From assembly GCA_927797885.1 (NCBI GenBank), contig OV696605.1, forward strand, positions 1,277,157 to 1,341,156: DNA of 64,000 nucleotides, read 5' to 3'. The number at the start of each line of letters is the position of its first letter. The first letter of the stretch is position 1. Shown here in pieces: positions 1 through 64,000 of the stretch. Both the position numbers and the translations under genes were made by a program. The DNA is from Gloeomargaritales cyanobacterium VI4D9. GTDB lineage: Bacteria > Cyanobacteriota > Cyanobacteriia > Gloeomargaritales > Gloeomargaritaceae. The notes below the pieces were generated by a model, which worked only from the letters and a program-made list of their open reading frames with translations, ran no database searches and had not been told where the DNA came from.

Positions 1-317
1 CTTTTGGTCAGGTTCGCATTCCCCAAATCCGCCTGCTTCAAATTCGCATTTCCTAAATTTGCTTCGCTAATATCCGCATTAAACAGCTTCGCTCCCTCCA
101 AATTCACCCCCTGCAAATTTGCTCCTTTTAGGTTGGCATTACCCAAATTGGCTCCCGGCAGTACCATCCCCCGCAAGTCCGCCCCGGACAAATCACATCT
201 TGGACATTGATTGGTGCTAGTTAACTGTTGTAAGTGTTCTGGGTTGGCGGCTAGAGCCGGATGCACACCCATCAACCCCACGCCAACTAAGATCGTTCCC
301 CACACGCCCCTTTTCAT
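1..317 (-). CDS. secreted pentapeptide-repeat protein (partial, C-terminus beyond window)
   Basis: Reading leftward from an ATG at 315-317, the protein opens with a typical signal peptide (MKRGVWGT... ending near ALAA). A short cysteine pair (CPRC) follows, then tandem A(D/N)LxxA-type pentapeptides such as GADLRG, GANLGN, GANLQG and GADLGN running to the window edge. Such repeats fold as a right-handed quadrilateral beta-helix. Secreted members are common in cyanobacteria, in the lumen or periplasm, and mostly have no known function. A Shine-Dalgarno-like AGGAG lies about 8 bases before the ATG. The 3' end is missing, so length and any C-terminal domain are unknown. The family call is firm; no function is claimed. 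Confidence 0.85.
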
Positions 318-767
318 ACCCCTGTCTCCTAACCAAATGCTAACAACTGCTAGACAACTTGTCTGCGATTATACTGCATATTGCCAGTTTTTGTGAGGTC
401 TGTATGAGTTCTGTATTTAGAACATAATGTCAAAAATGTCAAAAATGTTAGACATTCACCATCCGTTAGGTTCGGTCATGGTCGGGGTCTTAGGGCACCC
501 GAGTCCCATTCCAGTCGGGTGGCAATCCTAGGGCTATCCCACCTCAATCGTAAGTAAAAATTTTATGCTTAGATAACCAAGAGTCGCAGATTGTCAGTCT
601 ATTTTAGTTTTAAGTAGCTTTGTTATTCTCATGAATTACCTGAGATTGCCATGTAAAATAGTCCCATACGCCAGCGAAAATGGCTCGCCCCTGAGGGTAA
701 CCATTGCCCCATGAGTCAAGATGTCCGGGTATCCTAGAAATAACTAGCAATTCCCAGACTTCTCCCC
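318..767. other. intergenic region with a degenerate family-A-like repeat
   Basis: There is no convincing gene in these 450 bases between two divergently oriented genes. Around 430-450 the word AATGTCAAAA is repeated. Between about 524 and 652 the ends GGCAATCCTA and TGAGATTGCC are an imperfect inverted pair, resembling a decayed copy of the family-A element seen intact elsewhere. The interior shares words (AGTAAAA, ATTTTATG) with 13360-13500. Promoters for cysS and the pentapeptide gene must lie here, but I see no hexamer pair good enough to place. Confidence 0.4.
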
Positions 768-2231
768 ATGACCCTGACCGTTTACAATAGCCGCACTCGC
801 CAATTGGAACCCCTGCAACCCCAACGGGGAAAAATTATTACAATGTATGTATGCGGCGTGACGGTTTATGATTACTGTCATCTAGGTCATGCCCGTACTT
901 ATATTGTCTGGGACGTGGTGCGCCGTTATCTTGAGTATTTGGGCTATGACGTTCACCATGTGCAAAATATTACGGATATAGACGACAAAATCCTCAAAAA
1001 AGCGCAAGCTGAGCAAGTGGCAATGGAGGTCATTACCGAGCGGTATATCCAAGCCTACAATGAAGATATGGGTCGCTTAAACATCCTGCCCCCTCAGCAA
1101 TACCCTCGGGCTACGGAATCAATTCCTGATATGATTCAGTTAATCCAAAACCTGGAACGCCTGGGTTATGCCTATGCCGCCGCCGGGGATGTGTACTATG
1201 CGGTCGAGCGTTTTCCCACCTATGGAAAGCTTTCCCAGCGCACCCTTGACCAAATGCAATCGGGAGCCAGTGGCCGGGTAGAAAAAGAGGAAGCCGAACG
1301 CAAGCGGCATCCTTTAGATTTTGCCCTGTGGAAAGCCGCTAAACCTGGGGAACCTGCGTGGGACTCTCCCTGGGGACCCGGCAGGCCGGGTTGGCATATT
1401 GAATGCTCGGCGATGGTTCATAAAACCTTGGGGGAAAGCATTGATATTCACTGCGGGGGTAGTGATTTGATTTTTCCCCATCATGAAAATGAAATTGCCC
1501 AGTCGGAACCCATTACCCAAAAACCCTTGGCTCGGTATTGGTTGCACAATGGTTTTGTCACCGTTGACGGGGAAAAAATGTCTAAATCCCTGGGCAATTT
1601 TCGCACCATTCGGGATGTCTTAAATCACTATGAGCCAATGGCCTTGCGGCTACTAATTTTGCAATCCCACTACCGGCAGCCGATGGAATGCACACCTGCC
1701 GCACTCCAGGCCGCCCAATCCGGTTGGCGTACCCTTCAGCAAAGTGCCTGGGTCTATGATTTGCCGGAAGATTTCGTTGTAGATAAAACTGATTGTGACA
1801 AGGAGATTCTCGCCCAGTTTGAGCAAGCGATGAATGCGGATTTCAACACTCCCGCCGCCCTCGCCATTCTGTTTGGCTTGGCCAAAAAACTAAAGCACTT
1901 TGACCAGGAAAAACGTCATAGAAGAGAAAGTAATATTTCTGAGTGCCAATCCCGCAAAATTTGGCAGACATTTGTTTATTTGACCCAGAATGTTTTGGGA
2001 CTGAAATTCCCATTTACTTCAGCGCAAGAAGCGATTGCCACTGAGGAACATACGGCAACTTTAGAGTCCTTTAGTGATGAAATTCAGGCACTTATCAGAA
2101 GACGAAAAGAAGCCCGTTTGTCGAAAAATTATTCGGAAGCCGACCGCATCCGCCAGGAATTGGCACAAAAAGGCTTGCGATTAATTGACCAACCCAATGG
2201 GGAAACCCGCATTGAGGTACATTCCGAGTGA
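768..2231 (+). CDS. cysS: cysteinyl-tRNA synthetase
   Basis: This class I aminoacyl-tRNA synthetase charges tRNA-Cys in the cytoplasm. The 487-residue product has the class I signature HLGH at residues 38-41, just after the MYVCG zinc cysteine. The other zinc ligands lie in WHIECSAM and HHENEIAQ, and the KMSKS loop is near residue 270. The C-terminal anticodon-binding part ends with the usual ADRIRQELAQKG helix. Length is normal for the family. The stop codon overlaps the GTG start of the next gene by four bases (GTGA), which implies translational coupling with the tetrapyrrole enzyme downstream. No strong Shine-Dalgarno is visible before the ATG. Confidence 0.97.
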   Translation: MTLTVYNSRTRQLEPLQPQRGKIITMYVCGVTVYDYCHLGHARTYIVWDVVRRYLEYLGYDVHHVQNITDIDDKILKKAQAEQVAMEVITERYIQAYNEDMGRLNILPPQQYPRATESIPDMIQLIQNLERLGYAYAAAGDVYYAVERFPTYGKLSQRTLDQMQSGASGRVEKEEAERKRHPLDFALWKAAKPGEPAWDSPWGPGRPGWHIECSAMVHKTLGESIDIHCGGSDLIFPHHENEIAQSEPITQKPLARYWLHNGFVTVDGEKMSKSLGNFRTIRDVLNHYEPMALRLLILQSHYRQPMECTPAALQAAQSGWRTLQQSAWVYDLPEDFVVDKTDCDKEILAQFEQAMNADFNTPAALAILFGLAKKLKHFDQEKRHRRESNISECQSRKIWQTFVYLTQNVLGLKFPFTSAQEAIATEEHTATLESFSDEIQALIRRRKEARLSKNYSEADRIRQELAQKGLRLIDQPNGETRIEVHSE

Positions 2232-3691
2232 ACCCAATTCTCCTTGTGGGAGCCGGTCCCGGCGGTCTTGAACATTTAACCCTCGCCGCCCAGGAAGCCT
2301 TACAGCGAGCGGATGTGGTGGTTTATGACAGTTTGATTGATCCCCGGATTTTGGCACTGCTATCCCCCCATGTAGAAACCCAATCTGTCCAGGGTTTGTC
2401 CCAGGATGAAATCAATCATTTGTTATTACAATATTATAACAATAATCAGCGGGTGGTACGCCTCAAAAGTGGTGACCCCTTTATCTTCGGCAAAGCCACG
2501 CAGGAATTGCAGGCCTTAGATGTGGCTCATTGTATGTATCATGTCATTCCAGGCATCAGCACCGTCACCGGGGCGGCCACTCTGGCGGGAATCCCCCTGA
2601 CCGACCGGGACTGGGGACGGACAATCGGAGTGTTTACCGCCCATGCCCCGGAGGATTTAGACTGGTCAGCCCTAGCTCGGATGGATACGCTTGTGGGTTT
2701 GATGGGGGTCGGTCATCTGGCTATTATACAGATGAAATTATTACAAAATGGCCGGAGTCCTGATACCCCAGTCGCCTTAGTTCACCGGGCGGGGCAGGTG
2801 GGGCAGAGGGTCTGGCGGGGAACCCTCGGGCAATTAACGACCCAACTGGCACAGGCACCGAGTGTTTTAATTGTAGGCCCAGGGGTGAACTATCATGCCC
2901 AATCCCATTTGCCATTACAAGGTAAAAATATTTTAATTACACGGGCGGCGGGGAGTGCTAGTGAATTGGCAGAATTATTGCGCTATCAGGGAGCGAATGT
3001 GGTGAGTATGCCGACCTTAGTGGTACAGCCGCCGCCGGATTGGGCACCCTTGGATCAGGCGATTCGTCATCTTCAGCAATTTGATTGGTTGATTTTGACT
3101 TCCGGGAATGCGGTGGATTATTTTTTGGAACGCCTGTGGTATCACCAACAGGATGTGCGGGCTTTATCTCACTTGAAAATTGCTGTGGTGGGGGAAAAAA
3201 CGGCTTTTTATTTACAAAAATGGGGACTGAGAGCTGATTTAATTCCTTCGGAATTTGTAGCGGATCAATTACTCGCTGAATTTCCACAGGACTGTCAGAG
3301 TTTGCGGGTGTTATTCCCGCGGGTGGCGAGTGGTGGACGGGATGTTTTGGTGCAGGGATTGCAACAGCGGGGAGCGCAGGTCATGGAGGTGGCCGCCTAT
3401 GAAACCCGTTGCCCCAAGGAAATTCCTGGGTTTATTCTTGATTACTTACGCCAAGGATATATTGATGTCCTCACTTTTACCAGTTCCAAAACCGTGGTGC
3501 ATTGTTATCAACTATTAGAACAGGCTGCACCGGGACAGTGGCAAGATTGGCTCAAGTCGAGTCTGATTGTTGCGATTGGCCCGCAAACTTCCCGCACTTG
3601 TGAACGTTATTTTCAGAGGGTGGATATGGTGGCCAAAGAATATACATTGATGGGTTTGGTACAGGCGATTATTGATTGTTGGCAACGATGA
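2228..3691 (+). CDS. cobA-hemD: uroporphyrinogen-III C-methyltransferase / uroporphyrinogen-III synthase fusion
   Basis: The N-terminal ~235 residues are a CobA/SUMT-type SAM-dependent methyltransferase: VGAGPGG at the SAM site, RLKSGDPFIFGK, PGISTVTGAATLAGIPLT. It would make precorrin-2 for siroheme and cobalamin. Residues from about 240 (GKNILITRAAG) to 487 are a HemD domain, which closes hydroxymethylbilane to uroporphyrinogen III; LTFTSSKTV and AIGPQTS are typical of it. The fusion joins two consecutive steps at the branch between heme/chlorophyll and siroheme/B12. It starts at a GTG that overlaps the cysS stop. Fused forms are known in other bacteria. Both domains look intact. Confidence 0.95.
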   Translation: MNPILLVGAGPGGLEHLTLAAQEALQRADVVVYDSLIDPRILALLSPHVETQSVQGLSQDEINHLLLQYYNNNQRVVRLKSGDPFIFGKATQELQALDVAHCMYHVIPGISTVTGAATLAGIPLTDRDWGRTIGVFTAHAPEDLDWSALARMDTLVGLMGVGHLAIIQMKLLQNGRSPDTPVALVHRAGQVGQRVWRGTLGQLTTQLAQAPSVLIVGPGVNYHAQSHLPLQGKNILITRAAGSASELAELLRYQGANVVSMPTLVVQPPPDWAPLDQAIRHLQQFDWLILTSGNAVDYFLERLWYHQQDVRALSHLKIAVVGEKTAFYLQKWGLRADLIPSEFVADQLLAEFPQDCQSLRVLFPRVASGGRDVLVQGLQQRGAQVMEVAAYETRCPKEIPGFILDYLRQGYIDVLTFTSSKTVVHCYQLLEQAAPGQWQDWLKSSLIVAIGPQTSRTCERYFQRVDMVAKEYTLMGLVQAIIDCWQR

Positions 3692-3708
3692 TCAAAAGGC
3701 TTCTATGG

Positions 3709-3816
3709 GACACCTCTATTGCTTAGTTTTGGCACTTACACAAGAGGGCTGATAGCCTGCATGGCCTAGCCATTTGACCTTGTTATTCCCCTGAATCTTC
3801 TGGGATTGCTATATCA
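3709..3816. repeat. remnant repeat (family C-like left end, family A-like right end)
   Basis: After cobA-hemD the sequence GGGACACCTCTATT at 3709 resembles the family-C/IS5 terminal repeat. GGGATTGCTATAT at about 3803-3815 is the right end of a family-A element. The interior is decayed. It looks like the debris of one or two short mobile elements directly beside the insertion sequence that follows. Confidence 0.45.
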
Positions 3817-3872
3817 GAATATATGGGCACCTCTATTTATTCAAAATATGAGAACAAAATACAAAAACAGCA

Positions 3873-3994
3873 GGTTCTCCTGAGTATTTGGTGATAAGCA
3901 GAGTTTATACTTAAGCCTGACAAGGGTTTCAGCCCCCCTAGCGACAGAAAAGCGTATCGTTCTATACAATTCCCACCACAAATCTAGGAGAGCC
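3873..3994. repeat. family D short inverted-repeat element, copy 1
   Basis: About 122 bases bounded by GGTTCTCCTGA and, inverted, GGCTCTCCTAGA. The core (GATAAGCAGAG ... CTGACAAGGGTTTCAGCCCC ... GCGTATCGTTCTATACAATT) is repeated almost exactly at 60843-60956. It lies inside the 3' part of the IS5-type element, so it is either nested there or defines a different IS end. Confidence 0.6.
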
Positions 3995-4088
3995 AAACAG
4001 CAGGTCATTGCTCAGTACTTTTTTGTACTAAGATGACTGGGTTTTATAGATTGGTGTAGATATGATTGAAAAGAGACTTAGTAGGGGG

Positions 4089-4601
4089 TCAAAACTCACA
4101 GATTATCAGCCGCCGCTCCCAAAACGCATAACGGCGGAAATTATAAGCGAGATTTTTCAACCCAATTGCCGCCTGTACTCTGGTTTTACCAATCAGACGC
4201 ATGAATTTACCCCCAAGACACATCACCCACTGACCAAATACGTGTTCCACCTTGGCTCTCACTTGAGATTTGATGCGATTCCGTTCCTTTTGCTCGGCGG
4301 TTAGGGGCTGATTTCGGTAGCCTTTTTCATGGATGTGACTGGTAAACCCAATCCTGGCTAACGTCCATTCTAAATCCGTGCTGTGATAAGCACTATCTCC
4401 CCAGATTTCCGACCCATCAATATCCACAAGTTGACTGAATACTTGGGAGTCATGCACGGAGGCATCCGTGACCACATAATGACGCACAAAACCATATTTT
4501 ACATCCACGCTGATATGATTTTTATAGCCAAAATAGCTGATACCCTTTTTCTTTACCCAACGGGCATCTTTTGCCGTAAAACATGGGGTTTTTCCTCCCA
4601 T
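4089..4601 (-). CDS. IS5-family transposase, downstream frame (DDE catalytic part)
   Basis: This frame continues the transposase of the upstream frame. It holds the second half of the DDE (IS4-like) domain: GYKNHISVDVKYG, VTDASVHDSQ, the catalytic-type IWGDSAYHS, and RNRIKSQVRAKVEHVFG near the C-terminus. It overlaps the upstream frame by 49 bases and lies in the -1 frame relative to it. Conceptual joining near the shared codons for RQK/TAKDARWVKKKG restores one continuous protein of about 330 residues. Either programmed frameshifting or a frameshift mutation explains this. The ATG inside the overlap is probably not a real start. Confidence 0.8.
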   Translation of the reverse strand: MGGKTPCFTAKDARWVKKKGISYFGYKNHISVDVKYGFVRHYVVTDASVHDSQVFSQLVDIDGSEIWGDSAYHSTDLEWTLARIGFTSHIHEKGYRNQPLTAEQKERNRIKSQVRAKVEHVFGQWVMCLGGKFMRLIGKTRVQAAIGLKNLAYNFRRYAFWERRLIICEF

Positions 4602-5113
4602 TGTTTAGGAATGTTCCCTTCCTTCACTTCTTGATTTTCTTGCCGAGTATTCCGTTGAACTGGCACGGGAATGAGAGTGGCATCCACAATCTGGCCAACT
4701 TCGACAATATATCCTTTTTCTCTCAGGTAATTATCAAAGCGAGCAAATAGTTCTTTGACCAGCTCATGCTTAGCGAGATTATCCCGAAATAACCAGATAG
4801 TTTTGGCATCAGGGATAGCGTCTTCGATACCCAATCCTAGGAATTCCATGAACGAGATACGGTCATTCACTTGCAACTCGAGTTCATCATCACTAATGGC
4901 ATACATTTGTTGGAGAATCAACAATTTAAACATCACAATCACGTCGGTGGGTTTACGACCTGCATTGCTCTTTCTTTCCTTGTCATATATTGTTTCTAAT
5001 ATTGGGCGGAAATCTTCCCAGTTAATATGTTCATTGAGCCACTTCAGCATGGGCTTTTTTTGATTGAGTTTTTCCCGCCGCTCTTGCTCATCCCAAAATC
5101 CTTTTTGACCCAT
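4553..5113 (-). CDS. IS5-family transposase, upstream frame
   Basis: This 186-residue frame starts at an ATG about 70 bases inside the right terminal repeat. It contains the N-terminal region of an IS5-group transposase (GRKPTDVIVMFKLLILQQMY, NDRISFMEFLGL, PDAKTIWLFRDNL) and the first catalytic Asp region (GQIVDATLIPVP). It then stops at MPVG. The remaining domain is in the overlapping -1 frame. The first ~42 codons are identical to the partial copy at 63873, so the two copies are recent. Confidence 0.85.
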   Translation of the reverse strand: MGQKGFWDEQERREKLNQKKPMLKWLNEHINWEDFRPILETIYDKERKSNAGRKPTDVIVMFKLLILQQMYAISDDELELQVNDRISFMEFLGLGIEDAIPDAKTIWLFRDNLAKHELVKELFARFDNYLREKGYIVEVGQIVDATLIPVPVQRNTRQENQEVKEGNIPKQWEEKPHVLRQKMPVG

Positions 5114-5183
5114 TTTCCCTCTCCACGTCGTTAATACTAATTATCTCACAAATCCCTCCCAAAATCAATTAATAGAGGTGCCC

Positions 5184-5411
5184 TTAGATAAGCAAGCTCA
5201 ATCCTCAGATTGGGGGCGACCGGATGCCTTGCGGCCAGAGCAATTAGCCTACGCCGCTAATGACGTGATTTACTTACCCCAAATTGCTGAGCAGTTAACT
5301 GCCATGTTGCAACGGGAAGGTCGTTGGGAATTGGCGCAACAGTGTTTCCAATGTGTACCGACTATGGTGAGTTTAGACCTGTTAAATTATCAGGGAATTT
5401 TTGAACACTAG
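5184..5411 (+). pseudogene. rnd: 3' remnant of a ribonuclease D-like 3'-5' exonuclease gene
   Basis: Immediately outside the IS end, an open frame encodes LDKQAQSSDWG..LRPEQLAYAANDVIYLPQI and ...REGRWELAQQCF. These match the last ~75 residues of bacterial RNase D / DEDD exonucleases, including the YAxxD element that carries the last catalytic Asp. The N-terminal two-thirds with the DE motif is absent: the other flank of the IS is repeat debris, not RNase D. The gene was therefore broken by the IS followed by deletion or recombination, or the front half lies elsewhere. A GTG inside the terminal repeat is in frame, but translation is doubtful. Confidence 0.75.
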
Positions 5412-5601
5412 GGACATCTCTATGAGCCATCCCACTAACGACTCGAAATTCTCCAGCATCAACTACAGGGGCGATGCTCCTGCAACCCTTGTGATTTAGG
5501 TTTGCTATCGCACTACCAAGATGTCCTTTAGTTCATTGAGGAATGTAAATCACCTAAATCTAGGGATAGTTGTTGACCGTGATAGGATGCCGCCTGTCGA
5601 T

Positions 5602-5733
5602 ATAGCAATCCTAAATGAGAATGGAACAGGGTCGCAGGGGCACCGCCCCTGTAAAAGAAGCACCTGTATGGTTCTGAAAAATTTTTGTATGCCTACGGCG
5701 CGCAAGCTAATGCAAATCAAGTAGGATTGCTAT
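5602..5733. repeat. family A MITE-like element, copy with perfect 12-bp ends
   Basis: Perfect terminal inverted repeats ATAGCAATCCTA and TAGGATTGCTAT enclose 132 bases. The interior carries a GC-rich part (GGGTCGCAGGGGCACCGCCC) and AT-rich flanks with no coding capacity. Relatives occur at 7749, 34850, 36562, 43512 and 47143. No transposase with these ends is present in the window. Confidence 0.85.
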
Positions 5734-5735
5734 GG

Positions 5736-5987
5736 GATTTCTATATTTGTTAATCTTTGTACTTACACAGCAAGCCTGATACAGCCTGTTCACAGATTAA
5801 AGGATACAAAAAATCGTGTTTCCAAGGCTGAGCCTTAACGAGGTTTAGGGTAAGTGGCTTGACAACCGTATCCCGTAACCCCTTAATAGGCTGTAGTGTG
5901 GCGTAGCTATAAGCCCCATTCTTTCCTTGGTAATTATCAATAAGGCAGGGGGCACTCTCAATAGTCATGAATTATGTAGAGGTGCCC
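5736..5987. repeat. family C MITE-like element interrupted by a family B element
   Basis: The outer parts read, inverted, like the family-C copies at 7637, 43725 and 61106: TTTGTACTTACAC on the left; AAGCCCCATTCTTTCC, AATTATCAATAA and AATAGTCATGAATTA towards the right end GAGGTGCCC. In the middle a complete family-B element (5780-5895) separates the two halves. The terminal GGGCACCTC word is shared with the IS5-type element. Confidence 0.7.
5780..5895. repeat. family B MITE-like element nested in family C
   Basis: 116 bases with ends TACAGCCTGTT and AATAGGCTGTA. Internal words AATTAAAGGATAC-like and CCGTATCCCGTAA match the copy at 36388-36502 closely and the 117-bp copies at 34711, 46967 and 60985 more distantly. 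Confidence 0.75.
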
Positions 5988-6077
5988 ATCTTTATTTACT
6001 TGAAACTCTCAAAAATCGAGATAAAATTAGTTTCCCATTCAAGGGATAATAACCTAATCCCAATACCGTAAATTTCT

Positions 6078-6773
6078 ATGTCTCCCTATACCCTCGCCAT
6101 TGACATTGGGGGTAGCGGCATCAAAGCCCTCGTCCTGAATGCAGTGGGAGAGGCAGTGACCCCCCGGGAACGGCAGGCAACCCCCCACCCAGCCCAACCG
6201 GCGCCTATCCTGGAGATTATTGATGCGTTAGCCCAAGGCAAAACCTATGACCGGGTATCGGTAGGATTTCCGGGGGTCGTCTGCCAGGGGGTCATCATCA
6301 CAGCCGCCAATCTGCATCCCGACTGGCTGGGCGTAAATCTGCAACAAATACTTCAGGAACGCTTGGGGGTACCGGTGCGGGTGATTAACGATGCGGATAT
6401 GCAGGGCTATGGTGCGATCCAAGGCAGGGGGGTGGAATTGGTGATTACCCTGGGGACGGGGGTGGGTTCGGCTTTATTTACCCAGGGGCATTTGGTGCCG
6501 AATTTGGAACTGGGGCATCATCCCTTTCGCAAAAACGCTACCTACGAAGCATGCCTTGGTCACGTTGCCCTGAAGCGGGATGGGGTACGCAAATGGAACC
6601 AACGGCTCGAAAAAGCCCTTGCCCAGTGGCATAAATTGTTTTACTATGATTGGCTCTATTTAGGTGGGGGCAACGCCAAACATATCAATTTTGACCTCCC
6701 CCCGCAGGTGAAAACAGTGCCAAATGTGGCGGGTTTACTCGGTGGCATTGCCCTTTGGCGGGATGAACCCTGA
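6078..6773 (+). CDS. ppgK: polyphosphate glucokinase-like ROK family kinase
   Basis: The 231-residue cytoplasmic protein has the ROK/actin-fold ATP motifs: DIGGSGIK near residue 10 (phosphate 1), INDADMQGYGA (catalytic Asp region) and TLGTGVGSALF (phosphate 2). These are followed by HLVPNLELGHH as in polyphosphate-dependent glucokinases. It would phosphorylate glucose with polyphosphate or ATP and feed glycolysis. The N-terminal tail and the DGVRKWNQRLEKAL helix are normal, and length is close to other cyanobacterial members. Polyphosphate use is inferred from family resemblance and has not been separated from plain glucokinase. A separate transcription unit is likely, since 90 bases with repeats precede it. 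Confidence 0.85.
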   Translation: MSPYTLAIDIGGSGIKALVLNAVGEAVTPRERQATPHPAQPAPILEIIDALAQGKTYDRVSVGFPGVVCQGVIITAANLHPDWLGVNLQQILQERLGVPVRVINDADMQGYGAIQGRGVELVITLGTGVGSALFTQGHLVPNLELGHHPFRKNATYEACLGHVALKRDGVRKWNQRLEKALAQWHKLFYYDWLYLGGGNAKHINFDLPPQVKTVPNVAGLLGGIALWRDEP

Positions 6774-6814
6774 GGGATTATAGTGTGTAGCAATGCCCTC
6801 CCATTCACACACCG

Positions 6815-7597
6815 ATGCAACAACCGATCATTGAATTTCGGGATGTTTATAAGCAATTAGGTGGGCGCACAATCCTGGATGGGGTGAATTTTGCCATTTA
6901 TCCAGGGGAAGCGGTGGGCATTATTGGACCCTCTGGTGCTGGTAAATCCACCACGTTGCGCCTAATTGCCGGGTTGATGGCTCCCGATCGGGGGGAAGTC
7001 TGGGTGCAGGGCAAACCCCAGGTGTTGGTCGGGGAAGGGGCAGTCAGCAAAGCCCATATTGGCATGGTTTTTCAGGGTTCGGCGCTGTTTGATTCCCTCA
7101 CAGTGGCGGAAAATGTGGGTTTTTTGCTCTCCGAACACAGCCATTTGCCCCCCGAACGGGTGCGGGATTTGGTGGAATTAAGTTTGGAACGGGTGGGCTT
7201 AAAAGGCATTGGCGACCGCTATCCGGCGGAATTGTCCGGGGGAATGCGGCGGCGGGTGGCACTTGCCCGAGCCATTATTGAGGACCCGGAAGATGAACAG
7301 GACGACCTGGATATTTTGCTGTACGATGAACCAACGGCAGGCTTAGATCCGGTGGCTTCCCGGGTGATTGAGGACTTGATGCGTAGCCTACAAAAAGAAG
7401 TGCAACATTCGGCGACCTATGTGGTCGTCACCCACCAGGAAAGTACAATTCGCCGGACAACGGATCGGATTTTTTTGCTCTATAACGGCAAAATCCAATG
7501 GCAGGGAACCACCCAGGAATTGGAGACCACCGATGACCCCTACATCACCCAATTTATGAGCGGCAATCCTACCGGACCAATCGTGATGTTTGAGTAA
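6815..7597 (+). CDS. ABC transporter ATP-binding protein, MlaF/TGD3-like
   Basis: This 260-residue ATPase has Walker A GPSGAGKST (about residue 39), a Q-loop in MVFQGSALFDSLTVAENV, the signature LSGGMRRRVALARA, Walker B LLYDEPTAGLDP and the switch VVTHQEST. The order and the GSALFDSLTV wording match the Ttg2A/MlaF group, which drives phospholipid traffic between outer and inner membranes; the plant homologue is TGD3. The permease and MCE-domain partners are not beside it in this window. It begins 41 bases after the ROK kinase, so the two may be cotranscribed. ATPase call certain, substrate inferred. Confidence 0.88.
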   Translation: MQQPIIEFRDVYKQLGGRTILDGVNFAIYPGEAVGIIGPSGAGKSTTLRLIAGLMAPDRGEVWVQGKPQVLVGEGAVSKAHIGMVFQGSALFDSLTVAENVGFLLSEHSHLPPERVRDLVELSLERVGLKGIGDRYPAELSGGMRRRVALARAIIEDPEDEQDDLDILLYDEPTAGLDPVASRVIEDLMRSLQKEVQHSATYVVVTHQESTIRRTTDRIFLLYNGKIQWQGTTQELETTDDPYITQFMSGNPTGPIVMFE

Positions 7598-7636
7598 GTG
7601 ATTAAGATGCAAGTTGAAAAGCTATGGCCATCTTAA

Positions 7637-7750
7637 GGGCACCTTGATTAATTCACGGCTATTGAGAATGGCTCCCACGTTATTGATAATTGCCAACCAG
7701 AGAATGGGGCTTCCGAGCCTGTCATGTAAGTACAAAAATCAATAGAGGTA
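7637..7750. repeat. family C MITE-like element, right end lost
   Basis: Begins GGGCACCTTGATTAATTC and shares the CTATTGAGAATG...TTATTGATAATTGCC...GGGCTTCCGAGCCTGTCATG core with 43725-43843. It ends AATAGAGGT where GCCC is expected; the last bases are replaced by the start of the adjacent family-A element, so one inserted into or recombined with the other. Confidence 0.75.
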
Positions 7751-7845
7751 GCAATCCTATTTGATTAACAAACATAAATTCCTCAGAACCAAGGACGGGG
7801 GCGGTGCCCCTGCGACCCTGTTCCATTCTCATTTAGGATTGCTAT
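7749..7845. repeat. family A MITE-like element
   Basis: 97 bases with ends TAGCAATCCTA and TAGGATTGCTA. The core GACGGGGGCGGTGCCCCTGC is a near-palindromic hairpin found in most family-A copies. Confidence 0.8.
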
Positions 7846-7970
7846 ATACTACAAATTATCGGGATACAAAAATAGGGAGACTTGCAAGTTAAACCTGTCA
7901 TTTGTTGGTGATGAATTGGGTTTCTGTTGTACCCTACAACCACTCAACAGGCGGTACTCTTGCAAGAGGT

Positions 7971-8876
7971 TTAATGAATAATCTCAATTCCCCAAGGACA
8001 AAACTCCGTCACCCAAAAATCCACTTCAGGATAATTTATTTTTAATTGCTCAACCGCTGGCTGGGCGAGGGTTACATCGGGATACAACGCAAATAACGTT
8101 GGCCCGGAACCGGAAAGCAAACTGCCCAAAGCACCACTATTTGATAAATCCTGTTTCAGTTGAGCAATCTCCGGGTACGCTGGCAATACCACTTTTTCAA
8201 AATCATTGTGTAAATGGGCGGCGATTTCTGCTAACGAATGGCTGGCTAATATCTGCACAAAATGATCCGATTCCTGAGCAGAAGCCTCGGCAAACGTATG
8301 GCTGAATGTTTCGCTATAGGTGCGATACGCCCAAGGGGTAGAAATGCTTAGATGCGTACATTTCGCCAACACCACCGCCCCACCCGTCACTGGGGGTAAG
8401 GGTTCCAAAACATCCCCCCGCCCTGTGCCCAAGGCCGTGCCCCCCTGCACACAAAACGGCATATCCGACCCCAACTGGGCGGCCAACCCCTGCAATTCCG
8501 GCACGGTCAACCCCAAACCCCACAGATGATTTAACCCCACCAACACGGCAGCTCCGTTGCTTGACCCCCCCGCCAACCCAGCCGCCACCGGAATCCGTTT
8601 CTCAATATGGATATGTACGCCTGTCGCCTGTTTGGGAAAGGCTTCTGCCAAAAGATGGGCGGCTTTGAGGGCAAGATTCGTCGCGTCCGTCGGCACCTGG
8701 GGATGGTCGCAAGTAATGCTCATATCCTTACGGGGCTGGGTGGTCAGGTGAATCATATCCCGCAAATTGACACTTTGTAACACCATCGCCACCTCGTGGT
8801 AGCCATCCCCCCGCAGACCGAGAATCCGCAGGTAGAGATTAATTTTCGCCGCCGCCGCCAGGGTACATTGGGACAT
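7971..8876 (-). CDS. ispE: 4-diphosphocytidyl-2-C-methyl-D-erythritol kinase
   Basis: This GHMP-family kinase phosphorylates CDP-ME in the MEP isoprenoid pathway, which supplies carotenoid, chlorophyll-phytyl and quinone side chains. The protein begins MSQCTLAAAAKINLYLRILG, the usual IspE opening. The ATP-binding glycine-rich loop PVAAGLAGGSSNGAA is near residue 90, and LLSGSGPTLFAL is the third GHMP motif. I take the ATG at 8874-8876, because the longer frame to 8918 adds 14 residues not seen in the family. It is divergent from putA with about 80 bases between starts, so both promoters lie there. Length of ~301 is normal. Confidence 0.93.
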   Translation of the reverse strand: MSQCTLAAAAKINLYLRILGLRGDGYHEVAMVLQSVNLRDMIHLTTQPRKDMSITCDHPQVPTDATNLALKAAHLLAEAFPKQATGVHIHIEKRIPVAAGLAGGSSNGAAVLVGLNHLWGLGLTVPELQGLAAQLGSDMPFCVQGGTALGTGRGDVLEPLPPVTGGAVVLAKCTHLSISTPWAYRTYSETFSHTFAEASAQESDHFVQILASHSLAEIAAHLHNDFEKVVLPAYPEIAQLKQDLSNSGALGSLLSGSGPTLFALYPDVTLAQPAVEQLKINYPEVDFWVTEFCPWGIEIIH

Positions 8877-8958
8877 CCGCAGGCATCCAAAGGTTGACCA
8901 TAGTCCATTGTGGCCCAACTTTACGCTTTACACTAGGAATACGCATTGCTCATCACCC

Positions 8959-11865
8959 ATGTCCCTGGAAGCACGCACCCAAACCCTCGGTCAAGCCCTG
9001 CTGTCCGCCACCCGTCCCGGTCGTTCCCTGTTGGCGCAGATGCGGGAACAGTGGCAGTGGGATGAAAAACTGTTGGCCTGGGCAATGGAACATCCGGGGT
9101 TACGCACCCAGTTATTCCGGCTGATTGATACCTTGCCCGCTTTGACCAGCGCCGGGGACATCAGCCGCCATATGCAGGAATACCTCGACCAGCCAGAGGT
9201 GGAACTGCCAGGGATGCTCAAAAATCTCATCCACTTCACCGGGCGGGAATCCCTCGCCGCCAAAACCGCCGCCCAAACCTTGGCCACCGCTGTCAGTACC
9301 CTAGCCCGTAAGTATATTGTCGGTGAAAATTTTGCCCAAGTCCGCCACACCCTGGAGCGCATTCGTCGGCAGGGCATGACCTTTACCCTGGATATTTTGG
9401 GGGAAGCGGTCCTCAGCGAAACGGAAGCCCAGGGCTATTTGCAGAAGTACCTGAACCTGATGACCCAACTGGCTGGGGTGGATTGGGGATGCGTGCCCCA
9501 GGTGTCGGTGAAACTCTCTGCCTTTTATTCCCAGTTTGACCCCCTGGCGGAAAAAACTAGCCGTACTCAGGTCACGCAAGCCATTACCCAACTGTTGCGT
9601 AAAGCTGGGGAATTGGGGGTGGCGGTTCATTTTGACATGGAGCAATATAAATACAAAAACATTACATTAGCCATTCTCAAAGAAATCTTGCTTGCGGATG
9701 AATTTCGCAGGCGGACGGATGTGGGGCTGACGGTGCAGGCGTATTTACAGGAGAGTGAAGCGGATGTGCGGGAACTTTTGGCTTGGGTGAAATTGCGGGG
9801 CTATCCGGTGACGGTGCGGTTGGTCAAAGGAGCCTATTGGGATCAAGAGGTGATTTGGGCGCAACAAAAACACTGGACTTTGCCGGTTTATCGGCGCAAA
9901 AGTTCTACGGATGCCAATTACGAAAAACTCACCCGGTTGCTGTTAGAAAATCATGGTTATCTTTACCCGGCGATTGGCAGTCACAATGTGCGCTCCCAAG
10001 CCCATGCCCTAGCGGTTGCGGAAGCTTTAGCGATTCCCCCCCATGCGTGGGAATCCCAAGTTTTATACGGTATGGCGGCTCCCCTAGCGAAAGCATTGGT
10101 GGAACGGGGACAACAGGTGCGGATGTACTGTCCCTATGGAGAATTGCTGCCGGGCATGAGCTATTTGATTCGGCGGTTGTTGGAAAATACGGCGAATACT
10201 TCTTTTTTACGGCAACGGTTGGAACAAACGGATGAATCAGCATTACTTGCACCCCCGGTATGGGCAGAACCGACCACACCCTTACCGCCAATTGAGTCTT
10301 TTGTCGGCACTCCCGATACCAATTTTGCAGAACCTGGAACGCCGGATCAATTTTTGGAAGCTATCCATCGGGTGCAATCCGAATTAGGGCAAGATTATAT
10401 CCTTCCCCATTGTTCCGCAGAACGGCAGTTGGATTCCGTTAATCCGAGTAACCCGGCGGAAGTGATTGGGCGGGTGGGTTTGGCTGATGCGACTTCGGTG
10501 CAAAAAGCCATTGATCTCGCCCAAAAGGCGCAACCCGTGTGGCGGCAAACACCGATGAACCAACGCCAGGATTTACTGATCAAAATTGCTGATACCTTGG
10601 CGGCGCAACGCCCGGAATGGGTCGCTTGGATGGCATTAGAAGTGGGCAAACCCATTCGGGAAGCGGATGCGGAAGTGTCGGAAGCGATTGATTTTTGTCG
10701 CTATTACGCCCAGATGGCTAAGCAATTGGCGCGGGGGCATACCTACGATGTGTGGGGGGAAACCAACCGTTATTGCTATCAACCCAAGGGGATTGGGGTG
10801 GTGATTGCCCCTTGGAATTATCCGCTGGCGATTTCGGTGGGGATGGTGACGGCGGCGTTGGTCACAGGCAATTGTGTGCTGTACAAACCGGCGGAACAAT
10901 CGGCGGTGATTGGGTGCAAAATCAGTCAATTAATTGCCGATTTAATCGCCGATTTGGGGCTACCGGTGGGGGTGTTTCAGGGCTTGCCGGGTTGGGGAGA
11001 GGAAATTGGCCCCCTGTTGGTCACCCATCCGGCGGTGCATTTCATCACCTTTACGGGTTCCCGGCAGGTGGGGTGTCAGATTTATGCCCAAGCGGCGCAA
11101 CTGGTGCCGGGACAAACGCATCTGAAGCGGGTGGTGGCGGAATTGGGGGGCAAAAATGCGATCATCGTGGATGCCAGTGCGGATTTGGACCAGGCGGTGC
11201 AGGGGGTAGTGCAGTCGGCGTTTGGCTATGCGGGGCAAAAATGTTCTGCCTGTTCCCGGGTGATCGTGCTGGAGTCGGTCTATCAGCCCTTTGTGGAACG
11301 GCTGTGGGCGGCGACGGCATCTTTGGTCATCGGGGCGGCGACTGATCCGGCAACGACGGTGGGGCCGGTGATTGATGCCAATGCCCAGGAGCGTTTGCAG
11401 ACGGCGATTGCCCAGGCGAAACAGCGGCTGACCCTGGTGGGGGAATGTCCCGCACCCACCACCGGTTATTTCGTCGGGCCGACGATTTTTACCGAGGTGC
11501 CCCCCGATGACCCCCTGGCGCAGGAGGAATGGTTTGGGCCGGTGTTGGCGGTACTGCGGGTGGCGGATTTTGACCAGGCGGTGCAGGTGGCGAATGGTAC
11601 GGACTATGCCCTAACCGGGGGGCTGTATTCCCGCACCCCTAGCCACATCCAGCGGGCGGCGGCGGAATTGGCTTGCGGTAATGTGTACATTAACCGGGGG
11701 ATCACCGGGGCGTTGGTGGGACGGCAACCCTTTGGCGGGTTCAAGCTCAGCGGCGTGGGTTCCAAAGCGGGCGGCCCCGACTATCTCCTGCAATTTGTGG
11801 AACCCCGGGTAGTGACGGAAAACATTCAACGCCAGGGGTTTGCGCCGTTGGCGGAGGAGTTGTAA
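8959..11865 (+). CDS. putA: bifunctional proline dehydrogenase / L-glutamate-gamma-semialdehyde dehydrogenase
   Basis: The N-terminal half is an FAD-dependent PRODH barrel (VSVKLSAFYSQFDPL, VRLVKGAYWDQE, MYCPYGELLPGMSYLIRRLLEN) that oxidises proline to pyrroline-5-carboxylate. The C-terminal half is an NAD(P) aldehyde dehydrogenase (VIAPWNYPLAIS, ITFTGSRQVG, Glu in VAELGGKN, Cys in GQKCSACSR) that completes the conversion to glutamate. There is no N-terminal ribbon-helix-helix DNA-binding domain, so it is the non-repressor type. I prefer the ATG at 8959 (MSLEARTQTLG) over 8908, which runs close to the divergent ispE start. About 968 residues, usual for cyanobacterial PutA. Its stop overlaps the next start by one base. 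Confidence 0.93.
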   Translation: MSLEARTQTLGQALLSATRPGRSLLAQMREQWQWDEKLLAWAMEHPGLRTQLFRLIDTLPALTSAGDISRHMQEYLDQPEVELPGMLKNLIHFTGRESLAAKTAAQTLATAVSTLARKYIVGENFAQVRHTLERIRRQGMTFTLDILGEAVLSETEAQGYLQKYLNLMTQLAGVDWGCVPQVSVKLSAFYSQFDPLAEKTSRTQVTQAITQLLRKAGELGVAVHFDMEQYKYKNITLAILKEILLADEFRRRTDVGLTVQAYLQESEADVRELLAWVKLRGYPVTVRLVKGAYWDQEVIWAQQKHWTLPVYRRKSSTDANYEKLTRLLLENHGYLYPAIGSHNVRSQAHALAVAEALAIPPHAWESQVLYGMAAPLAKALVERGQQVRMYCPYGELLPGMSYLIRRLLENTANTSFLRQRLEQTDESALLAPPVWAEPTTPLPPIESFVGTPDTNFAEPGTPDQFLEAIHRVQSELGQDYILPHCSAERQLDSVNPSNPAEVIGRVGLADATSVQKAIDLAQKAQPVWRQTPMNQRQDLLIKIADTLAAQRPEWVAWMALEVGKPIREADAEVSEAIDFCRYYAQMAKQLARGHTYDVWGETNRYCYQPKGIGVVIAPWNYPLAISVGMVTAALVTGNCVLYKPAEQSAVIGCKISQLIADLIADLGLPVGVFQGLPGWGEEIGPLLVTHPAVHFITFTGSRQVGCQIYAQAAQLVPGQTHLKRVVAELGGKNAIIVDASADLDQAVQGVVQSAFGYAGQKCSACSRVIVLESVYQPFVERLWAATASLVIGAATDPATTVGPVIDANAQERLQTAIAQAKQRLTLVGECPAPTTGYFVGPTIFTEVPPDDPLAQEEWFGPVLAVLRVADFDQAVQVANGTDYALTGGLYSRTPSHIQRAAAELACGNVYINRGITGALVGRQPFGGFKLSGVGSKAGGPDYLLQFVEPRVVTENIQRQGFAPLAEEL

Positions 11866-12551
11866 TGCCCCCAGCAGTACTGTTACCCGGTTATCTGGCG
11901 GGAGCGGCTCCCTACCAAGGGCTGGTAGCGGCGGCGCAGGCGTTGGGGGTGCGGATTCAGGTGGTGCCCCTGCGCTGGTGGGATTGGTTGCCCACCCTGG
12001 GCGGTCGGTCAGTTGCCCCGATTTTAGAGCGATTAGACCAAACCATTCAGCAGGTACAACAGCAGTACCCCGGTGCCAAAATTACCCTGATTGGGCATTC
12101 GGCGGGGGGGTGGGTCAGCCGGATTTATTTGGGGCAAACGCCTTACGACGGGCGGGTTTGGGGCGGGGCGCAGTGGGTGAATCGGTTGGTTACCTTGGGC
12201 ACGCCCCATACCAGTCAGGAATACTGGACGCGCCGCAATCTGGATTTTGTCAATACGGAATACCCCGGTGCCTACCACCCAGAAATTGAGTACATTTGCA
12301 TTGCGGGGCAGGCGGTGCAGGGGCGCAGGGGGACATTGACCTACGAAAGCTATCGTTTGACCTGCGGACAAGGGGACGTGTGGGGCGATGGGATTACGCC
12401 AGTGATGTCCGCCCATCTCGCCGGAGCGGAAAACATTACCCTGCCCTCGGTCTGGCATTCCCCCCGTTCGCCTGGTCTGTGGTATGGCTCGCCGGAAATC
12501 CTCCCCCAGTGGTTGCCCCGCATCCAGGTCAATCCCCAGCCAAAATGTTAA
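11865..12551 (+). CDS. alpha/beta-hydrolase, lipase/esterase-like
   Basis: The 228-residue protein has the alpha/beta-hydrolase opening VLLPGYLAGAAPYQ and the nucleophile elbow GHSAGG near residue 80. LVTLGTPH follows, which is common in lipase and PGAP1-like esterases. A C-terminal His is likely in VWHSP. There is no signal peptide, so it is probably cytosolic or peripheral. Start and putA stop overlap (TAATG), so it is in the same operon and translationally coupled, although no link to proline catabolism is evident. Substrate unknown. Confidence 0.82.
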   Translation: MPPAVLLPGYLAGAAPYQGLVAAAQALGVRIQVVPLRWWDWLPTLGGRSVAPILERLDQTIQQVQQQYPGAKITLIGHSAGGWVSRIYLGQTPYDGRVWGGAQWVNRLVTLGTPHTSQEYWTRRNLDFVNTEYPGAYHPEIEYICIAGQAVQGRRGTLTYESYRLTCGQGDVWGDGITPVMSAHLAGAENITLPSVWHSPRSPGLWYGSPEILPQWLPRIQVNPQPKC

Positions 12552-12581
12552 ATTATATGAACTTATCGTGGGGTCAGGGTC

Positions 12582-13358
12582 ATGCAGGTTACTTGGTTTG
12601 AGGCGAACACCTGGTTGGTGGAGTGGGCGGGGTTGCGGTTGCTGTTTGACCCTTGGTTGGTGGGGCCGCTGGTGTTTGGCAAATTGGATTGGTTATTCAA
12701 GGCGGAACGGCGGCAACCCATTGCAGAATTGCCCAGTAATTTAGATGCGATTGTCATTACGCAGGGGTTAGAAGACCACTGCCACCCGCTGACCCTGAGC
12801 CGGTTAGACCGGGGGATTCCGGTGATTGCCAGTCCCAGTGCCGCCCAGGTGGTGCGGGGGTTGGGCTACCAGCAGGTGACGGCGTTGGCGCATGGGCAAG
12901 CCATGACGTTGGCGGAAAGATTAACCATACAAGCCGTGCCGGGAGCGCCGGTGGGGCCGACCCAGGTGGAAAATGGTTATCTTTTGCGGGAAAACCGTAC
13001 CGGGCAGACGTTGTACTACGAACCGCATGGCTATCACCAGGGGATTATGCGGTTGGTGAACCAGGTGGATGTGGTGATTGCGCCGGTGATGGATTTGACC
13101 TTGCCGCTGGTGGGGTCGATCATCCGGGGGAATCAGGTGGCTTTGGAGTTGGCGCAGAAATTGCGTCCCCAGGTGATGCTCTCGACGGCGATGGGGGACT
13201 ACGAAGCCAGTGGGTTCCTGTTGCAACTGGTGCAGGCGAAGGGGGATATGGCGACGTTTCAACAGCAGTTGGCGCAGGCGGGGTTGCCTACCCAGGCGAT
13301 GGAATTGCCCCCCCAACAGGCGGTAACCTTGCCCTTGGAAACGGGGTTGCGCTGTTAG
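12582..13358 (+). CDS. metallo-beta-lactamase-fold protein (UlaG-like) with altered metal motif
   Basis: The 258 residues start like UlaG/MBL hydrolases (VTWFEANTWLVEWAGLRLLFDPWL). The usual HxHxDH metal motif reads TQGLEDHCH here, so the first two histidines are replaced while Asp-His remains. Later MBL strands and YYEPHGYH are present. Similar degenerate MBL proteins are frequent in cyanobacteria and uncharacterised. It follows the hydrolase by 30 bases in the same direction, probably as the third gene of the putA transcription unit. No reaction is claimed; reduced or changed metal binding is inferred. Confidence 0.75.
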   Translation: MQVTWFEANTWLVEWAGLRLLFDPWLVGPLVFGKLDWLFKAERRQPIAELPSNLDAIVITQGLEDHCHPLTLSRLDRGIPVIASPSAAQVVRGLGYQQVTALAHGQAMTLAERLTIQAVPGAPVGPTQVENGYLLRENRTGQTLYYEPHGYHQGIMRLVNQVDVVIAPVMDLTLPLVGSIIRGNQVALELAQKLRPQVMLSTAMGDYEASGFLLQLVQAKGDMATFQQQLAQAGLPTQAMELPPQQAVTLPLETGLRC

Positions 13359-13364
13359 GATATA

Positions 13365-13500
13365 GAAATCACATTTGAATTGTGAGTAAAATTTTATAGC
13401 TAAAAAATCAAGGGTTGCCGGGCGCCGCCCCGCTCTTGGTTCTAGGTGACCTGATTATTCGCATGAACCTTCTGGGATTACTACGCTTGACTTATGGAAC
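13365..13500. repeat. degenerate short repeat in the gap before the beta-lactamase-fold gene
   Basis: This stretch has AGTAAAATTTTATAGCT and a GC-rich centre GGGCGCCGCCCC, and it ends TTCTGGGATTACT, like worn family-A ends. Similar words occur at 530-655 and 3770-3815. The remaining bases up to 13608 show no gene. Confidence 0.4.
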
Positions 13501-13607
13501 AATCATCTTAACTTACTGATTTCGGCTAAATGTCAACTGCCATTGGTAAGGATTTGCACATATTTGCGCTCACCAATGGATATACTAATTATTCATGAAT
13601 TCTTCAT

Positions 13608-14741
13608 GTGCAGGGAACCCGGTGTGAGGTGGGTGTGATCGGGCGCAAGCATGATGGCTGGAAATGGAGTTGGCCTTGGCTGGGTTTGCTTCTATTTGTG
13701 GGTGCAGGGAGTGGGGGGTTCGTGGCGGGAGGCTGGCTGGCTCTGCGCTGGGGGCAACCGACCCTGATTCCGACCGATGCCACCCCGACGGCTAATACGG
13801 GCAATCCCCTGGAATCTAACACTGTCATTCCCCCAGGGCAATTGATTTACAATGTCCGTACTGCACCCCCGACCACCTACAATCCCCAGCTTCAGGCGAC
13901 TGTGAATCAGATGGTGGCTTGGGTGCAACAGCAGGGTTTACCGCTACCGGCTTTGTCCATCACCCTCATGGATGTCACCCAGCCGGATAGCCCCCAGATT
14001 GCCGGTTATCAACAGCAGGAATTTCGCTATCCCGCCAGTGTGGTGAAATTATTTTGGTTGACCACGTTTTTAGCCTATCAACAGGCAGGTTTAGTCTCTC
14101 CCAAAGAGCAGATTGACCTTACCGCCATGATGCAACAGTCCAGCAACGATGCGGCGAGTGCGGTGGTGGATGCCATTACCGGTACCACATCTGGGGCAGA
14201 TTTATCCCCGGCATTACTAGCTCAGTGGCGGCAAGACCGGGAGCGGCTCAACCACTTTTTCCGGGGCGCCGGGTATGGGTATGTGAATCTCAAACATAAA
14301 AACTTCCCCATCTACAGCCTCGGACAAGAGGAACCCCAAGGGCGGGAATTGCAACTGCGGGGGGGGGTGGCGCAACCTAGCCGGAACCAACTTACCACCT
14401 GGCAAACCGCCCGTTTACTCTACGAAATTTATACCTTGCAGGCGGTCTCCCCCAGGGCCAGTCAAGAAATTCAAACCCTGATCGAACGACCCGCCGACCT
14501 CCGGGCACAGAACTTAGCGGGTTTTCTGGGGGCAAACCTCCCCCCCGATGCTACGGTGATGGGCAAGGAAGGTCAGACCAGCACCACCCGCCATGATGGG
14601 GTAATCATCACCCGCACGGATAGCCGCTTGGCCTATATCCTGGTGGTCTTTGGGGACGACCCCGCCTACAGTGCCAATGACCAGTTCCTGCCGGAATTGA
14701 GCCGCTTGAGTTGGCAGGCCATGAACCGCCTCCACCCCTAA
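13608..14741 (+). CDS. membrane-anchored serine hydrolase, class A beta-lactamase fold
   Basis: The 377-residue protein starts at a GTG and has one N-terminal membrane segment (WSWPWLGLLLFVGAGSGGFVAGG) followed by a Pro/Thr-rich linker. The periplasmic domain shows the SxxK nucleophile (PASVVKLF), an SxN-type motif (QQSSNDAAS) and a KTG-like strand (GKEGQTST). This is the family of class A beta-lactamases and related peptidoglycan-active serine hydrolases. In cyanobacteria most such genes are of unknown role; wall maintenance or beta-lactam hydrolysis are both possible. A strong intrinsic terminator follows at 14835-14858. An alternative GTG 21 bases downstream cannot be excluded. Confidence 0.82.
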   Translation: MQGTRCEVGVIGRKHDGWKWSWPWLGLLLFVGAGSGGFVAGGWLALRWGQPTLIPTDATPTANTGNPLESNTVIPPGQLIYNVRTAPPTTYNPQLQATVNQMVAWVQQQGLPLPALSITLMDVTQPDSPQIAGYQQQEFRYPASVVKLFWLTTFLAYQQAGLVSPKEQIDLTAMMQQSSNDAASAVVDAITGTTSGADLSPALLAQWRQDRERLNHFFRGAGYGYVNLKHKNFPIYSLGQEEPQGRELQLRGGVAQPSRNQLTTWQTARLLYEIYTLQAVSPRASQEIQTLIERPADLRAQNLAGFLGANLPPDATVMGKEGQTSTTRHDGVIITRTDSRLAYILVVFGDDPAYSANDQFLPELSRLSWQAMNRLHP

Positions 14742-14834
14742 GACTTGCATTTGTGTCCCCATCGCTTTACATTTGTTTACAGAGCGAAGGTCAGGGGTTC
14801 TTGATCTTTTCTCCTCTCAACACAGCAGTCAGGG

Positions 14835-14858
14835 CCAGCCCAATGGGCTGGTTTTTTT
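14835..14858 (+). terminator. rho-independent terminator after the beta-lactamase-fold gene
   Basis: A perfect 7-bp stem CCAGCCC/GGGCTGG with an AAT loop is followed directly by seven T. Position and strand fit the end of the rightward gene. Confidence 0.92.
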
Positions 14859-14874
14859 CCGTCACAACCCGGAT

Positions 14875-15651
14875 TTAGGGGCTGTACAGCCAGAGGGGAA
14901 TCCCCGCATACTCCCAGGGTAAGCTGGTGCCCTGTACCCGGGCGAGGAGGGAACGGGGTTTGCCACTCAAGGTGCGGACTGGGGTATGTTCCGGGTCAAG
15001 TCCCGCCAATTCCGCCGCCCACCGCCGGGCATCCTCCTCCGTGCCCAGGCGATCCACCACCCCCAACGCCTGCGCCTGTTCCCCCGTGAAAATCCGCCCA
15101 TCCGCAAACTCCCGCACCCGCTCCACCGGCAAATGGCGAGCCTGGGCAACCGTATTCACAAATTGCTGATAACTTACATCAATCAATTGCTGTAAAATTC
15201 CCTGCTCTTCCGGGGTTAATTCCCGATCAAACGCCAAAATATCCTTGTAGGGCCCCGACTTGACCACCTTAAAGGAAACCCCAATTTTTTTGAGCAATTC
15301 CTCCAGGTTATTCCCCCGCAAAATCACCCCGATACTGCCCGTCACCGTGCCGGGATTGGCCATAATGTGGGGTGCCCCCATGCCGATATACACCCCCCCA
15401 GAAGCAGAAATATTGCCAAAACTCGCCACAATCTGGGTTTGGGACTGGAGGGCACACAGGGCACTGTAAATCTCCTGAGAATCCCCCACCGTACCGCCAG
15501 GGCTATCAATCCGCAACAGCAGGGCGGGAAATTTCTTGGTTTTGACGATTTTCAGGGCACTTAACACCCGCTTCCGGGTTGCCCCATTGATAATCCCATT
15601 GATTTCAATCCGGGCAATACACCGAGGTCGCCCCCAAAACCGCCAATTCAT
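14875..15651 (-). CDS. sppA: signal peptide peptidase SppA, short form
   Basis: This 258-residue serine peptidase of the S49 family degrades leftover signal peptides at the membrane. It carries LLRIDSPGGTVGDSQEI, the nucleophile block GNISASGGVYIGMGA, PGTVTGSIGVI, and the general-base lysine in SGPYKDI. It has one domain, as in Bacillus and archaeal SppA, without an obvious N-terminal transmembrane helix. It lies 11 bases beyond the stop of the upstream REC-GAF-GGDEF gene, which is transcribed the same way, so they are likely cotranscribed. The 3' end converges on the terminator at 14835. Confidence 0.92.
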   Translation of the reverse strand: MNWRFWGRPRCIARIEINGIINGATRKRVLSALKIVKTKKFPALLLRIDSPGGTVGDSQEIYSALCALQSQTQIVASFGNISASGGVYIGMGAPHIMANPGTVTGSIGVILRGNNLEELLKKIGVSFKVVKSGPYKDILAFDRELTPEEQGILQQLIDVSYQQFVNTVAQARHLPVERVREFADGRIFTGEQAQALGVVDRLGTEEDARRWAAELAGLDPEHTPVRTLSGKPRSLLARVQGTSLPWEYAGIPLWLYSP

Positions 15652-15662
15652 CCGCTTGTGCC

Positions 15663-17129
15663 TCAGTAAGGAACCACACAGTTGCGCCCCTGTTGCTTGG
15701 CCTGATAAAGGGCTTGATCCGCCGCCGCCACCAATGCCGCCGAAGCCGTCTGGGGATTGGGCAGGATACTGGACACCCCCAAACTCAGGGTCACATACCC
15801 ATGCACCGGGGAATGTTGGTGGGGAATCCGCAACTGCGCCACCCGAGCCCGAATCCGCTCCGCCACCATCAGCGCAGGTGCCAGGGAAGTATCGGGTAAA
15901 ATCACCCCAAATTCCTCCCCCCCATAGCGGGCAACCAACCCCTTGGTGTGACTGACCACTTGACTAATCGTTTGGGCCACCCGTTGCAGACATTCATCCC
16001 CGGCCACATGACCGTAGGTATCATTGTAGCTTTTGAAAAAGTCAATATCCGCCAAAATCAACGCCAGGGCACCCTGCGCCTGCGCCAACCGCTGCCATTC
16101 CTGGGCTAAATACTCATCAAAGCGACGACGATTGGGCACCTGGGTCAAGCCATCAAAGGCCGCCAACCGTTGCAATTCCCCATTGGCCGCCTCCAGTTGT
16201 TGGTACAATTGCGCCTGTTGAATGGCACTGGCCAACTGCATGGTCAACTGTTGCAACATATTGACCTCGTGGGGCGACCAAGCCCGGGGCGTGGAATACT
16301 GGTGCGCTGTCAGCAATCCCCACAGCCGCTCCCCCAACACCACCGGCACCGCCAAAAACGCCTGCATCCCCAGCCTTTGGATCAACTCCCCATACCAGGA
16401 ATCCCCGGTCACCTCATCCCCATCCCGTACCTGCACCAGCCAATCCAGGGTGTACTGTTCCGGTGAGTGACCCTGGGGGACACACACCCGCACCGGAGTA
16501 TGCAGAACGGACGGCCAACCCAAGCTGGGCGACTCCACCGTAAACTGCGGCTCCCCCAAGGAAGGAAATTCACAAATCGCCACCTGTTCCACCTGGAGCA
16601 ATTCCTGCACCTCCCTCACCGTCGTCTGCAAAATCGTCGCCAAGTCCAGGGAACGCCGCACCTGCGCCGTAATCTGGGTCAATTTCCGCTCCTGGGCACT
16701 GCGCTGATGCAACTCCCGCATGGCCGCATAGGCTTGGAGCAAACGCCGCACCCGCTGTCGCAGTACCCCCCAGTGAATCTGCTTCGAGGGTTTGATAATG
16801 TAATCCGTTGCCCCCACGGAAAAGGCTTCCGTCACCGACTCCTCATCATCCAAACTGGTGATCATCAACACCGGTAAGTCTTCACACCCAGGCCAGCGAC
16901 GAATTTCCGCACAACACCGGAACCCATCCAAGGTGGGCATGACCGCATCCAGCAACACCATATCCGGTAAATTTTTTTGGCAAAGTTCCAACGCCTCCGC
17001 CCCATTGGTGGCCGTCAGGGTACGGTACCCCTCCTGCTCCATCTCGTACTGCAACATTCTGCGAATGGCGTTGTCGTCATCCACTACCAAAATCAACGGT
17101 GCGCCCTGACGCCACGGCAGTGAGATCAT
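15663..17129 (-). CDS. response regulator with GAF and GGDEF domains (diguanylate cyclase)
   Basis: Domain order in the 488 residues is receiver (1-130, phospho-acceptor Asp61 in LLDAVMP, acidic DDD at 17-19), a helical linker, a GAF domain (about 160-310), then GGDEF (about 330-488). The active-site motif is intact as GGEEF, and IDFFKSYNDTYGH is present, so it should make cyclic di-GMP from two GTP. I see no RxxD inhibitory site just before GGEEF, suggesting no product feedback. The GAF resembles phytochrome-type GAFs (LLTAHQYSTPRAWSPHE) but lacks the usual chromophore Cys-His pair, so light sensing is not supported. Phosphorylation by an unlinked histidine kinase is likely. Confidence 0.92.
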   Translation of the reverse strand: MISLPWRQGAPLILVVDDDNAIRRMLQYEMEQEGYRTLTATNGAEALELCQKNLPDMVLLDAVMPTLDGFRCCAEIRRWPGCEDLPVLMITSLDDEESVTEAFSVGATDYIIKPSKQIHWGVLRQRVRRLLQAYAAMRELHQRSAQERKLTQITAQVRRSLDLATILQTTVREVQELLQVEQVAICEFPSLGEPQFTVESPSLGWPSVLHTPVRVCVPQGHSPEQYTLDWLVQVRDGDEVTGDSWYGELIQRLGMQAFLAVPVVLGERLWGLLTAHQYSTPRAWSPHEVNMLQQLTMQLASAIQQAQLYQQLEAANGELQRLAAFDGLTQVPNRRRFDEYLAQEWQRLAQAQGALALILADIDFFKSYNDTYGHVAGDECLQRVAQTISQVVSHTKGLVARYGGEEFGVILPDTSLAPALMVAERIRARVAQLRIPHQHSPVHGYVTLSLGVSSILPNPQTASAALVAAADQALYQAKQQGRNCVVPY

Positions 17130-17222
17130 GCCCCAACGGTATTCCTTGCCTGCAACAGTTCCTACCTAACACTCTAGCAGGCCATTTCCACCATATTTGA
17201 ACCATCACTGGGGTTTGGTAAT

Positions 17223-17513
17223 TTAAGAGCCAGCCGCCACCAGTACCGGCTCCTCCAAGGCTTCCATGATGTGTAATTCCCGGCAGGGAATCGTGTCATC
17301 CAAGACCCCCATGCTCCCCGCATAGACCTCCAGGTGCGCCCCATCCGGGCAGGTAAACATCAACCGTTGCCCCGGAAACACCACCCGCTCAAAATACCAA
17401 TTCGGCACATCCGTAATCCGCACCACCTGAATTTGACTGGTGGCGTTAACATAGCAACAAACCAGCAAATCCGTGGCTGTTACCGGCAGGGGATCAAAAA
17501 TTTGGCTCATCAT
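17223..17513 (-). CDS. DUF1830 family protein
   Basis: A 96-residue cytoplasmic protein matching the cyanobacteria-restricted DUF1830 family: LLVCCYVNATSQIQVVRI followed by NWYFERVVFPGQRLMF and DTIPC. It has no known function. It stands alone between a regulator and a divergent radical SAM gene. The double Cys in CCYVN is a family trait. Confidence is high for the family and nil for function. Confidence 0.88.
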   Translation of the reverse strand: MMSQIFDPLPVTATDLLVCCYVNATSQIQVVRITDVPNWYFERVVFPGQRLMFTCPDGAHLEVYAGSMGVLDDTIPCRELHIMEALEEPVLVAAGS

Positions 17514-17674
17514 TTCGCTACTTAATAAAACCTTACGCTATCTGCCCTACCATAACACCAATTTCCAAGACGCACTGTAATCCTAATTACTAATCCCCGC
17601 CCCTGGGGATCACTTTTTCGGCAGACCCCGGCTCCCGGTGCTATCCTACTAAATGAGGATGTCTGTAAAGATTT

Positions 17675-19258
17675 ATGTCTGATTGTATCGCCACTGGGCT
17701 GGGTACAACTTCTGCACGAGTGCTGTACGTGCGCTTGCCCTGCAACCCCATTTTCCCGATTGGGGTAGTGTATCTTGCCGACCATATTGGCAAGGTTTTG
17801 CCCCAGGTGGAACAGCGCATCCTGGATTTGGGAGCCGTGCCCCCCTTGGATTTGCAGCGCACCTTGGAGCAGGTGATTGGGGAATTTCAGCCCACCCTGC
17901 TGGTGTATTCCTGGCGGGACATTCAGATTTACGCCCCGGTGGGGGGACGGGGGGGTAACCCCTTGCAACATGCGTTTGAGTTTTATTACGCCCGCAATCC
18001 CCTGGTCAAACTGCGGGGGGCGTGGGGCGGTCTGCGGCTGGCGAGTGCCTACTACGGCGAATTGTGGCGCAATCTGGGGCTGATCCGGCAGGGGTTACGG
18101 CGAGCCCGGCAATATTATCCCCAGGCGGGGCTGATTGTGGGGGGCGGGGCAGTCAGCGTTTTTTATGAACAGTTGGGACAGCAGTTGCCCAAAGGAACGA
18201 TTATTTCTGTAGGGGAAGGGGAATTATTGCTGGAAGATTGGCTTAAAGGTGAGGATATTTCCCGTCATCGTTGTTATATTGTCGGGCAGGGAAAACCACG
18301 ACCCAATCTGATCCATGAAGCCCCCGTGCCGATGATCAAAACCGCCTGTAATTATGACTATATTGAACGCATTTGGCCGGAATTTAACTACTATTTGCAA
18401 GCCCCGGATTTTTATTTTGGGGTGCAGACCAAACGGGGTTGTCCCCACAACTGTTGCTACTGTGTTTACACCGTAATTGAAGGCAAACAGGTGCGGGTGA
18501 ATCCCGTCACCGAAGTGATCCAGGAAATGCGCCAACTTTACCAACGGGGGGTGCGAAATTTTTGGTTTACGGATGCCCAATTTATCCCGGCTCGCAAATT
18601 TATTCCCGATGCGGAAGCCCTTTTGGAAGCGATTTTATCAGCAGGAATGACGGATATTCACTGGGCGGCCTACATTCGGGCGGACAATCTCAGCCCCCGT
18701 CTGTGTGATTTGATGGTCAAAACCGGGATGAATTATTTTGAAATTGGCATTACCAGCGGTGCCCAAGCACTGATTCGTAAGATGCGGATGGGCTACAATT
18801 TGCGGGTGGTTTTAAAAAATTGTCGGGACTTAAAGGCGGCGGGATTTAATGACCTGGTTTCGGTAAATTATTCATTTAATGTGATTGATGAAACCTTCGA
18901 TACTATACGGCAAACCGTTGCCTATCACCGGGAGTTAGAGCGAATTTTTGGCGCAGACAAGGTGGAACCGGCTATCTTTTTCATTGGGCTACAACCCCAC
19001 ACCCATTTGGAGGAATATGCGCTAAAAAATCAGATTCTCAAACCCGGTTATAACCCCATGAGTATGATGCCCTGGACGGCGAAAAAATTACTTTGGAACC
19101 CAGAACCTTTGGGGCGGTTTTTTGGGGAAGTGTGTCTCCAGGCATGGCGGCGTAATCCCGATGATTTTGGGCGGGAAGTGATGCGTATTTTAGAAGAGAA
19201 ATTGGGAACCGTATCCTTACCGGAGCAGTCCGTCCCTGCTGTTCCGATTGGCGTTTAG
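17675..19258 (+). CDS. B12-binding-domain radical SAM protein
   Basis: The 527-residue protein has an N-terminal Rossmann-like cobalamin-binding region (VGGGAVSVFYEQLG, ISVGEGELLLEDWL). A radical SAM barrel follows with the [4Fe-4S] motif CPHNCCYC (Cys spacing 3 and 2) near residue 255, and PFNx-type elements such as EIGITSGAQALIRKM. This architecture is shared by BchE-like cyclases, methyltransferases and methylthiotransferase relatives. The product in cyanobacteria is generally unknown, and no specific reaction can be read here. It is followed after 23 bases by uvrC in the same direction. Start ATG chosen by frame; no strong ribosome site. Confidence 0.88.
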   Translation: MSDCIATGLGTTSARVLYVRLPCNPIFPIGVVYLADHIGKVLPQVEQRILDLGAVPPLDLQRTLEQVIGEFQPTLLVYSWRDIQIYAPVGGRGGNPLQHAFEFYYARNPLVKLRGAWGGLRLASAYYGELWRNLGLIRQGLRRARQYYPQAGLIVGGGAVSVFYEQLGQQLPKGTIISVGEGELLLEDWLKGEDISRHRCYIVGQGKPRPNLIHEAPVPMIKTACNYDYIERIWPEFNYYLQAPDFYFGVQTKRGCPHNCCYCVYTVIEGKQVRVNPVTEVIQEMRQLYQRGVRNFWFTDAQFIPARKFIPDAEALLEAILSAGMTDIHWAAYIRADNLSPRLCDLMVKTGMNYFEIGITSGAQALIRKMRMGYNLRVVLKNCRDLKAAGFNDLVSVNYSFNVIDETFDTIRQTVAYHRELERIFGADKVEPAIFFIGLQPHTHLEEYALKNQILKPGYNPMSMMPWTAKKLLWNPEPLGRFFGEVCLQAWRRNPDDFGREVMRILEEKLGTVSLPEQSVPAVPIGV

Positions 19259-19281
19259 CGTTCTAAGCATTCTAATTGCCG

Positions 19282-21156
19282 ATGACTGAATCCCCCCTCA
19301 TTCACCAGCCGGAACGACTGCAACAACGCCTAGCGGAAGCTCCCTTAGAACCGGGGGTTTATTTTTTCAAAGACCGTCAGGATAACATTTTGTATATTGG
19401 TAAATCCAAGCGGTTACGCAGTCGTTTACAGTCCTATTTTCGCAATGATCAGCGGCTCAGTCCCCGCATTGCTTTGATGGTGCAACATATCAGCGAAATT
19501 GAATTTATTGTCACCGATACGGAAACGGAAGCCTTAATTTTAGAAGCCAATTTAATTAAACAGCATCAGCCCCATTACAATATCCTGCTCAAGGATGACA
19601 AAACCTATCCCTATGTATGTATTACTTGGTCGGAGGATTATCCCCGCATTTTTATCACCCGTAAACGGCGATTTACCCATCCCAAAGACCGCTATTATGG
19701 CCCCTATGTGGATACGTTTCAATTACGCCAAACCTTGGGGTTGATGTACCGATTATTTCCCCTGCGGCAACGCCCGAAACCCCTATTTCCAGACCGCCCC
19801 TGTTTGAACTATCAAATTGGTCGCTGTCCGGGGGTCTGCCAAAAATTGATCAGCCCGGAAGAGTACCATCAAACGGTGGCACAAGTTGCGATGATTTTTC
19901 AGGGTCGCACGGAGGAATTGCTGGCGAAACTTTCCCAAAAAATGCACACCTTTGCCCAGGAAATGAATTTTGAAGCGGCGGCACAGGTGCGGGATCAAAT
20001 GCGGCGTTTGGCAGGATTGGGGGAGCAACCCAAGGTGAATTTGCCTGATGAACACGCCATTTTAGATGCGGTTGCCCTGGCGATGGATGACCAATATGTG
20101 TGCATTCAACTGTTTCAAATGCGGGCGGGTCGGTTGGTGGGACAATTGGGCTTTTTTACCCAACGGCAGGGGGATGAACCGGGGGCAATCATTCAACGGG
20201 TTTTAGAAGAACATTATACCCAAGTGGAAGGGGTAGAAATTCCCCCTTTAATTCTGGTGCAATATGATTTGCCGGAGGGGGAATTACTCAGTCATTTTTT
20301 GAGCGAGAAACGGCAAGGTAAAGTAAAAATTCATACCCCCCAACGTCTGCAAAAAGCGGAACTCATTAACATGGTGATGCGGAATGCGGAATTGGAACTC
20401 AATCGCCGTCAACGAGCCATAGAAGCCAATTTATTTGCCCTTAATGATTTAGCAGAATTATTAAATTTACCCGACATTCCCCACCGCATGGAAGCCTACG
20501 ATATTTCCCATCTCCAGGGTACAAATGTGGTGGCTTCCCGGGTGGTTTTTATTGATGGTCAACCCGCCAAACAACATTACCGCCATTACAACATTAAAAA
20601 TCCCCAGGTGGAGCCGGGACACAGTGATGATTTTGCCAGCATGGCGGAGGTAATTTCCCGCCGTTTTGCTCCTTGGATGCGTGACCCGGAACGGGCAACT
20701 TTGGGGGATGCGGATTGGCCGGATTTGGTGGTAATTGACGGGGGCAAAGGTCAATTGTCGGCGGCGATGAAGATGCTCAAGCCCTGGCCCTTTGCGGAAC
20801 ATTTAACGGTAATTGCGCTGGCGAAAAAACAGGAGGAAGTGTATCTCCCAGGCAACCGCACCCCTGTGGTCAGCGAGCCGGAGCAACCGGGGATGCAACT
20901 CCTGCGGCGGTTACGGGATGAGGCGCACCGATTTGCCCTCAAATTCCATCGGCAACAGCGTTCCCGTCGTCAGCGTTACTCCACCCTGGCGCAGATTCCC
21001 GGCTTGGGGCACCAGCGGCAACAACAATTATTTGCCTATTTTCATTCGTTGGATATGATTCAAGCCGCCACCGCCGAGCAGTTAGCCCAGGTGCCGGGGA
21101 TTGGCCCCCGCCTCGCCCAACAAATCTACGAATACTTCCATCCCCAGGCGGGCTAG
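19282..21156 (+). CDS. uvrC: excinuclease ABC subunit C
   Basis: UvrC makes the dual incisions in nucleotide excision repair with UvrA/UvrB. The protein (~624 residues) starts with the GIY-YIG nuclease (PGVYFFKD...[18 protein letters not shown]). It then has the UvrB-interacting helix ([13 protein letters not shown]), the RNase H-like nuclease domain ([26 protein letters not shown]), and tandem helix-hairpin-helix motifs ([21 protein letters not shown]). I choose the ATG at 19282 over the in-frame TTG six bases earlier. Its end overlaps the end of the convergent pilD by four bases. Confidence 0.96.
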
Positions 21157-21917
21157 GCAAACCCAGCCAAGTACCAATTCAGTAAATCCGTACCAAACAA
21201 CAGGGCGACCCCACCCCCCAAAGCCAAAAATGGACCAAAGGGCATCGGTTGCCCAGGGGTTAACCTGCCGGTGATGCGCCCCAAAATGCCCGCCCCCGCC
21301 CCGGTCAGCACGGCAATAAATAGGGCGACCAACAGCAAACGCCAGTGCAACCAAGCCCCCAACAGGGCAGCCAATTTCGGGTCTCCTCCCCCCAAGGCGG
21401 TTTGCCCCAACAGAACCGAAGCCAGGAAACCCACAATATCCAACAGCCAAATCCCCACCACCATGCCGGTGATGCCCGCCACCACCCCTGACCAACCTTC
21501 AGTACATTGCCATAACAAACCCAGTACCAAACCGGATTTGAGCAAGCCATCGGGAAGTGTCAGCGTATCCCCATCAATCAAAGCCAAAGCCAACAGCCAT
21601 GCCCCCAGAATCAAAGCTCCCAGGAGAGCGAAACCGGACGCAAATCGCCACCCCGCCAGGGCAAACCACACCGCCGTCGCCGCCTCCACCAGGGGATAGC
21701 GGGGGGAAATCCCCACCCCACAGTAACGACACCGTCCCCGCAACCACAGCCAGCCCAACACCGGCACATTATCCCAGGGGCGCAAAGGGGTCTGGCAATG
21801 GGGGCAATGGGAAGGGGGATGCCAAAGGGATAACCCCCGGGGCAGGCGGTACACCACCACATTCAAAAAACTGCCGATACAGGCACCCAGCACCACCAGC
21901 AGGGGCAGGAGGGTCAA
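21153..21917 (-). CDS. pilD: type IV prepilin peptidase / N-methyltransferase
   Basis: An A24 aspartic peptidase that cleaves and N-methylates type IV prepilins and competence pseudopilins. It is a polytopic inner-membrane protein of 254 residues. The N-terminal cytoplasmic loop has both CxxC pairs (CPHC, CRYC) between [13 protein letters not shown] and WLRGRC. The catalytic Asp residues are in [11 protein letters not shown] and GGGDPKL. Length and motifs are complete. It lies four bases upstream (in map order) of ssb, and the ssb stop overlaps its start region, so ssb-pilD are cotranscribed leftward. Pilus assembly genes are not in this window. Confidence 0.95.
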
Positions 21918-22267
21918 AGTTCCCCGTCCTCCTCGTCTGGGTTTTCGTCCCGGCGACTGCCTAATAACTCCAATTGATCCACCCGGATCAGTAACTTTTG
22001 CCGCTCCTCCCCCGTATTCCGGTCTTTCCAGTGGTCAAATTTAACCGCCCCTTTCACCCCAATCAAACTCCCCTTGCGGACGTAATTCCCCGCCACCTCC
22101 GCCGTTTTGCCCCAAATTTCCAACTCAAACCAATCCGGCTCATCCGTGCGTTTGGAGCGGCGATCAACCGCCAAACTGAGGCTACATTTGACACTGCCCG
22201 ATTCAAAATATTTCATTTCCGGGTCCCGCCCCGCCCGTCCGACTAAGGAAACCACATTGATGCCCAT
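21914..22267 (-). CDS. ssb: single-stranded DNA-binding protein
   Basis: An OB-fold protein that coats ssDNA in replication and repair. From the ATG at 22265-22267 it reads MGINVVSLVGRAGRDPEMKY and continues with SLAVDRR, WFELEIWGKTAEVA, YVRKGSLIGVKGAV and VDQLELLG, giving 117 residues. A good Shine-Dalgarno (GGAGG, 5-base spacing) precedes this ATG, which decides the start against the longer frame to 22429. The tail is short and acidic ([10 protein letters not shown]) and lacks the DDIPF tip used by many bacterial SSBs to recruit partners, as in several other cyanobacterial SSBs. Confidence 0.94.
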   Translation of the reverse strand: MGINVVSLVGRAGRDPEMKYFESGSVKCSLSLAVDRRSKRTDEPDWFELEIWGKTAEVAGNYVRKGSLIGVKGAVKFDHWKDRNTGEERQKLLIRVDQLELLGSRRDENPDEEDGEL

Positions 22268-22384
22268 GCCCACCTCCGGGGTAATGATGTTTTTGCCTCG
22301 TTTTAACCTAGTTTTAGCATAGTGGCTAAAATGGCAATACCCTGTACTCTTTGGGTAATTTTGCCGTAATTTGCCGGTGACCCC

Positions 22385-23290
22385 GTGCGATTGGTTTCCC
22401 TCCTCCCTAGTGCCACTGAAATCGTGCATGAATTGGGCTTAACTGCCTCCCTAGTGGGTCGTTCCCATGAGTGTGATTATCCCCCGGCAATCCAAGCCCT
22501 GCCGGTGTGTACCGCCCCCAAATTTGACCCCAAGGGGGATAGCCGCCAGGTGCATGAACGGGTGATGGCAATTTTGCACCATGCCCTCAGCGTTTATGAA
22601 TTGAATTTAGCCACCTTACACGCCCTCCAACCCACCCACATCCTCACCCAAGCCCAATGCGAGGTGTGCGCCGTGAGTTTGGCGGATGTGACCCAGGCGG
22701 TGGCGGCATGGCTAACTCCCCACCCCGAAGTCATCTCCCTGCAACCCCAAACCCTGGGGCAGGTATGGCAGGACATCGCCTTGGTCGGGGAAAAATTGGG
22801 AGTCGATCCCGCTCTGGTATTACAAAATTTGCACCGGCGCATCGCCCAGGTTCAGCAGGCGGTTCGGGGTTTGCCCAGCCTTAGGGTGCTCTGCATCGAA
22901 TGGTTAGACCCCCTGATGAGTGCGGGGAATTGGGTGCCGGAGTTGGTGCAGTTGGCGGGGGGACAGCCCCTTTTAGCCCAGGTGGGAGCCCATTCCCCCT
23001 GGTTGACTTGGGCGCAGGTGGAGCGTGCCGACCCGGATGTTATCGTGGTCATGCCCTGTGGTTATGATTTAGCCCGCACGGTGCAGGCATGGCAGGATTC
23101 CCCCCACCCCTGGGGCAAACTGCGGGCAGTCCAGGCGGGTCAGGTGTATGCCACCGATGGCAACGCCTATTTCAACCGCCCCGGTCCCCGGCTGGTGGAC
23201 TCTTTGGAAATTTTGGCGGCAATTTTGCATCCGGGCTGGGATGGTGGTCAGCGGGGGCAGGGCTGGTGCCCCTTAGCAGAGGGGAAATAA
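22385..23290 (+). CDS. BtuF-like cobalamin/iron-chelate binding protein without signal peptide
   Basis: The 301-residue protein starts at a GTG (MRLVSLLPSATEIVHELGL) and belongs to the periplasmic-binding fold of BtuF/FhuD (PF01497): LQPTHILTQAQCEVC, DPDVIVVMPCGYDL, AYFNRPGPRLVDSLE. It has no signal peptide, so it is the cytosolic-looking version common in bacteria and often called cobalamin-binding protein. No permease or ATPase partners are adjacent, so a transport role is uncertain. The divergent ssb start is about 118 bases away. A manganese riboswitch begins 34 bases after its stop. Confidence 0.82.
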   Translation: MRLVSLLPSATEIVHELGLTASLVGRSHECDYPPAIQALPVCTAPKFDPKGDSRQVHERVMAILHHALSVYELNLATLHALQPTHILTQAQCEVCAVSLADVTQAVAAWLTPHPEVISLQPQTLGQVWQDIALVGEKLGVDPALVLQNLHRRIAQVQQAVRGLPSLRVLCIEWLDPLMSAGNWVPELVQLAGGQPLLAQVGAHSPWLTWAQVERADPDVIVVMPCGYDLARTVQAWQDSPHPWGKLRAVQAGQVYATDGNAYFNRPGPRLVDSLEILAAILHPGWDGGQRGQGWCPLAEGK

Positions 23291-23323
23291 CTTTTACTTC
23301 CTTTCTGGTATGATTAGTGCCAA

Positions 23324-23435
23324 TGAAGGGGAGTAGCTGGGGTTTTTACCACAGTCCCTTACCTGAATCAACATGCTGGCGATGAGCCTGGTTCTGGTAG
23401 CAAATTAGTTCTCTAGTTTGCCAGCGAGACCTTCA
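23324..23435 (+). promoter_or_regulatory. yybP-ykoY manganese riboswitch
   Basis: The leader of the GDT1-type exporter contains the hallmark 5' segment TGAAGGGGAGTAGC (23324-23337) and the 3' segment GCGAGACCTTCA (about 23424-23435). Their outer bases form the P1 helix (TGAAGG with CCTTCA). Spacing of about 110 bases and the GGGGAGTAGC/AGACC words are those of the yybP-ykoY class. That class binds Mn2+ and switches on Mn exporters of the MntP, TerC, P-type and UPF0016 families. Downstream, G-rich GGTGGGGTCTTTT could compete with the AGACC strand as part of the expression platform (inference). Confidence 0.9.
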
Positions 23436-23521
23436 CTGAGTCCACGGAATGGGTGGGCTTGGTGGGGTCTTTTGCACTTGCCATCATGCCCGCTCCTTCC
23501 ATTACCAATCTGGAGTAGGGT

Positions 23522-24145
23522 ATGAACTTCTGGGCAGGATTTACATCCGGGTGGTTACTGATTGCGCTGTCGGAACTGGGGGACAAGACTTTTTTTATTG
23601 GGGCGATTTTAGCCATGCGCCACCCCCGCTGGTGGGTATTTCTGGGGGTGACCGGTGCTTTGGCAACCATGACCCTGATCTCGGTGGGGATGAGTCAAGT
23701 GGCGACATTGTTCCCGCAACATTACGTGCGTGCCCTTGCGGTTGCCCTGTTTCTGGGCTTTGGGTTCAAACTGCTTTATGATGCCAGCCGGATGTCGGGG
23801 CAAGGGACGTTGGCGCACGAAGAGCAGGAGGCGCTGGAGGTGGTGGAGCGGCAGGAACGGGGCATTCCCACTTGGTCAGCCGGAGCCGTGGTGATGGAAG
23901 CCTTTACCCTCACGTTTGTCGCCGAATGGGGGGACCGTACCCAAATTGCTACCATTACGTTGGCTTCTGCCCATCATGCCTTGGGGGTGCTGTTGGGGGC
24001 GATTGGTGGTCATGCCCTGTGCGCCGCCCTTGCCGTGATGGGGGGCAACCTGATTGCCGGACGGATTTCCGAACGCTGGCTGACCGCTGTGGGGGGGGTC
24101 TTGTTTCTGGGGTTTGGGGTTCTTGCCGCTTGGGAGGGGGCTTGA
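23522..24145 (+). CDS. mnx: GDT1/UPF0016 family manganese exporter (Mnx-like)
   Basis: This 207-residue membrane protein has two homologous halves of three helices. Each carries the family motif ExGD(K/R)(T/S): ALSELGDKTFF near residue 18 and VAEWGDRTQI near residue 130. Synechocystis Mnx and plant PAM71/CMT1 of this family move Mn2+ across thylakoid or envelope membranes and protect against Mn excess. The Mn2+ riboswitch directly upstream independently supports Mn as substrate. A 35-residue acidic loop (HEEQEALEVVERQE) separates the halves, as in relatives. Expression is expected to rise with Mn2+. Confidence 0.93.
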   Translation: MNFWAGFTSGWLLIALSELGDKTFFIGAILAMRHPRWWVFLGVTGALATMTLISVGMSQVATLFPQHYVRALAVALFLGFGFKLLYDASRMSGQGTLAHEEQEALEVVERQERGIPTWSAGAVVMEAFTLTFVAEWGDRTQIATITLASAHHALGVLLGAIGGHALCAALAVMGGNLIAGRISERWLTAVGGVLFLGFGVLAAWEGA

Positions 24146-24252
24146 AGGATGCACCAACGGGGGTTGCCGATTCAGAAGCGACAGCCATGCCTGAGCATTT
24201 ATTTTTTTTATTTATAATCGGCGTGAGAGGCGGTGACTGTGAACCCATAATC

Positions 24253-24972
24253 ATGGGCAAGAAAATGTCATCCGTGCGTCCCTATCAACCGTTGCTCCTG
24301 CGGGTTTTGCATGGACTGACGGGGCTGTTTTTGCTCGCCGCCATGCTGACTGCCTATTGGACCTATGACACCTATGACGGGCGGTGGGGGCGGATTCCCC
24401 TGCCTGCCTTTCGGGAGATTGAGGGCATCCACGGTACGTTTGGGTTGTGGACGTTGCTGGTCTTTCCGGCGTTTGTGGTCTATGCCTTTCATCGGGGGCA
24501 AAGGCGGCTGATCCAAGCGGAGGGGTGGCGTAAGCTGGCTCAGGTGGGGCGACCGATTTGGTGGTACACCTTGAGTCGAGCCACCAATACCCTCGCCCTC
24601 GTTGCCTTAACGTTTGCCCTATTCAGCGGCAAGATGATGGACGAAACCTGGCTTCCCCAGGGGGAATTGGATCATGCTTGGTACTACGCTCACCTGGTGT
24701 CATGGGTGGTGATGGGGGTCACGGTGCTGTGCCATGTGTTGTTGAATGCCAAGGTAGGAGGTGCGCCCTTCCTGCTCTCGATGCTGTCCTGGGGGTTTCG
24801 CAGGCACGATAGCCCGAGGCTCTGGCTGACCCATAGTTCCCGCTGGTGGTCACAGGTGCGACAGGGGGCGTGGCGGGGCTGGTGCCAACCCATCACGGCG
24901 ATGCGGACGCTGGAACTGGGGATTTTGGTCACCCTGGCGGCGGCTTGGATTCTGCCTTTGGTCACGGGTTAG
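24253..24972 (+). CDS. cytochrome b561-like membrane protein
   Basis: The 239-residue product from the ATG at 24253 (MGKKMSSVRPYQ) has four or five hydrophobic helices. Histidines are placed as in di-heme b561/cytochrome-b-type proteins: LRVLHGLTG, IEGIHGTFGLW, YAHLVSW, LCHVLLNA. Such proteins carry electrons across or along membranes. A second ATG at 24265 is an equally plausible start. It follows mnx by about 107 bases. No partner redox protein is adjacent. The heme-ligand assignment is inferred from helix position only. Confidence 0.72.
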   Translation: MGKKMSSVRPYQPLLLRVLHGLTGLFLLAAMLTAYWTYDTYDGRWGRIPLPAFREIEGIHGTFGLWTLLVFPAFVVYAFHRGQRRLIQAEGWRKLAQVGRPIWWYTLSRATNTLALVALTFALFSGKMMDETWLPQGELDHAWYYAHLVSWVVMGVTVLCHVLLNAKVGGAPFLLSMLSWGFRRHDSPRLWLTHSSRWWSQVRQGAWRGWCQPITAMRTLELGILVTLAAAWILPLVTG

Positions 24973-24999
24973 CCGCCGGAATGAGCCGTGTGGAATACA

Positions 25000-25090
25000 G
25001 GGCACCTCTATAAAAATTCAGAATTAGGGGTCGCAGGGGCACTGCCCCCATTTTTGGTTCTGCGGAATTTCCATCTATTGCTACAGATAG
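25000..25090. repeat. short repeat with family-C left end and family-A-like core
   Basis: Begins GGGCACCTCTATAAAAATTC, as in the element at 36708, and has the GGGGTCGCAGGGGCACTGCC core typical of family A. The right end is worn. Non-coding. Confidence 0.55.
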
Positions 25091-25183
25091 AACCTACCCT
25101 GGGCACGAGGATTAGGGTTGGTTTGGCAAACCAGGAGCCTTGTGGTAAGGTAACAGCGTAGCCCTAGTGTTTCCACATTCCCC

Positions 25184-25417
25184 ATGCAAGTCAATCCCGG
25201 CAATACCACGCCCCTGACCCCGCAAGAGCAAGCCTCCTTAGACCAACTTGCCGCTTTGATTGACCGGGCAACCCGGGACGGGCGCTTGTCCCGCCAGGAA
25301 TGGGAAGAGATTCGGGCGAAGGTGCGGGAAGACGGGCGGATCACCCCCCAGGAACTTGACCTGACCTGCCAACTGATGGAACAGGTGAATCAAGGGATCA
25401 TCATTTTGGAAGATTAA
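25184..25417 (+). CDS. small protein with two degenerate EF-hand-like loops
   Basis: 77 residues, acidic and helical, starting MQVNPGNTTPLTPQEQ. Two segments, RDGRLSRQEWEEI and REDGRITPQELDL, have the central DG-x-(I/L)-(S/T)-x-x-E pattern of EF-hand loops. Loop positions 1 and 3 are Arg/Lys/Thr rather than Asp/Asn, so calcium binding in the normal way is unlikely. I do not recognise a named family. It sits just upstream of pdhA with its own stop 71 bases before the pdhA ATG. Codon use matches its neighbours, which supports a real gene. Confidence 0.7.
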   Translation: MQVNPGNTTPLTPQEQASLDQLAALIDRATRDGRLSRQEWEEIRAKVREDGRITPQELDLTCQLMEQVNQGIIILED

Positions 25418-25488
25418 CCCGGGCTTGAACTTACCGACCCTTCGCAGGTATCCTACAAGATACTGTTTAATTTTTTTTAGCTTTGCCC

Positions 25489-26523
25489 ATGCTCCAAGAA
25501 CGTCCTTTGCCCACCTTCTCCCCCGCCGCCGTGCAGTTGAGCCGGGAGGAAGGGCTTGCCCTGTACGAGGATATGGTGCTGGGGCGCATCTTTGAGGACA
25601 AATGTGCGGAGATGTACTACCGGGGCAAAATGTTCGGGTTTGTGCATCTGTACAACGGGCAGGAGGCGGTCGCCAGCGGGGTGATCCGGGGAGCTTTGCG
25701 CCCTGGGGTGGATTACGTGTGCAGTACCTACCGGGATCACGTCCATGCCCTGAGTGCGGGGGTGCCCGCCCGGGAGGTGATGGCGGAATTGTTTGGCAAA
25801 GCCACGGGTTGTAGCAAAGGACGGGGCGGTTCGATGCATATGTTTTCCGCCAAACATCGTCTGCTCGGGGGCTATGCGTTTGTGGCGGAGGGGATTCCGG
25901 TGGCGGCTGGTGCGGCATTTCAGACCAAATACCGCCGGGAGGTGCTGGGGGATACCACCGCCGACGAGGTGACCGCCTGTTTCTTTGGGGATGGGGCTTG
26001 CAACAATGGGCAATTTTTTGAAACCTTGAACATGGCCGCCCTGTGGAAATTGCCGATTTTATTTGTGGTGGAAAATAATAAGTGGGCGATTGGCATGGCG
26101 CACGAACGGGCGACCTCTGACCCCCACATTTACAAAAAAGCCAGCGTGTTCAACATGGTCGGGGTGGAGGTGGACGGCATGGATGTGTTGGCGGTGCGGG
26201 AGGTGGCACAAACGGCGGTGGCACGGGCACGAGCGGGGGAAGGTCCAACCTTGATCGAAGCCTTGACCTATCGGTTCCGGGGGCATTCCCTGGCGGACCC
26301 GGATGAACTGCGGAGCAAGGAGGAAAAGGAATTTTGGCTGAGCCGGGACCCGATCAAACGCCTGGGCAGTTATCTTTTGGAACAGGATTTGGCAACCAAT
26401 CAGGACTTGAAAACCATTGACCAAAAAATTAAACAGGTGGTCGAAGATGCGGTCACCTTTGCGGAACAAAGCCCGGAGCCAGACCCCAGGGAATTGCGGC
26501 GGTATATCTTTGCGGAAGATTAG
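25489..26523 (+). CDS. pdhA: pyruvate dehydrogenase E1 component, alpha subunit
   Basis: The thiamin-diphosphate E1-alpha subunit decarboxylates pyruvate in the complex that makes acetyl-CoA. The ThDP-binding motif starts at [12 protein letters not shown] and ends near VVENNKW. Conserved elements include [38 protein letters not shown] and the phosphorylation-loop region [14 protein letters not shown]. The ATG at 25489 is chosen over an in-frame TTG two codons earlier. Length of 344 is normal. pdhB follows after 11 bases, an unusual adjacency among cyanobacteria, where the two are often apart. Confidence 0.96.
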
Positions 26524-26534
26524 GGGATAACCAG

Positions 26535-27518
26535 ATGGCGGAAACCGTATTTTTTAATGCCCTGCGGGCGGCGATTGATGAGGAAATGGCGCGGGATGCC
26601 ACCGTGTTTGTCCTAGGGGAGGATGTGGGGCACTACGGCGGCTCCTACAAGGTGACGAAAAATCTTTATCAAAAGTACGGGGAACTGCGGGTGTTGGATA
26701 CCCCCATTGCGGAAAACAGCTTTACGGGCATGGCGATTGGGGCAGCGATGACGGGACTGCGCCCGATTATTGAAGGGATGAACATGGGCTTTTTGCTCTT
26801 GGCGTTTAATCAAATTGCCAACAATGCCGGGATGTTGCGCTACACCTCCGGGGGTAATTTTCAGATTCCCCTGGTGATCCGGGGTCCCGGTGGGGTGGGT
26901 CGGCAGTTGGGGGCGGAACATTCCCAGCGGTTGGAAGCCTATTTCCAGGCGGTGCCGGGGTTGAAAATTGTCGCCTGTTCCACGCCCTACAACGCCAAGG
27001 GGTTGCTCAAATCGGCAATTCGGGACAATAATCCGGTGTTATTTTTTGAACACGTCCTGCTGTATAACCTGAAGGAAGATTTGCCGGAGGAAGAGTATCT
27101 TTTGCCCCTGGATAAAGCGGAATTGGTGCAAACCGGCAAGGATGTAACAATTTTGACCTATTCTCGGATGCGCCACCATGTCCTGCAAGCCCTGCCGGAG
27201 TTGCGCCAGCGGGGGATTCAACCGGAAATCATTGACCTGATCTCCCTGCGCCCTTTGGATTGGGACACCATCAGCGCCTCGGTACGCAAAACCCATCGGG
27301 TGATGATCGTGGAAGAATGTATGAAAACCGGGGGGATTGGAGCAGAAGTCACCGCTGGGATTATGGAACGGCTGTTTGATGAGTTGGATGCGCCGGTGGT
27401 ACGCCTTTCCTCCCAGGACATTCCCACCCCCTACAACGGCACCCTAGAGCGTCTGACCGTCGTACAACCGGAGCAAATTGTTAGTACGGTGGCGGATTTG
27501 GTGGCGAAAAAGATATAA
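26535..27518 (+). CDS. pdhB: pyruvate dehydrogenase E1 component, beta subunit
   Basis: This partner of PdhA completes the E1 active site at the heterotetramer interface. Recognisable elements are [49 protein letters not shown], the C-terminal transketolase domain [15 protein letters not shown], and [14 protein letters not shown]. 327 residues, full length. It starts 11 bases after pdhA, so pdhA-pdhB is an operon. The following psbY appears to have its own TATAAT box at 27549, just after the pdhB stop. Confidence 0.96.
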
Positions 27519-27548
27519 GCCCCATTCATCCGGGACAAGTCCTGGGCT

Positions 27549-27554
27549 TATAAT
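27549..27554 (+). promoter_or_regulatory. -10 box (TATAAT) of a probable psbY promoter
   Basis: A perfect TATAAT lies 42 bases before the psbY ATG, in the gap after pdhB. The -35 region (TTCATC about 18 bases upstream) is poor, so strength is uncertain. Confidence 0.55.
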
Positions 27555-27595
27555 TAGTAAAGAAAATCTGAATTTCCCGCTGTCGGAGGAGAATC

Positions 27596-27730
27596 ATGGA
27601 CTTTTTACCCCAAATTGACTGGCGGATTGCGCTGGTGCTTGGTCCGGTGGTGGTAGCCGCCAGTTGGGCTGCTTTTAATATCGCTGGTGCCGCCCTGCAA
27701 CAGTGGCAACGGATGAACCGGAAAGCCTGA
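27596..27730 (+). CDS. psbY: photosystem II protein Y
   Basis: A 44-residue single-helix thylakoid protein: MDFLPQIDWRIALVLGPVVV and then AASWAAFNIAGAALQQ. This matches the PsbY pattern DWR..VVLxPxxxAxSWAxFNI. PsbY sits at the edge of photosystem II beside cytochrome b559. A strong ribosome site (GGAGGAG, 5-base spacing) precedes the ATG. The last 56 bases overlap in antisense the end of the protein kinase gene. Identification is secure despite the small size. Confidence 0.93.
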   Translation: MDFLPQIDWRIALVLGPVVVAASWAAFNIAGAALQQWQRMNRKA

Positions 27731-29501
27731 GTTTGTCCTCAGTTATTGGGTGTATTGGCCGGAGTACGAAAATTAGCGTTACGTTGGTCACATCCGTGCT
27801 GGTCACGTCCAATTCGTAGGTGCCTGCTACCGTGGGTTGGGCTGTGCAGTACAACGTCTGTGCCGCCAATACCCGCCCTTCCGGGGTGCGACAGGTGAGG
27901 GTCGCCATACCAATACTGCGAAGCTCGACAAACAATTCCTGATCCGGGGGGGCGGTGAACAAAAACCGTTTGCCTTGACTGGGGCTGATGCGAGCGGTTA
28001 CTTCGGTCTGGGTGGCTCCCTCCGCTAGGGTAATGGGCACCGCTTCCAGGGTAGGGGCGGGGGGTGGGGCTTCACTCAGCAAGACGCTTAACCGGTACTC
28101 CTGGAGGGCGGCGGTGGGATTGGTGACTAGGATTTGATATTTGCCTGCGGGGATTTTGTCCTGCCATTGTTTGGACAACGCAATGGTTTTCTTGTCCGGC
28201 ATGACCAGGCTGGCGGTGAGTCCGTCCCCGGTGAAGGTGAGGGTGAGTTGCTGGGGGGCGGTGGTGGTAAATTCGTACACTTGGGTTTGCCCTGGCGCAA
28301 GGCGGTTGGTGAGGGTGTTTTCTGTGCCCACCTGCAGGGGGAGGGGTACTACTGGTAGGGGATTTTTGGTTATGGTGGGGCTGGGGCTGGCTTGGGGGGT
28401 CGGAACCACGGGATTTTCCCAGGTGGGGGTGTCTGGGGTACGGCGCATCAACCAACTCACCACCAGCCAGGACAGGGTGCCCGTAAAGAGGACGAGTAAA
28501 ACGCTAACTAACGCTAGGACAATGGGACTTTCCCAGGGGCTAGGCTTGGGCACCGCTAAGGGGGTGGGTTTGGCGGCATAGACGGGGGTGGGCGGGGTGA
28601 ATTGGGGACGAGCCACAACCGTCGGCGTGCTGGTCACTGGGGGCAATTCTGGACTGGCACCACTGGGGGGCATTTCCCCCAAGGCTTTCAAGACATCCTT
28701 GGCACTGGCGTAGCGATCCCCCGGACGATGGCTGAGCATTTTATTCAGGACGTTGGTCAAGGCGGGACTCAGGGTAATGCGCTGTTGCCATCGCCAGGTC
28801 AATGTCTGGTCATCGTACAGTTCTTGGGGTTCACAGCCGGTGAGGAGCACCAAGACGGTCACCGCTAGGGTATAGAGGTCGCTGGCGGGGTACACCCGTC
28901 CGGTTTGCAGTTGTTCGGAAGGGGCATAGCCGAGTTTGCCTACGGAGGTGGCGGCGGATGCCTGGGCGGGTTGCAGGCGGCTGGCAATATCTTTCACCAC
29001 GCCAAAATCAATCAAAACCGGCATTTGATCCTGTTGGCGCAACATCAAATTATCGGGGGAAATGTCCCGGTGAATCACCCCGCAACTGTGGATATATTCC
29101 AAGACGGGCAGGACTTTCACTAATAGTTCATAGGCTTCTGGTTCGGTGAAGGTTTGTTGGCGGCGCAGGCGTTCGGCTAAGAGGGTGCGATAGTTTTTGC
29201 CCTCCACATAATCTTGCACTAAAAATAACCGTTGTTCCTGCTCAAATAGGGCATGAAAGCGGGGGATTTGCGGGTGGCGCAGTTGGTATAAAACCGCAGC
29301 TTCCCGTTTGAATAATTCCTTAGCTTTTTGGATTTGGTGGGGTTCCCCCCGGGCGGGCATAAATTCCTTGAGGACGCAGTATTCATTAAAGCGGTTTTGA
29401 TCCTGGGCTAAATAGGTGCGACCAAACCCGCCCTGTCCCAATACCCGCACAATCCGGTACCGATTTTGTAAAACCGTATGGGTGGTCAGCGGGGGACGCA
29501 T
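27675..29501 (-). CDS. Ser/Thr protein kinase with extracytoplasmic C-terminal region
   Basis: The N-terminal ~280 residues form a Hanks-type kinase: P-loop GQGGFGRTY (22-30), Lys45 in CVLKEF, catalytic HRDISPDNLML, and DFG in IDFGVVKD. HRDIS replaces the common HRDLK, which is frequent in cyanobacterial kinases of this group and keeps the catalytic Asp. A Pro-rich linker and one transmembrane helix (ALVSVLLVLFTGTLSWLVVSWL) follow. Then come two beta-rich repeats resembling pre-peptidase C-terminal domains (NRLAPGQTQVYEF..., ARISPSQGKRFLF...). It likely transduces an envelope signal. The 3' end overlaps psbY in antisense. 608 residues. Confidence 0.92.
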   Translation of the reverse strand: MRPPLTTHTVLQNRYRIVRVLGQGGFGRTYLAQDQNRFNEYCVLKEFMPARGEPHQIQKAKELFKREAAVLYQLRHPQIPRFHALFEQEQRLFLVQDYVEGKNYRTLLAERLRRQQTFTEPEAYELLVKVLPVLEYIHSCGVIHRDISPDNLMLRQQDQMPVLIDFGVVKDIASRLQPAQASAATSVGKLGYAPSEQLQTGRVYPASDLYTLAVTVLVLLTGCEPQELYDDQTLTWRWQQRITLSPALTNVLNKMLSHRPGDRYASAKDVLKALGEMPPSGASPELPPVTSTPTVVARPQFTPPTPVYAAKPTPLAVPKPSPWESPIVLALVSVLLVLFTGTLSWLVVSWLMRRTPDTPTWENPVVPTPQASPSPTITKNPLPVVPLPLQVGTENTLTNRLAPGQTQVYEFTTTAPQQLTLTFTGDGLTASLVMPDKKTIALSKQWQDKIPAGKYQILVTNPTAALQEYRLSVLLSEAPPPAPTLEAVPITLAEGATQTEVTARISPSQGKRFLFTAPPDQELFVELRSIGMATLTCRTPEGRVLAAQTLYCTAQPTVAGTYELDVTSTDVTNVTLIFVLRPIHPITEDKLRLSGSSVATVAGRHQRY

Positions 29502-29593
29502 TGCCTCACAACATTCAAGATTAATTTTAGTTTAATGCCTGGGGGCAAGACTGTTCGGTGATCGGTGCGGGGCAGGATGCGTTGCGGGTCTGT

Positions 29594-30733
29594 TCAGCCA
29601 ATTTCAGCACAATGGGCTAAGATGGCTTGGGCGGCTCGGGCTGTGGCACCGGGGGCGCCGAGGGCTTGGCGAAATTCCTGATACCGTTGGCGCATGGGGG
29701 CGGGGTTTTCCAAATAGGTGAGGGCGAGTTGGGTCAAGCGTTGGGGTTCCGCCTGCTCTTGTAATAACTCTGGGATGATTTCCCGCATCACCACCAAATT
29801 CACCGGCGACATGAAGGGAATCTGGAAGCGCAGGAAATGGCGGGCTAACCAGGCAGTGGCGGGACTTACCCGGTAGATCACCACCTGGGGCACATCCAAC
29901 AGGGCGGTTTCCAGGTTCACCGTCCCGGATTTGGCGAGGGCGAGGTCGGCGGCGGCAATCACCCGGCGGGCAGGTTCGTTCACCACCCGCACCCGCAGAT
30001 GGGATTGACAAATATCGTTTTGCAGTTGCGCCTGATATTCGGGCAGGGCGAGGGGCAACCAAAATTCCACCTCCGGGTGATGTTGTTGCAGTTGGTGGGC
30101 GGTTTGCGCCAGTACCGGCCAAAGATACTTCAATTCCTGGCGGCGGGAAGCGGGCAATAGGGCAACGACTTTTTGCGTCGGGGCAATGCCTAATTTTTGG
30201 CGCGCCTCCTGCCGGGATTCGGCGGTCGCCAGGTCGTCCACCAGGGGATGGCCCACCCAATCCACCCGGGGCACCCCCGCCTTTTGGTAATATGCCGCCT
30301 CCTGGGGAAAGACTGCCAACACCTGGTCAATCAGCGCCACAATGCCCTGGGTATTCGCCGTCCGCCAAACCCATTCCTGGGGGGCGATGTAATAAATCAG
30401 GGGACACCCCCAGCGTTTGCAGATGCGGGCGAGGGGCAGATTAAACCCCACATAGTCAATCAACACCACCACATCCGGGGGGTGGGGGGCTAAAACCCGG
30501 CGCATTTTTTGCAGTAACCGTAGCGTGGGAAACACAAACGGCAGATGCTCCAGCAGACCGATGGAACCCAGGCGCGTTGTATTCGCCAGTAATTTCGCTC
30601 CCGCCTGAGCCATCCGTTCCCCCCCAATGGCGAGAATTTCCACATCCGGGCGCAGGTGACGCAGAGCCCGGACGAGCAACGCTCCCTGTAAATCCCCGGA
30701 TACTTCCCCCGTACTAATCAGAATCCTCGGCAC
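29594..30733 (-). CDS. lpxB: lipid-A-disaccharide synthase
   Basis: The GT19 glycosyltransferase condenses UDP-diacylglucosamine with lipid X in outer-membrane lipid A assembly. The 379 residues open ILISTGEVSGDLQGA and contain IGGERMAQAG, DYVGFNLPLA, YYIAPQEWVW, VGHPLVDD and KSGTVNLE, all family hallmarks. Its start overlaps the lpxA stop by 20 bases, so the two are translationally coupled. The usual cyanobacterial partners lpxC and fabZ are not upstream here; mutY is. Confidence 0.95.
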   Translation of the reverse strand: MPRILISTGEVSGDLQGALLVRALRHLRPDVEILAIGGERMAQAGAKLLANTTRLGSIGLLEHLPFVFPTLRLLQKMRRVLAPHPPDVVVLIDYVGFNLPLARICKRWGCPLIYYIAPQEWVWRTANTQGIVALIDQVLAVFPQEAAYYQKAGVPRVDWVGHPLVDDLATAESRQEARQKLGIAPTQKVVALLPASRRQELKYLWPVLAQTAHQLQQHHPEVEFWLPLALPEYQAQLQNDICQSHLRVRVVNEPARRVIAAADLALAKSGTVNLETALLDVPQVVIYRVSPATAWLARHFLRFQIPFMSPVNLVVMREIIPELLQEQAEPQRLTQLALTYLENPAPMRQRYQEFRQALGAPGATARAAQAILAHCAEIG

Positions 30734-31547
30734 GCTGTTTGATTCCTGGAATAGGTCCCCGCCGCCCCGGACCCTGGGACTCCACCAAAAACTGATGCAA
30801 ATGCCGCAGGGTTTCGTACTGGTCGGTCAAGGGCTGGAGTTGTTCGAGGGCTTGGGACAGGGTTAAGCCAGAACGATACAAAAGGCGAAATGCCCGTTTG
30901 AGCGCCTGACCTTCCTCCCCTTGCGCCAACCCCGCCCGTTGCAACCCCACCCGGTTGAGCAGACGCACCCGCGCCGGATGCCCCTCCACCAACATATAGG
31001 GCGGCACATCCCGGTCAATGCGGCTCATGCCCCCCACCATTGCCAACCGACCAATTCGCACAAACTGATGCACCCCCAACATCCCGCCAATCGTCGCCCG
31101 CGACTCGATATGCACATGACCCGCCAAAGCCACATTATTGGCAATCACAATCGAATTTTCCAACACGCAATTGTGCGCCACATGGACATAAGCCATCAGC
31201 AGATTATGATTCCCCAGCACGGTTTCTTCCCCCGCCCGGGTTGCCCGGTTGATGGTGACGTACTCCCGGATTAAATTATTATCCCCAATCCGCACCCGGG
31301 ACAGGGAACCATCGTACTTCAAATCCTGGGGTTCCAGACCAATCGCCGCCCCCGGAAAAATGTGATTCCCCGTGCCAATTTCCGTATCCCCATCAATCAC
31401 CACATGGGCATCAATCACCGTCCCCGCCCCGATCTTGACCCGTTCGCCGATCACCGCATAGGGACCGATCCGCACCGTCGGGTGAATCTGCGCCCCCGGA
31501 TGAATGACCGCCGTCGCATGGGCTAGGGTCACAGTAACCTCAGACAT
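30714..31547 (-). CDS. lpxA: acyl-ACP--UDP-N-acetylglucosamine O-acyltransferase
   Basis: The first lipid A acyltransferase, a trimeric left-handed beta-helix. Hexapeptide repeats run from HATAVIHPGAQIHPTVRIG through HVHIESRATIGGM. The catalytic His region YVHVAHNCVL and the substrate motif GLEPQDLKYDG are present. The C-terminal helical part is normal. I choose the ATG at 31545-31547 (MSEVTVTLAH), since the longer frame to 31766 adds 73 non-homologous residues overlapping mutY. About 277 residues. It is coupled to lpxB by a 20-base overlap. Confidence 0.95.
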   Translation of the reverse strand: MSEVTVTLAHATAVIHPGAQIHPTVRIGPYAVIGERVKIGAGTVIDAHVVIDGDTEIGTGNHIFPGAAIGLEPQDLKYDGSLSRVRIGDNNLIREYVTINRATRAGEETVLGNHNLLMAYVHVAHNCVLENSIVIANNVALAGHVHIESRATIGGMLGVHQFVRIGRLAMVGGMSRIDRDVPPYMLVEGHPARVRLLNRVGLQRAGLAQGEEGQALKRAFRLLYRSGLTLSQALEQLQPLTDQYETLRHLHQFLVESQGPGRRGPIPGIKQRAEDSD

Positions 31548-31582
31548 TGCCTCGTTAAAATCATACCTGCGGCTGGCATATT

Positions 31583-32713
31583 TCACTTTGATTGTACTCG
31601 CCCCCCGCCCATTTCGAGAGGATAGGGGGGAATCGGACTTTCCTGCAAAGCCTGGATAATTTTCTGATTCGCCTGGGGAAAAGGATAGCGGCACAAATCC
31701 GGCAATTCCACCCAGGCATAGGCTTGACATCCCCGCAATTCCGGTATTCCACTCCGATAAAAGCAATGATGCACCACCAAGGTCACCCGCAGATGGGTGT
31801 AGCGATGGTTCACGGTAATCAGATGTTCCCCCACTTGAATTTCAAGTCCCAATTCTTCATAAATTTCCCGCCGAATACAGTCCGGCACCGACTCTCCCGC
31901 TTCCACCTTACCCCCCGGAAATTCCCACAGATTCGCCAATAAACCCGTACTTGGCCGCTGGTCAATCAACACCTGCCCCTGGGCATTCCAAATCACCCCC
32001 ACCCCAATCGTGCGATGGGGAATCTCCTTACCCGGTTCCCGCACCGGCAGGTCATGCTGTTGTTGGGTTTGGGTGCTCATACACCCATTCTGCCAGGGAC
32101 ACCGCCCACATTGGGGGTCTTTGGGCAAACACACCCCGGCACCCACATCCATCAGGGCTTGATTAAACCGACCCGGCGCCACCGGATCAAGCAACCTTTG
32201 CGAATAATGCCAGAGTTGTTTTTGATTCCGATGGGGGGGCGTAGTCAGGGCAAACAAACGGCTCAACACCCGCTGGACATTGCCATCCAAAATTGGAGTT
32301 GGCAGGTTAAACGCATGGCTCAAAATTCCCCCGGCGGTGGTGCGCCCAATCCCCGGCAAAGTGATTAAAGTGTCTAATGCTTGGGGAATTTTACCCCCGT
32401 ATTCCCGCACAATAATTTGGCAGGTTTGGTGCAGATAGGTCGCCCGCCGGTAATAACCCAACCCTTCCCAAAGTTTGAATATATCCTGGGGTTGGGCTTG
32501 GGCACAGGTTTGAATCGTGGGCAATTGTTTTAACCATTTTTGGTAATGGGCGATGACCGTCACCACCTGGGTTTGTTGGAGCATAAACTCCGACACCAGG
32601 ATGGCATAGGGGTCATGGGTGCGCCGCCAGGGTAAATCCCGACCATGTTGGGCATACCAGGCCAATAATTCAGTGCGAAACCATTGCCAATCCGCCCACC
32701 TGTCCCCGGTCAT
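31583..32713 (-). CDS. mutY: A/G-specific adenine glycosylase with C-terminal NUDIX domain
   Basis: MutY removes adenine mispaired with 8-oxoguanine. From the ATG at 32711-32713 (MTGDRWADWQWF) the protein shows the catalytic Glu in SEFMLQQTQV, the helix-hairpin-helix LPGIGRTTAGGIL, the catalytic Asp in ILDGNVQRVLSR, and a [4Fe-4S] cluster with spacing C-x6-C-x2-C-x5-C (CLPKDPQCGRCPWQNGC). The NUDIX-type 8-oxoG recognition domain (GGKVEAGESVPDCIRREIYEELG) follows. The longer open frame upstream runs into the neighbouring channel gene and is rejected. It lies between that channel gene and lpxA in one leftward cluster. Confidence 0.94.
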   Translation of the reverse strand: MTGDRWADWQWFRTELLAWYAQHGRDLPWRRTHDPYAILVSEFMLQQTQVVTVIAHYQKWLKQLPTIQTCAQAQPQDIFKLWEGLGYYRRATYLHQTCQIIVREYGGKIPQALDTLITLPGIGRTTAGGILSHAFNLPTPILDGNVQRVLSRLFALTTPPHRNQKQLWHYSQRLLDPVAPGRFNQALMDVGAGVCLPKDPQCGRCPWQNGCMSTQTQQQHDLPVREPGKEIPHRTIGVGVIWNAQGQVLIDQRPSTGLLANLWEFPGGKVEAGESVPDCIRREIYEELGLEIQVGEHLITVNHRYTHLRVTLVVHHCFYRSGIPELRGCQAYAWVELPDLCRYPFPQANQKIIQALQESPIPPYPLEMGGGRVQSK

Positions 32714-32720
32714 CCCCCCA

Positions 32721-34304
32721 TCAGCGGGAATCCTTGATCTGAGAACGCCATTCCTGTAGCTGTTGCGCCACCACCTCCCGTCCCCCCAGGCCAAAGGCAA
32801 TCGCCAGGGCAATCGCCACCGCCCCAAACAGCAGTCCAAACGCCAGGTTGACAATATCCGCCGCAATCCCCATCTGCCGCAGTGCCATCGCCCCCACAAA
32901 CGCCAACAGAGCAATCCGGGTGCCATGCGCCAACAAACGGGCTTGGGGCGTACCCCCATTGGCAATCAAGCGAAACACCTGATTCGCCAGATACAACCCC
33001 ACCGCCAATACCAACAAGCCCACCAACACCTGCCCAAAAATCACCAATAAACCCGTCACCACCGCCGTTAACGTCGGGATTTCGAGCACTTCCGTCGCCG
33101 CAATCGCCCCCAACTGAAGCACACCCCCCAGCACCACCAACCCCATCACCTGCGAGGGAGTTTTCTGGGATTCCGTCGGCGCAGGCACCCCCAACCCCTG
33201 CACTACTTGATTAAAGCCCACCTGGGTCAGCAGATTGGTCACCAATTCCCCGACAAACCGCCCCGCCACATAGGCCGCCAGCATGATGACCGCCGCCGTA
33301 AACACCCGGGGCAGTGCCGTCAAAATTGTATTCAGCATCGCCACCGCCGGGTCAGAAACAGCCCGAATTTCCAAAGCCTCCAACGCCGCTACCACCGTCG
33401 GGATCAAAATCAGCGCATAAACCACCGCCCCCGCCATACCCGATAAGCGGGGTTGACCCGCCTCCGCCGCCGGTAAGCCCAAGGATTGCCCCAGGCGATC
33501 CGCCCCCGCCGTGACCAGCAGATTGGTGGTAATCCCCCGCACCAAACGAGCCACCAGCCAACCCACCAAACCAATTAAGCCCGCCTTGAAAATCCGGGGC
33601 AACGCCGACAACAGTTCATTCAAAAGGTTTTGCACCGGTTGCAACGGCCCCTGCAACTGCAACGTATCCAAAATCAAGGGCAGGAAAAACAGCAACACAA
33701 ACCAATACAAAACCGTCCCCAGGGTCTCGCCCATCGTCACCGGCACCGGCTCCCCCTCCGCCCGAGGCACCGTCGCCACCGGCTGATTCATCCGCAAAGA
33801 ACCCGCCAACCGCACCACCACCAACTTCGTCACCGTCGCCAACGCCCAAGCAATAACCGCCAAAATCAGCCCCCCTAACAACTTGGGCGCATAGGCAAAC
33901 ACTTCATTCAATAACTGGGTCAAAGGTTGGGAAATGCCGGTCAATTTCAATACGTCCAAAGCACCGACCAACCCCAGCCCAATCACCAACCAGAAAATAA
34001 TCTGCCCTACCAACTTACCCGCTTGCATCGGCGCTTCCGCCGTACCAGAAATTAACCCCGAAAGCTGATTGTCAATCCCCGTTCGTTTCAAAACATTTTG
34101 GCCAATACCAGATAGAATTGTTGCCACAATCCAAGCAATAATAAAGATTCCCAAAGCCGCCATCAAATTCAATAAAAATGGTGCCAAACGTTCCCAATCT
34201 AAGGCAATCAAACCATTCATCGTTCCGATTTGCACCAAAATGGGAGCGAAAAAATGCAGTTCCTCCATTAGTGGTACTAATGAAAGCGGTACAAGACAGG
34301 ACAT
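32721..34304 (-). CDS. mechanosensitive-channel-like protein built of TM_helix repeats
   Basis: An inner-membrane protein of about 527 residues, made of five or so repeated blocks of roughly 90-100 residues. Each block has a pattern like LxxxxxFxxxPKLLxxLIxxxxAWxxA followed by a second helix and a Gly-rich turn. These are conserved TM_helix units (PF05552 type) found in MscS-related proteins; the MscS beta-domain itself is not evident. The C-terminus GLGGREVVAQQLQEW resembles the MscS pore-lining end. It may be osmotic or have another channel role. The start is uncertain: I use M at 34304 (MSCLVPLSL), but upstream ATGs to 34394 are in frame. It ends 7 bases before mutY. Confidence 0.78.
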   Translation of the reverse strand: MSCLVPLSLVPLMEELHFFAPILVQIGTMNGLIALDWERLAPFLLNLMAALGIFIIAWIVATILSGIGQNVLKRTGIDNQLSGLISGTAEAPMQAGKLVGQIIFWLVIGLGLVGALDVLKLTGISQPLTQLLNEVFAYAPKLLGGLILAVIAWALATVTKLVVVRLAGSLRMNQPVATVPRAEGEPVPVTMGETLGTVLYWFVLLFFLPLILDTLQLQGPLQPVQNLLNELLSALPRIFKAGLIGLVGWLVARLVRGITTNLLVTAGADRLGQSLGLPAAEAGQPRLSGMAGAVVYALILIPTVVAALEALEIRAVSDPAVAMLNTILTALPRVFTAAVIMLAAYVAGRFVGELVTNLLTQVGFNQVVQGLGVPAPTESQKTPSQVMGLVVLGGVLQLGAIAATEVLEIPTLTAVVTGLLVIFGQVLVGLLVLAVGLYLANQVFRLIANGGTPQARLLAHGTRIALLAFVGAMALRQMGIAADIVNLAFGLLFGAVAIALAIAFGLGGREVVAQQLQEWRSQIKDSR

Positions 34305-34710
34305 AATGACCCCCCACTTTACAGAAACAGAGTAATAAAGAGCCTTAAAAACTAAGTGCATTGTAGCACCTTCAGGTTGCGAGGCTACACTCATGCTATT
34401 TTAATATAGTTATTGTTTGCTTGATTATGTTTGCTTATAGTTATTTTTCTCTATGAACCATCTCGAAAAAGCGGTGGCCGGGATTTTGCCCCCATCCCCG
34501 GTTTTCAGTAATAACCCCTATGCTACCGGCACCATCAGGATTCTGTTAAGTAAGGGTATTGCTGATTAATGCTATGAAATTCGCCGTAGCCATGACCGGA
34601 ACCACTTCCGTCTATGGGTTTTTCCAAACTAATATTTGTTTTCAGTAATCATACACAGATTCAGCGACGCCCTATTAAGATAGGGTTAACCACCGGTAGT
34701 GCTATCCAAG

Positions 34711-34827
34711 TACAGTCTTTTGAGTGGTTATGGGATACAATTGAACCCTAATTGCTGTAGGTCAATCATGCTAAGCCTCTAGGATGATCGAGGCTTTTTG
34801 TGTCCTTTAATTGATAAATAGACTGTA
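34711..34827. repeat. family B MITE-like element (117 bp)
   Basis: Ends TACAGTCTTTT and AAATAGACTGTA. Subterminal GTGGTTATGGGATACA and TCCTTTAATTGATAAA are conserved at 46967-47083 and 60985-61101, which have exactly the same length of 117 bases. Non-coding. Confidence 0.88.
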
Positions 34828-34849
34828 ATTGTTTTTGTTGCAATGTTAT

Positions 34850-34944
34850 GGCAATCCTAAATGAACCTGAAACAGGGGTTGCAGGGGCACATCCCCCATC
34901 CTTGATTTTGGGAAATTGTTGTTCGTTAATCAAATAGGATTACT
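34850..34944. repeat. family A MITE-like element cut by the IS4-family element
   Basis: Starts GGCAATCCTAAATGA and carries the GGGGTTGCAGGGGCAC core. It reaches ATAGGATTACT at the right end. The insertion sequence that follows has duplicated the last nine bases (AGGATTACT), so it landed in this element's terminal repeat. Confidence 0.8.
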
Positions 34945-36052
34945 CAGAAGTGTTGAAAGGTAGGTAAAGGCAGAAAAAGAGGGGTCAAAATATGGTATTC
35001 TAATTCATATAAACCAAAACATGAAACAACTATGAAATTCAATTCTTTTCCCGGGATTGTCAAATTTTTACTCAAAGACCTGCCAACTAATGATTATCCA
35101 GTTCTAAATTCTCGCTTATTTTGTTCAATCTGGTTTGCTGGCATTTTAGACAAAGGAATCAACAGTTTACGGGACTTATTTTACCAATTAAATCATGCGG
35201 GCATTAAGGTTGACTTATCCACGTTTTCTAAGGCGAACAAGACAAGAGACCCACAAATTTTTATGCATCTTTATCATAAATTATTGCATTATATTGAGGA
35301 AGCTCATCCTGAAAAGAGGTTGGTTTTATGTCCTTTTGATGCTACCGTAATACCGCTGATGAGTAAGTTATTTTGGCTCCAAGGCTATCGCCAAGTAAAG
35401 TTAATAACCACTTTGAATCAAGATACGAAATCTACTGGTCATTTAATTGTTAGTCCTGGACAGGCACATGAGATTAATTTTGGTGAAGATATTGTGAAAA
35501 TGCTACCGGAAAATGGAGTCGCAGTCGGGGATAGAGGGTTTTGCAGTCACAAAGTATTTGAACAATTTATCGAAAATGATGCCCTTTTTATTATCCGTAT
35601 TAAGTCGAATTGGAAATGGGATGAAAACTATCATATCACCACAGAACGAGGTAAGGCGAGAGTAGTTTGTTTTGGCAATGTTCAACAGAAAGTAGACTAT
35701 TATTTAGCTACCAATATTCCTGAGGATGTAATGAGTAATGAAGAGATAGGGGAAGCCTATAGACAACGCTGGGCGATAGAGGTACTATGGAAATTTCTAA
35801 AGATGAACTTAAAGCTCGATAAAATGATGAGTAAAAATTTGAATGGAATTACCATTCAAATTTATGTAATTTTAATAGTTTACTTGATATTGCAACTGTT
35901 AAAAGTTCCACGGATGTACGGAAGTAAATTGGCAGATAAGTTCCGATATATACAAATCTTAATACGGCAGGAGTGGAATTTTGTCCATTGGCTCAATCGG
36001 GTCGTCCCACGCCTAAATATGTAAAGTTTTATTGCAGGATTCAACACTTGTG
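34945..36052 (+). mobile_element. IS4-family insertion sequence, complete, with 9-bp target duplication
   Basis: The 1108-bp element has terminal inverted repeats CAGAAGTGTTGAA (left) and CACAAGTGTTGAA (right, inverted). It is flanked on both sides by the direct repeat AGGATTACT (34936-34944 and 36053-36061). One transposase gene fills it. A worn copy of the right end (TTGCAGGGTTCAACACTTTTGA) stands alone at about 36902-36924. Lower GC than its surroundings indicates arrival from outside. Confidence 0.92.
35032..36024 (+). CDS. IS4-family transposase
   Basis: A 330-residue DDE transposase. First Asp in CPFDATVIPL, second in AVGDRGFCSH, and the YREK signature as YRQRWAIEVLWKFLK (Tyr, Arg, Glu, Lys all present). 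The frame is uninterrupted and the terminal repeats and target duplication are intact, so the element may be active. AT-richer codon use than neighbouring genes. The closest group by the FDATVI / GDRGF / YRxRWxIE wording appears to be the IS4Sa-like cyanobacterial elements, which I cannot verify. Confidence 0.93.
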   Translation: MKFNSFPGIVKFLLKDLPTNDYPVLNSRLFCSIWFAGILDKGINSLRDLFYQLNHAGIKVDLSTFSKANKTRDPQIFMHLYHKLLHYIEEAHPEKRLVLCPFDATVIPLMSKLFWLQGYRQVKLITTLNQDTKSTGHLIVSPGQAHEINFGEDIVKMLPENGVAVGDRGFCSHKVFEQFIENDALFIIRIKSNWKWDENYHITTERGKARVVCFGNVQQKVDYYLATNIPEDVMSNEEIGEAYRQRWAIEVLWKFLKMNLKLDKMMSKNLNGITIQIYVILIVYLILQLLKVPRMYGSKLADKFRYIQILIRQEWNFVHWLNRVVPRLNM

Positions 36053-36387
36053 AGGATTACTGTACTATCAAAGAAACTATGCGTTGTTGATGGAGTGGGT
36101 ATCATTACATAGGGCAGGCTTGCTCAATTCCTTGCTAGAACGAGGGGTTAAATTCCCGGGAATCCTCATCTTATGGACACTTGAGCAATGTCTAACCCTA
36201 TGGTTCCCACCTAGTTACTTCTAGTGGTTTGCCTAGATATGCGGAACAACCTATCCTTCCTAACAGTCCTTGTTACTCTTTTCTAAGCATTACAGTGATA
36301 GCACTACCAAAGGGAGTAGCATCTAAAATTCTGTTGTTGGTGTTCTTTTTGTTGTGTAATCTGATATTGGCATCCCTGGAAGGCAGA

Positions 36388-36502
36388 TACAGCCTATTCA
36401 CAAATTAAAGGATACAAAAAATCATGTTTCCAAGGCTTGGTCTCAATGAGGTTAAAGCAAACGGTTTTACAACCGTATCCCGTAACGCCTTAATAGGCTG
36501 TA
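36388..36502. repeat. family B MITE-like element
   Basis: 115 bases with ends TACAGCCTATTCAC and TTAATAGGCTGTA. Very close to the copy nested at 5780-5895 (shared AAAGGATACAAAAAATC and ACCGTATCCCGTAAC). Confidence 0.8.
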
Positions 36503-36561
36503 ATGGGAACCAGAAGGGTTGAATTTGAAGATTTTGAGGCTTTGCACCAAAATGTGCATCT

Positions 36562-36676
36562 ATAGCAATCCTACTTAATTTAGAAAAAAAATTTTCCAGA
36601 ACCATACACCGCAGGTGCTTCTTTGACGGGGGCGGTGCCCCTGCGACCCTTGTTCTAAACTCATTTGGGATTGCTA
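36562..36676. repeat. family A MITE-like element
   Basis: Ends ATAGCAATCCTA and GGGATTGCTAT, with the GACGGGGGCGGTGCCCCTGC hairpin core. The right half is nearly identical to 47143-47262. Confidence 0.85.
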
Positions 36677-36707
36677 TATCCTGATGATGCAAAACATTGT
36701 TATTTAA

Positions 36708-36827
36708 GGGCACCTCTATAAATTGCAAATTGGCGGTCGCAGGGGGGCACCCCCCGCCCTTGGTTCTGGGTAATATGGGCATTCCAAGGATGAGATTTTT
36801 CATCGGTTCAAATAAATAGAGATGCCC
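36708..36827. repeat. hybrid element: family-C/IS5 ends with family-A-like core
   Basis: 120 bases flanked by TAA/TTA, with ends GGGCACCTCTAT and ATAGAGATGCCC. These match the ends of the IS5-type element, while the core GGTCGCAGGGGGGCACCCCCC is A-like. It may be mobilised by the IS5-type transposase (inference from end identity). Confidence 0.75.
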
Positions 36828-37005
36828 TTAAGAGCCAGACTTTTATTCATAATGAAAAACTTCTCATGAAGTATTTCACCTGTCTCAAAGTTATGAACTT
36901 TTGTTGCAGGGTTCAACACTTTTGAATAGGAACATTCCCCGGTCAGGAACCAACGTGGTATAGTACTGAGGAGGAATCATCGTTACAACTACCAATCAAT
37001 GGTTG

Positions 37006-38007
37006 ATGGGGAGCATGAAGGGGATGAACACCAGGATTAGGGGATTGATGGTGGGAATGGTCGTGGCGGGTTGCGTATCCGTGGCTCTACCATCAGTTGT
37101 GGTGGCGCAGGGGGTTGGTTTAGAGCAAATCCAAGTGCAAACCAAGAAGCGCTTGGCGGTATTGGATTTTGACTTTGCCAGCACCGGTTTGACGGGTTTG
37201 GGGTTAACTGGTACTGTGGGACCCGCTAAGGGTGTCAGCGACTTACTAACCAATCGGTTGGTGCAAAACGGCACATTTATCATGGTGGAGCGCAGTCGGA
37301 TCAATCAAATTTTGGCGGAACAAAACCTGGGAGCCAGTGGACGGATTGAACCAGCAACAGCGGCACAAATTGGTCGTCTATTGGGAGCCGATGCGGTGAT
37401 TATTGGCACCATTACCCAATTCAATATTGAGGAATCCCGCTCCGGAGTCAACATCGGTTTTTTCGGCATTTCCACCAGCAGTCAAAAACAAAAAGCCGAT
37501 GTGAAACTCAACGCCCGGATTGTCAACACCAGCACCGGGGAGATTTTGGCGGTGGCGGAGGGTGCGGGTACGGCGGATAAGGGCACGGGCGGGGCTACGG
37601 TGTACGGCATTGGTGGGGGGAGTACAACGGATGCCCGGGATCAATTATTGAGTGCTGCCGCGGAACAGGCCGTTGCCCAACTCGCCGATGGACTGGTACA
37701 GCAATCTGCCGTTTTGGCCGCTTTGCCCCCCCTCCTGCCCGATGTGATTGCGATTGTGGCGGATGTCGCCCCCGGGCGGGTCATTTTGAACAAGGGAGCC
37801 AAAGATGGCCTCAAACCCGGCATGGTGATGTCGGTGGAGCGGGTCGTCCGAGAAATCAAAGACCCCCAAACCGGCAAAGTCCTGCGGAAGGATACCCAGC
37901 CGGTGGGACGGGTACAGTTGACGGAAGTGGATGGGGTTTCAGCGGTGGGGCGGATTTTGAGTGGGCAAGGGTTGAAGGTCGGAGATGCGGCCAAACCGAT
38001 TGAGTAG
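37006..38007 (+). CDS. CsgG-family secreted lipoprotein-like protein with FlgT-like C-terminus
   Basis: After a signal peptide (hydrophobic GLMVGMVVAGCVSVALPSVVVAQG) comes a CsgG/TolB-N type domain: KRLAVLDFDFAS, GVSDLLTNRLVQNGTFIMVERSRINQILAEQNL, LLGADAVIIGTITQF. This is followed by a small beta domain (GRVILNKGAKDGLKPGMVMSVER) like that in FlgT. CsgG proteins form outer-membrane export pores for curli in enterobacteria; other members are periplasmic assembly factors, and no curlin gene is nearby. Several in-frame ATGs (37006, 37015, 37024) compete as start. A function in secretion or envelope assembly is inferred. Confidence 0.85.
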   Translation: MGSMKGMNTRIRGLMVGMVVAGCVSVALPSVVVAQGVGLEQIQVQTKKRLAVLDFDFASTGLTGLGLTGTVGPAKGVSDLLTNRLVQNGTFIMVERSRINQILAEQNLGASGRIEPATAAQIGRLLGADAVIIGTITQFNIEESRSGVNIGFFGISTSSQKQKADVKLNARIVNTSTGEILAVAEGAGTADKGTGGATVYGIGGGSTTDARDQLLSAAAEQAVAQLADGLVQQSAVLAALPPLLPDVIAIVADVAPGRVILNKGAKDGLKPGMVMSVERVVREIKDPQTGKVLRKDTQPVGRVQLTEVDGVSAVGRILSGQGLKVGDAAKPIE

Positions 38008-38036
38008 CCTCTGGTGCTCTTCAACAGGACACCGGC

Positions 38037-38447
38037 ATGGTAAGAAGACGGCCTCGCCCGAGACTGGGGCAATTTTGGCAAGAATTTCGCAATTTTGCCT
38101 TCAAAGGTAATGTGGTAGATTTGGCCGTGGCCGTGATTATTGGCGGTGCTTTTGGTAAGATCATCACCTCCTTTGTGGAAGATGTGGTGATGCCCTTGGT
38201 GAACCCGCTTATCCCTGGGGGCGACTGGCGGCTGTTAACCGTTGGGCCAGGGGTGAAAATCGGCAACTTTTTGGGAGCAATTGTGGATTTCCTGATCGTG
38301 GCTCTGGTGTTATTTCTGATGATTCGGTTCATCCTCACCCGCCAAGCCCCAGAGCCAGATGCTCCCCCCGAACCCACGACCGAGGAACGGCTCGTCCTGG
38401 CTATTGAACGGTTAAATGACCATTTAGACCACTCATCCGTGAACTAG
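38037..38447 (+). CDS. mscL: large-conductance mechanosensitive channel
   Basis: The 136-residue inner-membrane protein has the MscL pattern: N-terminal FRNFAFKGNVVDLAVAVIIGGAFGKIITSFVEDVVMP (S1 helix and TM1), a periplasmic loop, TM2 (IGNFLGAIVDFLIVALVLFLMIR) and a charged C-terminal helix (TEERLVLAIERLNDHL). It opens as an emergency valve in osmotic downshock. It lies 29 bases after the CsgG-like gene, so cotranscription is plausible. Confidence 0.96.
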   Translation: MVRRRPRPRLGQFWQEFRNFAFKGNVVDLAVAVIIGGAFGKIITSFVEDVVMPLVNPLIPGGDWRLLTVGPGVKIGNFLGAIVDFLIVALVLFLMIRFILTRQAPEPDAPPEPTTEERLVLAIERLNDHLDHSSVN

Positions 38448-38683
38448 GGGAACAGAAAACATCTCATTTTTGGGCACTTCTATCCATTTGCACCCATTGC
38501 AGGTTATCTCGCTGGAATGCCCATACTAATCTGCGACCGATTTTTAGAAATGCTCCTTTATTTTAAGATAACCATAATCCCCCGAATTAATATATCCTGC
38601 CCAGGGATAATCCCCTCGGATCAGGTTTTTCCGTAATGTTTGTTCCCAAATTGTTGAGAATTGTTATCCTGGCTGAAAATTGT

Positions 38684-39553
38684 CTAATTTCCCACCCCCG
38701 AAGCCGCAATCATCGAACCAATCCCGGTATCGGTGAAAATTTCCAATAATAGGGAGTGGGGCAAACGACCATCCAAAATATGTGCCGCTTTCACCCCCTG
38801 CGCCAGGGAACGCACACAACAATTTACCTTGGGGATCATGCCGCCACTGATGATGCCCTGCTCGATCAGTTGCCGCGCCTGTTGAATGTTTAAGAAATGA
38901 TACAGGGTACTCATGTCTTTGGGGTTGTGTAAAATGCCCGCCGTATCCGTGAGTAAGATTAATTTTTCTGCTCCCAAGGCGGCTGCCAGTTCCCCCGCTA
39001 CCGTATCGGCGTTGATATTAAAGGCTTGCCCCGTCTCATCAGCGGCCACACTGGACACCACCGGAATATAGCCCCCCTGAATCAAAGTTTCGAGCAAATG
39101 GGTTTGCACACTTTTCACCTCCCCCACAAAACCCATATCATCGGAACCTTCCGGGCGGGCTTGGATCAAATTGCCATCCGTTCCGGCGATGCCCACCGCC
39201 TTGCCCCCGGCTTGGTTGATCAACCGGACAATTTCCTTATTGACCCGACCGACCAATACCATTTCCACCACCGCCATCGTGGCCGCATCGGTCACCCGCA
39301 GACCGTTTTTGAACTGGGGGGCAATGCCTAATTTATCCAACCAGGTATTAATCTCCGGGCCGCCCCCATGCACCAAAATCGGTCGCAAGCCCACGCAGGA
39401 CATGAACACCACATCGCTGATCACCTGTTGTTTAAGGGATTCTTCTTTCATGGCCGCCCCGCCGTACTTGATAACGATGGTGCGTCCGGCGAATTTTTGG
39501 ATGTAGGGCAGGGCTTCGCTGAGTACCTGCACCCGGTCTTGGTTGGTCAGCAT
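38684..39553 (-). CDS. argB: acetylglutamate kinase
   Basis: This enzyme phosphorylates N-acetylglutamate, the second and usually controlled step of arginine synthesis. In cyanobacteria it is the target of PII. The 289 residues carry the glycine motifs [11 protein letters not shown] and [13 protein letters not shown]-binding TDTAGIL, and an arginine-sensitive N-terminal helix ([20 protein letters not shown]). The C-terminal signature [25 protein letters not shown] is present. It stands alone, converging on mscL with a 236-base gap that shows only worn repeat words. Confidence 0.96.
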
Positions 39554-39576
39554 GGTTCGTGGGCAAAAATCTTTAA

Positions 39577-40017
<441 letters not shown>

Positions 40018-40051
40018 AAAAAAAATAAATATAAAAAACTTGTAACAGTCC

Positions 40052-40080
40052 TTCACAAAACCCTATCAATCGGCTAATAT
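40052..40080 (+). promoter_or_regulatory. psbA promoter (-35 TTCACA, -10 TAATAT)
   Basis: TTCACA at 40052-40057 and TAATAT at 40075-40080 are separated by exactly 17 bases, 51 bases before the psbA ATG. A small perfect hairpin AGGGA-GTAA-TCCCT (40087-40100) would form at or near the start of the transcript. This is the usual arrangement for strong sigma70-type psbA promoters. The start site itself is inferred. Confidence 0.75.
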
Positions 40081-40095
40081 ACCTTCAGGGAGTAA

Positions 40096-41202
<1,107 letters not shown>

Positions 41203-41257
41203 TTTCCAAGCCATCTGAGGTAGAGACAAAAGTTAACAAGATTAAAAACTAAGAATG

Positions 41258-41283
41258 CCCCCAACCCTGGGGGTGTTTTTTTT
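41258..41283 (+). terminator. rho-independent terminator of psbA
   Basis: Stem CCCCCA / TGGGGG with an ACCC loop (41258-41273) followed by GTG and eight T. It lies 55 bases after the psbA stop. Confidence 0.88.
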
Positions 41284-41310
41284 GTGCTGAAACTTGAGAT
41301 ATGGCTATTT

Positions 41311-41417
41311 TACAGTCTATTTATCAATTAAAGGATACAAAAAGCTACGATTATCCTAAAGGCTTACCGTAATTGACCTAGGGCAAGTGGGGTTCAACTG
41401 TATCCCATATAAAGTAG
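41311..41417. repeat. family B MITE-like element, one end worn, opposite orientation
   Basis: Starts TACAGTCTATTTATCAATTA and shares AAAGGATACAAAAAGC, GGTTCAACTGTATCCCAT with the inverse of 46967-47083. The right end is truncated near AAAGTAGGCT. It lies between the psbA terminator and the DUF58 gene end. Confidence 0.7.
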
Positions 41418-41442
41418 GCTTAATTTGAGATTGTCCGTACAT

Positions 41443-42759
41443 CTACAAACGCCCTCGGGCTTTCAATCGCAGATAGGCTTCCACCAAAGGTGTACTGACC
41501 TGATGGGCGGGGGCATCCACCACCAAGACCCCTTGCCGTTGGATTTGAGTAAGGACAACCTGACGCTGATGCAATAAATCCAATGCTACTGCCCGCCGGT
41601 AGGCATCCGCCGGATTAGTGCTAAAACTCTGCGCTTGTTGGGTCACCAAGGGGTCATGCAGGGTCACACATAGGGGCAAGTGCCGGGGGGGTAGGCGACC
41701 TAAAGCCCCCATCAATTCACTGGAAGCGGTGGTGTCAATCACCTCAGTTAACATGACCACCAAAGTACGCCGGGTTTGCTGGCGGGTCACCGTTTGCATG
41801 ATGCCCACATAATCCGGTTCTTGCAGTACGGGTTGGAGGCGTGCCGACCGTTCCGTTAAATGGTTCAGGTAATGGTTTCCCCGTTGTGCCGGTAGCCACA
41901 GGGACACCTGCCGGTCAAACACCACCAACCCCACCCGGTCGCCCCGGTGGAGTACGGCCAAGGCCAGAGCCAGGGCGGCATTCAGCCCCCAATCAAACCG
42001 GGTTAGCCCCTGAATCCGTCCGGTCATCAACCGCCCCCGGTCAAGCAGAATCAGCACGGTTTGTTCCTGTTCCGGTTCCAATACCCGCACCAAAGGCCGT
42101 CCCCGCCGAGCCGTTGCCTTCCAATCCACCAAACGGGGGTCATCCCCGGTGCGATATTCCCGCAGTTCGGTGAACTCGGTTCCCCCCGGCAATTGCCGTT
42201 TGCGCCGCAGGGTGCCACTCCCCTCCAAGGTCAACCGAATGGACAATTCCCGCAGGGCAAGCAAGTCGGGATACACGGACACGGGGCGCGGGGTGCCCAC
42301 CCGCCAATGATCCCAGGCCAGTCCCCAGGGGGTCAACTGCCACGCGGTCAGCCTTTGCCAGGGAAATTCTCCCCGTTTTTCCGGGCGCAGGGTGTAGCGC
42401 AAATCCTGGAGCGTCGCCGGGGGTAACTGCGCCGTGATTGGCTCTGGGGCGACCGCCCAGCCCACCGGACACCCATCCCGCAAACGAATGTGCGCCGGAT
42501 AAGCCGCCGTTTGCGCCACAATCGTGATGGTATTCTGCCGCCCGACGGATAATTTGCCCGGGTCAATGGGGGTCAAGGCCACCCGGCGAGGGCGATTGCG
42601 GCCATAATCCCAGAACATGGCGATAAGGATCAATACATCATAAATGCTGGTGATGATAATGCTGAATTTCCAGCCCAGCGGTACGCCCAACCCCCCGGCC
42701 AAGGGCAATCCCAATAGCAAAAGCCCATAGGTTAAGCGAGTGGGGATGGGCATGGGCAA
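41443..42759 (-). CDS. DUF58 domain protein
   Basis: A 438-residue membrane-associated protein. Two N-terminal hydrophobic segments (LTYGLLLLGLPLAGGLGVPLGW, IIITSIYDVLILIAMFW) are followed by a beta domain. The DUF58 signature is LPGGTEFTELREYRTGDDPRLVDWKATARRGRPLVRVLEPE, then a von Willebrand A-like part (VLILLDRGRLM...). DUF58 genes usually sit beside MoxR AAA ATPases in chaperone-like systems; no MoxR gene is adjacent here. It begins 7 bases after the folK stop in a two-gene leftward unit. Role unknown. Confidence 0.87.
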   Translation of the reverse strand: MPMPIPTRLTYGLLLLGLPLAGGLGVPLGWKFSIIITSIYDVLILIAMFWDYGRNRPRRVALTPIDPGKLSVGRQNTITIVAQTAAYPAHIRLRDGCPVGWAVAPEPITAQLPPATLQDLRYTLRPEKRGEFPWQRLTAWQLTPWGLAWDHWRVGTPRPVSVYPDLLALRELSIRLTLEGSGTLRRKRQLPGGTEFTELREYRTGDDPRLVDWKATARRGRPLVRVLEPEQEQTVLILLDRGRLMTGRIQGLTRFDWGLNAALALALAVLHRGDRVGLVVFDRQVSLWLPAQRGNHYLNHLTERSARLQPVLQEPDYVGIMQTVTRQQTRRTLVVMLTEVIDTTASSELMGALGRLPPRHLPLCVTLHDPLVTQQAQSFSTNPADAYRRAVALDLLHQRQVVLTQIQRQGVLVVDAPAHQVSTPLVEAYLRLKARGRL

Positions 42760-42765
42760 ACCGGA

Positions 42766-43260
42766 TTAAATTTCTCCCACCATCATAATTCCTGAGCCAT
42801 CCACCTGTTGCGCCAGGGCTTTGACCGTCACACCCGTGTGGGGGTCGCACCAATCCGGGGCAATCTCCGCCAAAGGGAGCAACACAAATGCCCGCCGATG
42901 ATACTCAGGATGGGGAATGGTTAACTGGGGCGTGTGTATCCGTTCATGGCCGTAAAAAATAATATCCAAATCCAGGGTGCGGGGTTGCCATTTACCGTTG
43001 CGAATGCGGCCAAAAGCAGCTTCCGTTGCTAATAAAATCTGGAGCAAATCCGTAGGGGAATGGGTCATCGCCAACAACGCACAGCCATTGATAAAATCCG
43101 GTTGGGGTGGCTCCAAAGGTGGGGTGCGATACCAGTGGGAATGGGTGATCAAATGCACCCCGTACCTTTGAACCAGATGGGTGAGGGCTTGGGGCAAAAT
43201 GGCCAGGGAATCCCCTAAATTACTGCCCAGGGCAATGGCAACTTGCTCGGTTTGACTCAT
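42766..43260 (-). CDS. folK: 2-amino-4-hydroxy-6-hydroxymethyldihydropteridine diphosphokinase
   Basis: HPPK transfers pyrophosphate from ATP to the pterin in folate synthesis. The 164 residues contain ALGSNLGDS, HWYRTPPLEPPQPDFINGCALL, and PRTLDLDIIFYG with the Asp pair that binds magnesium, then IPHPEYHRRAFVLLPLAEIAPDW. Complete. It is upstream of and nearly abutting the DUF58 gene. Confidence 0.95.
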   Translation of the reverse strand: MSQTEQVAIALGSNLGDSLAILPQALTHLVQRYGVHLITHSHWYRTPPLEPPQPDFINGCALLAMTHSPTDLLQILLATEAAFGRIRNGKWQPRTLDLDIIFYGHERIHTPQLTIPHPEYHRRAFVLLPLAEIAPDWCDPHTGVTVKALAQQVDGSGIMMVGEI

Positions 43261-43388
43261 ATAGCCACCCTAAACAATGACGCACCAGGTACTTACGGAA
43301 ATTAGCTTCTAGCGGGATTCCCATGTGATGATTGTTTCAATCTCCGATGGGTTTACAGTGGCCATCCTAACTGGGTATGGCTATGAAA

Positions 43389-43511
43389 GGGTCGCAGGAA
43401 CACCGCCCCCATCCCTGGTTCTGGGGAATTTTTGTTCATTAAATGCCTCCAGTCTGCAGGCTAACGAGTCGGACTGCCATGATTAGAATTTTTATAGTCA
43501 TTGGCTCTCCT
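43389..43511. repeat. 123-bp tandem duplication, unit 1
   Basis: Begins GGGTCGCAGGAACACCGCC and ends CATTGGCTCTCCT. It is repeated at 43540-43662 with only a handful of differences and exactly the same length. The second half (GCCTCCAGTCTGCAGGCT...GACTGCCATGATTAG) occurs nowhere else in the window. Confidence 0.85.
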
Positions 43512-43539
43512 ATAGCAATCCTAAATGAGAATAGAATAG
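43512..43539. repeat. family A left end at the duplication junction
   Basis: ATAGCAATCCTAAATGAGAA leads straight into unit 2, so the second unit plus this stretch forms the left two-thirds of a family-A element whose right terminal repeat is missing. Confidence 0.7.
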
Positions 43540-43662
43540 GGGTCGCAGGGGCACCGCCCCCGTCTTTGGTTCTGGGGAATTTTTGTTCATTAAATGCCTC
43601 CAGTCTGCAGGCTGACGAGTCGGACTGCCATGATTAGAATTTTTATAGTCATTGGCTCTCCT
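43540..43662. repeat. 123-bp tandem duplication, unit 2
   Basis: Second copy of the unit at 43389-43511. Differences are concentrated in the GC-rich core (GGGGCACCGCCCCCGTCTTT versus GGAACACCGCCCCCATCCCT). Confidence 0.85.
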
Positions 43663-43724
43663 CGATTTAGGGTGATAATTTTTTCTAATCAAAGAATGCG
43701 GCTAAGGTTCTCGCCCGAAAGTTG

Positions 43725-43843
43725 AGCACCTGTATTAATTCATGACTATTGAGAATGACCCCTGCATTATTGATAATTGCCGACGAAAGAATGGGGCTTC
43801 CGAGCCTGTCATGTAAGTACAAAAATCAATCGGTGAGAGTGCC
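43725..43843. repeat. family C MITE-like element
   Basis: Carries AGCACCTGTATTAATTCATG at the left, CTATTGAGAATGA, GGGGCTTCCGAGCCTGTCAT and GTACAAAAATCAAT, matching 7637-7750 over most of its length. The right end is worn (GAGAGTGCC). Confidence 0.75.
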
Positions 43844-43956
43844 TGATATTGTACTGCGATAGCTCAAAATCCTGTGACAGGGAGAGGTTTGCTAAAATTA
43901 TGTTCCATGCCATCATTAGTAAATTGAAACTCTCAAAAATTGGACGTGGAGACTGA

Positions 43957-44105
43957 ATAAGACCACTGAGCCTCAAGGCTTGGCGGCATTGGTCTATGAA
44001 ACGTCAAGAATCCCTGTCCTGTAGCTTGCGTGGCGTGGCCATATGCCTAGCGGCACCGCTAACGCCTGGAGGACGGGGAGTATGTCAGGGTGAAATTTTA
44101 ACCAT
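43957..44105 (+). mobile_element. probable right-end remnant of an IS200/IS605-type element
   Basis: ATGAAACGTCAAGAATCCCTGTCCT followed later by GGACGGGGAGTATGTCAG has the look of a TnpB C-terminus (KRQESLS) merging into the CCC..GTCC/GGAC..GGGG hairpin and TCAG end of these elements. The loop has been enlarged by a palindromic insert around GGCGTGGCCATATGCC. No tnpA or intact tnpB is present. The call rests on recognition of the end pattern only. Confidence 0.45.
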
Positions 44106-44170
44106 ACTTGAAACGCTTTATTCATCGAGCTTTTTAGGATTTTTGGGTACAGCTTGAAAAGTGCCTGTAA

Positions 44171-44255
44171 CGGAGAGGGAGGGATTCGAACCCTCGGAGA
44201 CTCGCGTCTCGCTCGATTTCAAGTCGAGTGCATTCGACCACTCTGCCACCTCTCC
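44171..44255 (-). tRNA. tRNA-Ser (anticodon UGA)
   Basis: Read leftward, the 85-base gene folds as a class II tRNA. The acceptor stem GGAGAGG pairs with CCTCTCC plus G discriminator. The anticodon stem CTCGA/TCGAG carries the loop CTTGAAA (anticodon TGA at 44219-44221). There is a long variable arm CGAGACGCGAGTCTCG and a T-arm GAGGGTTCGAATCCCTC. CCA is not encoded. Confidence 0.95.
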
Positions 44256-44268
44256 TGATGGGGCTATT

Positions 44269-44643
44269 CTAACCAACCGGGGAAAAAGCCAACCGTTCGG
44301 CGTGCGCCCAAAATCGTTCTAGATCGTAAAATTCCCGCTCCTTGGGCAGGAAAATATGGACAATCACATCCCCATAATCCTGTAAAACCCACCCCCCCTC
44401 GGCGGAACCCTCCTGATGGCGGGGTTGGGTGTGCCACTGTTGCGCCACCTGATCCTGGATGCCCCGGGCAATCGCCCGCACCTGAGCGCTGGAATAGCCA
44501 GTGACCAACACAAAATAATCTGCTAGATAGGAAAGTTCAGTGACCCGTAGAAGCAGAATATCTCGTCCCTTCCGTTCATCTGCCGCCTGGGCAATCGTCA
44601 GTGCCAGTTGGGTGGTCGGGTCGGGTTGTTCAAAACGAGTCAT
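44269..44643 (-). CDS. rsfS: ribosomal silencing factor RsfS (Iojap family)
   Basis: Binds uL14 on the large ribosomal subunit and blocks subunit joining when nutrients are low. The 124 residues have the Iojap pattern: AAxxxD-like start, ITELSYLADYFVLVTGYSSAQVRAIARGIQDQV, EGSAEGGWVLQDYGDVIVHIF, and REFYDLERFWAHAERL. Complete. It lies 13 bases beyond the tRNA gene on the same strand and is divergent from the methyltransferase gene. Confidence 0.95.
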   Translation of the reverse strand: MTRFEQPDPTTQLALTIAQAADERKGRDILLLRVTELSYLADYFVLVTGYSSAQVRAIARGIQDQVAQQWHTQPRHQEGSAEGGWVLQDYGDVIVHIFLPKEREFYDLERFWAHAERLAFSPVG

Positions 44644-44739
44644 CCAGTCTGGGGTAATTGACTATTCCTATACTACTGGAGCCAAGCCGGAGTGTGATAC
44701 CCTGGGGAACGAAATTTACGATTCTTCAGCATTTTACCC

Positions 44740-45585
44740 ATGCCCTCCCCAGCGCCCGCCTATTACTGGTGGGGCAATGCCGCCAAAGCCCAAGTGGTGA
44801 AGCACATCCTTACCCAAATTCAGGATGATGTGCCCCGGGTGGTGTTCGACTACGGCTGTGGTGATGGGGGGTATTGGCCGGATATTTTGCGCGATTACCC
44901 CCAAATTCAATGGTGGGGATTTGAACCGCAAAAACGGCGGCGGCAACAGGCACAAAAACGTCTGGCTGGTTTGAATGCCAAAGTGGTAAATTGGGAAGAA
45001 TTGCAATCGACTCAAATGAATGCGGATTTTGTCGTCAGTTTTAGCGTACTAGAACACGTTTATCACCGCCGTCAATACCTGGAAATGGCGCAAAAGCAAC
45101 TCGCACCTGGAGGTATTTTTTATCTTAATTATGACGATGGTCATTTTCGTCCTCTTTTAGATTTAAGCCGACCTAAAACTTGGCTTTCCCCTTTGAAAGT
45201 AGCATTACACAATGGGATGGCTCCGCTCCTGGCTCGTTGCGGTTATATCACTCCGTTTCAACAGCGAGTTATCCAGGCAGAAATTGATCAACTCATTCAG
45301 GATTTAGGATGGCGGGTAGAGCGGGTTTTTTATAGTAATTTGGAATGTTTGAAATCCTTTATCAAAACCCTTCCCGATGAACAGAAACCCGCCTTTACCC
45401 AGGTGTGGGTGGATTTGGAAATGCTCTTAAATGAGCAATTTGCCCATGTTGGGGCAGAGCATCTGGGTGACCCGATTAACCTATGGCAGGTCATGCCCTC
45501 TCGCACCCTGGTTTTGACCCACCCCAAAGATCATTCCCCGGAGCGCAACACCCCAGGGAATGACAGCCATGTCATTGAAAATTAA
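44740..45585 (+). CDS. class I SAM-dependent methyltransferase
   Basis: The 281-residue protein has the Rossmann SAM motif I VVFDYGCGDGGYW (about residue 35), an acidic end of strand 2 (WWGFEPQ), the motif IV region ADFVVSFSVLEHV and LAPGGIFYLNYDDG. This is a type 11/12 methyltransferase fold. The C-terminal ~130 residues (LIQDLGWRVERVFY..., MLLNEQFAHVGAEHLG) are not familiar and probably recognise the substrate. No neighbour suggests a pathway. It converges on the SLH-protein gene with a four-base overlap. Confidence 0.85.
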   Translation: MPSPAPAYYWWGNAAKAQVVKHILTQIQDDVPRVVFDYGCGDGGYWPDILRDYPQIQWWGFEPQKRRRQQAQKRLAGLNAKVVNWEELQSTQMNADFVVSFSVLEHVYHRRQYLEMAQKQLAPGGIFYLNYDDGHFRPLLDLSRPKTWLSPLKVALHNGMAPLLARCGYITPFQQRVIQAEIDQLIQDLGWRVERVFYSNLECLKSFIKTLPDEQKPAFTQVWVDLEMLLNEQFAHVGAEHLGDPINLWQVMPSRTLVLTHPKDHSPERNTPGNDSHVIEN

Positions 45586-46955
45586 GGCAACGGCACCGCC
45601 AGGGGTTGATTCACCGTGAGCACCAAATCCGTGGCTGGTTCCACCACGATCACTTCCCGAATTTGGCGACGGTCAGCGGCACCCCCGACCACTGAACCCA
45701 GAACCGCACCGCCCAGGACTTCCGTAGGGGTCACCCGCCGGTCACCGGATAGACCCCCCACAGCGGCACCCAAACCTGCACCAATCCCAAAATCCCGCAG
45801 GGCTTGCTCCGGTTTGCGCCCCCAATTTAAGCCCGCCGCCGCCCCAGTGACGGTACCCGCCAGCACTTCCCCCGCCTCAATGCGCCGGTCACCGGACACC
45901 CCCGCAATCAAAGCCGCCGCCGCCGTCCCGACCAAAGCCCCTGGTAGAATGGGTCGTAAACTGCGCTCGGTCACCGCCTGAGTCCGCCGCACTGGCTGAG
46001 AAGTGGCATTCAAGGGCAGGGTTTGTCCCCCGATGGTGATGGTTTGCGCCACAAACTGGGAACCTTGCAACCGCCCCTGAATCGTACTCCCAGCCGGAAT
46101 CACCACCCGTCCCTGGCTATCCCGTACCTCCTGCGCCACATTCAGGGTCAAGGGCAATGTCTCCTGGGGGGCGAGGATCACCCGTTGCGTGCCGGAGCGG
46201 GTCACCATCAGGGTACCCTGGGGGATGGTCGCCGTTCGGGGTTGGGCAGGGGTCGCCGGGACATAACCGGCAATGTACTGATTGGGAATAGCCGCTAACC
46301 GCAGTCCCTGGCACAAACTAGCCGCTACATCCGCCCGGGAAGCCAACTGGTTGGGGCGCAGGATAGTCACCTCGGGATAATTCACCACCAACTGTTGCTC
46401 ACTGGCGGCGGCCACCCCAGGGCGGGCATAAGCCGGGATACTCATCGCATCCTGGTAGAGCCGATTCAAAATCACTTCCGGCGACTGGGTGGGAGTAACA
46501 TTCAGCCCACTACTGAGTGCCACCAAAACCTGCACCCGGGGGATATTTTGTGCAGGTCGGAAGGTACCATCGGGATAACCGGACAAAAAGCCCGCCCCAG
46601 CCGCTTGATTAATCGCATCATAAGCCCAAAAATTGCGGGAAACATCCCGAAAGGTAGCACCCCCTCTGGTTCCTGAACCAGTTAAAAAAGCCCGGTCAAC
46701 TAGGGCGGCGAATTCGGCTCGGGTCACGGGATTATTGGGACGAAAACTTCCATCGGGATAACCCCCAACGATACCCCGATTAGCTAATTCTTGAATACAC
46801 CGACTTGCCCAGAAATTTTGGGTATCACTGAAGGCAAAACCAGGAGCGGCTAAGGTCAAAATCAAGCCACCCGCACTGCATAGGCGGGTTATTAAAGAAC
46901 TTTGCATAGGAGATTCACAACGCAACAACTGCCCGCCTAGACGGGAGCGATTCAT
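45582..46955 (-). CDS. secreted SLH-domain protein with C-terminal glycine-zipper repeats
   Basis: An N-terminal signal peptide (LCSAGGLILTLAAPGFAF) is followed by two clear SLH motifs (FWASRCIQELANRGIVGGYPDGSFRP; FWAYDAINQAAGAGFLSGYPDGTFRP) and a weaker third. A central beta region (GSTIQGRLQGSQFVAQTI) comes next. The last ~120 residues hold a duplicated unit, each with SGDRR and (I/V)...EVLxGxVxG, rich in GxxxGxxxG helices (AGTVTGAAAG, GAGLGAAVG, GGAVLGSVVG). SLH domains bind peptidoglycan-linked polymers; the zippers should insert in or pack at membranes. Start uncertain: ATG at 46955 or 46907. Combining SLH with zippers is known in cyanobacteria but function is not. Confidence 0.85.
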   Translation of the reverse strand: MNRSRLGGQLLRCESPMQSSLITRLCSAGGLILTLAAPGFAFSDTQNFWASRCIQELANRGIVGGYPDGSFRPNNPVTRAEFAALVDRAFLTGSGTRGGATFRDVSRNFWAYDAINQAAGAGFLSGYPDGTFRPAQNIPRVQVLVALSSGLNVTPTQSPEVILNRLYQDAMSIPAYARPGVAAASEQQLVVNYPEVTILRPNQLASRADVAASLCQGLRLAAIPNQYIAGYVPATPAQPRTATIPQGTLMVTRSGTQRVILAPQETLPLTLNVAQEVRDSQGRVVIPAGSTIQGRLQGSQFVAQTITIGGQTLPLNATSQPVRRTQAVTERSLRPILPGALVGTAAAALIAGVSGDRRIEAGEVLAGTVTGAAAGLNWGRKPEQALRDFGIGAGLGAAVGGLSGDRRVTPTEVLGGAVLGSVVGGAADRRQIREVIVVEPATDLVLTVNQPLAVPLP

Positions 46956-46966
46956 TCAAGTTCCCT

Positions 46967-47083
46967 TACAGTCTTTTGAGTGGTTATGGGATACAGTTGA
47001 ACCCCACTTGCCCTAGGTCAATTACGGTAAGCCTTTAGGATAATCGAGGCTTTTTATATCCTTTAATTGATAAATAGACTGTA
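46967..47083. repeat. family B MITE-like element (117 bp)
   Basis: Ends TACAGTCTTTTGAG and AAATAGACTGTA. Internal GGATAATCGAGGC and GAACCCCACTTGCC match 60985-61101 and 34711-34827. The left end abuts the 5' region of the SLH gene. Confidence 0.88.
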
Positions 47084-47142
47084 ATTAATTAGAGGAACTT
47101 TTAGAAATTGGATGAGTCCTAGAATTGTCTGCGGATCACCCT

Positions 47143-47262
47143 ATAGCAATCCTACTTGATTTACATTAGCTTGCGTGCCGTAGGCATACAAGAATTTTCC
47201 AGAATCAAGGACGGGGGCGGTGCCCCTGCGACCCTTGTTCTAAACTCATTTGGGATTGCTAT
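47143..47262. repeat. family A MITE-like element
   Basis: Ends ATAGCAATCCTA and GGGATTGCTAT. It includes AGCTTGCGTGCCGTAGGCATAC, shared with 5602-5733, and the GGGGGCGGTGCCCCTGC hairpin core. Confidence 0.87.
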
Positions 47263-47276
47263 ATGAGCAGAGCCAT

Positions 47277-49145
47277 CTACTTAAACATTTCTTGAATCAC
47301 GTCCTGATACCGTTCCATCACCTGATTGCGTTTAATTTTTAAGGTCTGCGTCATTAGCCCATTTTCTATCGTAAACGGTTCTGCAAGCAACCGAAAGGGC
47401 CCAATCTGCTCAAAGGGTCGCACACTCGGACGGTTCTGGGAATGGGTTTTCAATTCCACCCGGTAAAGTTCCAAAACCTCCGGCGTATCCAAAGTCCAGG
47501 CTCCCGGTACCGGTTCCTCCTGGGGCATGGTGAGCGTGTGTCCCTGCGCCTGCGCCCAAGCCTTGAGTGCGGTTTCATTGGGAACAATCAGGCACCCCAA
47601 TTGCCGGGCATCTTGCCCCACCAAAATAATCTGGCTAATGTATGGACTTTGTAAACAAGCATCCTCAATCGGCTGGGGTTCAATATTTTCACCGCTACTG
47701 AGCACGATGGTGTCCTTTGCCCGCCCAGTCAGCACCAAGTCCCCCTTGGGCGTGACCCAACCCAAATCCCCCGTATCAAACCAGCCCTGGTCATCCACCA
47801 CCTTGGCCGTCGCCTCCGGGTTGCGGTAGTAGCCCTTCATCAACTGCGGTCCCCGGGCCAACACCAGACCCTTGTGGGTAGCGGGAAGCGGTTGGCGGGT
47901 TTCCGGGTCAACGACTTTGATCTCGGTCCCAGGCAGGGGCAGTCCGGCGGAATAGCGCAAATTTCGAGTCACCCAGCGGGCGGTCAACACTGGGGAGGTT
48001 TCCGTCAAACCATAGCCCACCAGGATGGTCAGCCCCGCCAATTCGTAAAAATCATCCAAATACCGAGCCAGGGCACCGCCGCCACTCGCCCCCTCCTTGA
48101 GCCGTCCCCCCACCGCCTGCCGGACCTTCCGATACACCAGCGCATCCCCCAGGCGATGTAGCGGCCAAAGGCACAGCGCCACCAACCCACCCCCCAACCG
48201 TTGCAGGGGACTGGGTGCCACCGGTTCCAGGGTCAACCCTTGCCAGAGCCGTTTGCCGGTGATGTAGCGTTTGCTGATGCCAATCAAACCCCAAATCAGC
48301 TTTTGTTTGCCAGGGGGCTGTTGCCGAAATTCCCGCTCGACCCCCTCGTAAATGGACTCCCACATCCGGGGTACCCCGACAATGTGGTGGGGTTTATACT
48401 TGGTCAAATCCTGCTTGAAATGCCGCAGGGTGCTATAAATCTGGTGAATCCCCTGGGAGAGCAAAAAATATTCCCCGGAACGCCCGTAGGTGTGCCAGGT
48501 GGGAAGCAAACTCAGGGCAATATTCCCCGGTTGTGGCGTAAAGACCACGTGGAGATTTTGCACCTGATGTAATAGATTGCCGTGGCTGAGCATCACCCCC
48601 TTGGGTTTGCCCGTCGTGCCCGAAGTGTACAGCAGGGTCGCCAAAGACTCGGGTTCCAGGTGGGGGGGCTTAAATTCCCATTGTTCCCCCCGTTGCATCA
48701 CCTGGTCAAAACTCAAGCCGTCCGCCCCCTCACCCCAGAGGACGATTACCGCCCGGGGTTGCCATGCCCCCAGATAGCCAGCCAGCCGTTTGAGCAAATC
48801 CGGGGTATCCACCACCAAAAAACTGCTTTCACTGTTGCGGTAGATAAAATCCAATTCCTCCAGGGGTGCCTGCGCCCCCCGCACCACATCCACCCCCCCG
48901 GCGCGCATAATCCCCTGATCCGCAATCATCCAGCGGGAGCTGTTGTCCGCAAACAAAGCCACCCGTTCCCCCGGTTGCAGTCCCAGGGCTTGTAACCCTT
49001 GGGCAAACCCCTGAATCTGTTGGGCCAACTCCCCATAGGTAAGCCGCACGGGGGGTTGGCGGTGGGGTTCTTCCAGGGCAATGTGGGTGGGGAACTTTTG
49101 CGCCAGTTCCGGCCAGAGGTCGGGCAAGGCAGACCAGGGAGACAT
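47277..49145 (-). CDS. aas: long-chain fatty acid--CoA/acyl-ACP synthetase (AMP-forming)
   Basis: An ANL-superfamily enzyme that activates fatty acids through acyl-AMP. In cyanobacteria the homologue reloads free fatty acids onto ACP. The P-loop TLLYTSGTTGKPKGVMLSH is near residue 180, then GYGLTETSPV, WFDTGDLGWV and the C-terminal KDTIVLSSGENIEP. A basic, membrane-associating middle insert (KQKLIWGLIGISKRYITGKR...) is typical. About 622 residues from the ATG at 49143-49145; the longer frame to 49262 overlaps the divergent promoter and is not used. ACP versus CoA as acceptor is not decidable from motifs. Confidence 0.9.
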   Translation of the reverse strand: MSPWSALPDLWPELAQKFPTHIALEEPHRQPPVRLTYGELAQQIQGFAQGLQALGLQPGERVALFADNSSRWMIADQGIMRAGGVDVVRGAQAPLEELDFIYRNSESSFLVVDTPDLLKRLAGYLGAWQPRAVIVLWGEGADGLSFDQVMQRGEQWEFKPPHLEPESLATLLYTSGTTGKPKGVMLSHGNLLHQVQNLHVVFTPQPGNIALSLLPTWHTYGRSGEYFLLSQGIHQIYSTLRHFKQDLTKYKPHHIVGVPRMWESIYEGVEREFRQQPPGKQKLIWGLIGISKRYITGKRLWQGLTLEPVAPSPLQRLGGGLVALCLWPLHRLGDALVYRKVRQAVGGRLKEGASGGGALARYLDDFYELAGLTILVGYGLTETSPVLTARWVTRNLRYSAGLPLPGTEIKVVDPETRQPLPATHKGLVLARGPQLMKGYYRNPEATAKVVDDQGWFDTGDLGWVTPKGDLVLTGRAKDTIVLSSGENIEPQPIEDACLQSPYISQIILVGQDARQLGCLIVPNETALKAWAQAQGHTLTMPQEEPVPGAWTLDTPEVLELYRVELKTHSQNRPSVRPFEQIGPFRLLAEPFTIENGLMTQTLKIKRNQVMERYQDVIQEMFK

Positions 49146-49214
49146 GGCTAACTCAGGATGAATCAGTTTTTTATAGGGTAGCGTGTTCTGGTGCCATCCC
49201 TGGCAATAAAACGT

Positions 49215-49220
49215 TATAAT
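49215..49220 (+). promoter_or_regulatory. -10 box (TATAAT) for the coiled-coil gene
   Basis: A perfect TATAAT is located 27-32 bases before the GTG start, in the gap divergent from aas. No good -35 hexamer is seen at 16-18 bases. Confidence 0.5.
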
Positions 49221-49246
49221 TTGCTCGGAATTGAAGGGGGGGACAG

Positions 49247-49549
49247 GTGGTGCTACGGGCATTTTTCATCGGACGGGCGGCAGCCCAAGCCCTTTACGAA
49301 CAGGTGGGCAATGTGGTGGGGGAAACCCTGGCCACCCTCGGTCGGTGGGATGCCCAACAACGGGAAGTCCTGCGCCAACAGATTCAGGAAATTTTAGAGC
49401 GAGCCGCCCGGGAGGAACAGCAAGTTACCCAGGCCAAATCCCTGGTCAAGGGGCAAAAACCCCTGGATTTGCAGACCACCATTGATGAATTGCGGGCGGA
49501 AATGGCTCGTTTGCGTACCGAACTCAAGCGTTATCGCCAGCAGAACTAG
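49247..49549 (+). CDS. conserved small coiled-coil protein, unknown function
   Basis: 100 residues starting at GTG (49247 or 49250). The N-terminal part (RAAAQALYEQVGNVVGETLATLGRWD) is amphipathic. The C-terminal half (LQTTIDELRAEMARLRTELKRYRQ) is a clear coiled coil. I have seen similar short proteins in cyanobacterial genomes but cannot name a characterised function. It is directly upstream of the ABC1 kinase with almost no gap (stop at 49549, next start about 49551), so the two form an operon. Confidence 0.75.
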   Translation: MVLRAFFIGRAAAQALYEQVGNVVGETLATLGRWDAQQREVLRQQIQEILERAAREEQQVTQAKSLVKGQKPLDLQTTIDELRAEMARLRTELKRYRQQN

Positions 49550-49550
49550 G

Positions 49551-51227
49551 GTGGCCGTCCTCGTCAGTAGCAAGCAGTACCGGTGGAATCGGGAACGCTA
49601 TTCCCGTTGGCGACGCTCTCTCGACATTTGGGCGTTTGTCCTGCGATTTTTGGCCGCCCAATGGCTTTACGAAAAAAGCTGGAGTTACCGGGGCGGGGTC
49701 ACACCGGAAAAACGAGCCAATCGTCGCCGCCGCATTGCCGTCTGGGTGCGGGAAAATTTGCTGGATTTGGGACCAACCTTTATCAAAGTGGGGCAGTTAT
49801 TTTCCACCCGGGCGGATATTTTTCCGACAGAATACGTGGAGGAATTGTCCAAATTGCAAGACCAAGTGCCCGCCTTTAGCCTCGAACAGGTGGCGCAAAT
49901 TATCGAAACGGATTTGGGCAAACCCCTGGAAAAATTATTTCTGAATTTTGAAGCTACCCCCTTGGCGGCGGCGAGTTTGGGGCAGGTGCATCGGGCGGAA
50001 TTGCCCACTGGAGAAACAGTGGTGGTCAAGGTGCAACGCCCCGGTTTACGCCAGTTATTTAACATTGACCTGGCGATTGTGAAAGATATTGCCTACTATT
50101 TTCAAAACCATCCCCGTTGGGGACCAGGGCGAGACTGGTTGGGGATTTATGAGGAATGTTATCGCATTTTATTTGAAGAAATTGATTATTTGAATGAGGG
50201 GCGGAATGCGGATGAATTTCGGCGCAATTTTCGGGATGTGCCCTGGTTAAAAGTCCCGCGAGTTTATTGGCGGTATTGTTCCCTGCGGGTGTTAACTCTG
50301 GAGTATTTGCCAGGGATCAAAATTAGTCATTACAGTGCCCTGGATGCGGCTGGATTAGACCGCAAACGAATTGCCGAATTAAACGCCAAAGCCTACCTAG
50401 AACAGGTGCTAAATCACGGCTTTTTCCACGCCGACCCCCACCCCGGCAATATCGCCGTTGACCCGGATGGGAGTTTGATTTTTTATGACTTTGGCATGAT
50501 GGGGCGGATTCACCCCCAAACCAAGGAAAAATTGGTGCAAACCCTGATGAGCATTGTGGAGCGGGATGCGGATGGGGTGATTGAATCCTTGGTGCAACTC
50601 AAAGCCCTCGTGCCCCAGGCGGATATGGGACCGGTGCGTCGGTCATTGCAGTACGTTTTAGACAACCTGCTGGATCAGCCCTTTGAAATGCAGTCCATTG
50701 GCACGATCAGCGAGGATTTGTACGCCCTCGCCTACGATCAACCCTTTCGCTTTCCCGCCACGTTTACCTTTGTGATGCGGGCGTTTTCCACCCTGGAGGG
50801 CTTGGGGCGGGGCTTGGATAGGGACTTTCAGTTCTTTACCATAGCCACTCCCTACGCTTTACAAATGATGGACAATCGCAGTAACGGAGACCTATTGGGT
50901 CAGTTGGGTCGTCAAGCCGCCAAGATGAGCAATTCTGCCCTGAGTTTGCCCCGGCGGGTGGAGGAAACCCTGACCAAGATTGAGCGGGGGGATTTGGTGG
51001 TGCGGAGCCGCTCGTTGGAGACGGAACGGTTACTGCGTCGCCTCAGTGCCCAGCAGGTGTCGGGAAATTATCATGTCCTCACCGGCAGTTTTTTGATTTC
51101 GGCGACCATCTTGCTGGTGAGCGGTTACGGCTGGCTGTCCCTGCTGGCGGGCATGATGGCTGGGTTTATGGGCTGGCGGGGCTGGCGGGTGTGGCAGAAG
51201 CACGAACGGTTTGAACGGATGTTTTAG
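49551..51227 (+). CDS. ABC1/UbiB-family atypical kinase
   Basis: The ABC1K fold shows the KxGQ motif FIKVGQLFSTR, the Ala-rich nucleotide loop AAASLGQVHRA, Lys in VVVKVQRPG, an ExD element (EEIDYLNEGRNADEF), the catalytic FFHADPHPGNI and the metal-binding YDFGMMG. Two C-terminal transmembrane helices (FLISATILLVSGYGW, LLAGMMAGFMGWRG) anchor it. Cyanobacterial and plastid members affect prenylquinone and tocopherol metabolism. Start GTG at 49551 follows the preceding stop directly. About 558 residues. It converges with the flavodiiron gene, overlapping by four bases. Confidence 0.92.
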   Translation: MAVLVSSKQYRWNRERYSRWRRSLDIWAFVLRFLAAQWLYEKSWSYRGGVTPEKRANRRRRIAVWVRENLLDLGPTFIKVGQLFSTRADIFPTEYVEELSKLQDQVPAFSLEQVAQIIETDLGKPLEKLFLNFEATPLAAASLGQVHRAELPTGETVVVKVQRPGLRQLFNIDLAIVKDIAYYFQNHPRWGPGRDWLGIYEECYRILFEEIDYLNEGRNADEFRRNFRDVPWLKVPRVYWRYCSLRVLTLEYLPGIKISHYSALDAAGLDRKRIAELNAKAYLEQVLNHGFFHADPHPGNIAVDPDGSLIFYDFGMMGRIHPQTKEKLVQTLMSIVERDADGVIESLVQLKALVPQADMGPVRRSLQYVLDNLLDQPFEMQSIGTISEDLYALAYDQPFRFPATFTFVMRAFSTLEGLGRGLDRDFQFFTIATPYALQMMDNRSNGDLLGQLGRQAAKMSNSALSLPRRVEETLTKIERGDLVVRSRSLETERLLRRLSAQQVSGNYHVLTGSFLISATILLVSGYGWLSLLAGMMAGFMGWRGWRVWQKHERFERMF

Positions 51228-52963
51228 TAATGATTCCCGGATTTGCGGTGATGCACGGCGGTCAACCCGGAGGAATTCAGAACCTTACCCTCATCAACGG
51301 TGGCGTAAATCAGCCAGTGATCCCCGCATTCCATCCGTTGCGCCACTTGACAATGTAAGTACGATAACGCCTCAGTCAAAATCGGGCAACCATCATCGGT
51401 CAGGCGGGTCGCCACCCCAGCAAACCGGTCTTCCCCAGGGGCGAAGGGTTTCAAAAAATGGCGGGGCAGGGGACTACCTTCGGGCAGGATATTCAGCACA
51501 AAGCGGTCGCCCACGTGGAGTAGGGATTCCACCGCCCGGTCCTTAGCGACAGCAACGGTGATCCCCGGCGGGTTAAAGGTGGCTTGGGACACCCAACTGG
51601 CGAGCATGGCACTGGTCAATTCCCCCCGGCGGGCGGCCAAAATACACAGAGGTCCCACCACCCGTCCCATTGCCTGTTCCGTGCGGGCGGCTTGGGCATC
51701 CGTCGGACGAGCCACCTGCTTGCGTTGCTTTTGCCGTAGGGCTTGGGCGAAATCCGTGCCCGTTTGTTCACAGGTCTGCAAATCCATATCCGTAGGCGTG
51801 AATTTCACCCGGATCGGCTCAAACCCCAGGTGAAAACCCGCATCCCTCAGCCGGTTTGCCAGCAAATCCACCGCTTCCCCACTCCAGCCGTAGGAGCCAA
51901 AAACCCCCATCACCACCGTCCGGGGCGCATGATCCACCACAATCCCCAGGGCGGTTTGGATTTGGGTAGGCGCATGACCCCCCAGGGTCGGGGAACCCAG
52001 GATCACCCCCTGGGCAGTGCTAATCACTTGGCGAATTTCCTCCGGGCTGGCGGTTTCGCAGTTCAGGGATTCCACCCGCACCCCCGCCTTGGTCAACCCC
52101 CGCCCAATCGCCTGCGCCAGGGTCGCCGTATTTCCGTAGGCGGAAGCATAGAGCAAAGCCACCGTCAGGTCATAGCCACTTTGCCGCTCGCACCAGCGGT
52201 AATAACTGCGGGTCAATTCCGGCAGATGATAGCGTACCAGGGAACCATGCCCATTCGCATAACAGGTACTTTCCCAACGGCTCAACCGTTCCAAAACCTG
52301 CTCCACCTGGCGTACCTGGGGCGCATGGATACAGTCAAAGTAATACTGGTAATCCTCTTTGAGTGCCGCCCATCCCTCGTCAAATACCTGGTCACTACAG
52401 CAATGGGCACTGAAAAATTTTCCGCTAAACAGGATGCCGGTTTTGGGGTCAAAGGTGGCGAGACCAGTGGGAAAGCGGGGCGTGGGAATGGGGATGAATT
52501 CCAGTTGATGCCCCAAGCCCAAATCCAGGGTTTCCTCCCCCCGGATGATCTGGGTCTGAAGGGGTTGTTGGCTGGTCAATTCCGGGGCACGTTGGGCAAA
52601 CAGGGAGCGCAGGGTTTGATCCCCCGGATTGGAGCAGATAAAGGTAATCTGGGGAGCTTTTTGCCACAATTGCACCAGGGTCGCCACCCGATTCGGGTTA
52701 ATATGCCCCAGGATCACATAGTCCAGTTGGTCAAAAGCCACATGGCGGCTCAATTCAGTTAAAAATAATTCCGCAAACGTCTCCCCCGGTGGGTCAATCA
52801 GGGCAATTTTTTCCCCGTGAATGAGGTAACTATTCGCCGTTGTGCCCCGCTCCAGGGCATATTCCATCTCAAAACGCAATCGTTGCCAACTCCGGGAACG
52901 TAACACCAGGGTATCCGTCGCAATGGGTACGGTTTGCACGTCACGGGGGGGATAGGAAACCAT
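51224..52963 (-). CDS. flv1: A-type flavodiiron protein of the Flv1/Flv2 group (noncanonical diiron site)
   Basis: Flavodiiron proteins reduce O2 to water at the acceptor side of photosystem I. Domains in order: MBL-like diiron domain (1-260), flavodoxin (VALLYASAYGNTATLAQAIGRGL), and a C-terminal flavin-reductase-like domain (CILAARRGELTSAMLASWVSQ), the cyanobacterial A-B-C layout. In place of the HxExDH iron motif it has GHINPNR, and other ligand positions are also neutral, as in Flv1 and Flv2, which act as heterodimers with Flv3 or Flv4. The partner gene is not in this window. Flv1 over Flv2 is a judgement by sequence feel. The start could also be 53002. Confidence 0.85.
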   Translation of the reverse strand: MVSYPPRDVQTVPIATDTLVLRSRSWQRLRFEMEYALERGTTANSYLIHGEKIALIDPPGETFAELFLTELSRHVAFDQLDYVILGHINPNRVATLVQLWQKAPQITFICSNPGDQTLRSLFAQRAPELTSQQPLQTQIIRGEETLDLGLGHQLEFIPIPTPRFPTGLATFDPKTGILFSGKFFSAHCCSDQVFDEGWAALKEDYQYYFDCIHAPQVRQVEQVLERLSRWESTCYANGHGSLVRYHLPELTRSYYRWCERQSGYDLTVALLYASAYGNTATLAQAIGRGLTKAGVRVESLNCETASPEEIRQVISTAQGVILGSPTLGGHAPTQIQTALGIVVDHAPRTVVMGVFGSYGWSGEAVDLLANRLRDAGFHLGFEPIRVKFTPTDMDLQTCEQTGTDFAQALRQKQRKQVARPTDAQAARTEQAMGRVVGPLCILAARRGELTSAMLASWVSQATFNPPGITVAVAKDRAVESLLHVGDRFVLNILPEGSPLPRHFLKPFAPGEDRFAGVATRLTDDGCPILTEALSYLHCQVAQRMECGDHWLIYATVDEGKVLNSSGLTAVHHRKSGNHY

Positions 52964-53076
52964 TTTTTGACTGCGGGAGTAACTTTTTTTATTGTGCGGC
53001 ATCTACTGCCGAATTGGGGAAAAATTTGGGGCAAAATTGTGATGAATTGTGCTTATGGCAGACATCATTTCTGCTT

Positions 53077-54096
53077 TTATCCAGGACTGCCCAACCAAGC
53101 CAGAATTGCCGCTTTTTGATCCGCTAGACCTTTGTATGCCAAAGATGCTAGTGACATGGATTGAATCGCAGATTGGAGCAGGGCGGATTGGGTCACATTT
53201 TGCTTCAGTACCGCCACATCCTGAAAATAGGTGCGAATGGTAAATAAAGCCGCATTGATTGCCGGAAACCCCCAAATTACCTGCCGTTCCACCCGTAGGT
53301 ATAACTTTGGGTCATGGGGATTGAAATTACGCCCCTGCCATTGGGTAGGATCAACCTGGGGCGGGGGTTCCGGGTGATGATTCAGTCGGGTATCCGTACT
53401 CAACCCCCAAGCAAAGCGCACCATCGGCGGCTGGGTAATCATCGTCTGCACCAGGGCATCCCCTCGGCGATTCATCGCAGTCATTCCGGCAACGGGGGCA
53501 TGAATTTGAGCAAATTCCCGACCAATTTTCGCCTGGACTGCCCAATGGTTAGGAAAACAGGCGTGAATCGCACTGATCCAATGCTTTTCTCCCACCCGAC
53601 ACACCACCGTAATATCTTCCTGGACTTGGTGAGCAAGGGCATCCAAAGCAGAGCGATAAGGGGAAAGTGTCGGGTCTAAACCAGTCGTGTGTTTCAAGCC
53701 ATAATCGGTGTCAAAATATAAAGTCTCACCCGTTAATTGATTGTGCAATATAAAGCCATCTAATTGTAAATTGATCTGAAAATACCGGGGATATTCTTGG
53801 GTCAAACGTTCAACGATAAATTTAGCAATCACCTGCTCAACTTCCGGGGTAAAATCCTGGGTTTGATAATATTTTTTTAGGCATTCCCAGCGGGCTAATT
53901 GTTTCATCTGATAGTAATGGCTGAAATTCCCGTCAATATGAAATACCCGTTGATCCCAAACCCCTTGACCCAAATCCGTACCAAATTTGATCAACCCCGG
54001 TTTAACCTCATACCGTCCTCTTTCCATCGGGAAATAGCGGGGCGCATCCGGCAATTGCTCAACTGTTAATGCCCCTGCCAAGTAATCATCATTCAT
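53077..54096 (-). CDS. DUF3445 / heme-dependent oxidative N-demethylase-like protein
   Basis: The 339-residue protein resembles the HODM family: YFPMERGRYEVKPGLIKFG near the start, then FHIDGNFSHYYQMK, HWAVQAKIGREFAQIHAPVAG, and RVERQVIWGFPAINAALFTIRTYFQ near the end. Characterised relatives are heme-dependent oxidases acting on dimethylamine; the substrate in cyanobacteria is not known. It sits 29 bases after pepP in the same direction, so cotranscription is likely. No heme motif can be pinned down by eye. Confidence 0.75.
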   Translation of the reverse strand: MNDDYLAGALTVEQLPDAPRYFPMERGRYEVKPGLIKFGTDLGQGVWDQRVFHIDGNFSHYYQMKQLARWECLKKYYQTQDFTPEVEQVIAKFIVERLTQEYPRYFQINLQLDGFILHNQLTGETLYFDTDYGLKHTTGLDPTLSPYRSALDALAHQVQEDITVVCRVGEKHWISAIHACFPNHWAVQAKIGREFAQIHAPVAGMTAMNRRGDALVQTMITQPPMVRFAWGLSTDTRLNHHPEPPPQVDPTQWQGRNFNPHDPKLYLRVERQVIWGFPAINAALFTIRTYFQDVAVLKQNVTQSALLQSAIQSMSLASLAYKGLADQKAAILAWLGSPG

Positions 54097-54125
54097 TAAC
54101 CCAATGGTAATTTTTTGGTGATTAT

Positions 54126-55463
54126 TTATTTAGGCACGGCGGCACTTAACACTTCGCTACCTGTTTCTGTGACCAAAATATCATCTTCAATTCGCACCCC
54201 AATCCCCCGAAATTCATCGGGAATCGCCGGTTGTCCCTCCATTGGTTGCGTGTGGGGACCGATGTATAAACCCGGTTCAATCGTAAATACTTGACCAGGA
54301 GCCAACAGGGTTGCCGATTCTTTGTCCTGATAGTAAATCCCCGCATCATGCACGTCCAATCCCAACCAATGCCCAGTACGGTGCATATAATAAGGACGGT
54401 ATTTTTGCTGTTTTTCGTCCTTTTCGTTGGCAATTTCTGCCGCATCCCCAGTGAGTAACCCCAGGTCAATTAAACCCTCAACCAATACCCGCACCGCTGT
54501 TTTGTGAATCTGATCGTAGGGCACTCCCGGTTTGACCACATCAATTGCCGCCAATTGCGCTTTTAATACCAGGTCATAAATCAATTTTTGGGGTGTCGTC
54601 ATCCTGCCATTGACCGGAAATGTGCGGGTAATATCCGAGTTGTAACACCCCCAACCACAGCCCGCATCAATTAACACTAAATCCCCATCCTGAGTTTGTC
54701 GAATATTATCCCCGTAGTGCAAAATACAAGCATTTGCCCCCGAAGCCACAATCGAAGGATAGGCGGGTGCGCCCCCCTGTTGGCGAAAAATGGCTTCCAT
54801 CCCTGCCTGAATCTCATATTCAAACATCCCTGGGTGGGTAGTTTCTTGAGCGTGAATGTGGGCTTTGGCGGCAATGGCAACTGCGTGACGAATGCGTTCT
54901 AATTCCACCGGACTTTTGACCATTCGCAGGGGATGGATTAGAGGATTCACATCCGCTAAAACCGTTGGTCCATAACCCTTGCGTTGGCGAAGATTTAACA
55001 TTTTTTGCCAGAGCCGGTAGATTTTTTGATTCATCGCTTCATCCCGACTCGGATGGTAGTAAATGTGCGTTGCCCCTTCCACGTATTCCGGTAATTTTTC
55101 ATCCAATTGTTCGAGGGGAAAAGCCGCATCACAACCGTATAATTCTTTCGCTGATTCTGGTCCAACCCGATAGCCTGTCCAGACCTCTTTTTCTAAGTCT
55201 TTGGGCAGGACAAATAACACAAATTGATGTTCCCCATGATGGGGCGCAAATACCGCCACCGCTGAAGGTTCATTCAACCCGGTGAGGTAGAACAAATTAC
55301 CATCCTGGCGATACCCCGCTTCCACATCTGCGTGCAGATAGGTGTGGGGCGCACTGGTTAAAATGGCTGTGCCACTGCCCAAAGCCGCCATAAATTGCCG
55401 TCGCCGTTCGGCGTATTCCGTCGGGGGTAGGGGGGGGTGCAATTCCAGGGGGGTAGTGACCAT
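54126..55463 (-). CDS. pepP: Xaa-Pro aminopeptidase (aminopeptidase P)
   Basis: An M24B metallopeptidase that removes N-terminal residues before proline. The 445 residues include the N-terminal creatinase-like domain (YAERRRQFMAAL...FYLTGLNEPSAVAVF). The pita-bread domain has all five metal ligands: Asp pair in DAGCGWGCYNSDITRTFP, His in MHRTGHWLGLDVHD, Glu in TIEPGLY and RIEDDILVTETG. Complete and standard. The GTG or ATG start region abuts the MBL-fold gene 11 bases upstream, and the DUF3445 gene follows. Confidence 0.95.
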   Translation of the reverse strand: MVTTPLELHPPLPPTEYAERRRQFMAALGSGTAILTSAPHTYLHADVEAGYRQDGNLFYLTGLNEPSAVAVFAPHHGEHQFVLFVLPKDLEKEVWTGYRVGPESAKELYGCDAAFPLEQLDEKLPEYVEGATHIYYHPSRDEAMNQKIYRLWQKMLNLRQRKGYGPTVLADVNPLIHPLRMVKSPVELERIRHAVAIAAKAHIHAQETTHPGMFEYEIQAGMEAIFRQQGGAPAYPSIVASGANACILHYGDNIRQTQDGDLVLIDAGCGWGCYNSDITRTFPVNGRMTTPQKLIYDLVLKAQLAAIDVVKPGVPYDQIHKTAVRVLVEGLIDLGLLTGDAAEIANEKDEKQQKYRPYYMHRTGHWLGLDVHDAGIYYQDKESATLLAPGQVFTIEPGLYIGPHTQPMEGQPAIPDEFRGIGVRIEDDILVTETGSEVLSAAVPK

Positions 55464-55474
55464 AATTAACGAAA

Positions 55475-56332
55475 TTAACGGGGAATGGGAATGGTTGGTC
55501 TTGGACTGGGTTGAACCGTCGGGGTTGCCTGGGGCTTAGGGGTAGGACTGGGTTTCGGTGCGGGTTGAGCCGGTTTTCCAGGGGTAGCAAAATTGTAGCT
55601 AAATACTTGGATGATCGACCCCTGGCTGGGTAAATCCCCCGGGCGAATCGTGACCTGGTCCCCCACCCGCCGGACAGGAGTACTGCCCATGAGTGCCAAA
55701 AAATCCTCCAACGGGAATAGATCACAGGTCGCATCCGCCGCCTGGGTACGGAAATGGGTGGGGACAATCACCTTGGGCGTGAGTACCTGTACTGCTTGCG
55801 CCGCTTCCTGGGGATTAAACGCCTTATCTCTGCCACCGACGGGGATGAATAGGACATCCGGTTTGCCCAAGAGAATTTGTTGCTCTACGGTAATCGGGGT
55901 TGCCGTCCCCCCCAGGTGTAAAAATCGGATGCCCGCCTGCGTCCAGCTCCAGCACACATTGGCACCAAAGCGGCGACCCCCCAACCGGTCATGGTTGGTC
56001 TGAAACCCCGATATTTTGAACCCATTCGCCAGTTCGTAGTCCCCGGAAACCGCCAACACTCTGGGGTCGCCCGGTAAATCCACCACATACCCCTCATCCA
56101 ACAACAAACTGCTCACCAGCACCAAATCCGCCTGCACTCTCGGTTGCCGGTAGCCCTGGGTACAGCCCCCTGGTAAAAAAGGGTTCACTAAAATCCGTAA
56201 ACCGCCGCCGGTCAAGAGAAAACAGGTATGCCCCAAAAACTGAATGGTTACGCCTGGGGGTGCCCCTTGAGCCAACACCCGCCCCGTTGCCACCAACACC
56301 CCAGCCCCAATTAACATTTCCCGTCGTTTCAT
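55475..56332 (-). CDS. exported MBL-fold protein with Pro-rich tail and altered metal motif
   Basis: From the ATG at 56330-56332 the protein starts MKRREMLIGAGVLVATGRVL, an export signal with a twin-arginine flavour. An UlaG-like MBL domain follows (VTIQFLGHTCFLLTGGGLRILVNPF). Where HxHxDH is expected the sequence is VSSLLLDEGYV, so most metal ligands are missing. Later NHDRLGG, HLGGTATP and VPTHFRT are retained. The last ~35 residues are Pro/Thr-rich (PAQPAPKPSPTPKPQ). It is probably a periplasmic, non-classical member. It is upstream of pepP in a leftward unit of three genes. No activity assigned. Confidence 0.78.
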   Translation of the reverse strand: MKRREMLIGAGVLVATGRVLAQGAPPGVTIQFLGHTCFLLTGGGLRILVNPFLPGGCTQGYRQPRVQADLVLVSSLLLDEGYVVDLPGDPRVLAVSGDYELANGFKISGFQTNHDRLGGRRFGANVCWSWTQAGIRFLHLGGTATPITVEQQILLGKPDVLFIPVGGRDKAFNPQEAAQAVQVLTPKVIVPTHFRTQAADATCDLFPLEDFLALMGSTPVRRVGDQVTIRPGDLPSQGSIIQVFSYNFATPGKPAQPAPKPSPTPKPQATPTVQPSPRPTIPIPR

Positions 56333-56488
56333 CCCCGGTTCCCGTTTGGTTCGCACTTCAGCCTACCGCAATTTGGAGAAGTGTAAACCATTCCCCCAGT
56401 TCCCAGTGCGTTTTTTTATATCCCCCAATTATCCAAAGACAACTCTTCCGGGTTGACCCCCAGCTTATTCATTTTCATTTCATTTTTA

Positions 56489-56618
56489 GGGCACCTTTAT
56501 TATTTACTGGAACCAACCGGTAACCTGGGTGGCGTAGCCATCAATCCCATTGTGGGAATGCCCGTATTCCCCAGAACCAAGGGCGGGGGTGCCCCCCTGC
56601 GACCCCTGTTCTAAATTA
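56489..56618. repeat. hybrid repeat with family-C left end and family-A-like core
   Basis: Starts GGGCACCTTTATTATTTACT and includes GGGGTGCCCCCCTGCGACCC and CTGTTCTAAATTAGG like family A. It sits directly upstream of the putative mgtA promoter. The right boundary is unclear. Confidence 0.55.
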
Positions 56619-56626
56619 GGAAGTGA

Positions 56627-56656
56627 TTGACACGAAACAATTTTTTAGATTACTTT
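56627..56656 (+). promoter_or_regulatory. candidate promoter of the mgtA locus
   Basis: A perfect -35 TTGACA (56627-56632) is followed after 18 bases by TACTTT (56651-56656), a weak -10. If used, the transcript would carry a leader of about 0.9 kb before mgtA. Only the -35 is convincing. Confidence 0.45.
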
Positions 56657-56714
56657 ATTAAAGGCATCAAGTTGTTTTGTTGCTGACCCTCGACCACGTA
56701 AGGAGGTAAATGGT

Positions 56715-56852
56715 ATGGACGTTCCTGGCAGTAGTAGTTGCATAGCTACTTTGCGAGAATCTGTCCCTTCGGATGAAGACCCCTTCCAGAGTTCCTGCTG
56801 TGGTCAGTGGACGATTGAGCAGATGAATTTACCTGATTTGGTTCTGGTTTAG
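56715..56852 (+). CDS. small leader ORF 1 of the mgtA locus (45 codons)
   Basis: An ATG at 56715 lies 8 bases after a perfect AGGAGG (56701-56706). The 45-residue product (MDVPGSSSCIATLRES...) contains an acidic, proline-bearing stretch PSDEDPF and a SSCCG cysteine pair. It has no membrane helix or family I know. Its stop is followed within 8 bases by the first strong RNA helix of the leader. In enterobacteria, Pro/acidic codons in the mgtL leader peptide make translation Mg2+-sensitive. A similar role here is inference from position and composition only. A competing ATG at 56710 gives just 11 codons and sits too close to the AGGAGG. Confidence 0.55.
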   Translation: MDVPGSSSCIATLRESVPSDEDPFQSSCCGQWTIEQMNLPDLVLV

Positions 56853-56860
56853 AGCCTGTA

Positions 56861-56915
56861 GGTTCATCTCTGGTCGCCGCTGGGCACGGCGATTGTACCC
56901 ATAAGGAGATGAGCC
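56861..56915 (+). promoter_or_regulatory. SD-sequestering stem with internal hairpin and pseudoknot potential
   Basis: GGTTCATCTC (56861-56870) pairs with GAGATGAGCC (56906-56915) over 10 bp with one G-U. Inside it TCGCCG/CGGCGA form a second 6-bp stem, whose loop bases TGGG can pair with CCCA at 56898-56901. The outer 3' strand includes part of the AAGGAG ribosome site and ends at the ATG of leader ORF 2 (56916), so folding would shut that start. Confidence 0.65.
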
Positions 56916-56945
56916 ATGAAAAGTTTTGAATCCCCCTTCTGGTAA
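56916..56945 (+). CDS. leader ORF 2 of the mgtA locus (9 codons)
   Basis: ATG with a strong ribosome site (AAGGAG, 7-base spacing) encodes MKSFESPFW and stops. It is far too short for a folded protein, but the ribosome site is good and is masked by the helix 56861-56915. Both facts fit a regulatory leader peptide. It may be chance; no conservation can be tested here. Confidence 0.4.
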   Translation: MKSFESPFW

Positions 56946-57031
56946 CATTTTTTGCACCCCCATTGGAAAGAATGGCGAGTGCTAAATGAGGCACAAACGC
57001 TTTCTTGGGTGTGTTTTTAAGTGAATCCCGT

Positions 57032-57202
57032 ACAGCATTTTGACAACTTGTGAGGTGCAGGGGTAATTGGTAAACCTTTGTCCTCTCGTTGATTGGGATA
57101 ATGCTGTGGGTTTACTGCCGTTTCTCTAGGGCTGAAGCGGTAGATGGTTGGTGGTAAAACTTCGGGCAATTAATCTGTAATTTGCCATCAATTTACCATC
57201 AA
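57032..57202 (+). promoter_or_regulatory. structured RNA leader upstream of mgtA (possible riboswitch-like element)
   Basis: Three strong long-range pairings are visible. ACAGCATT (57032-57039) is perfectly complementary to AATGCTGT (57100-57107). GTAAACC (57070-57076) is complementary to GGTTTAC (57109-57115), interleaved with the first so that they form a pseudoknot or alternative folds. TTGGTGGTAAA (57148-57158) pairs with TTTACCATCAA (57192-57202) over 11 bp with one G-U, enclosing a GGCAATT/AATTTGCC hairpin. CTGCCG/CGGTAG sits between them. I cannot match this to M-box or another named class. Position in front of mgtA suggests Mg2+ control. Confidence 0.6.
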
Positions 57203-57360
57203 TGATTTATTGCTTTGCGATTAAGAGAAGCGGACTGGTTCCGATTCCGTTTGGGCTGTCAAAACGGGTTAGTTTTTCATGTCTAAATGTTGAACGTTTA
57301 AGTTCTCAGCCCCATTAATTTTTGCTAATTTCCAATTTTTTGGTGAATGGAGGTGAGGTC

Positions 57361-57513
57361 ATGTTTGAAATCTGTCTGTCCTGCGCTTTTGCCGAAGCAC
57401 TCGTGGGAATCACCCTAACCGACCTATTGGCTGTCACGCTGGGTCATATGTTGCTGGTTGCCTATGAACACTCGATTGGCGATGTTTCCCGGCAGTTTTT
57501 CTCTAAAACCTGA
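57361..57513 (+). CDS. small one-helix membrane protein upstream of mgtA (50 aa)
   Basis: The ATG at 57361 follows a strong GGAGGTGAGG ribosome site. The 50-residue product begins MFEICLSCAFAEALVG, has one hydrophobic helix (ALVGITLTDLLAVTLGHMLLVAY) with an embedded His and Asp, and ends in a charged tail (EHSIGDVSRQFFSKT). It has a CxxC-like ICLSC near the N-terminus. No known family comes to mind. It lies 71 bases before mgtA in the same direction and is very likely cotranscribed. Small membrane proteins that modulate Mg2+ ATPases exist in enterobacteria (MgtR, MgtS), so a regulatory subunit is a reasonable guess, not a finding. Confidence 0.7.
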   Translation: MFEICLSCAFAEALVGITLTDLLAVTLGHMLLVAYEHSIGDVSRQFFSKT

Positions 57514-57584
57514 AACTGTTTGAATTGGTTGTTTGGTTTGGAAATGTTTGCAAATCCACCCTTTGCGTTAAAAGGAGGTCAATG

Positions 57585-60320
57585 ATGCGGAATGCGCCCA
57601 GCCCCACCCGCCGCCGGGGTAATGCCAATGAACGTGCCTTGGAAAATGCCCGACTGTCCTTGCGTGCCCTACAGGAAGCGAGCAGTAGCGTTGAGCAGGT
57701 GTTGCTCTCTCTGAGTAGCCATCGGCAGGGACTCACTGAGTTGGATGTGGTTAATCGCCTGCGCCAGTACGGTAAAAACGAAGTGACCCACGAAAAGCCC
57801 CCCACCTGGTATGTGCAGTTATTCAAGGCGTTCAACAATCCCTTTGTCTGGATTTTGGTGGTCTTGGCGGCGGTTTCCTATGTGATGGACTATGCCCTAG
57901 CGGAGCCGGGGGATGGCGACCTGAAAACGGTGATTATTCTGTCCGTCATGGTGCTGGTGAGCGGTTTCCTGCGGTTTTTCCAGGAATACCGTTCCACCCA
58001 GGCGGCAGAAAAGCTGAAAGCTCTGGTCAGAACGACGGCTACGGTGATTCGCCGTGATCACCGCGGTTCTCCGGGAGTGCGCCGGGAGGTGCCCCTGAGC
58101 GACCTGGTTCCGGGGGATGTGGTGGCGTTGTCGGCGGGGGATATGATTCCGGCGGATGTGCGGCTGTTGACTTCCAAGGATTTGTTCGTGAGTCAGGCGG
58201 TGCTGACCGGGGAATCCCTGCCGGTGGAAAAGTACGACACCCTGGGTAGCGTGGTGGAAAAACGGGCAAATGTGCAGGTGCCCTCGGATCAGGTGAGTGC
58301 CTTGGATACACCCACCGTTTGCTTCATGGGTACCAATGTGGTGAGCGGCACCGGGACGGCGGTGGTCGTTTCGACGGGGGATCGCACCTACTTCGGTTCC
58401 CTGGCGAAAAACATTGTGGGCAAGCGGGTGCTTACTAGCTTTGAACAGGGGGTCAACCGGGTTAGTTACCTGCTGATCACCTTCATGGCGGTGATGGTGC
58501 CGATTGTTTTTCTCATTCAATGGGTGACTAAAGGCAATCTTCTCGATGCCCTGCTGTTTTCCCTGTCCATTGCCGTCGGGCTAACCCCGGAAATGCTCCC
58601 TATGATCGTGACCGCCAATCTCGCACGGGGCGCAGTCGTCATGGCGAATCAAAAGGTGGTGGTCAAACGGATCAATGCCATTCAAAACTTTGGGGCGATG
58701 GATGTGCTTTGTACGGATAAAACGGGTACATTGACCCTGGATAAGATCATTCTCGAACGCCATGTGGACATTCATGGTCAGGAAGATGAGGAACCCCTGG
58801 AATATGCCTACCTGAATAGCTACTACCAGACGGGCTTAAAAAACCTGCTGGATGCGGCGGTGCTGGAACACGTGGAATTAAATACGGAACTCAAACCGGC
58901 GGAAAACTACGCCAAGGTGGATGAAATTCCCTTTGATTTTGTGCGGCGGCGGATGTCGGTGGTGGTGGAACCGCAGGGGGGACACGCAGAAAGTAAGCAT
59001 ATCTTGATTTGCAAAGGGGCGGTGGAGGAACTGTTCAACGTTTGCTCCCATGCCAAATATCACGGCGAAATCATCCCCATGAGTGAGGCTGTGCGGCGGG
59101 AAGGACTGCAAGTGACCCAAAGCCTGAATGAGGACGGGTTTCGGGTGATTGCCGTCGCCTACAAGGAGATTCCCATTCCGTTGGACAAGGTTCCCACCTA
59201 CGGCACCCAGGATGAATGTGATCTGGTTTTAGTGGGGTATCTAGCCTTTCTCGACCCGCCCAAAGATAGTGCGATTGAGGCGATTAGGGCACTGCGGGAT
59301 AACGGTGTGACGGTGAAAGTGATCACGGGCGACAACGATATTGTCACGCGCAAAGTCTGCAAGGAGGTGGAACTGGCGGTAGAAGGCGTGCTGGTAGGTA
59401 GCCGGATTGAACGGATGAGCGATGCGGAATTAACCGCCCAACTGGACACCACCACCATCTTTGCCAAAGTTTCTCCCCTGCAAAAAGCCCGCATTATCCG
59501 GCTGTTGCGTGAACAAGGGCATACGGTCGGCTACATGGGCGATGGCATTAACGATGCGGCGGCACTGCGGGATGCGGATGTGGGTATTTCGGTGGATACC
59601 GCCGTAGATATTGCCAAAGAATCGGCGGACATTATCCTGTTGGAAAAAAATCTCATGGTATTGGAGCGGGGTGTCATTGAGGGGCGGCGCACCTTTGCCA
59701 ACATTCTCAAATACCTGAACATGACTGCCAGTTCCAACTACGGCAACGTGTTCAGCGTCATGGGATCGAGTGCGGTATTGCCCTTTTTGCCCATGCAACC
59801 CATCCAATTACTCACCCAAAACCTGATCTACGACCTATCCCAAACCACCATTCCCTTTGACAATGTGGATCAGGATTTTCTCCGCCGACCCCAGAAGTGG
59901 AATGTGCCCAATATCGGGCGGTTCATGCTGTTTATTGGTCCGATTAGTTCCATTTTTGACTACGCCACCTACATCGTTATGTGGTTTGTGTTTGGAGCAA
60001 ATACCCCAGAAGAAGTAAAACTGTTTAATTCCGGTTGGTTTGTGGAAGGGCTGTTGTCGCAAACCCTGGTGGTGCATATGTTGCGGACGGCACGGGTGCC
60101 CTTTGTGCAAAGCTGGCCCTCTCTGCCGGTGTTGCTTTCCACGGGTACTGCCATCATCGCCGGGATGATCCTACCGTTCACGCCGCTGGGGGCAGGCTTA
60201 GGGATGGTACCGCTACCGGCTCGATATTTCCTGTGGCTGTGGTTCATTCTTGGCTCCTATTGCCTGTTGACCCAATACCTCAAGGGGTTTTATATCCGCA
60301 CCTTTGGCAAGTGGTTGTAG
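57585..60320 (+). CDS. mgtA: magnesium-translocating P-type ATPase (MgtA/MgtB type)
   Basis: A P3B ATPase that imports Mg2+ across the inner membrane when it is scarce. The ~911 residues have an N-terminal basic segment, TM1-2 (FVWILVVLAAVSYVMDYAL), the actuator TGES (LTGESLPVEKY), the subclass-specific TM4 motif VGLTPEMLPMIV, the phosphorylated Asp378 in CTDKTGTLTLDK, the hinge TGDN and MGDGINDAAALRDADVGI, and a ten-helix C-terminal region. These are the MgtA/B hallmarks. AAGGAGG lies 6 bases before the ATG at 57585 (an adjacent ATG at 57582 is also in frame). It is preceded by a long structured leader and small ORFs and followed by another small membrane protein. Confidence 0.95.
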   Translation: MRNAPSPTRRRGNANERALENARLSLRALQEASSSVEQVLLSLSSHRQGLTELDVVNRLRQYGKNEVTHEKPPTWYVQLFKAFNNPFVWILVVLAAVSYVMDYALAEPGDGDLKTVIILSVMVLVSGFLRFFQEYRSTQAAEKLKALVRTTATVIRRDHRGSPGVRREVPLSDLVPGDVVALSAGDMIPADVRLLTSKDLFVSQAVLTGESLPVEKYDTLGSVVEKRANVQVPSDQVSALDTPTVCFMGTNVVSGTGTAVVVSTGDRTYFGSLAKNIVGKRVLTSFEQGVNRVSYLLITFMAVMVPIVFLIQWVTKGNLLDALLFSLSIAVGLTPEMLPMIVTANLARGAVVMANQKVVVKRINAIQNFGAMDVLCTDKTGTLTLDKIILERHVDIHGQEDEEPLEYAYLNSYYQTGLKNLLDAAVLEHVELNTELKPAENYAKVDEIPFDFVRRRMSVVVEPQGGHAESKHILICKGAVEELFNVCSHAKYHGEIIPMSEAVRREGLQVTQSLNEDGFRVIAVAYKEIPIPLDKVPTYGTQDECDLVLVGYLAFLDPPKDSAIEAIRALRDNGVTVKVITGDNDIVTRKVCKEVELAVEGVLVGSRIERMSDAELTAQLDTTTIFAKVSPLQKARIIRLLREQGHTVGYMGDGINDAAALRDADVGISVDTAVDIAKESADIILLEKNLMVLERGVIEGRRTFANILKYLNMTASSNYGNVFSVMGSSAVLPFLPMQPIQLLTQNLIYDLSQTTIPFDNVDQDFLRRPQKWNVPNIGRFMLFIGPISSIFDYATYIVMWFVFGANTPEEVKLFNSGWFVEGLLSQTLVVHMLRTARVPFVQSWPSLPVLLSTGTAIIAGMILPFTPLGAGLGMVPLPARYFLWLWFILGSYCLLTQYLKGFYIRTFGKWL

Positions 60321-60395
60321 GGGTTTTGCTGGCTGGACACTGGCTACCCTCAAACCCTTCAATCTTGTTCACTTATCGCTTAGGAGAGAGTTCTC

Positions 60396-60539
60396 ATGAA
60401 TTTCAATGTTTTAGAGAATCCATTGGCAGCCCTTTTCGCTGTTGCCGCTATTTTCATCGGCTACTATGCCTTGATTTATTTCATCGTGGTAGTGCTGATG
60501 AAACAGGGCGTTCCCCAACAGCGCCGACCCCGTTATTGA
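60396..60539 (+). CDS. small membrane protein downstream of mgtA (47 aa)
   Basis: The ATG at 60396 follows AGGAGAG with a good spacing. The product (MNFNVLENPLAALFAVAAIF...) has one long hydrophobic helix through residue 36 (IGYYALIYFIVVVLMK) and a basic tail (QQRRPRY), predicting an inward-facing C-terminus. It starts 75 bases after the mgtA stop. No family is recognised. Helix length, ribosome site and position make it a credible gene and a possible partner of the ATPase. Confidence 0.72.
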   Translation: MNFNVLENPLAALFAVAAIFIGYYALIYFIVVVLMKQGVPQQRRPRY

Positions 60540-60836
60540 TTTGATTTTGGCTAATACTACCAAGCCCCTCATTGCGCCGGGAAACTTGTTTTTTTTTGGG
60601 GCTGGTATCCTGCCAAATTTTGATGGCAATCCCAAGGAATTAGCTGATATTTGGGAGAACCCAATTGGGGGGCAAAATTTCCTTGGGATATGCACCGGGT
60701 TTCCAGTTGAAATGTTTTGATTAGCGTATCTGAAACAACGTTTGTAAAGGTTTGCCCAATGCTTTATGTAATGATCTACAAACTGAGCCATCAGCGGAAC
60801 AGCCCATGACCCAGCTATGGCAATCCCAGTTTGATG

Positions 60837-60956
60837 CTTCTTCTGAGTATTTGGCGATAAGCAGAGCTTATGCTCAAGCCTGACAAGGGTTTCAGCCCCC
60901 CTAGCGAGAAAAAGCGTATCGTTCTATACAATTCTAACCACAAATTCAGGAGAGCC
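60837..60956. repeat. family D short repeat, copy 2
   Basis: From TTCTTCTGAGTATTTGG to AGGAGAGCC it matches 3873-3994 almost base for base (GATAAGCAGAGC, CTGACAAGGGTTTCAGCCCC, GCGTATCGTTCTATACAATT). Here it is not inside an insertion sequence, showing it is an independent element. Confidence 0.75.
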
Positions 60957-60984
60957 GTTTGATTTAGAACAGTTGGGTGGGCTA

Positions 60985-61101
60985 TACAGTCTTTTAAGTG
61001 GTTATGGGATACAGTTGAACCCCGCTTGCCGTAGGTCAATCATGCTGAGACTTTAGAATCATCAAGGCTTTCTATATCCTTTAATTGACAAATAGACTGT
61101 A
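60985..61101. repeat. family B MITE-like element (117 bp)
   Basis: Ends TACAGTCTTTTAAG and CAAATAGACTGTA. Same length and body as the copies at 34711 and 46967. Confidence 0.88.
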
Positions 61102-61105
61102 TGAA

Positions 61106-61204
61106 GGGCATCTCTATTTATTGATTTTTGTACTTGCACAGCAGGCGGCGATTATCAATAAAGCAGGGGTCATTTTCAATGACTATGAATTAACAGAGGT
61201 GCCC
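61106..61204. repeat. family C MITE-like element with both ends
   Basis: 99 bases with ends GGGCATCTCTATT and CAGAGGTGCCC. The body (TTGATTTTTGTACTTGCACAGC, AATTATCAATAA-like, TTTTCAATGACTATGAATTA) is the inverse of the copies at 7637 and 43725. The ends match the IS5-type insertion sequence. Confidence 0.82.
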
Positions 61205-61367
61205 TAAATAGGGAATAGGGAGTCCACTAGAAGCTGATTTTTGCAAGTGTCCACTGCGTAATCATTGAGCCGCTCCCAAGATAACGTTATGGTTCCCCAG
61301 GGCAGGGACTAGGGAAATCCCGGACAACTCGATAAAATAAGAAAACTAGTTCTGATCCCCCCGCCGG

Positions 61368-63392
61368 ATGGAAACGCCCCGTCTGCACCCCGACACCATC
61401 GAACAGGTGCGGCAGAAAGTGGACATCGTGGATGTGGTCTCCACCCGGGTGGTTTTGCGACACCAGGGAAAGGGGTTGGTGGGCTTGTGTCCGTTCCATG
61501 AGGACAAAAAACCCAGCTTTCACGTCAGTCCCCAAAAACAGTTGTACCACTGCTTCAGTTGCGGGGCGGGCGGCGATGCGATCAAATTTCTCATGGAATT
61601 GGGGAAAACCTCGTTTCATGAGGTGGTTTTGGATTTAGCTCACCGCTACCAAGTCCCGATTCAAACCCTGGAACCCGCCCAACAGGAACAGTATCAGCAA
61701 CAACGTTCCCGACGGCAACAACTCTACGAAATTTTGGCGGTGGCGGGGCATTTTTATGAATACGCCCTGGGGCAAAAAAACAATCAAATGGTGCGGGATT
61801 ATTTAACTCAAAAACGGCAATTAACCCCGGAGACCATTAAAACTTTTCAACTCGGTTATGCGCCGCATGGTTGGCAAACCCTCACCAGTTATTTGGTGGA
61901 ACATAAGGGGTTTCCCGCGCCCCTAGTGGCAGAAGCCGGGTTGATTGTCCAGCGGGAAAATGGCGGTTATTACGACCGCTTTCGCAACCGTTTGATGATC
62001 CCGATCCGGGACAGCCAAGGGCGGATCATTGGCTTTGGGGGACGCAGTTTGGATGGGGAAGAACCCAAGTATCTCAACTCCCCGGAAACCCCTTTATTTA
62101 ATAAAAGCCAAACCCTTTTTGCCCTGGATCAGGCGAAGGATGCCATTGCCCGCCAGGATCAGGTGTTGGTGGTGGAAGGGTATTTCGATGCGATTGCCCT
62201 GCACCAAGCGGGGTTGACCCACACGGTCGCCGTCCTGGGAACCGCCCTCAATGCCGACCAGGTGCGCCTACTGTTGCGTTACACCGAATCCAAGCGGGTG
62301 ATTTTGAATTTTGATGCGGACAAAGCCGGACAAAAGGCGGTGGAGCGGGTGATCGGTGAGGTGAAAGACTTGGCTTACAAAGGGGAAGTATCATTACATA
62401 TTCTGTACTTGCCCGAGGGGAAAGATGCCGCCGAATATCTGCAACAGCATTCCGCCAGCGATTATCAAACCCTGGTGCAGGCGGCACCCCTGTGGTTGGA
62501 CTGGCAAATTAATCAGATTCTATTGCAACGGGACAGCCAACGCCCGGATGAATTTCAGTTGATCCTCAAACAACTCGCCGCCCTGCTCCGGCAAATTCCC
62601 AACCCCGCCCTGCGCCTGCGCTACATCAGTTTGGCGGTAAATGACTTAAGCAAGGGCAATTCCCGCCTGGTTCTGCAACTGGAAGCCTATCTGAACCGCC
62701 TCCTGCGCTGGCGTGAGGACCACCCCCGCCGTCCGCCCCCCGCCCCCGTCACCAGTGCCAACTTACTGGAAGCCGCCGAAGCCCAACTATTACGCATTTA
62801 TCTGCATTTGCCCGCCCTGCGCCAACGGGTGGTGGATGCCCTCGAGGAGTGGGATTTGGCGTTTTGTAGCCGTAGCCATCGGTGGCTCTGGCAACAGATT
62901 CGGGACATGGAGCAGAAGGTTGCCCAGACCGGCGGCGTGCCCCACACCCTGGATTTGATTGTGGGTCTGCAACGGCTGTACCAGGAAGCCCCCGAGCCAA
63001 TGCGCCAGGTGCAAGGGTTATTCCAGTTGGACGAGGTGACGGAATTGGAACTGTGCCAACCCCATTTGGTGATCCAATCGGCGGTGGCGACGATGGCGCG
63101 GGTGATTTGTGAAAAAAATTGCAAACAATTGCTTTCCCTGTGGCAAGAACGCAGTACCTTACTCGCCCAGACCCAGGAGCAGGAGCAACGCCAAGCCCTG
63201 CTCGCCGAACTTCAACGCCTGCAAGATTCCATTCACACGGAAAAAAGCTACCTGGAAAACCTGGATCGGCAACGCTGTCTGCACCCGGGTCGCCCTTATC
63301 CCTCAGATTCAAAATCAGTAATTACAGAAATTAATAACATGATATTTGATGATATGATAGTCACAGGTAGTTGCGAAGATATAAGCGAATAA
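61368..63392 (+). CDS. dnaG: DNA primase with an apparently foreign C-terminal tail
   Basis: DnaG makes RNA primers at the replication fork. The CHC2 zinc finger (CPFHEDKKPSFHVSPQKQLYHCFSCGAGGDAI) is near residues 40-75. The catalytic core and Toprim domain follow (IIGFGGRSLDG, DQVLVVEGYFDAIALHQAG, NFDADKAGQKAV). The C-terminal helicase-interacting region reaches the usual LQDSIHTEKSYLENLDRQR near residue 640. The last ~30 residues (SDSKSVITEINNMIFDD...) are AT-rich in codons and unlike DnaG tails. Base composition shifts abruptly at about 63305, so acquired DNA seems to have replaced the native end. Confidence 0.94.
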   Translation: METPRLHPDTIEQVRQKVDIVDVVSTRVVLRHQGKGLVGLCPFHEDKKPSFHVSPQKQLYHCFSCGAGGDAIKFLMELGKTSFHEVVLDLAHRYQVPIQTLEPAQQEQYQQQRSRRQQLYEILAVAGHFYEYALGQKNNQMVRDYLTQKRQLTPETIKTFQLGYAPHGWQTLTSYLVEHKGFPAPLVAEAGLIVQRENGGYYDRFRNRLMIPIRDSQGRIIGFGGRSLDGEEPKYLNSPETPLFNKSQTLFALDQAKDAIARQDQVLVVEGYFDAIALHQAGLTHTVAVLGTALNADQVRLLLRYTESKRVILNFDADKAGQKAVERVIGEVKDLAYKGEVSLHILYLPEGKDAAEYLQQHSASDYQTLVQAAPLWLDWQINQILLQRDSQRPDEFQLILKQLAALLRQIPNPALRLRYISLAVNDLSKGNSRLVLQLEAYLNRLLRWREDHPRRPPPAPVTSANLLEAAEAQLLRIYLHLPALRQRVVDALEEWDLAFCSRSHRWLWQQIRDMEQKVAQTGGVPHTLDLIVGLQRLYQEAPEPMRQVQGLFQLDEVTELELCQPHLVIQSAVATMARVICEKNCKQLLSLWQERSTLLAQTQEQEQRQALLAELQRLQDSIHTEKSYLENLDRQRCLHPGRPYPSDSKSVITEINNMIFDDMIVTGSCEDISE

Positions 63393-63396
63393 AATC

Positions 63397-63840
63397 ATGT
63401 TTAGTCAAGACCCATATCAAGATTTTATCAGTCGTCTAAAATTGTTGGTTAGAAAGTATCCTGACCTCATGTTGACAACTTTAAGTAATATTTTCACTAT
63501 GCGTTTAATTGGTAACAAAACTCACGGGGATTTGGCAGAAATAGGGATTGCAGAATTTATCAATCAATATATGTATGATTTTCGCTCAGTCCATGTAGGA
63601 AAAGACTTATATCGAGCCAAGTCACAAGAAGAAGACATTAAAATAATTAATGAAATCAGTAATTTAGAATTTAATGTTAGTCTTAAAGCCTATGGTCACG
63701 GCCCACTTCAATTATCCACTGACAAAGACTCTCTTATGTTTCGCAGGCTTGAGCGGGAAAAGAAAGACATTATTAAAGATAATGAATTAAAATCTATTTT
63801 AAGGGCACCTCTATTAATTGATTTTGGGAGGGATTTGTGA
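63397..63840 (+). pseudogene. AT-rich acquired gene (restriction-endonuclease-like?) truncated by IS5-type element
   Basis: Starting four bases after dnaG, this frame encodes MFSQDPYQDFISRLKLLVRK... with THGDLAEIGIAEFINQYMYDFRSVHVGKDLYRAKSQEEDI and SLKAYGHGPLQLSTDKDSLMF. The wording resembles uncharacterised type II restriction endonucleases, but I cannot name one. From RAPLLIDFGRDL onward the codons are the terminal repeat of the insertion sequence at 63803, so the true C-terminus is gone. Codon use is far more AT-rich than the chromosome. Acquisition followed by IS disruption is the simplest reading. Confidence 0.6.
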
Positions 63841-64000
63841 GATAATTAGTATTAACGACGTGGAGAGGGAAAATGGGTCAAAAAGGATTTTGGGATGAGC
63901 AAGAGCGGCGGGAAAAACTCAATCAAAAAAAGCCCATGCTGAAGTGGCTCAATGAACATATTAACTGGGAAGATTTCCGCCCAATATTAGAAACAATATA
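63803..64000 (+). mobile_element. IS5-family-type insertion sequence, copy 2 (5' part only)
   Basis: GGGCACCTCTATT at 63803 starts the element. Over the visible 198 bases it is identical to the inverse of 4986-5183, through the transposase start. The two copies in opposite orientation about 58.6 kb apart can support inversion of the region between them by recombination. Confidence 0.92.
63873..64000 (+). CDS. IS5-family transposase, upstream frame (partial)
   Basis: The first ~42 codons (MGQKGFWDEQERREKLNQKK...) are the same as those of the copy starting at 5113 on the other strand. The window ends inside the gene. Confidence 0.92.
   Translation, partial: MGQKGFWDEQERREKLNQKKPMLKWLNEHINWEDFRPILETI

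Follow-up and report, generated by a model that had tools for sequence, protein, structure and literature searches.

Sensing of Mg2+ through the stability of the ribosome on an acidic peptide has so far been described for enterobacteria, in the literature cited here. In the enterobacterial mgtA leader, ribosomes are destabilised on the EPDP codons of MgtL when Mg2+ is low (PMC11282234). In the Salmonella mgtCBRU operon, the acidic codons of mgtQ and a set of exclusive stems unmask mgtB (PMC8092293). The leader considered here precedes the mgtA gene of Gloeomargaritales cyanobacterium VI4D9, in a stretch of 64,000 nt that was analysed as a whole (the window; positions refer to it, and all features lie on its + strand). 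As in mgtL, a short leader ORF with acidic and proline codons (Ser-Asp-Glu-Asp-Pro, codons 19-23) stands before a P3B Mg2+ ATPase. As in mgtQ, there are two exclusive stem sets, here P1 and P3, which compete for positions 56861-56870 and one of which masks a ribosome-binding site. The very short peptide of mgtL starts with EPDP, whereas the peptide in the window is 45 aa long and carries its motif at codons 19-23, not at the start.

The functional core of the mgtA leader is window 56627-56945, which holds the promoter, the leader ORF (ORF1) and an RNA switch at the ORF1 end. The predicted promoter (56627-56656) is composed of a -35 box TTGACA (56627-56632), an 18-nt spacer and a -10 box TACTTT (56651-56656). 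In 30 of 31 loci, ORF1 is preceded by a TTGAC -35 box and a TANNNT element that are 16-19 nt apart, with 47-95 nt between the end of the -10 box and ORF1. Because the promoter boxes sit just upstream, the predicted transcript has ORF1 as its first ORF. The initial annotation had seen no mgtL-like ORF at the 5' end of the leader; in spirit this does not hold, as ORF1 occupies that place and carries the acidic-proline codons. ORF1 (56715-56852) encodes the putative leader peptide MDVPGSSSCIATLRESVPSDEDPFQSSCCGQWTIEQMNLPDLVLV, as suggested by profile matches in relatives, conserved motifs and the ratio of substitutions. Its sequence is preceded by the Shine-Dalgarno element AAGGAGG (56700-56706), and a similar site precedes most ORF1 homologues.

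Within the PSDEDPF stretch of ORF1, the Ser-Asp-Glu-Asp-Pro codons (56769-56783) are the proposed ribosome-destabilising motif. An acidic cluster occupies this position in nearly all of the 30 aligned ORF1 peptides, usually with proline next. The peptides also have GSSS in common and differ in length by whole codons, and both length and C-terminus vary freely among homologues. In the N-terminal half, pN/pS is ~0.53, which is moderate evidence from codon comparison that ORF1 is coding. The acidic-proline stretch is probably the sensor, a role suggested by the destabilisation of ribosomes at the EPDP codons of MgtL (PMC11282234). ORF1 is degenerate or stops early in a few loci (L021, L026, L085, L103, L074/75 and L077). 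In Pleurocapsales LEGE 06147 (L105:6100-6400), an N-terminal fragment of a P-type ATPase replaces the 5' part of ORF1, and the switch before mgtE is kept.

The pseudoknot-capable RNA is located at the end of ORF1 (56821-56915), around a shared strand GGTTCATCTC (56861-56870) that can pair either in P1 or in P3, the two being mutually exclusive. P1 joins positions 56862-56868 in 7 bp to GATGAAT (56822-56828), which overlaps the Met-Asn codons of ORF1. The ORF1 codons just after P1 contain the 5' side of the pseudoknot, UACCU (56830-56834; UGCCC in most relatives). Its other side is the loop GGGCA (56882-56886) of the P2 hairpin GGTCGCC-GCTGGGCAC-GGCGATT (56872-56894), and the window copy of the pseudoknot has one mismatch. 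A further hairpin, P1a (GGTTC..GAGCC, 56840-56856), is formed round the ORF1 stop codon. P2 is compatible with both P1 and P3. In P3, the shared strand pairs in 10 bp with GAGATGAGCC (56906-56915), which overlaps the Shine-Dalgarno sequence of a second short ORF, ORF2. For the window sequence, the calculated energies are -30.3 kcal/mol for the P1 fold (state A, without the pseudoknot) and -34.7 kcal/mol for the P3 fold (state B), so that the two states, 4.4 kcal/mol apart, are predicted to be close in energy.

Conservation of these pairings was evaluated for P1, P2 and P3 on 32 hand-anchored composites (A5), with anchors set per ORF1 codon alignment where possible; compensatory changes in these helices and in the pseudoknot were scored over 27-32 sequences. 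In P1, 92.2% of cells are paired, a value reached by 1 of 500 shuffles, and both-side changes occur in 5 of 7 pairs (covariation score 0/500). P2 displays 94.6% paired cells and 23 both-side changes (0/500), and P3 91.6% paired cells with both-side changes in 6 of 10 pairs (0/500). When the partners of these helices are slid, pairing drops to ~12-69%. The loop-loop pseudoknot is paired in 80.7% of cells, against 38-41% when slid, and its 12 both-side changes compare with 4.15 for shuffles (0/2000). The corresponding numbers for P1a are 13 both-side changes against 4.8 (0/2000). In an unforced MAFFT alignment, P1 is 94.8% paired with both-side changes in 3 pairs (5/500 shuffles), a weaker support than that given by the hand-anchored columns. 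At one locus (L021), all three P1/P3 strands are altered in concert, and at others (L029, L103, L026) the RNA part is retained where the ORF1 frame is lost.

This location differs from that in the initial annotation, which had placed pseudoknot-capable RNA at 57032-57202. The two interleaved complementarities named there (57032-57039 with 57100-57107, and 57070-57076 with 57109-57115) exist letter for letter, but at chance level, with 2 perfect 8-bp complementarities observed against 1.16 expected from shuffles (p 0.30). The second one is broken in the sister genome G003 (GGTTTAC to AGTTTGC), where the 3' arm of the proposed 11-bp helix (57148-57202) is deleted as well. The region was rejected as unconserved. 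Better founded were the two short ORFs with strong ribosome sites, AAGGAGG at 56700 for ORF1 and AAGGAG at 56903 for ORF2, and the 10-bp helix that encloses one of them, since the ORF2 site pairs with 56861-56870.

Searches at several depths place the element in a limited part of the cyanobacteria. With blastn against 59 genomes, the leader matched four other families, in a stretch limited to ORF1 and its immediate 3' flank, with ~71-80% identity where alignable. An ORF1 profile matched 22 of 390 genomes of the class at E<=0.01, the weakest one or two matches being judged chance. A covariance model (A4, R1) built only from the RNA after ORF1 (P2/P3) found 23 of the 390, including loci outside its building set. 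Among its new loci, those of G333 and G382 carry ORF1 peptides (G382 with IDEESEPEPEPAN), and those of G002, G028 and G183 carry a degenerate ORF1; all five precede mgtE or mgtA. A larger covariance model (R2) returned no genomes beyond those known. Taken over all searches, the element is present in 26 of 390 class genomes from 13 families (f1, f5, f10, f13, f16, f22, f23, f24, f26, f28, f32, f35 and f40). This distribution is patchy, as most cyanobacteria, congeneric species included, are without it.

When 84,980 species genomes were scanned with a pattern, 24 stretches matched, 13 in photosynthetic cyanobacteria and 11 elsewhere. All of the former have ORF1 and/or a Mg2+ transporter, or are loci found before; carriers include Fischerella thermalis PCC 7521, Arthrospira sp. 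PCC 9108, PCC 7702, Nodularia, Cyanocohniella and Pleurocapsales LEGE 06147. The remaining 11 belong to unrelated bacteria and to one gastranaerophilalean; they have neither the acidic-proline leader ORF nor a downstream MgtA or MgtE, and were judged chance. The same verdict was reached for weak ORF1-profile matches without ORF1 context in G110 and G249:C1:3409749 and for a 37-nt match in G040. The match in G154, at an RNA-binding protein gene without ORF1, was judged false.

The genes downstream of the element could be read at 33 loci. Three loci that run into or close to a contig end (in G044, G363 and Nodularia) are outside this number, as are PCC 7702 and a third copy in G149. The genes read are mgtA (12 loci), mgtE (17), an Nramp-family gene (1) and others (3), so that 30 of 33 elements lead to one of these transporter families. 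The downstream gene in G055 and G048 is mgtE instead of mgtA, and MgtC (PF02308) comes next in many loci. The three exceptions are an mgtA operon without mgtA (G185 contig 8), an operon that is broken off (L104) and the false match in G154. Nramp-related Mg2+ transporters exist (PMC4072509), and the Nramp-family gene at the element (PF01566) is a candidate Mg2+ transporter. In G149, one copy of the element (L045) precedes an mgtE split into several frames. Judged by comparison of these loci, the element is real and conserved, and its conserved features comprise ORF1, the helices and their mutual exclusion, the position of the promoter and the linkage to Mg2+ transporters.

In the window, mgtA (57585-60320) starts at ATG 57585, with an alternative ATG at 57582. 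Its product is a P3B Mg2+-transporting ATPase by TIGR01524 (1269.8 bits; NCBIfam cutoff 610.75) and PRK15122 (1380.6 bits), in agreement with the initial annotation. The 50-aa membrane-like ORF noted upstream was also found to be conserved. This small hydrophobic protein, smA (57361-57513), has a homologue of 57% identity at the equivalent position in another family (L041), followed there by a second small ORF, smB. Altogether, smA (50 aa) and smB (47-59 aa) represent two small hydrophobic families between leader and mgtA in several cyanobacterial families (57361-57513, L041:911-1060, L041:1100-1276, L036:1215-1388). Directly 3' of mgtA lies smC (60396-60539), a small hydrophobic protein of 47 aa with homologues of 71-91% identity after mgtA in other families; it is a candidate partner of MgtA. 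Comparison of smA and smC with Pfam and NCBIfam models gave no match above cutoff. The operon on G185 contig 8 (L041) has the full leader, smA, smB and smC, and mgtA is missing between smB and smC.

Upstream of smA, a second conserved block, CCGTTT..AAACGGGTTAGTTTTTCATGTC (57247-57282), can be aligned in several families. In relatives, this block is often followed by GAAAAATTAGCC, lies upstream of smA/smB and has inverted repeats. The MgtA protein itself is 90% identical to copies from other cyanobacterial families (L036, L038), which suggests horizontal transfer of the whole leader-mgtA cassette.

In the window, the ribosome site masked in P3 belongs to ORF2 (56916-56945), which encodes the 9-codon peptide MKSFESPFW, and a short ORF with an ATG just 3' of P3 is present in many loci. 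Several mgtE loci have no ATG after P3, so that their output step may be different. Only in G002 does the site masked in P3 belong to the transporter gene, the masked ATG being the start codon of mgtE; this speaks for translational control, although P1 cannot be made out clearly in G002. The transporter gene often begins 0.3-0.65 kb downstream of the element (~1.9 kb in G333), a gap across which masking of one ribosome site would alone be insufficient to explain control. Rho-dependent attenuation, as in mgtL, was rejected for want of a strong Rho, since no protein of this genome scored above cutoff (best match 21.5 bits against 509.45). An intrinsic-terminator attenuator, with a hairpin and U-run after the switch, was rejected because such terminators follow the element no more often than in shuffles (8 of 26 loci; 9.1 expected). 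Both results fit a translational output.

We give a probability of roughly 60% to the reading that 56627-56945 is a cis-regulatory leader for Mg2+ transport with a translated ORF1, the 3' end of which forms half of a two-state switch. In state A, the 3' end of ORF1 would pair with the shared strand (P1) and contact the P2 loop through the pseudoknot, leaving the downstream ribosome site free. In state B, the shared strand would pair with this ribosome site (P3) and mask it. State A would form first on the nascent RNA. With sufficient Mg2+, ribosomes would complete ORF1 and clear P1 and the pseudoknot, allowing state B to form and turning the system off. At low Mg2+, ribosomes may lose their stability on the Ser-Asp-Glu-Asp-Pro codons, which lie ~40 nt before P1, and fall off the message. 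State A would then stay, and the masked site (ORF2 here, mgtE in G002) would be translated, so that the transporter is made. In this scheme we infer the response to Mg2+, the loss of ribosomes when Mg2+ is low, which way the switch works, and the effect of ORF2 translation on a transporter gene 0.3-0.65 kb away.

The same anatomy could also be explained by a direct Mg2+ riboswitch, in which the compact P1-P2-pseudoknot fold binds Mg2+ and sets the balance between states A and B, with ORF1 incidental or tuning. The compensatory changes of the loop-loop pseudoknot would agree with this, as would the persistence of the RNA part where the ORF1 frame is lost, but the start, ribosome site and acidic-proline motif of ORF1 are retained in nearly all loci, with a pN/pS of ~0.53. 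Moreover, a state A stabilised by Mg2+ would expose the ribosome site, the opposite of what an uptake gene needs, unless the output were inverted. We regard a direct riboswitch as unlikely. A leader-peptide switch that senses another signal at Mg2+ transporter genes, for example the charging of tRNA with proline, ATP or a general stress on translation, also has a low probability. Such signals would have a precedent in Salmonella, where ATP and charged tRNA-Pro are the signals of mgtM and mgtP (PMC8092293), and ORF1 peptides do contain proline codons. However, these peptides do not have many copies of proline, whereas their acidic cluster hardly varies, and the targets include unrelated transporter families tied to Mg2+.

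It is quite improbable that ORF1 and ORF2 are primarily functional small proteins co-expressed with the transporters, the pairings being secondary features of the mRNA. The helices argue against it, since they show both-side changes and two of them exclude each other; so does the conservation of RNA beyond the frame, as does the free variation in length and C-terminus of ORF1, even though its N-terminus is conserved and the operon has other conserved small proteins (smA, smB, smC). Hardly any weight is left for a horizontally spread cassette without regulation, whose leader would be conserved just by recent transfer. The 90% identity of MgtA between different families would be expected from such spread, but leaders are only ~71-80% identical where alignable by blastn and have many compensatory changes, and the element precedes unrelated transporter genes. 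Covariation and the exchange of downstream genes already contradict an explanation by transfer only.

Returning to the Mg2+-sensing leader with a translated ORF1, we think it rather probable that it represents an undescribed and independently evolved class, combining an acidic-proline peptide with a pseudoknotted two-state switch. This class would operate in apparently Rho-less cyanobacteria and control MgtA, MgtE and Nramp-type transporters, three unrelated families, together with MgtC and new small membrane proteins. A new class of Mg2+ leader had been the headline of the initial annotation; it gains support from comparison, as the element is deeply conserved with compensatory changes, is linked almost exclusively to Mg2+ transporters and has no Rfam or M-box match, although the anatomy given for it was largely misplaced. 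At gathering score, Rfam 15 detects only a tRNA-Ser (44171-44255) in the whole window, and nothing in the leader. The reported lack of an M-box was upheld, as RF00380 is found neither at gathering score in the window nor among E<=10 matches in 56380-57700, and is absent from 59 cyanobacterial genomes in a search that detected its controls. Other Rfam matches at E<=10 in the leader (AbsR25, miRNAs and others) lie far below gathering score and are of chance type.

Chlorophyll and Rubisco make Mg2+ central to cyanobacteria. In the open-licence literature searched, we found no description of a cyanobacterial mgtA or mgtE leader or of ribosome destabilisation in cyanobacteria. If true, the proposed class would be a first candidate for Mg2+ control of genes in these organisms. 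It would also point to convergent evolution and to a general principle of the ribosome as Mg2+ sensor. Since the element marks Mg2+ genes, it can aid annotation of Nramp-type and small-protein partners.

Among described systems, structured RNAs at Mg2+ transporter genes are similar in part. The M-box (RF00380) is likewise a leader RNA of Mg2+ transporters, and in M. tuberculosis it has a ribosome-masking output on a small upstream ORF (PMC12810186), but it has no leader-peptide sensor. The mgtE motif SRC-65-1, a riboswitch candidate, also precedes mgtE as a structured RNA and takes in the ribosome site, but is found only in Thioalkalivibrio, one proteobacterial genus (PMC11109978). The mgtM/mgtP leader of Salmonella mgtCBR resembles the cyanobacterial one in its two leader ORFs, its alternative stems and its place ahead of Mg2+ genes, mgtC among them; its reported signals are ATP and charged tRNA-Pro, its output is transcriptional and the sequences are unrelated (PMC3641672).

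The likeness extends to mgtL and mgtQ. The leader of enterobacterial mgtA also has a first ORF with early acidic and proline codons, alternative folds and a P3B Mg2+ ATPase downstream (PMC11282234). The cyanobacterial leader differs from it in its unrelated sequence, the pseudoknot, the second masked ORF, the lack of a strong Rho and its presence before mgtE and an Nramp-family gene as well. MgtL is 17 aa long, against 45 aa for the ORF1 peptide. For mgtQ, the likeness consists of acidic codons in a short ORF and of stem-loops that exclude each other, with a ribosome-binding site masked by one of them, whereas mgtQ has 8 aa, lies between genes directly before mgtB and has stems 1:2 and 3:4 as its off state, so that the stem logic is not identical (PMC8092293). 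The element would act like mgtL and mgtQ yet belongs to neither by sequence, peptide length or output. The cyanobacterial leader has the ingredients of both in a different order, for which the shortest reading would be that ribosomes drop off at SDEDP, P1 persists and the downstream site is unmasked.
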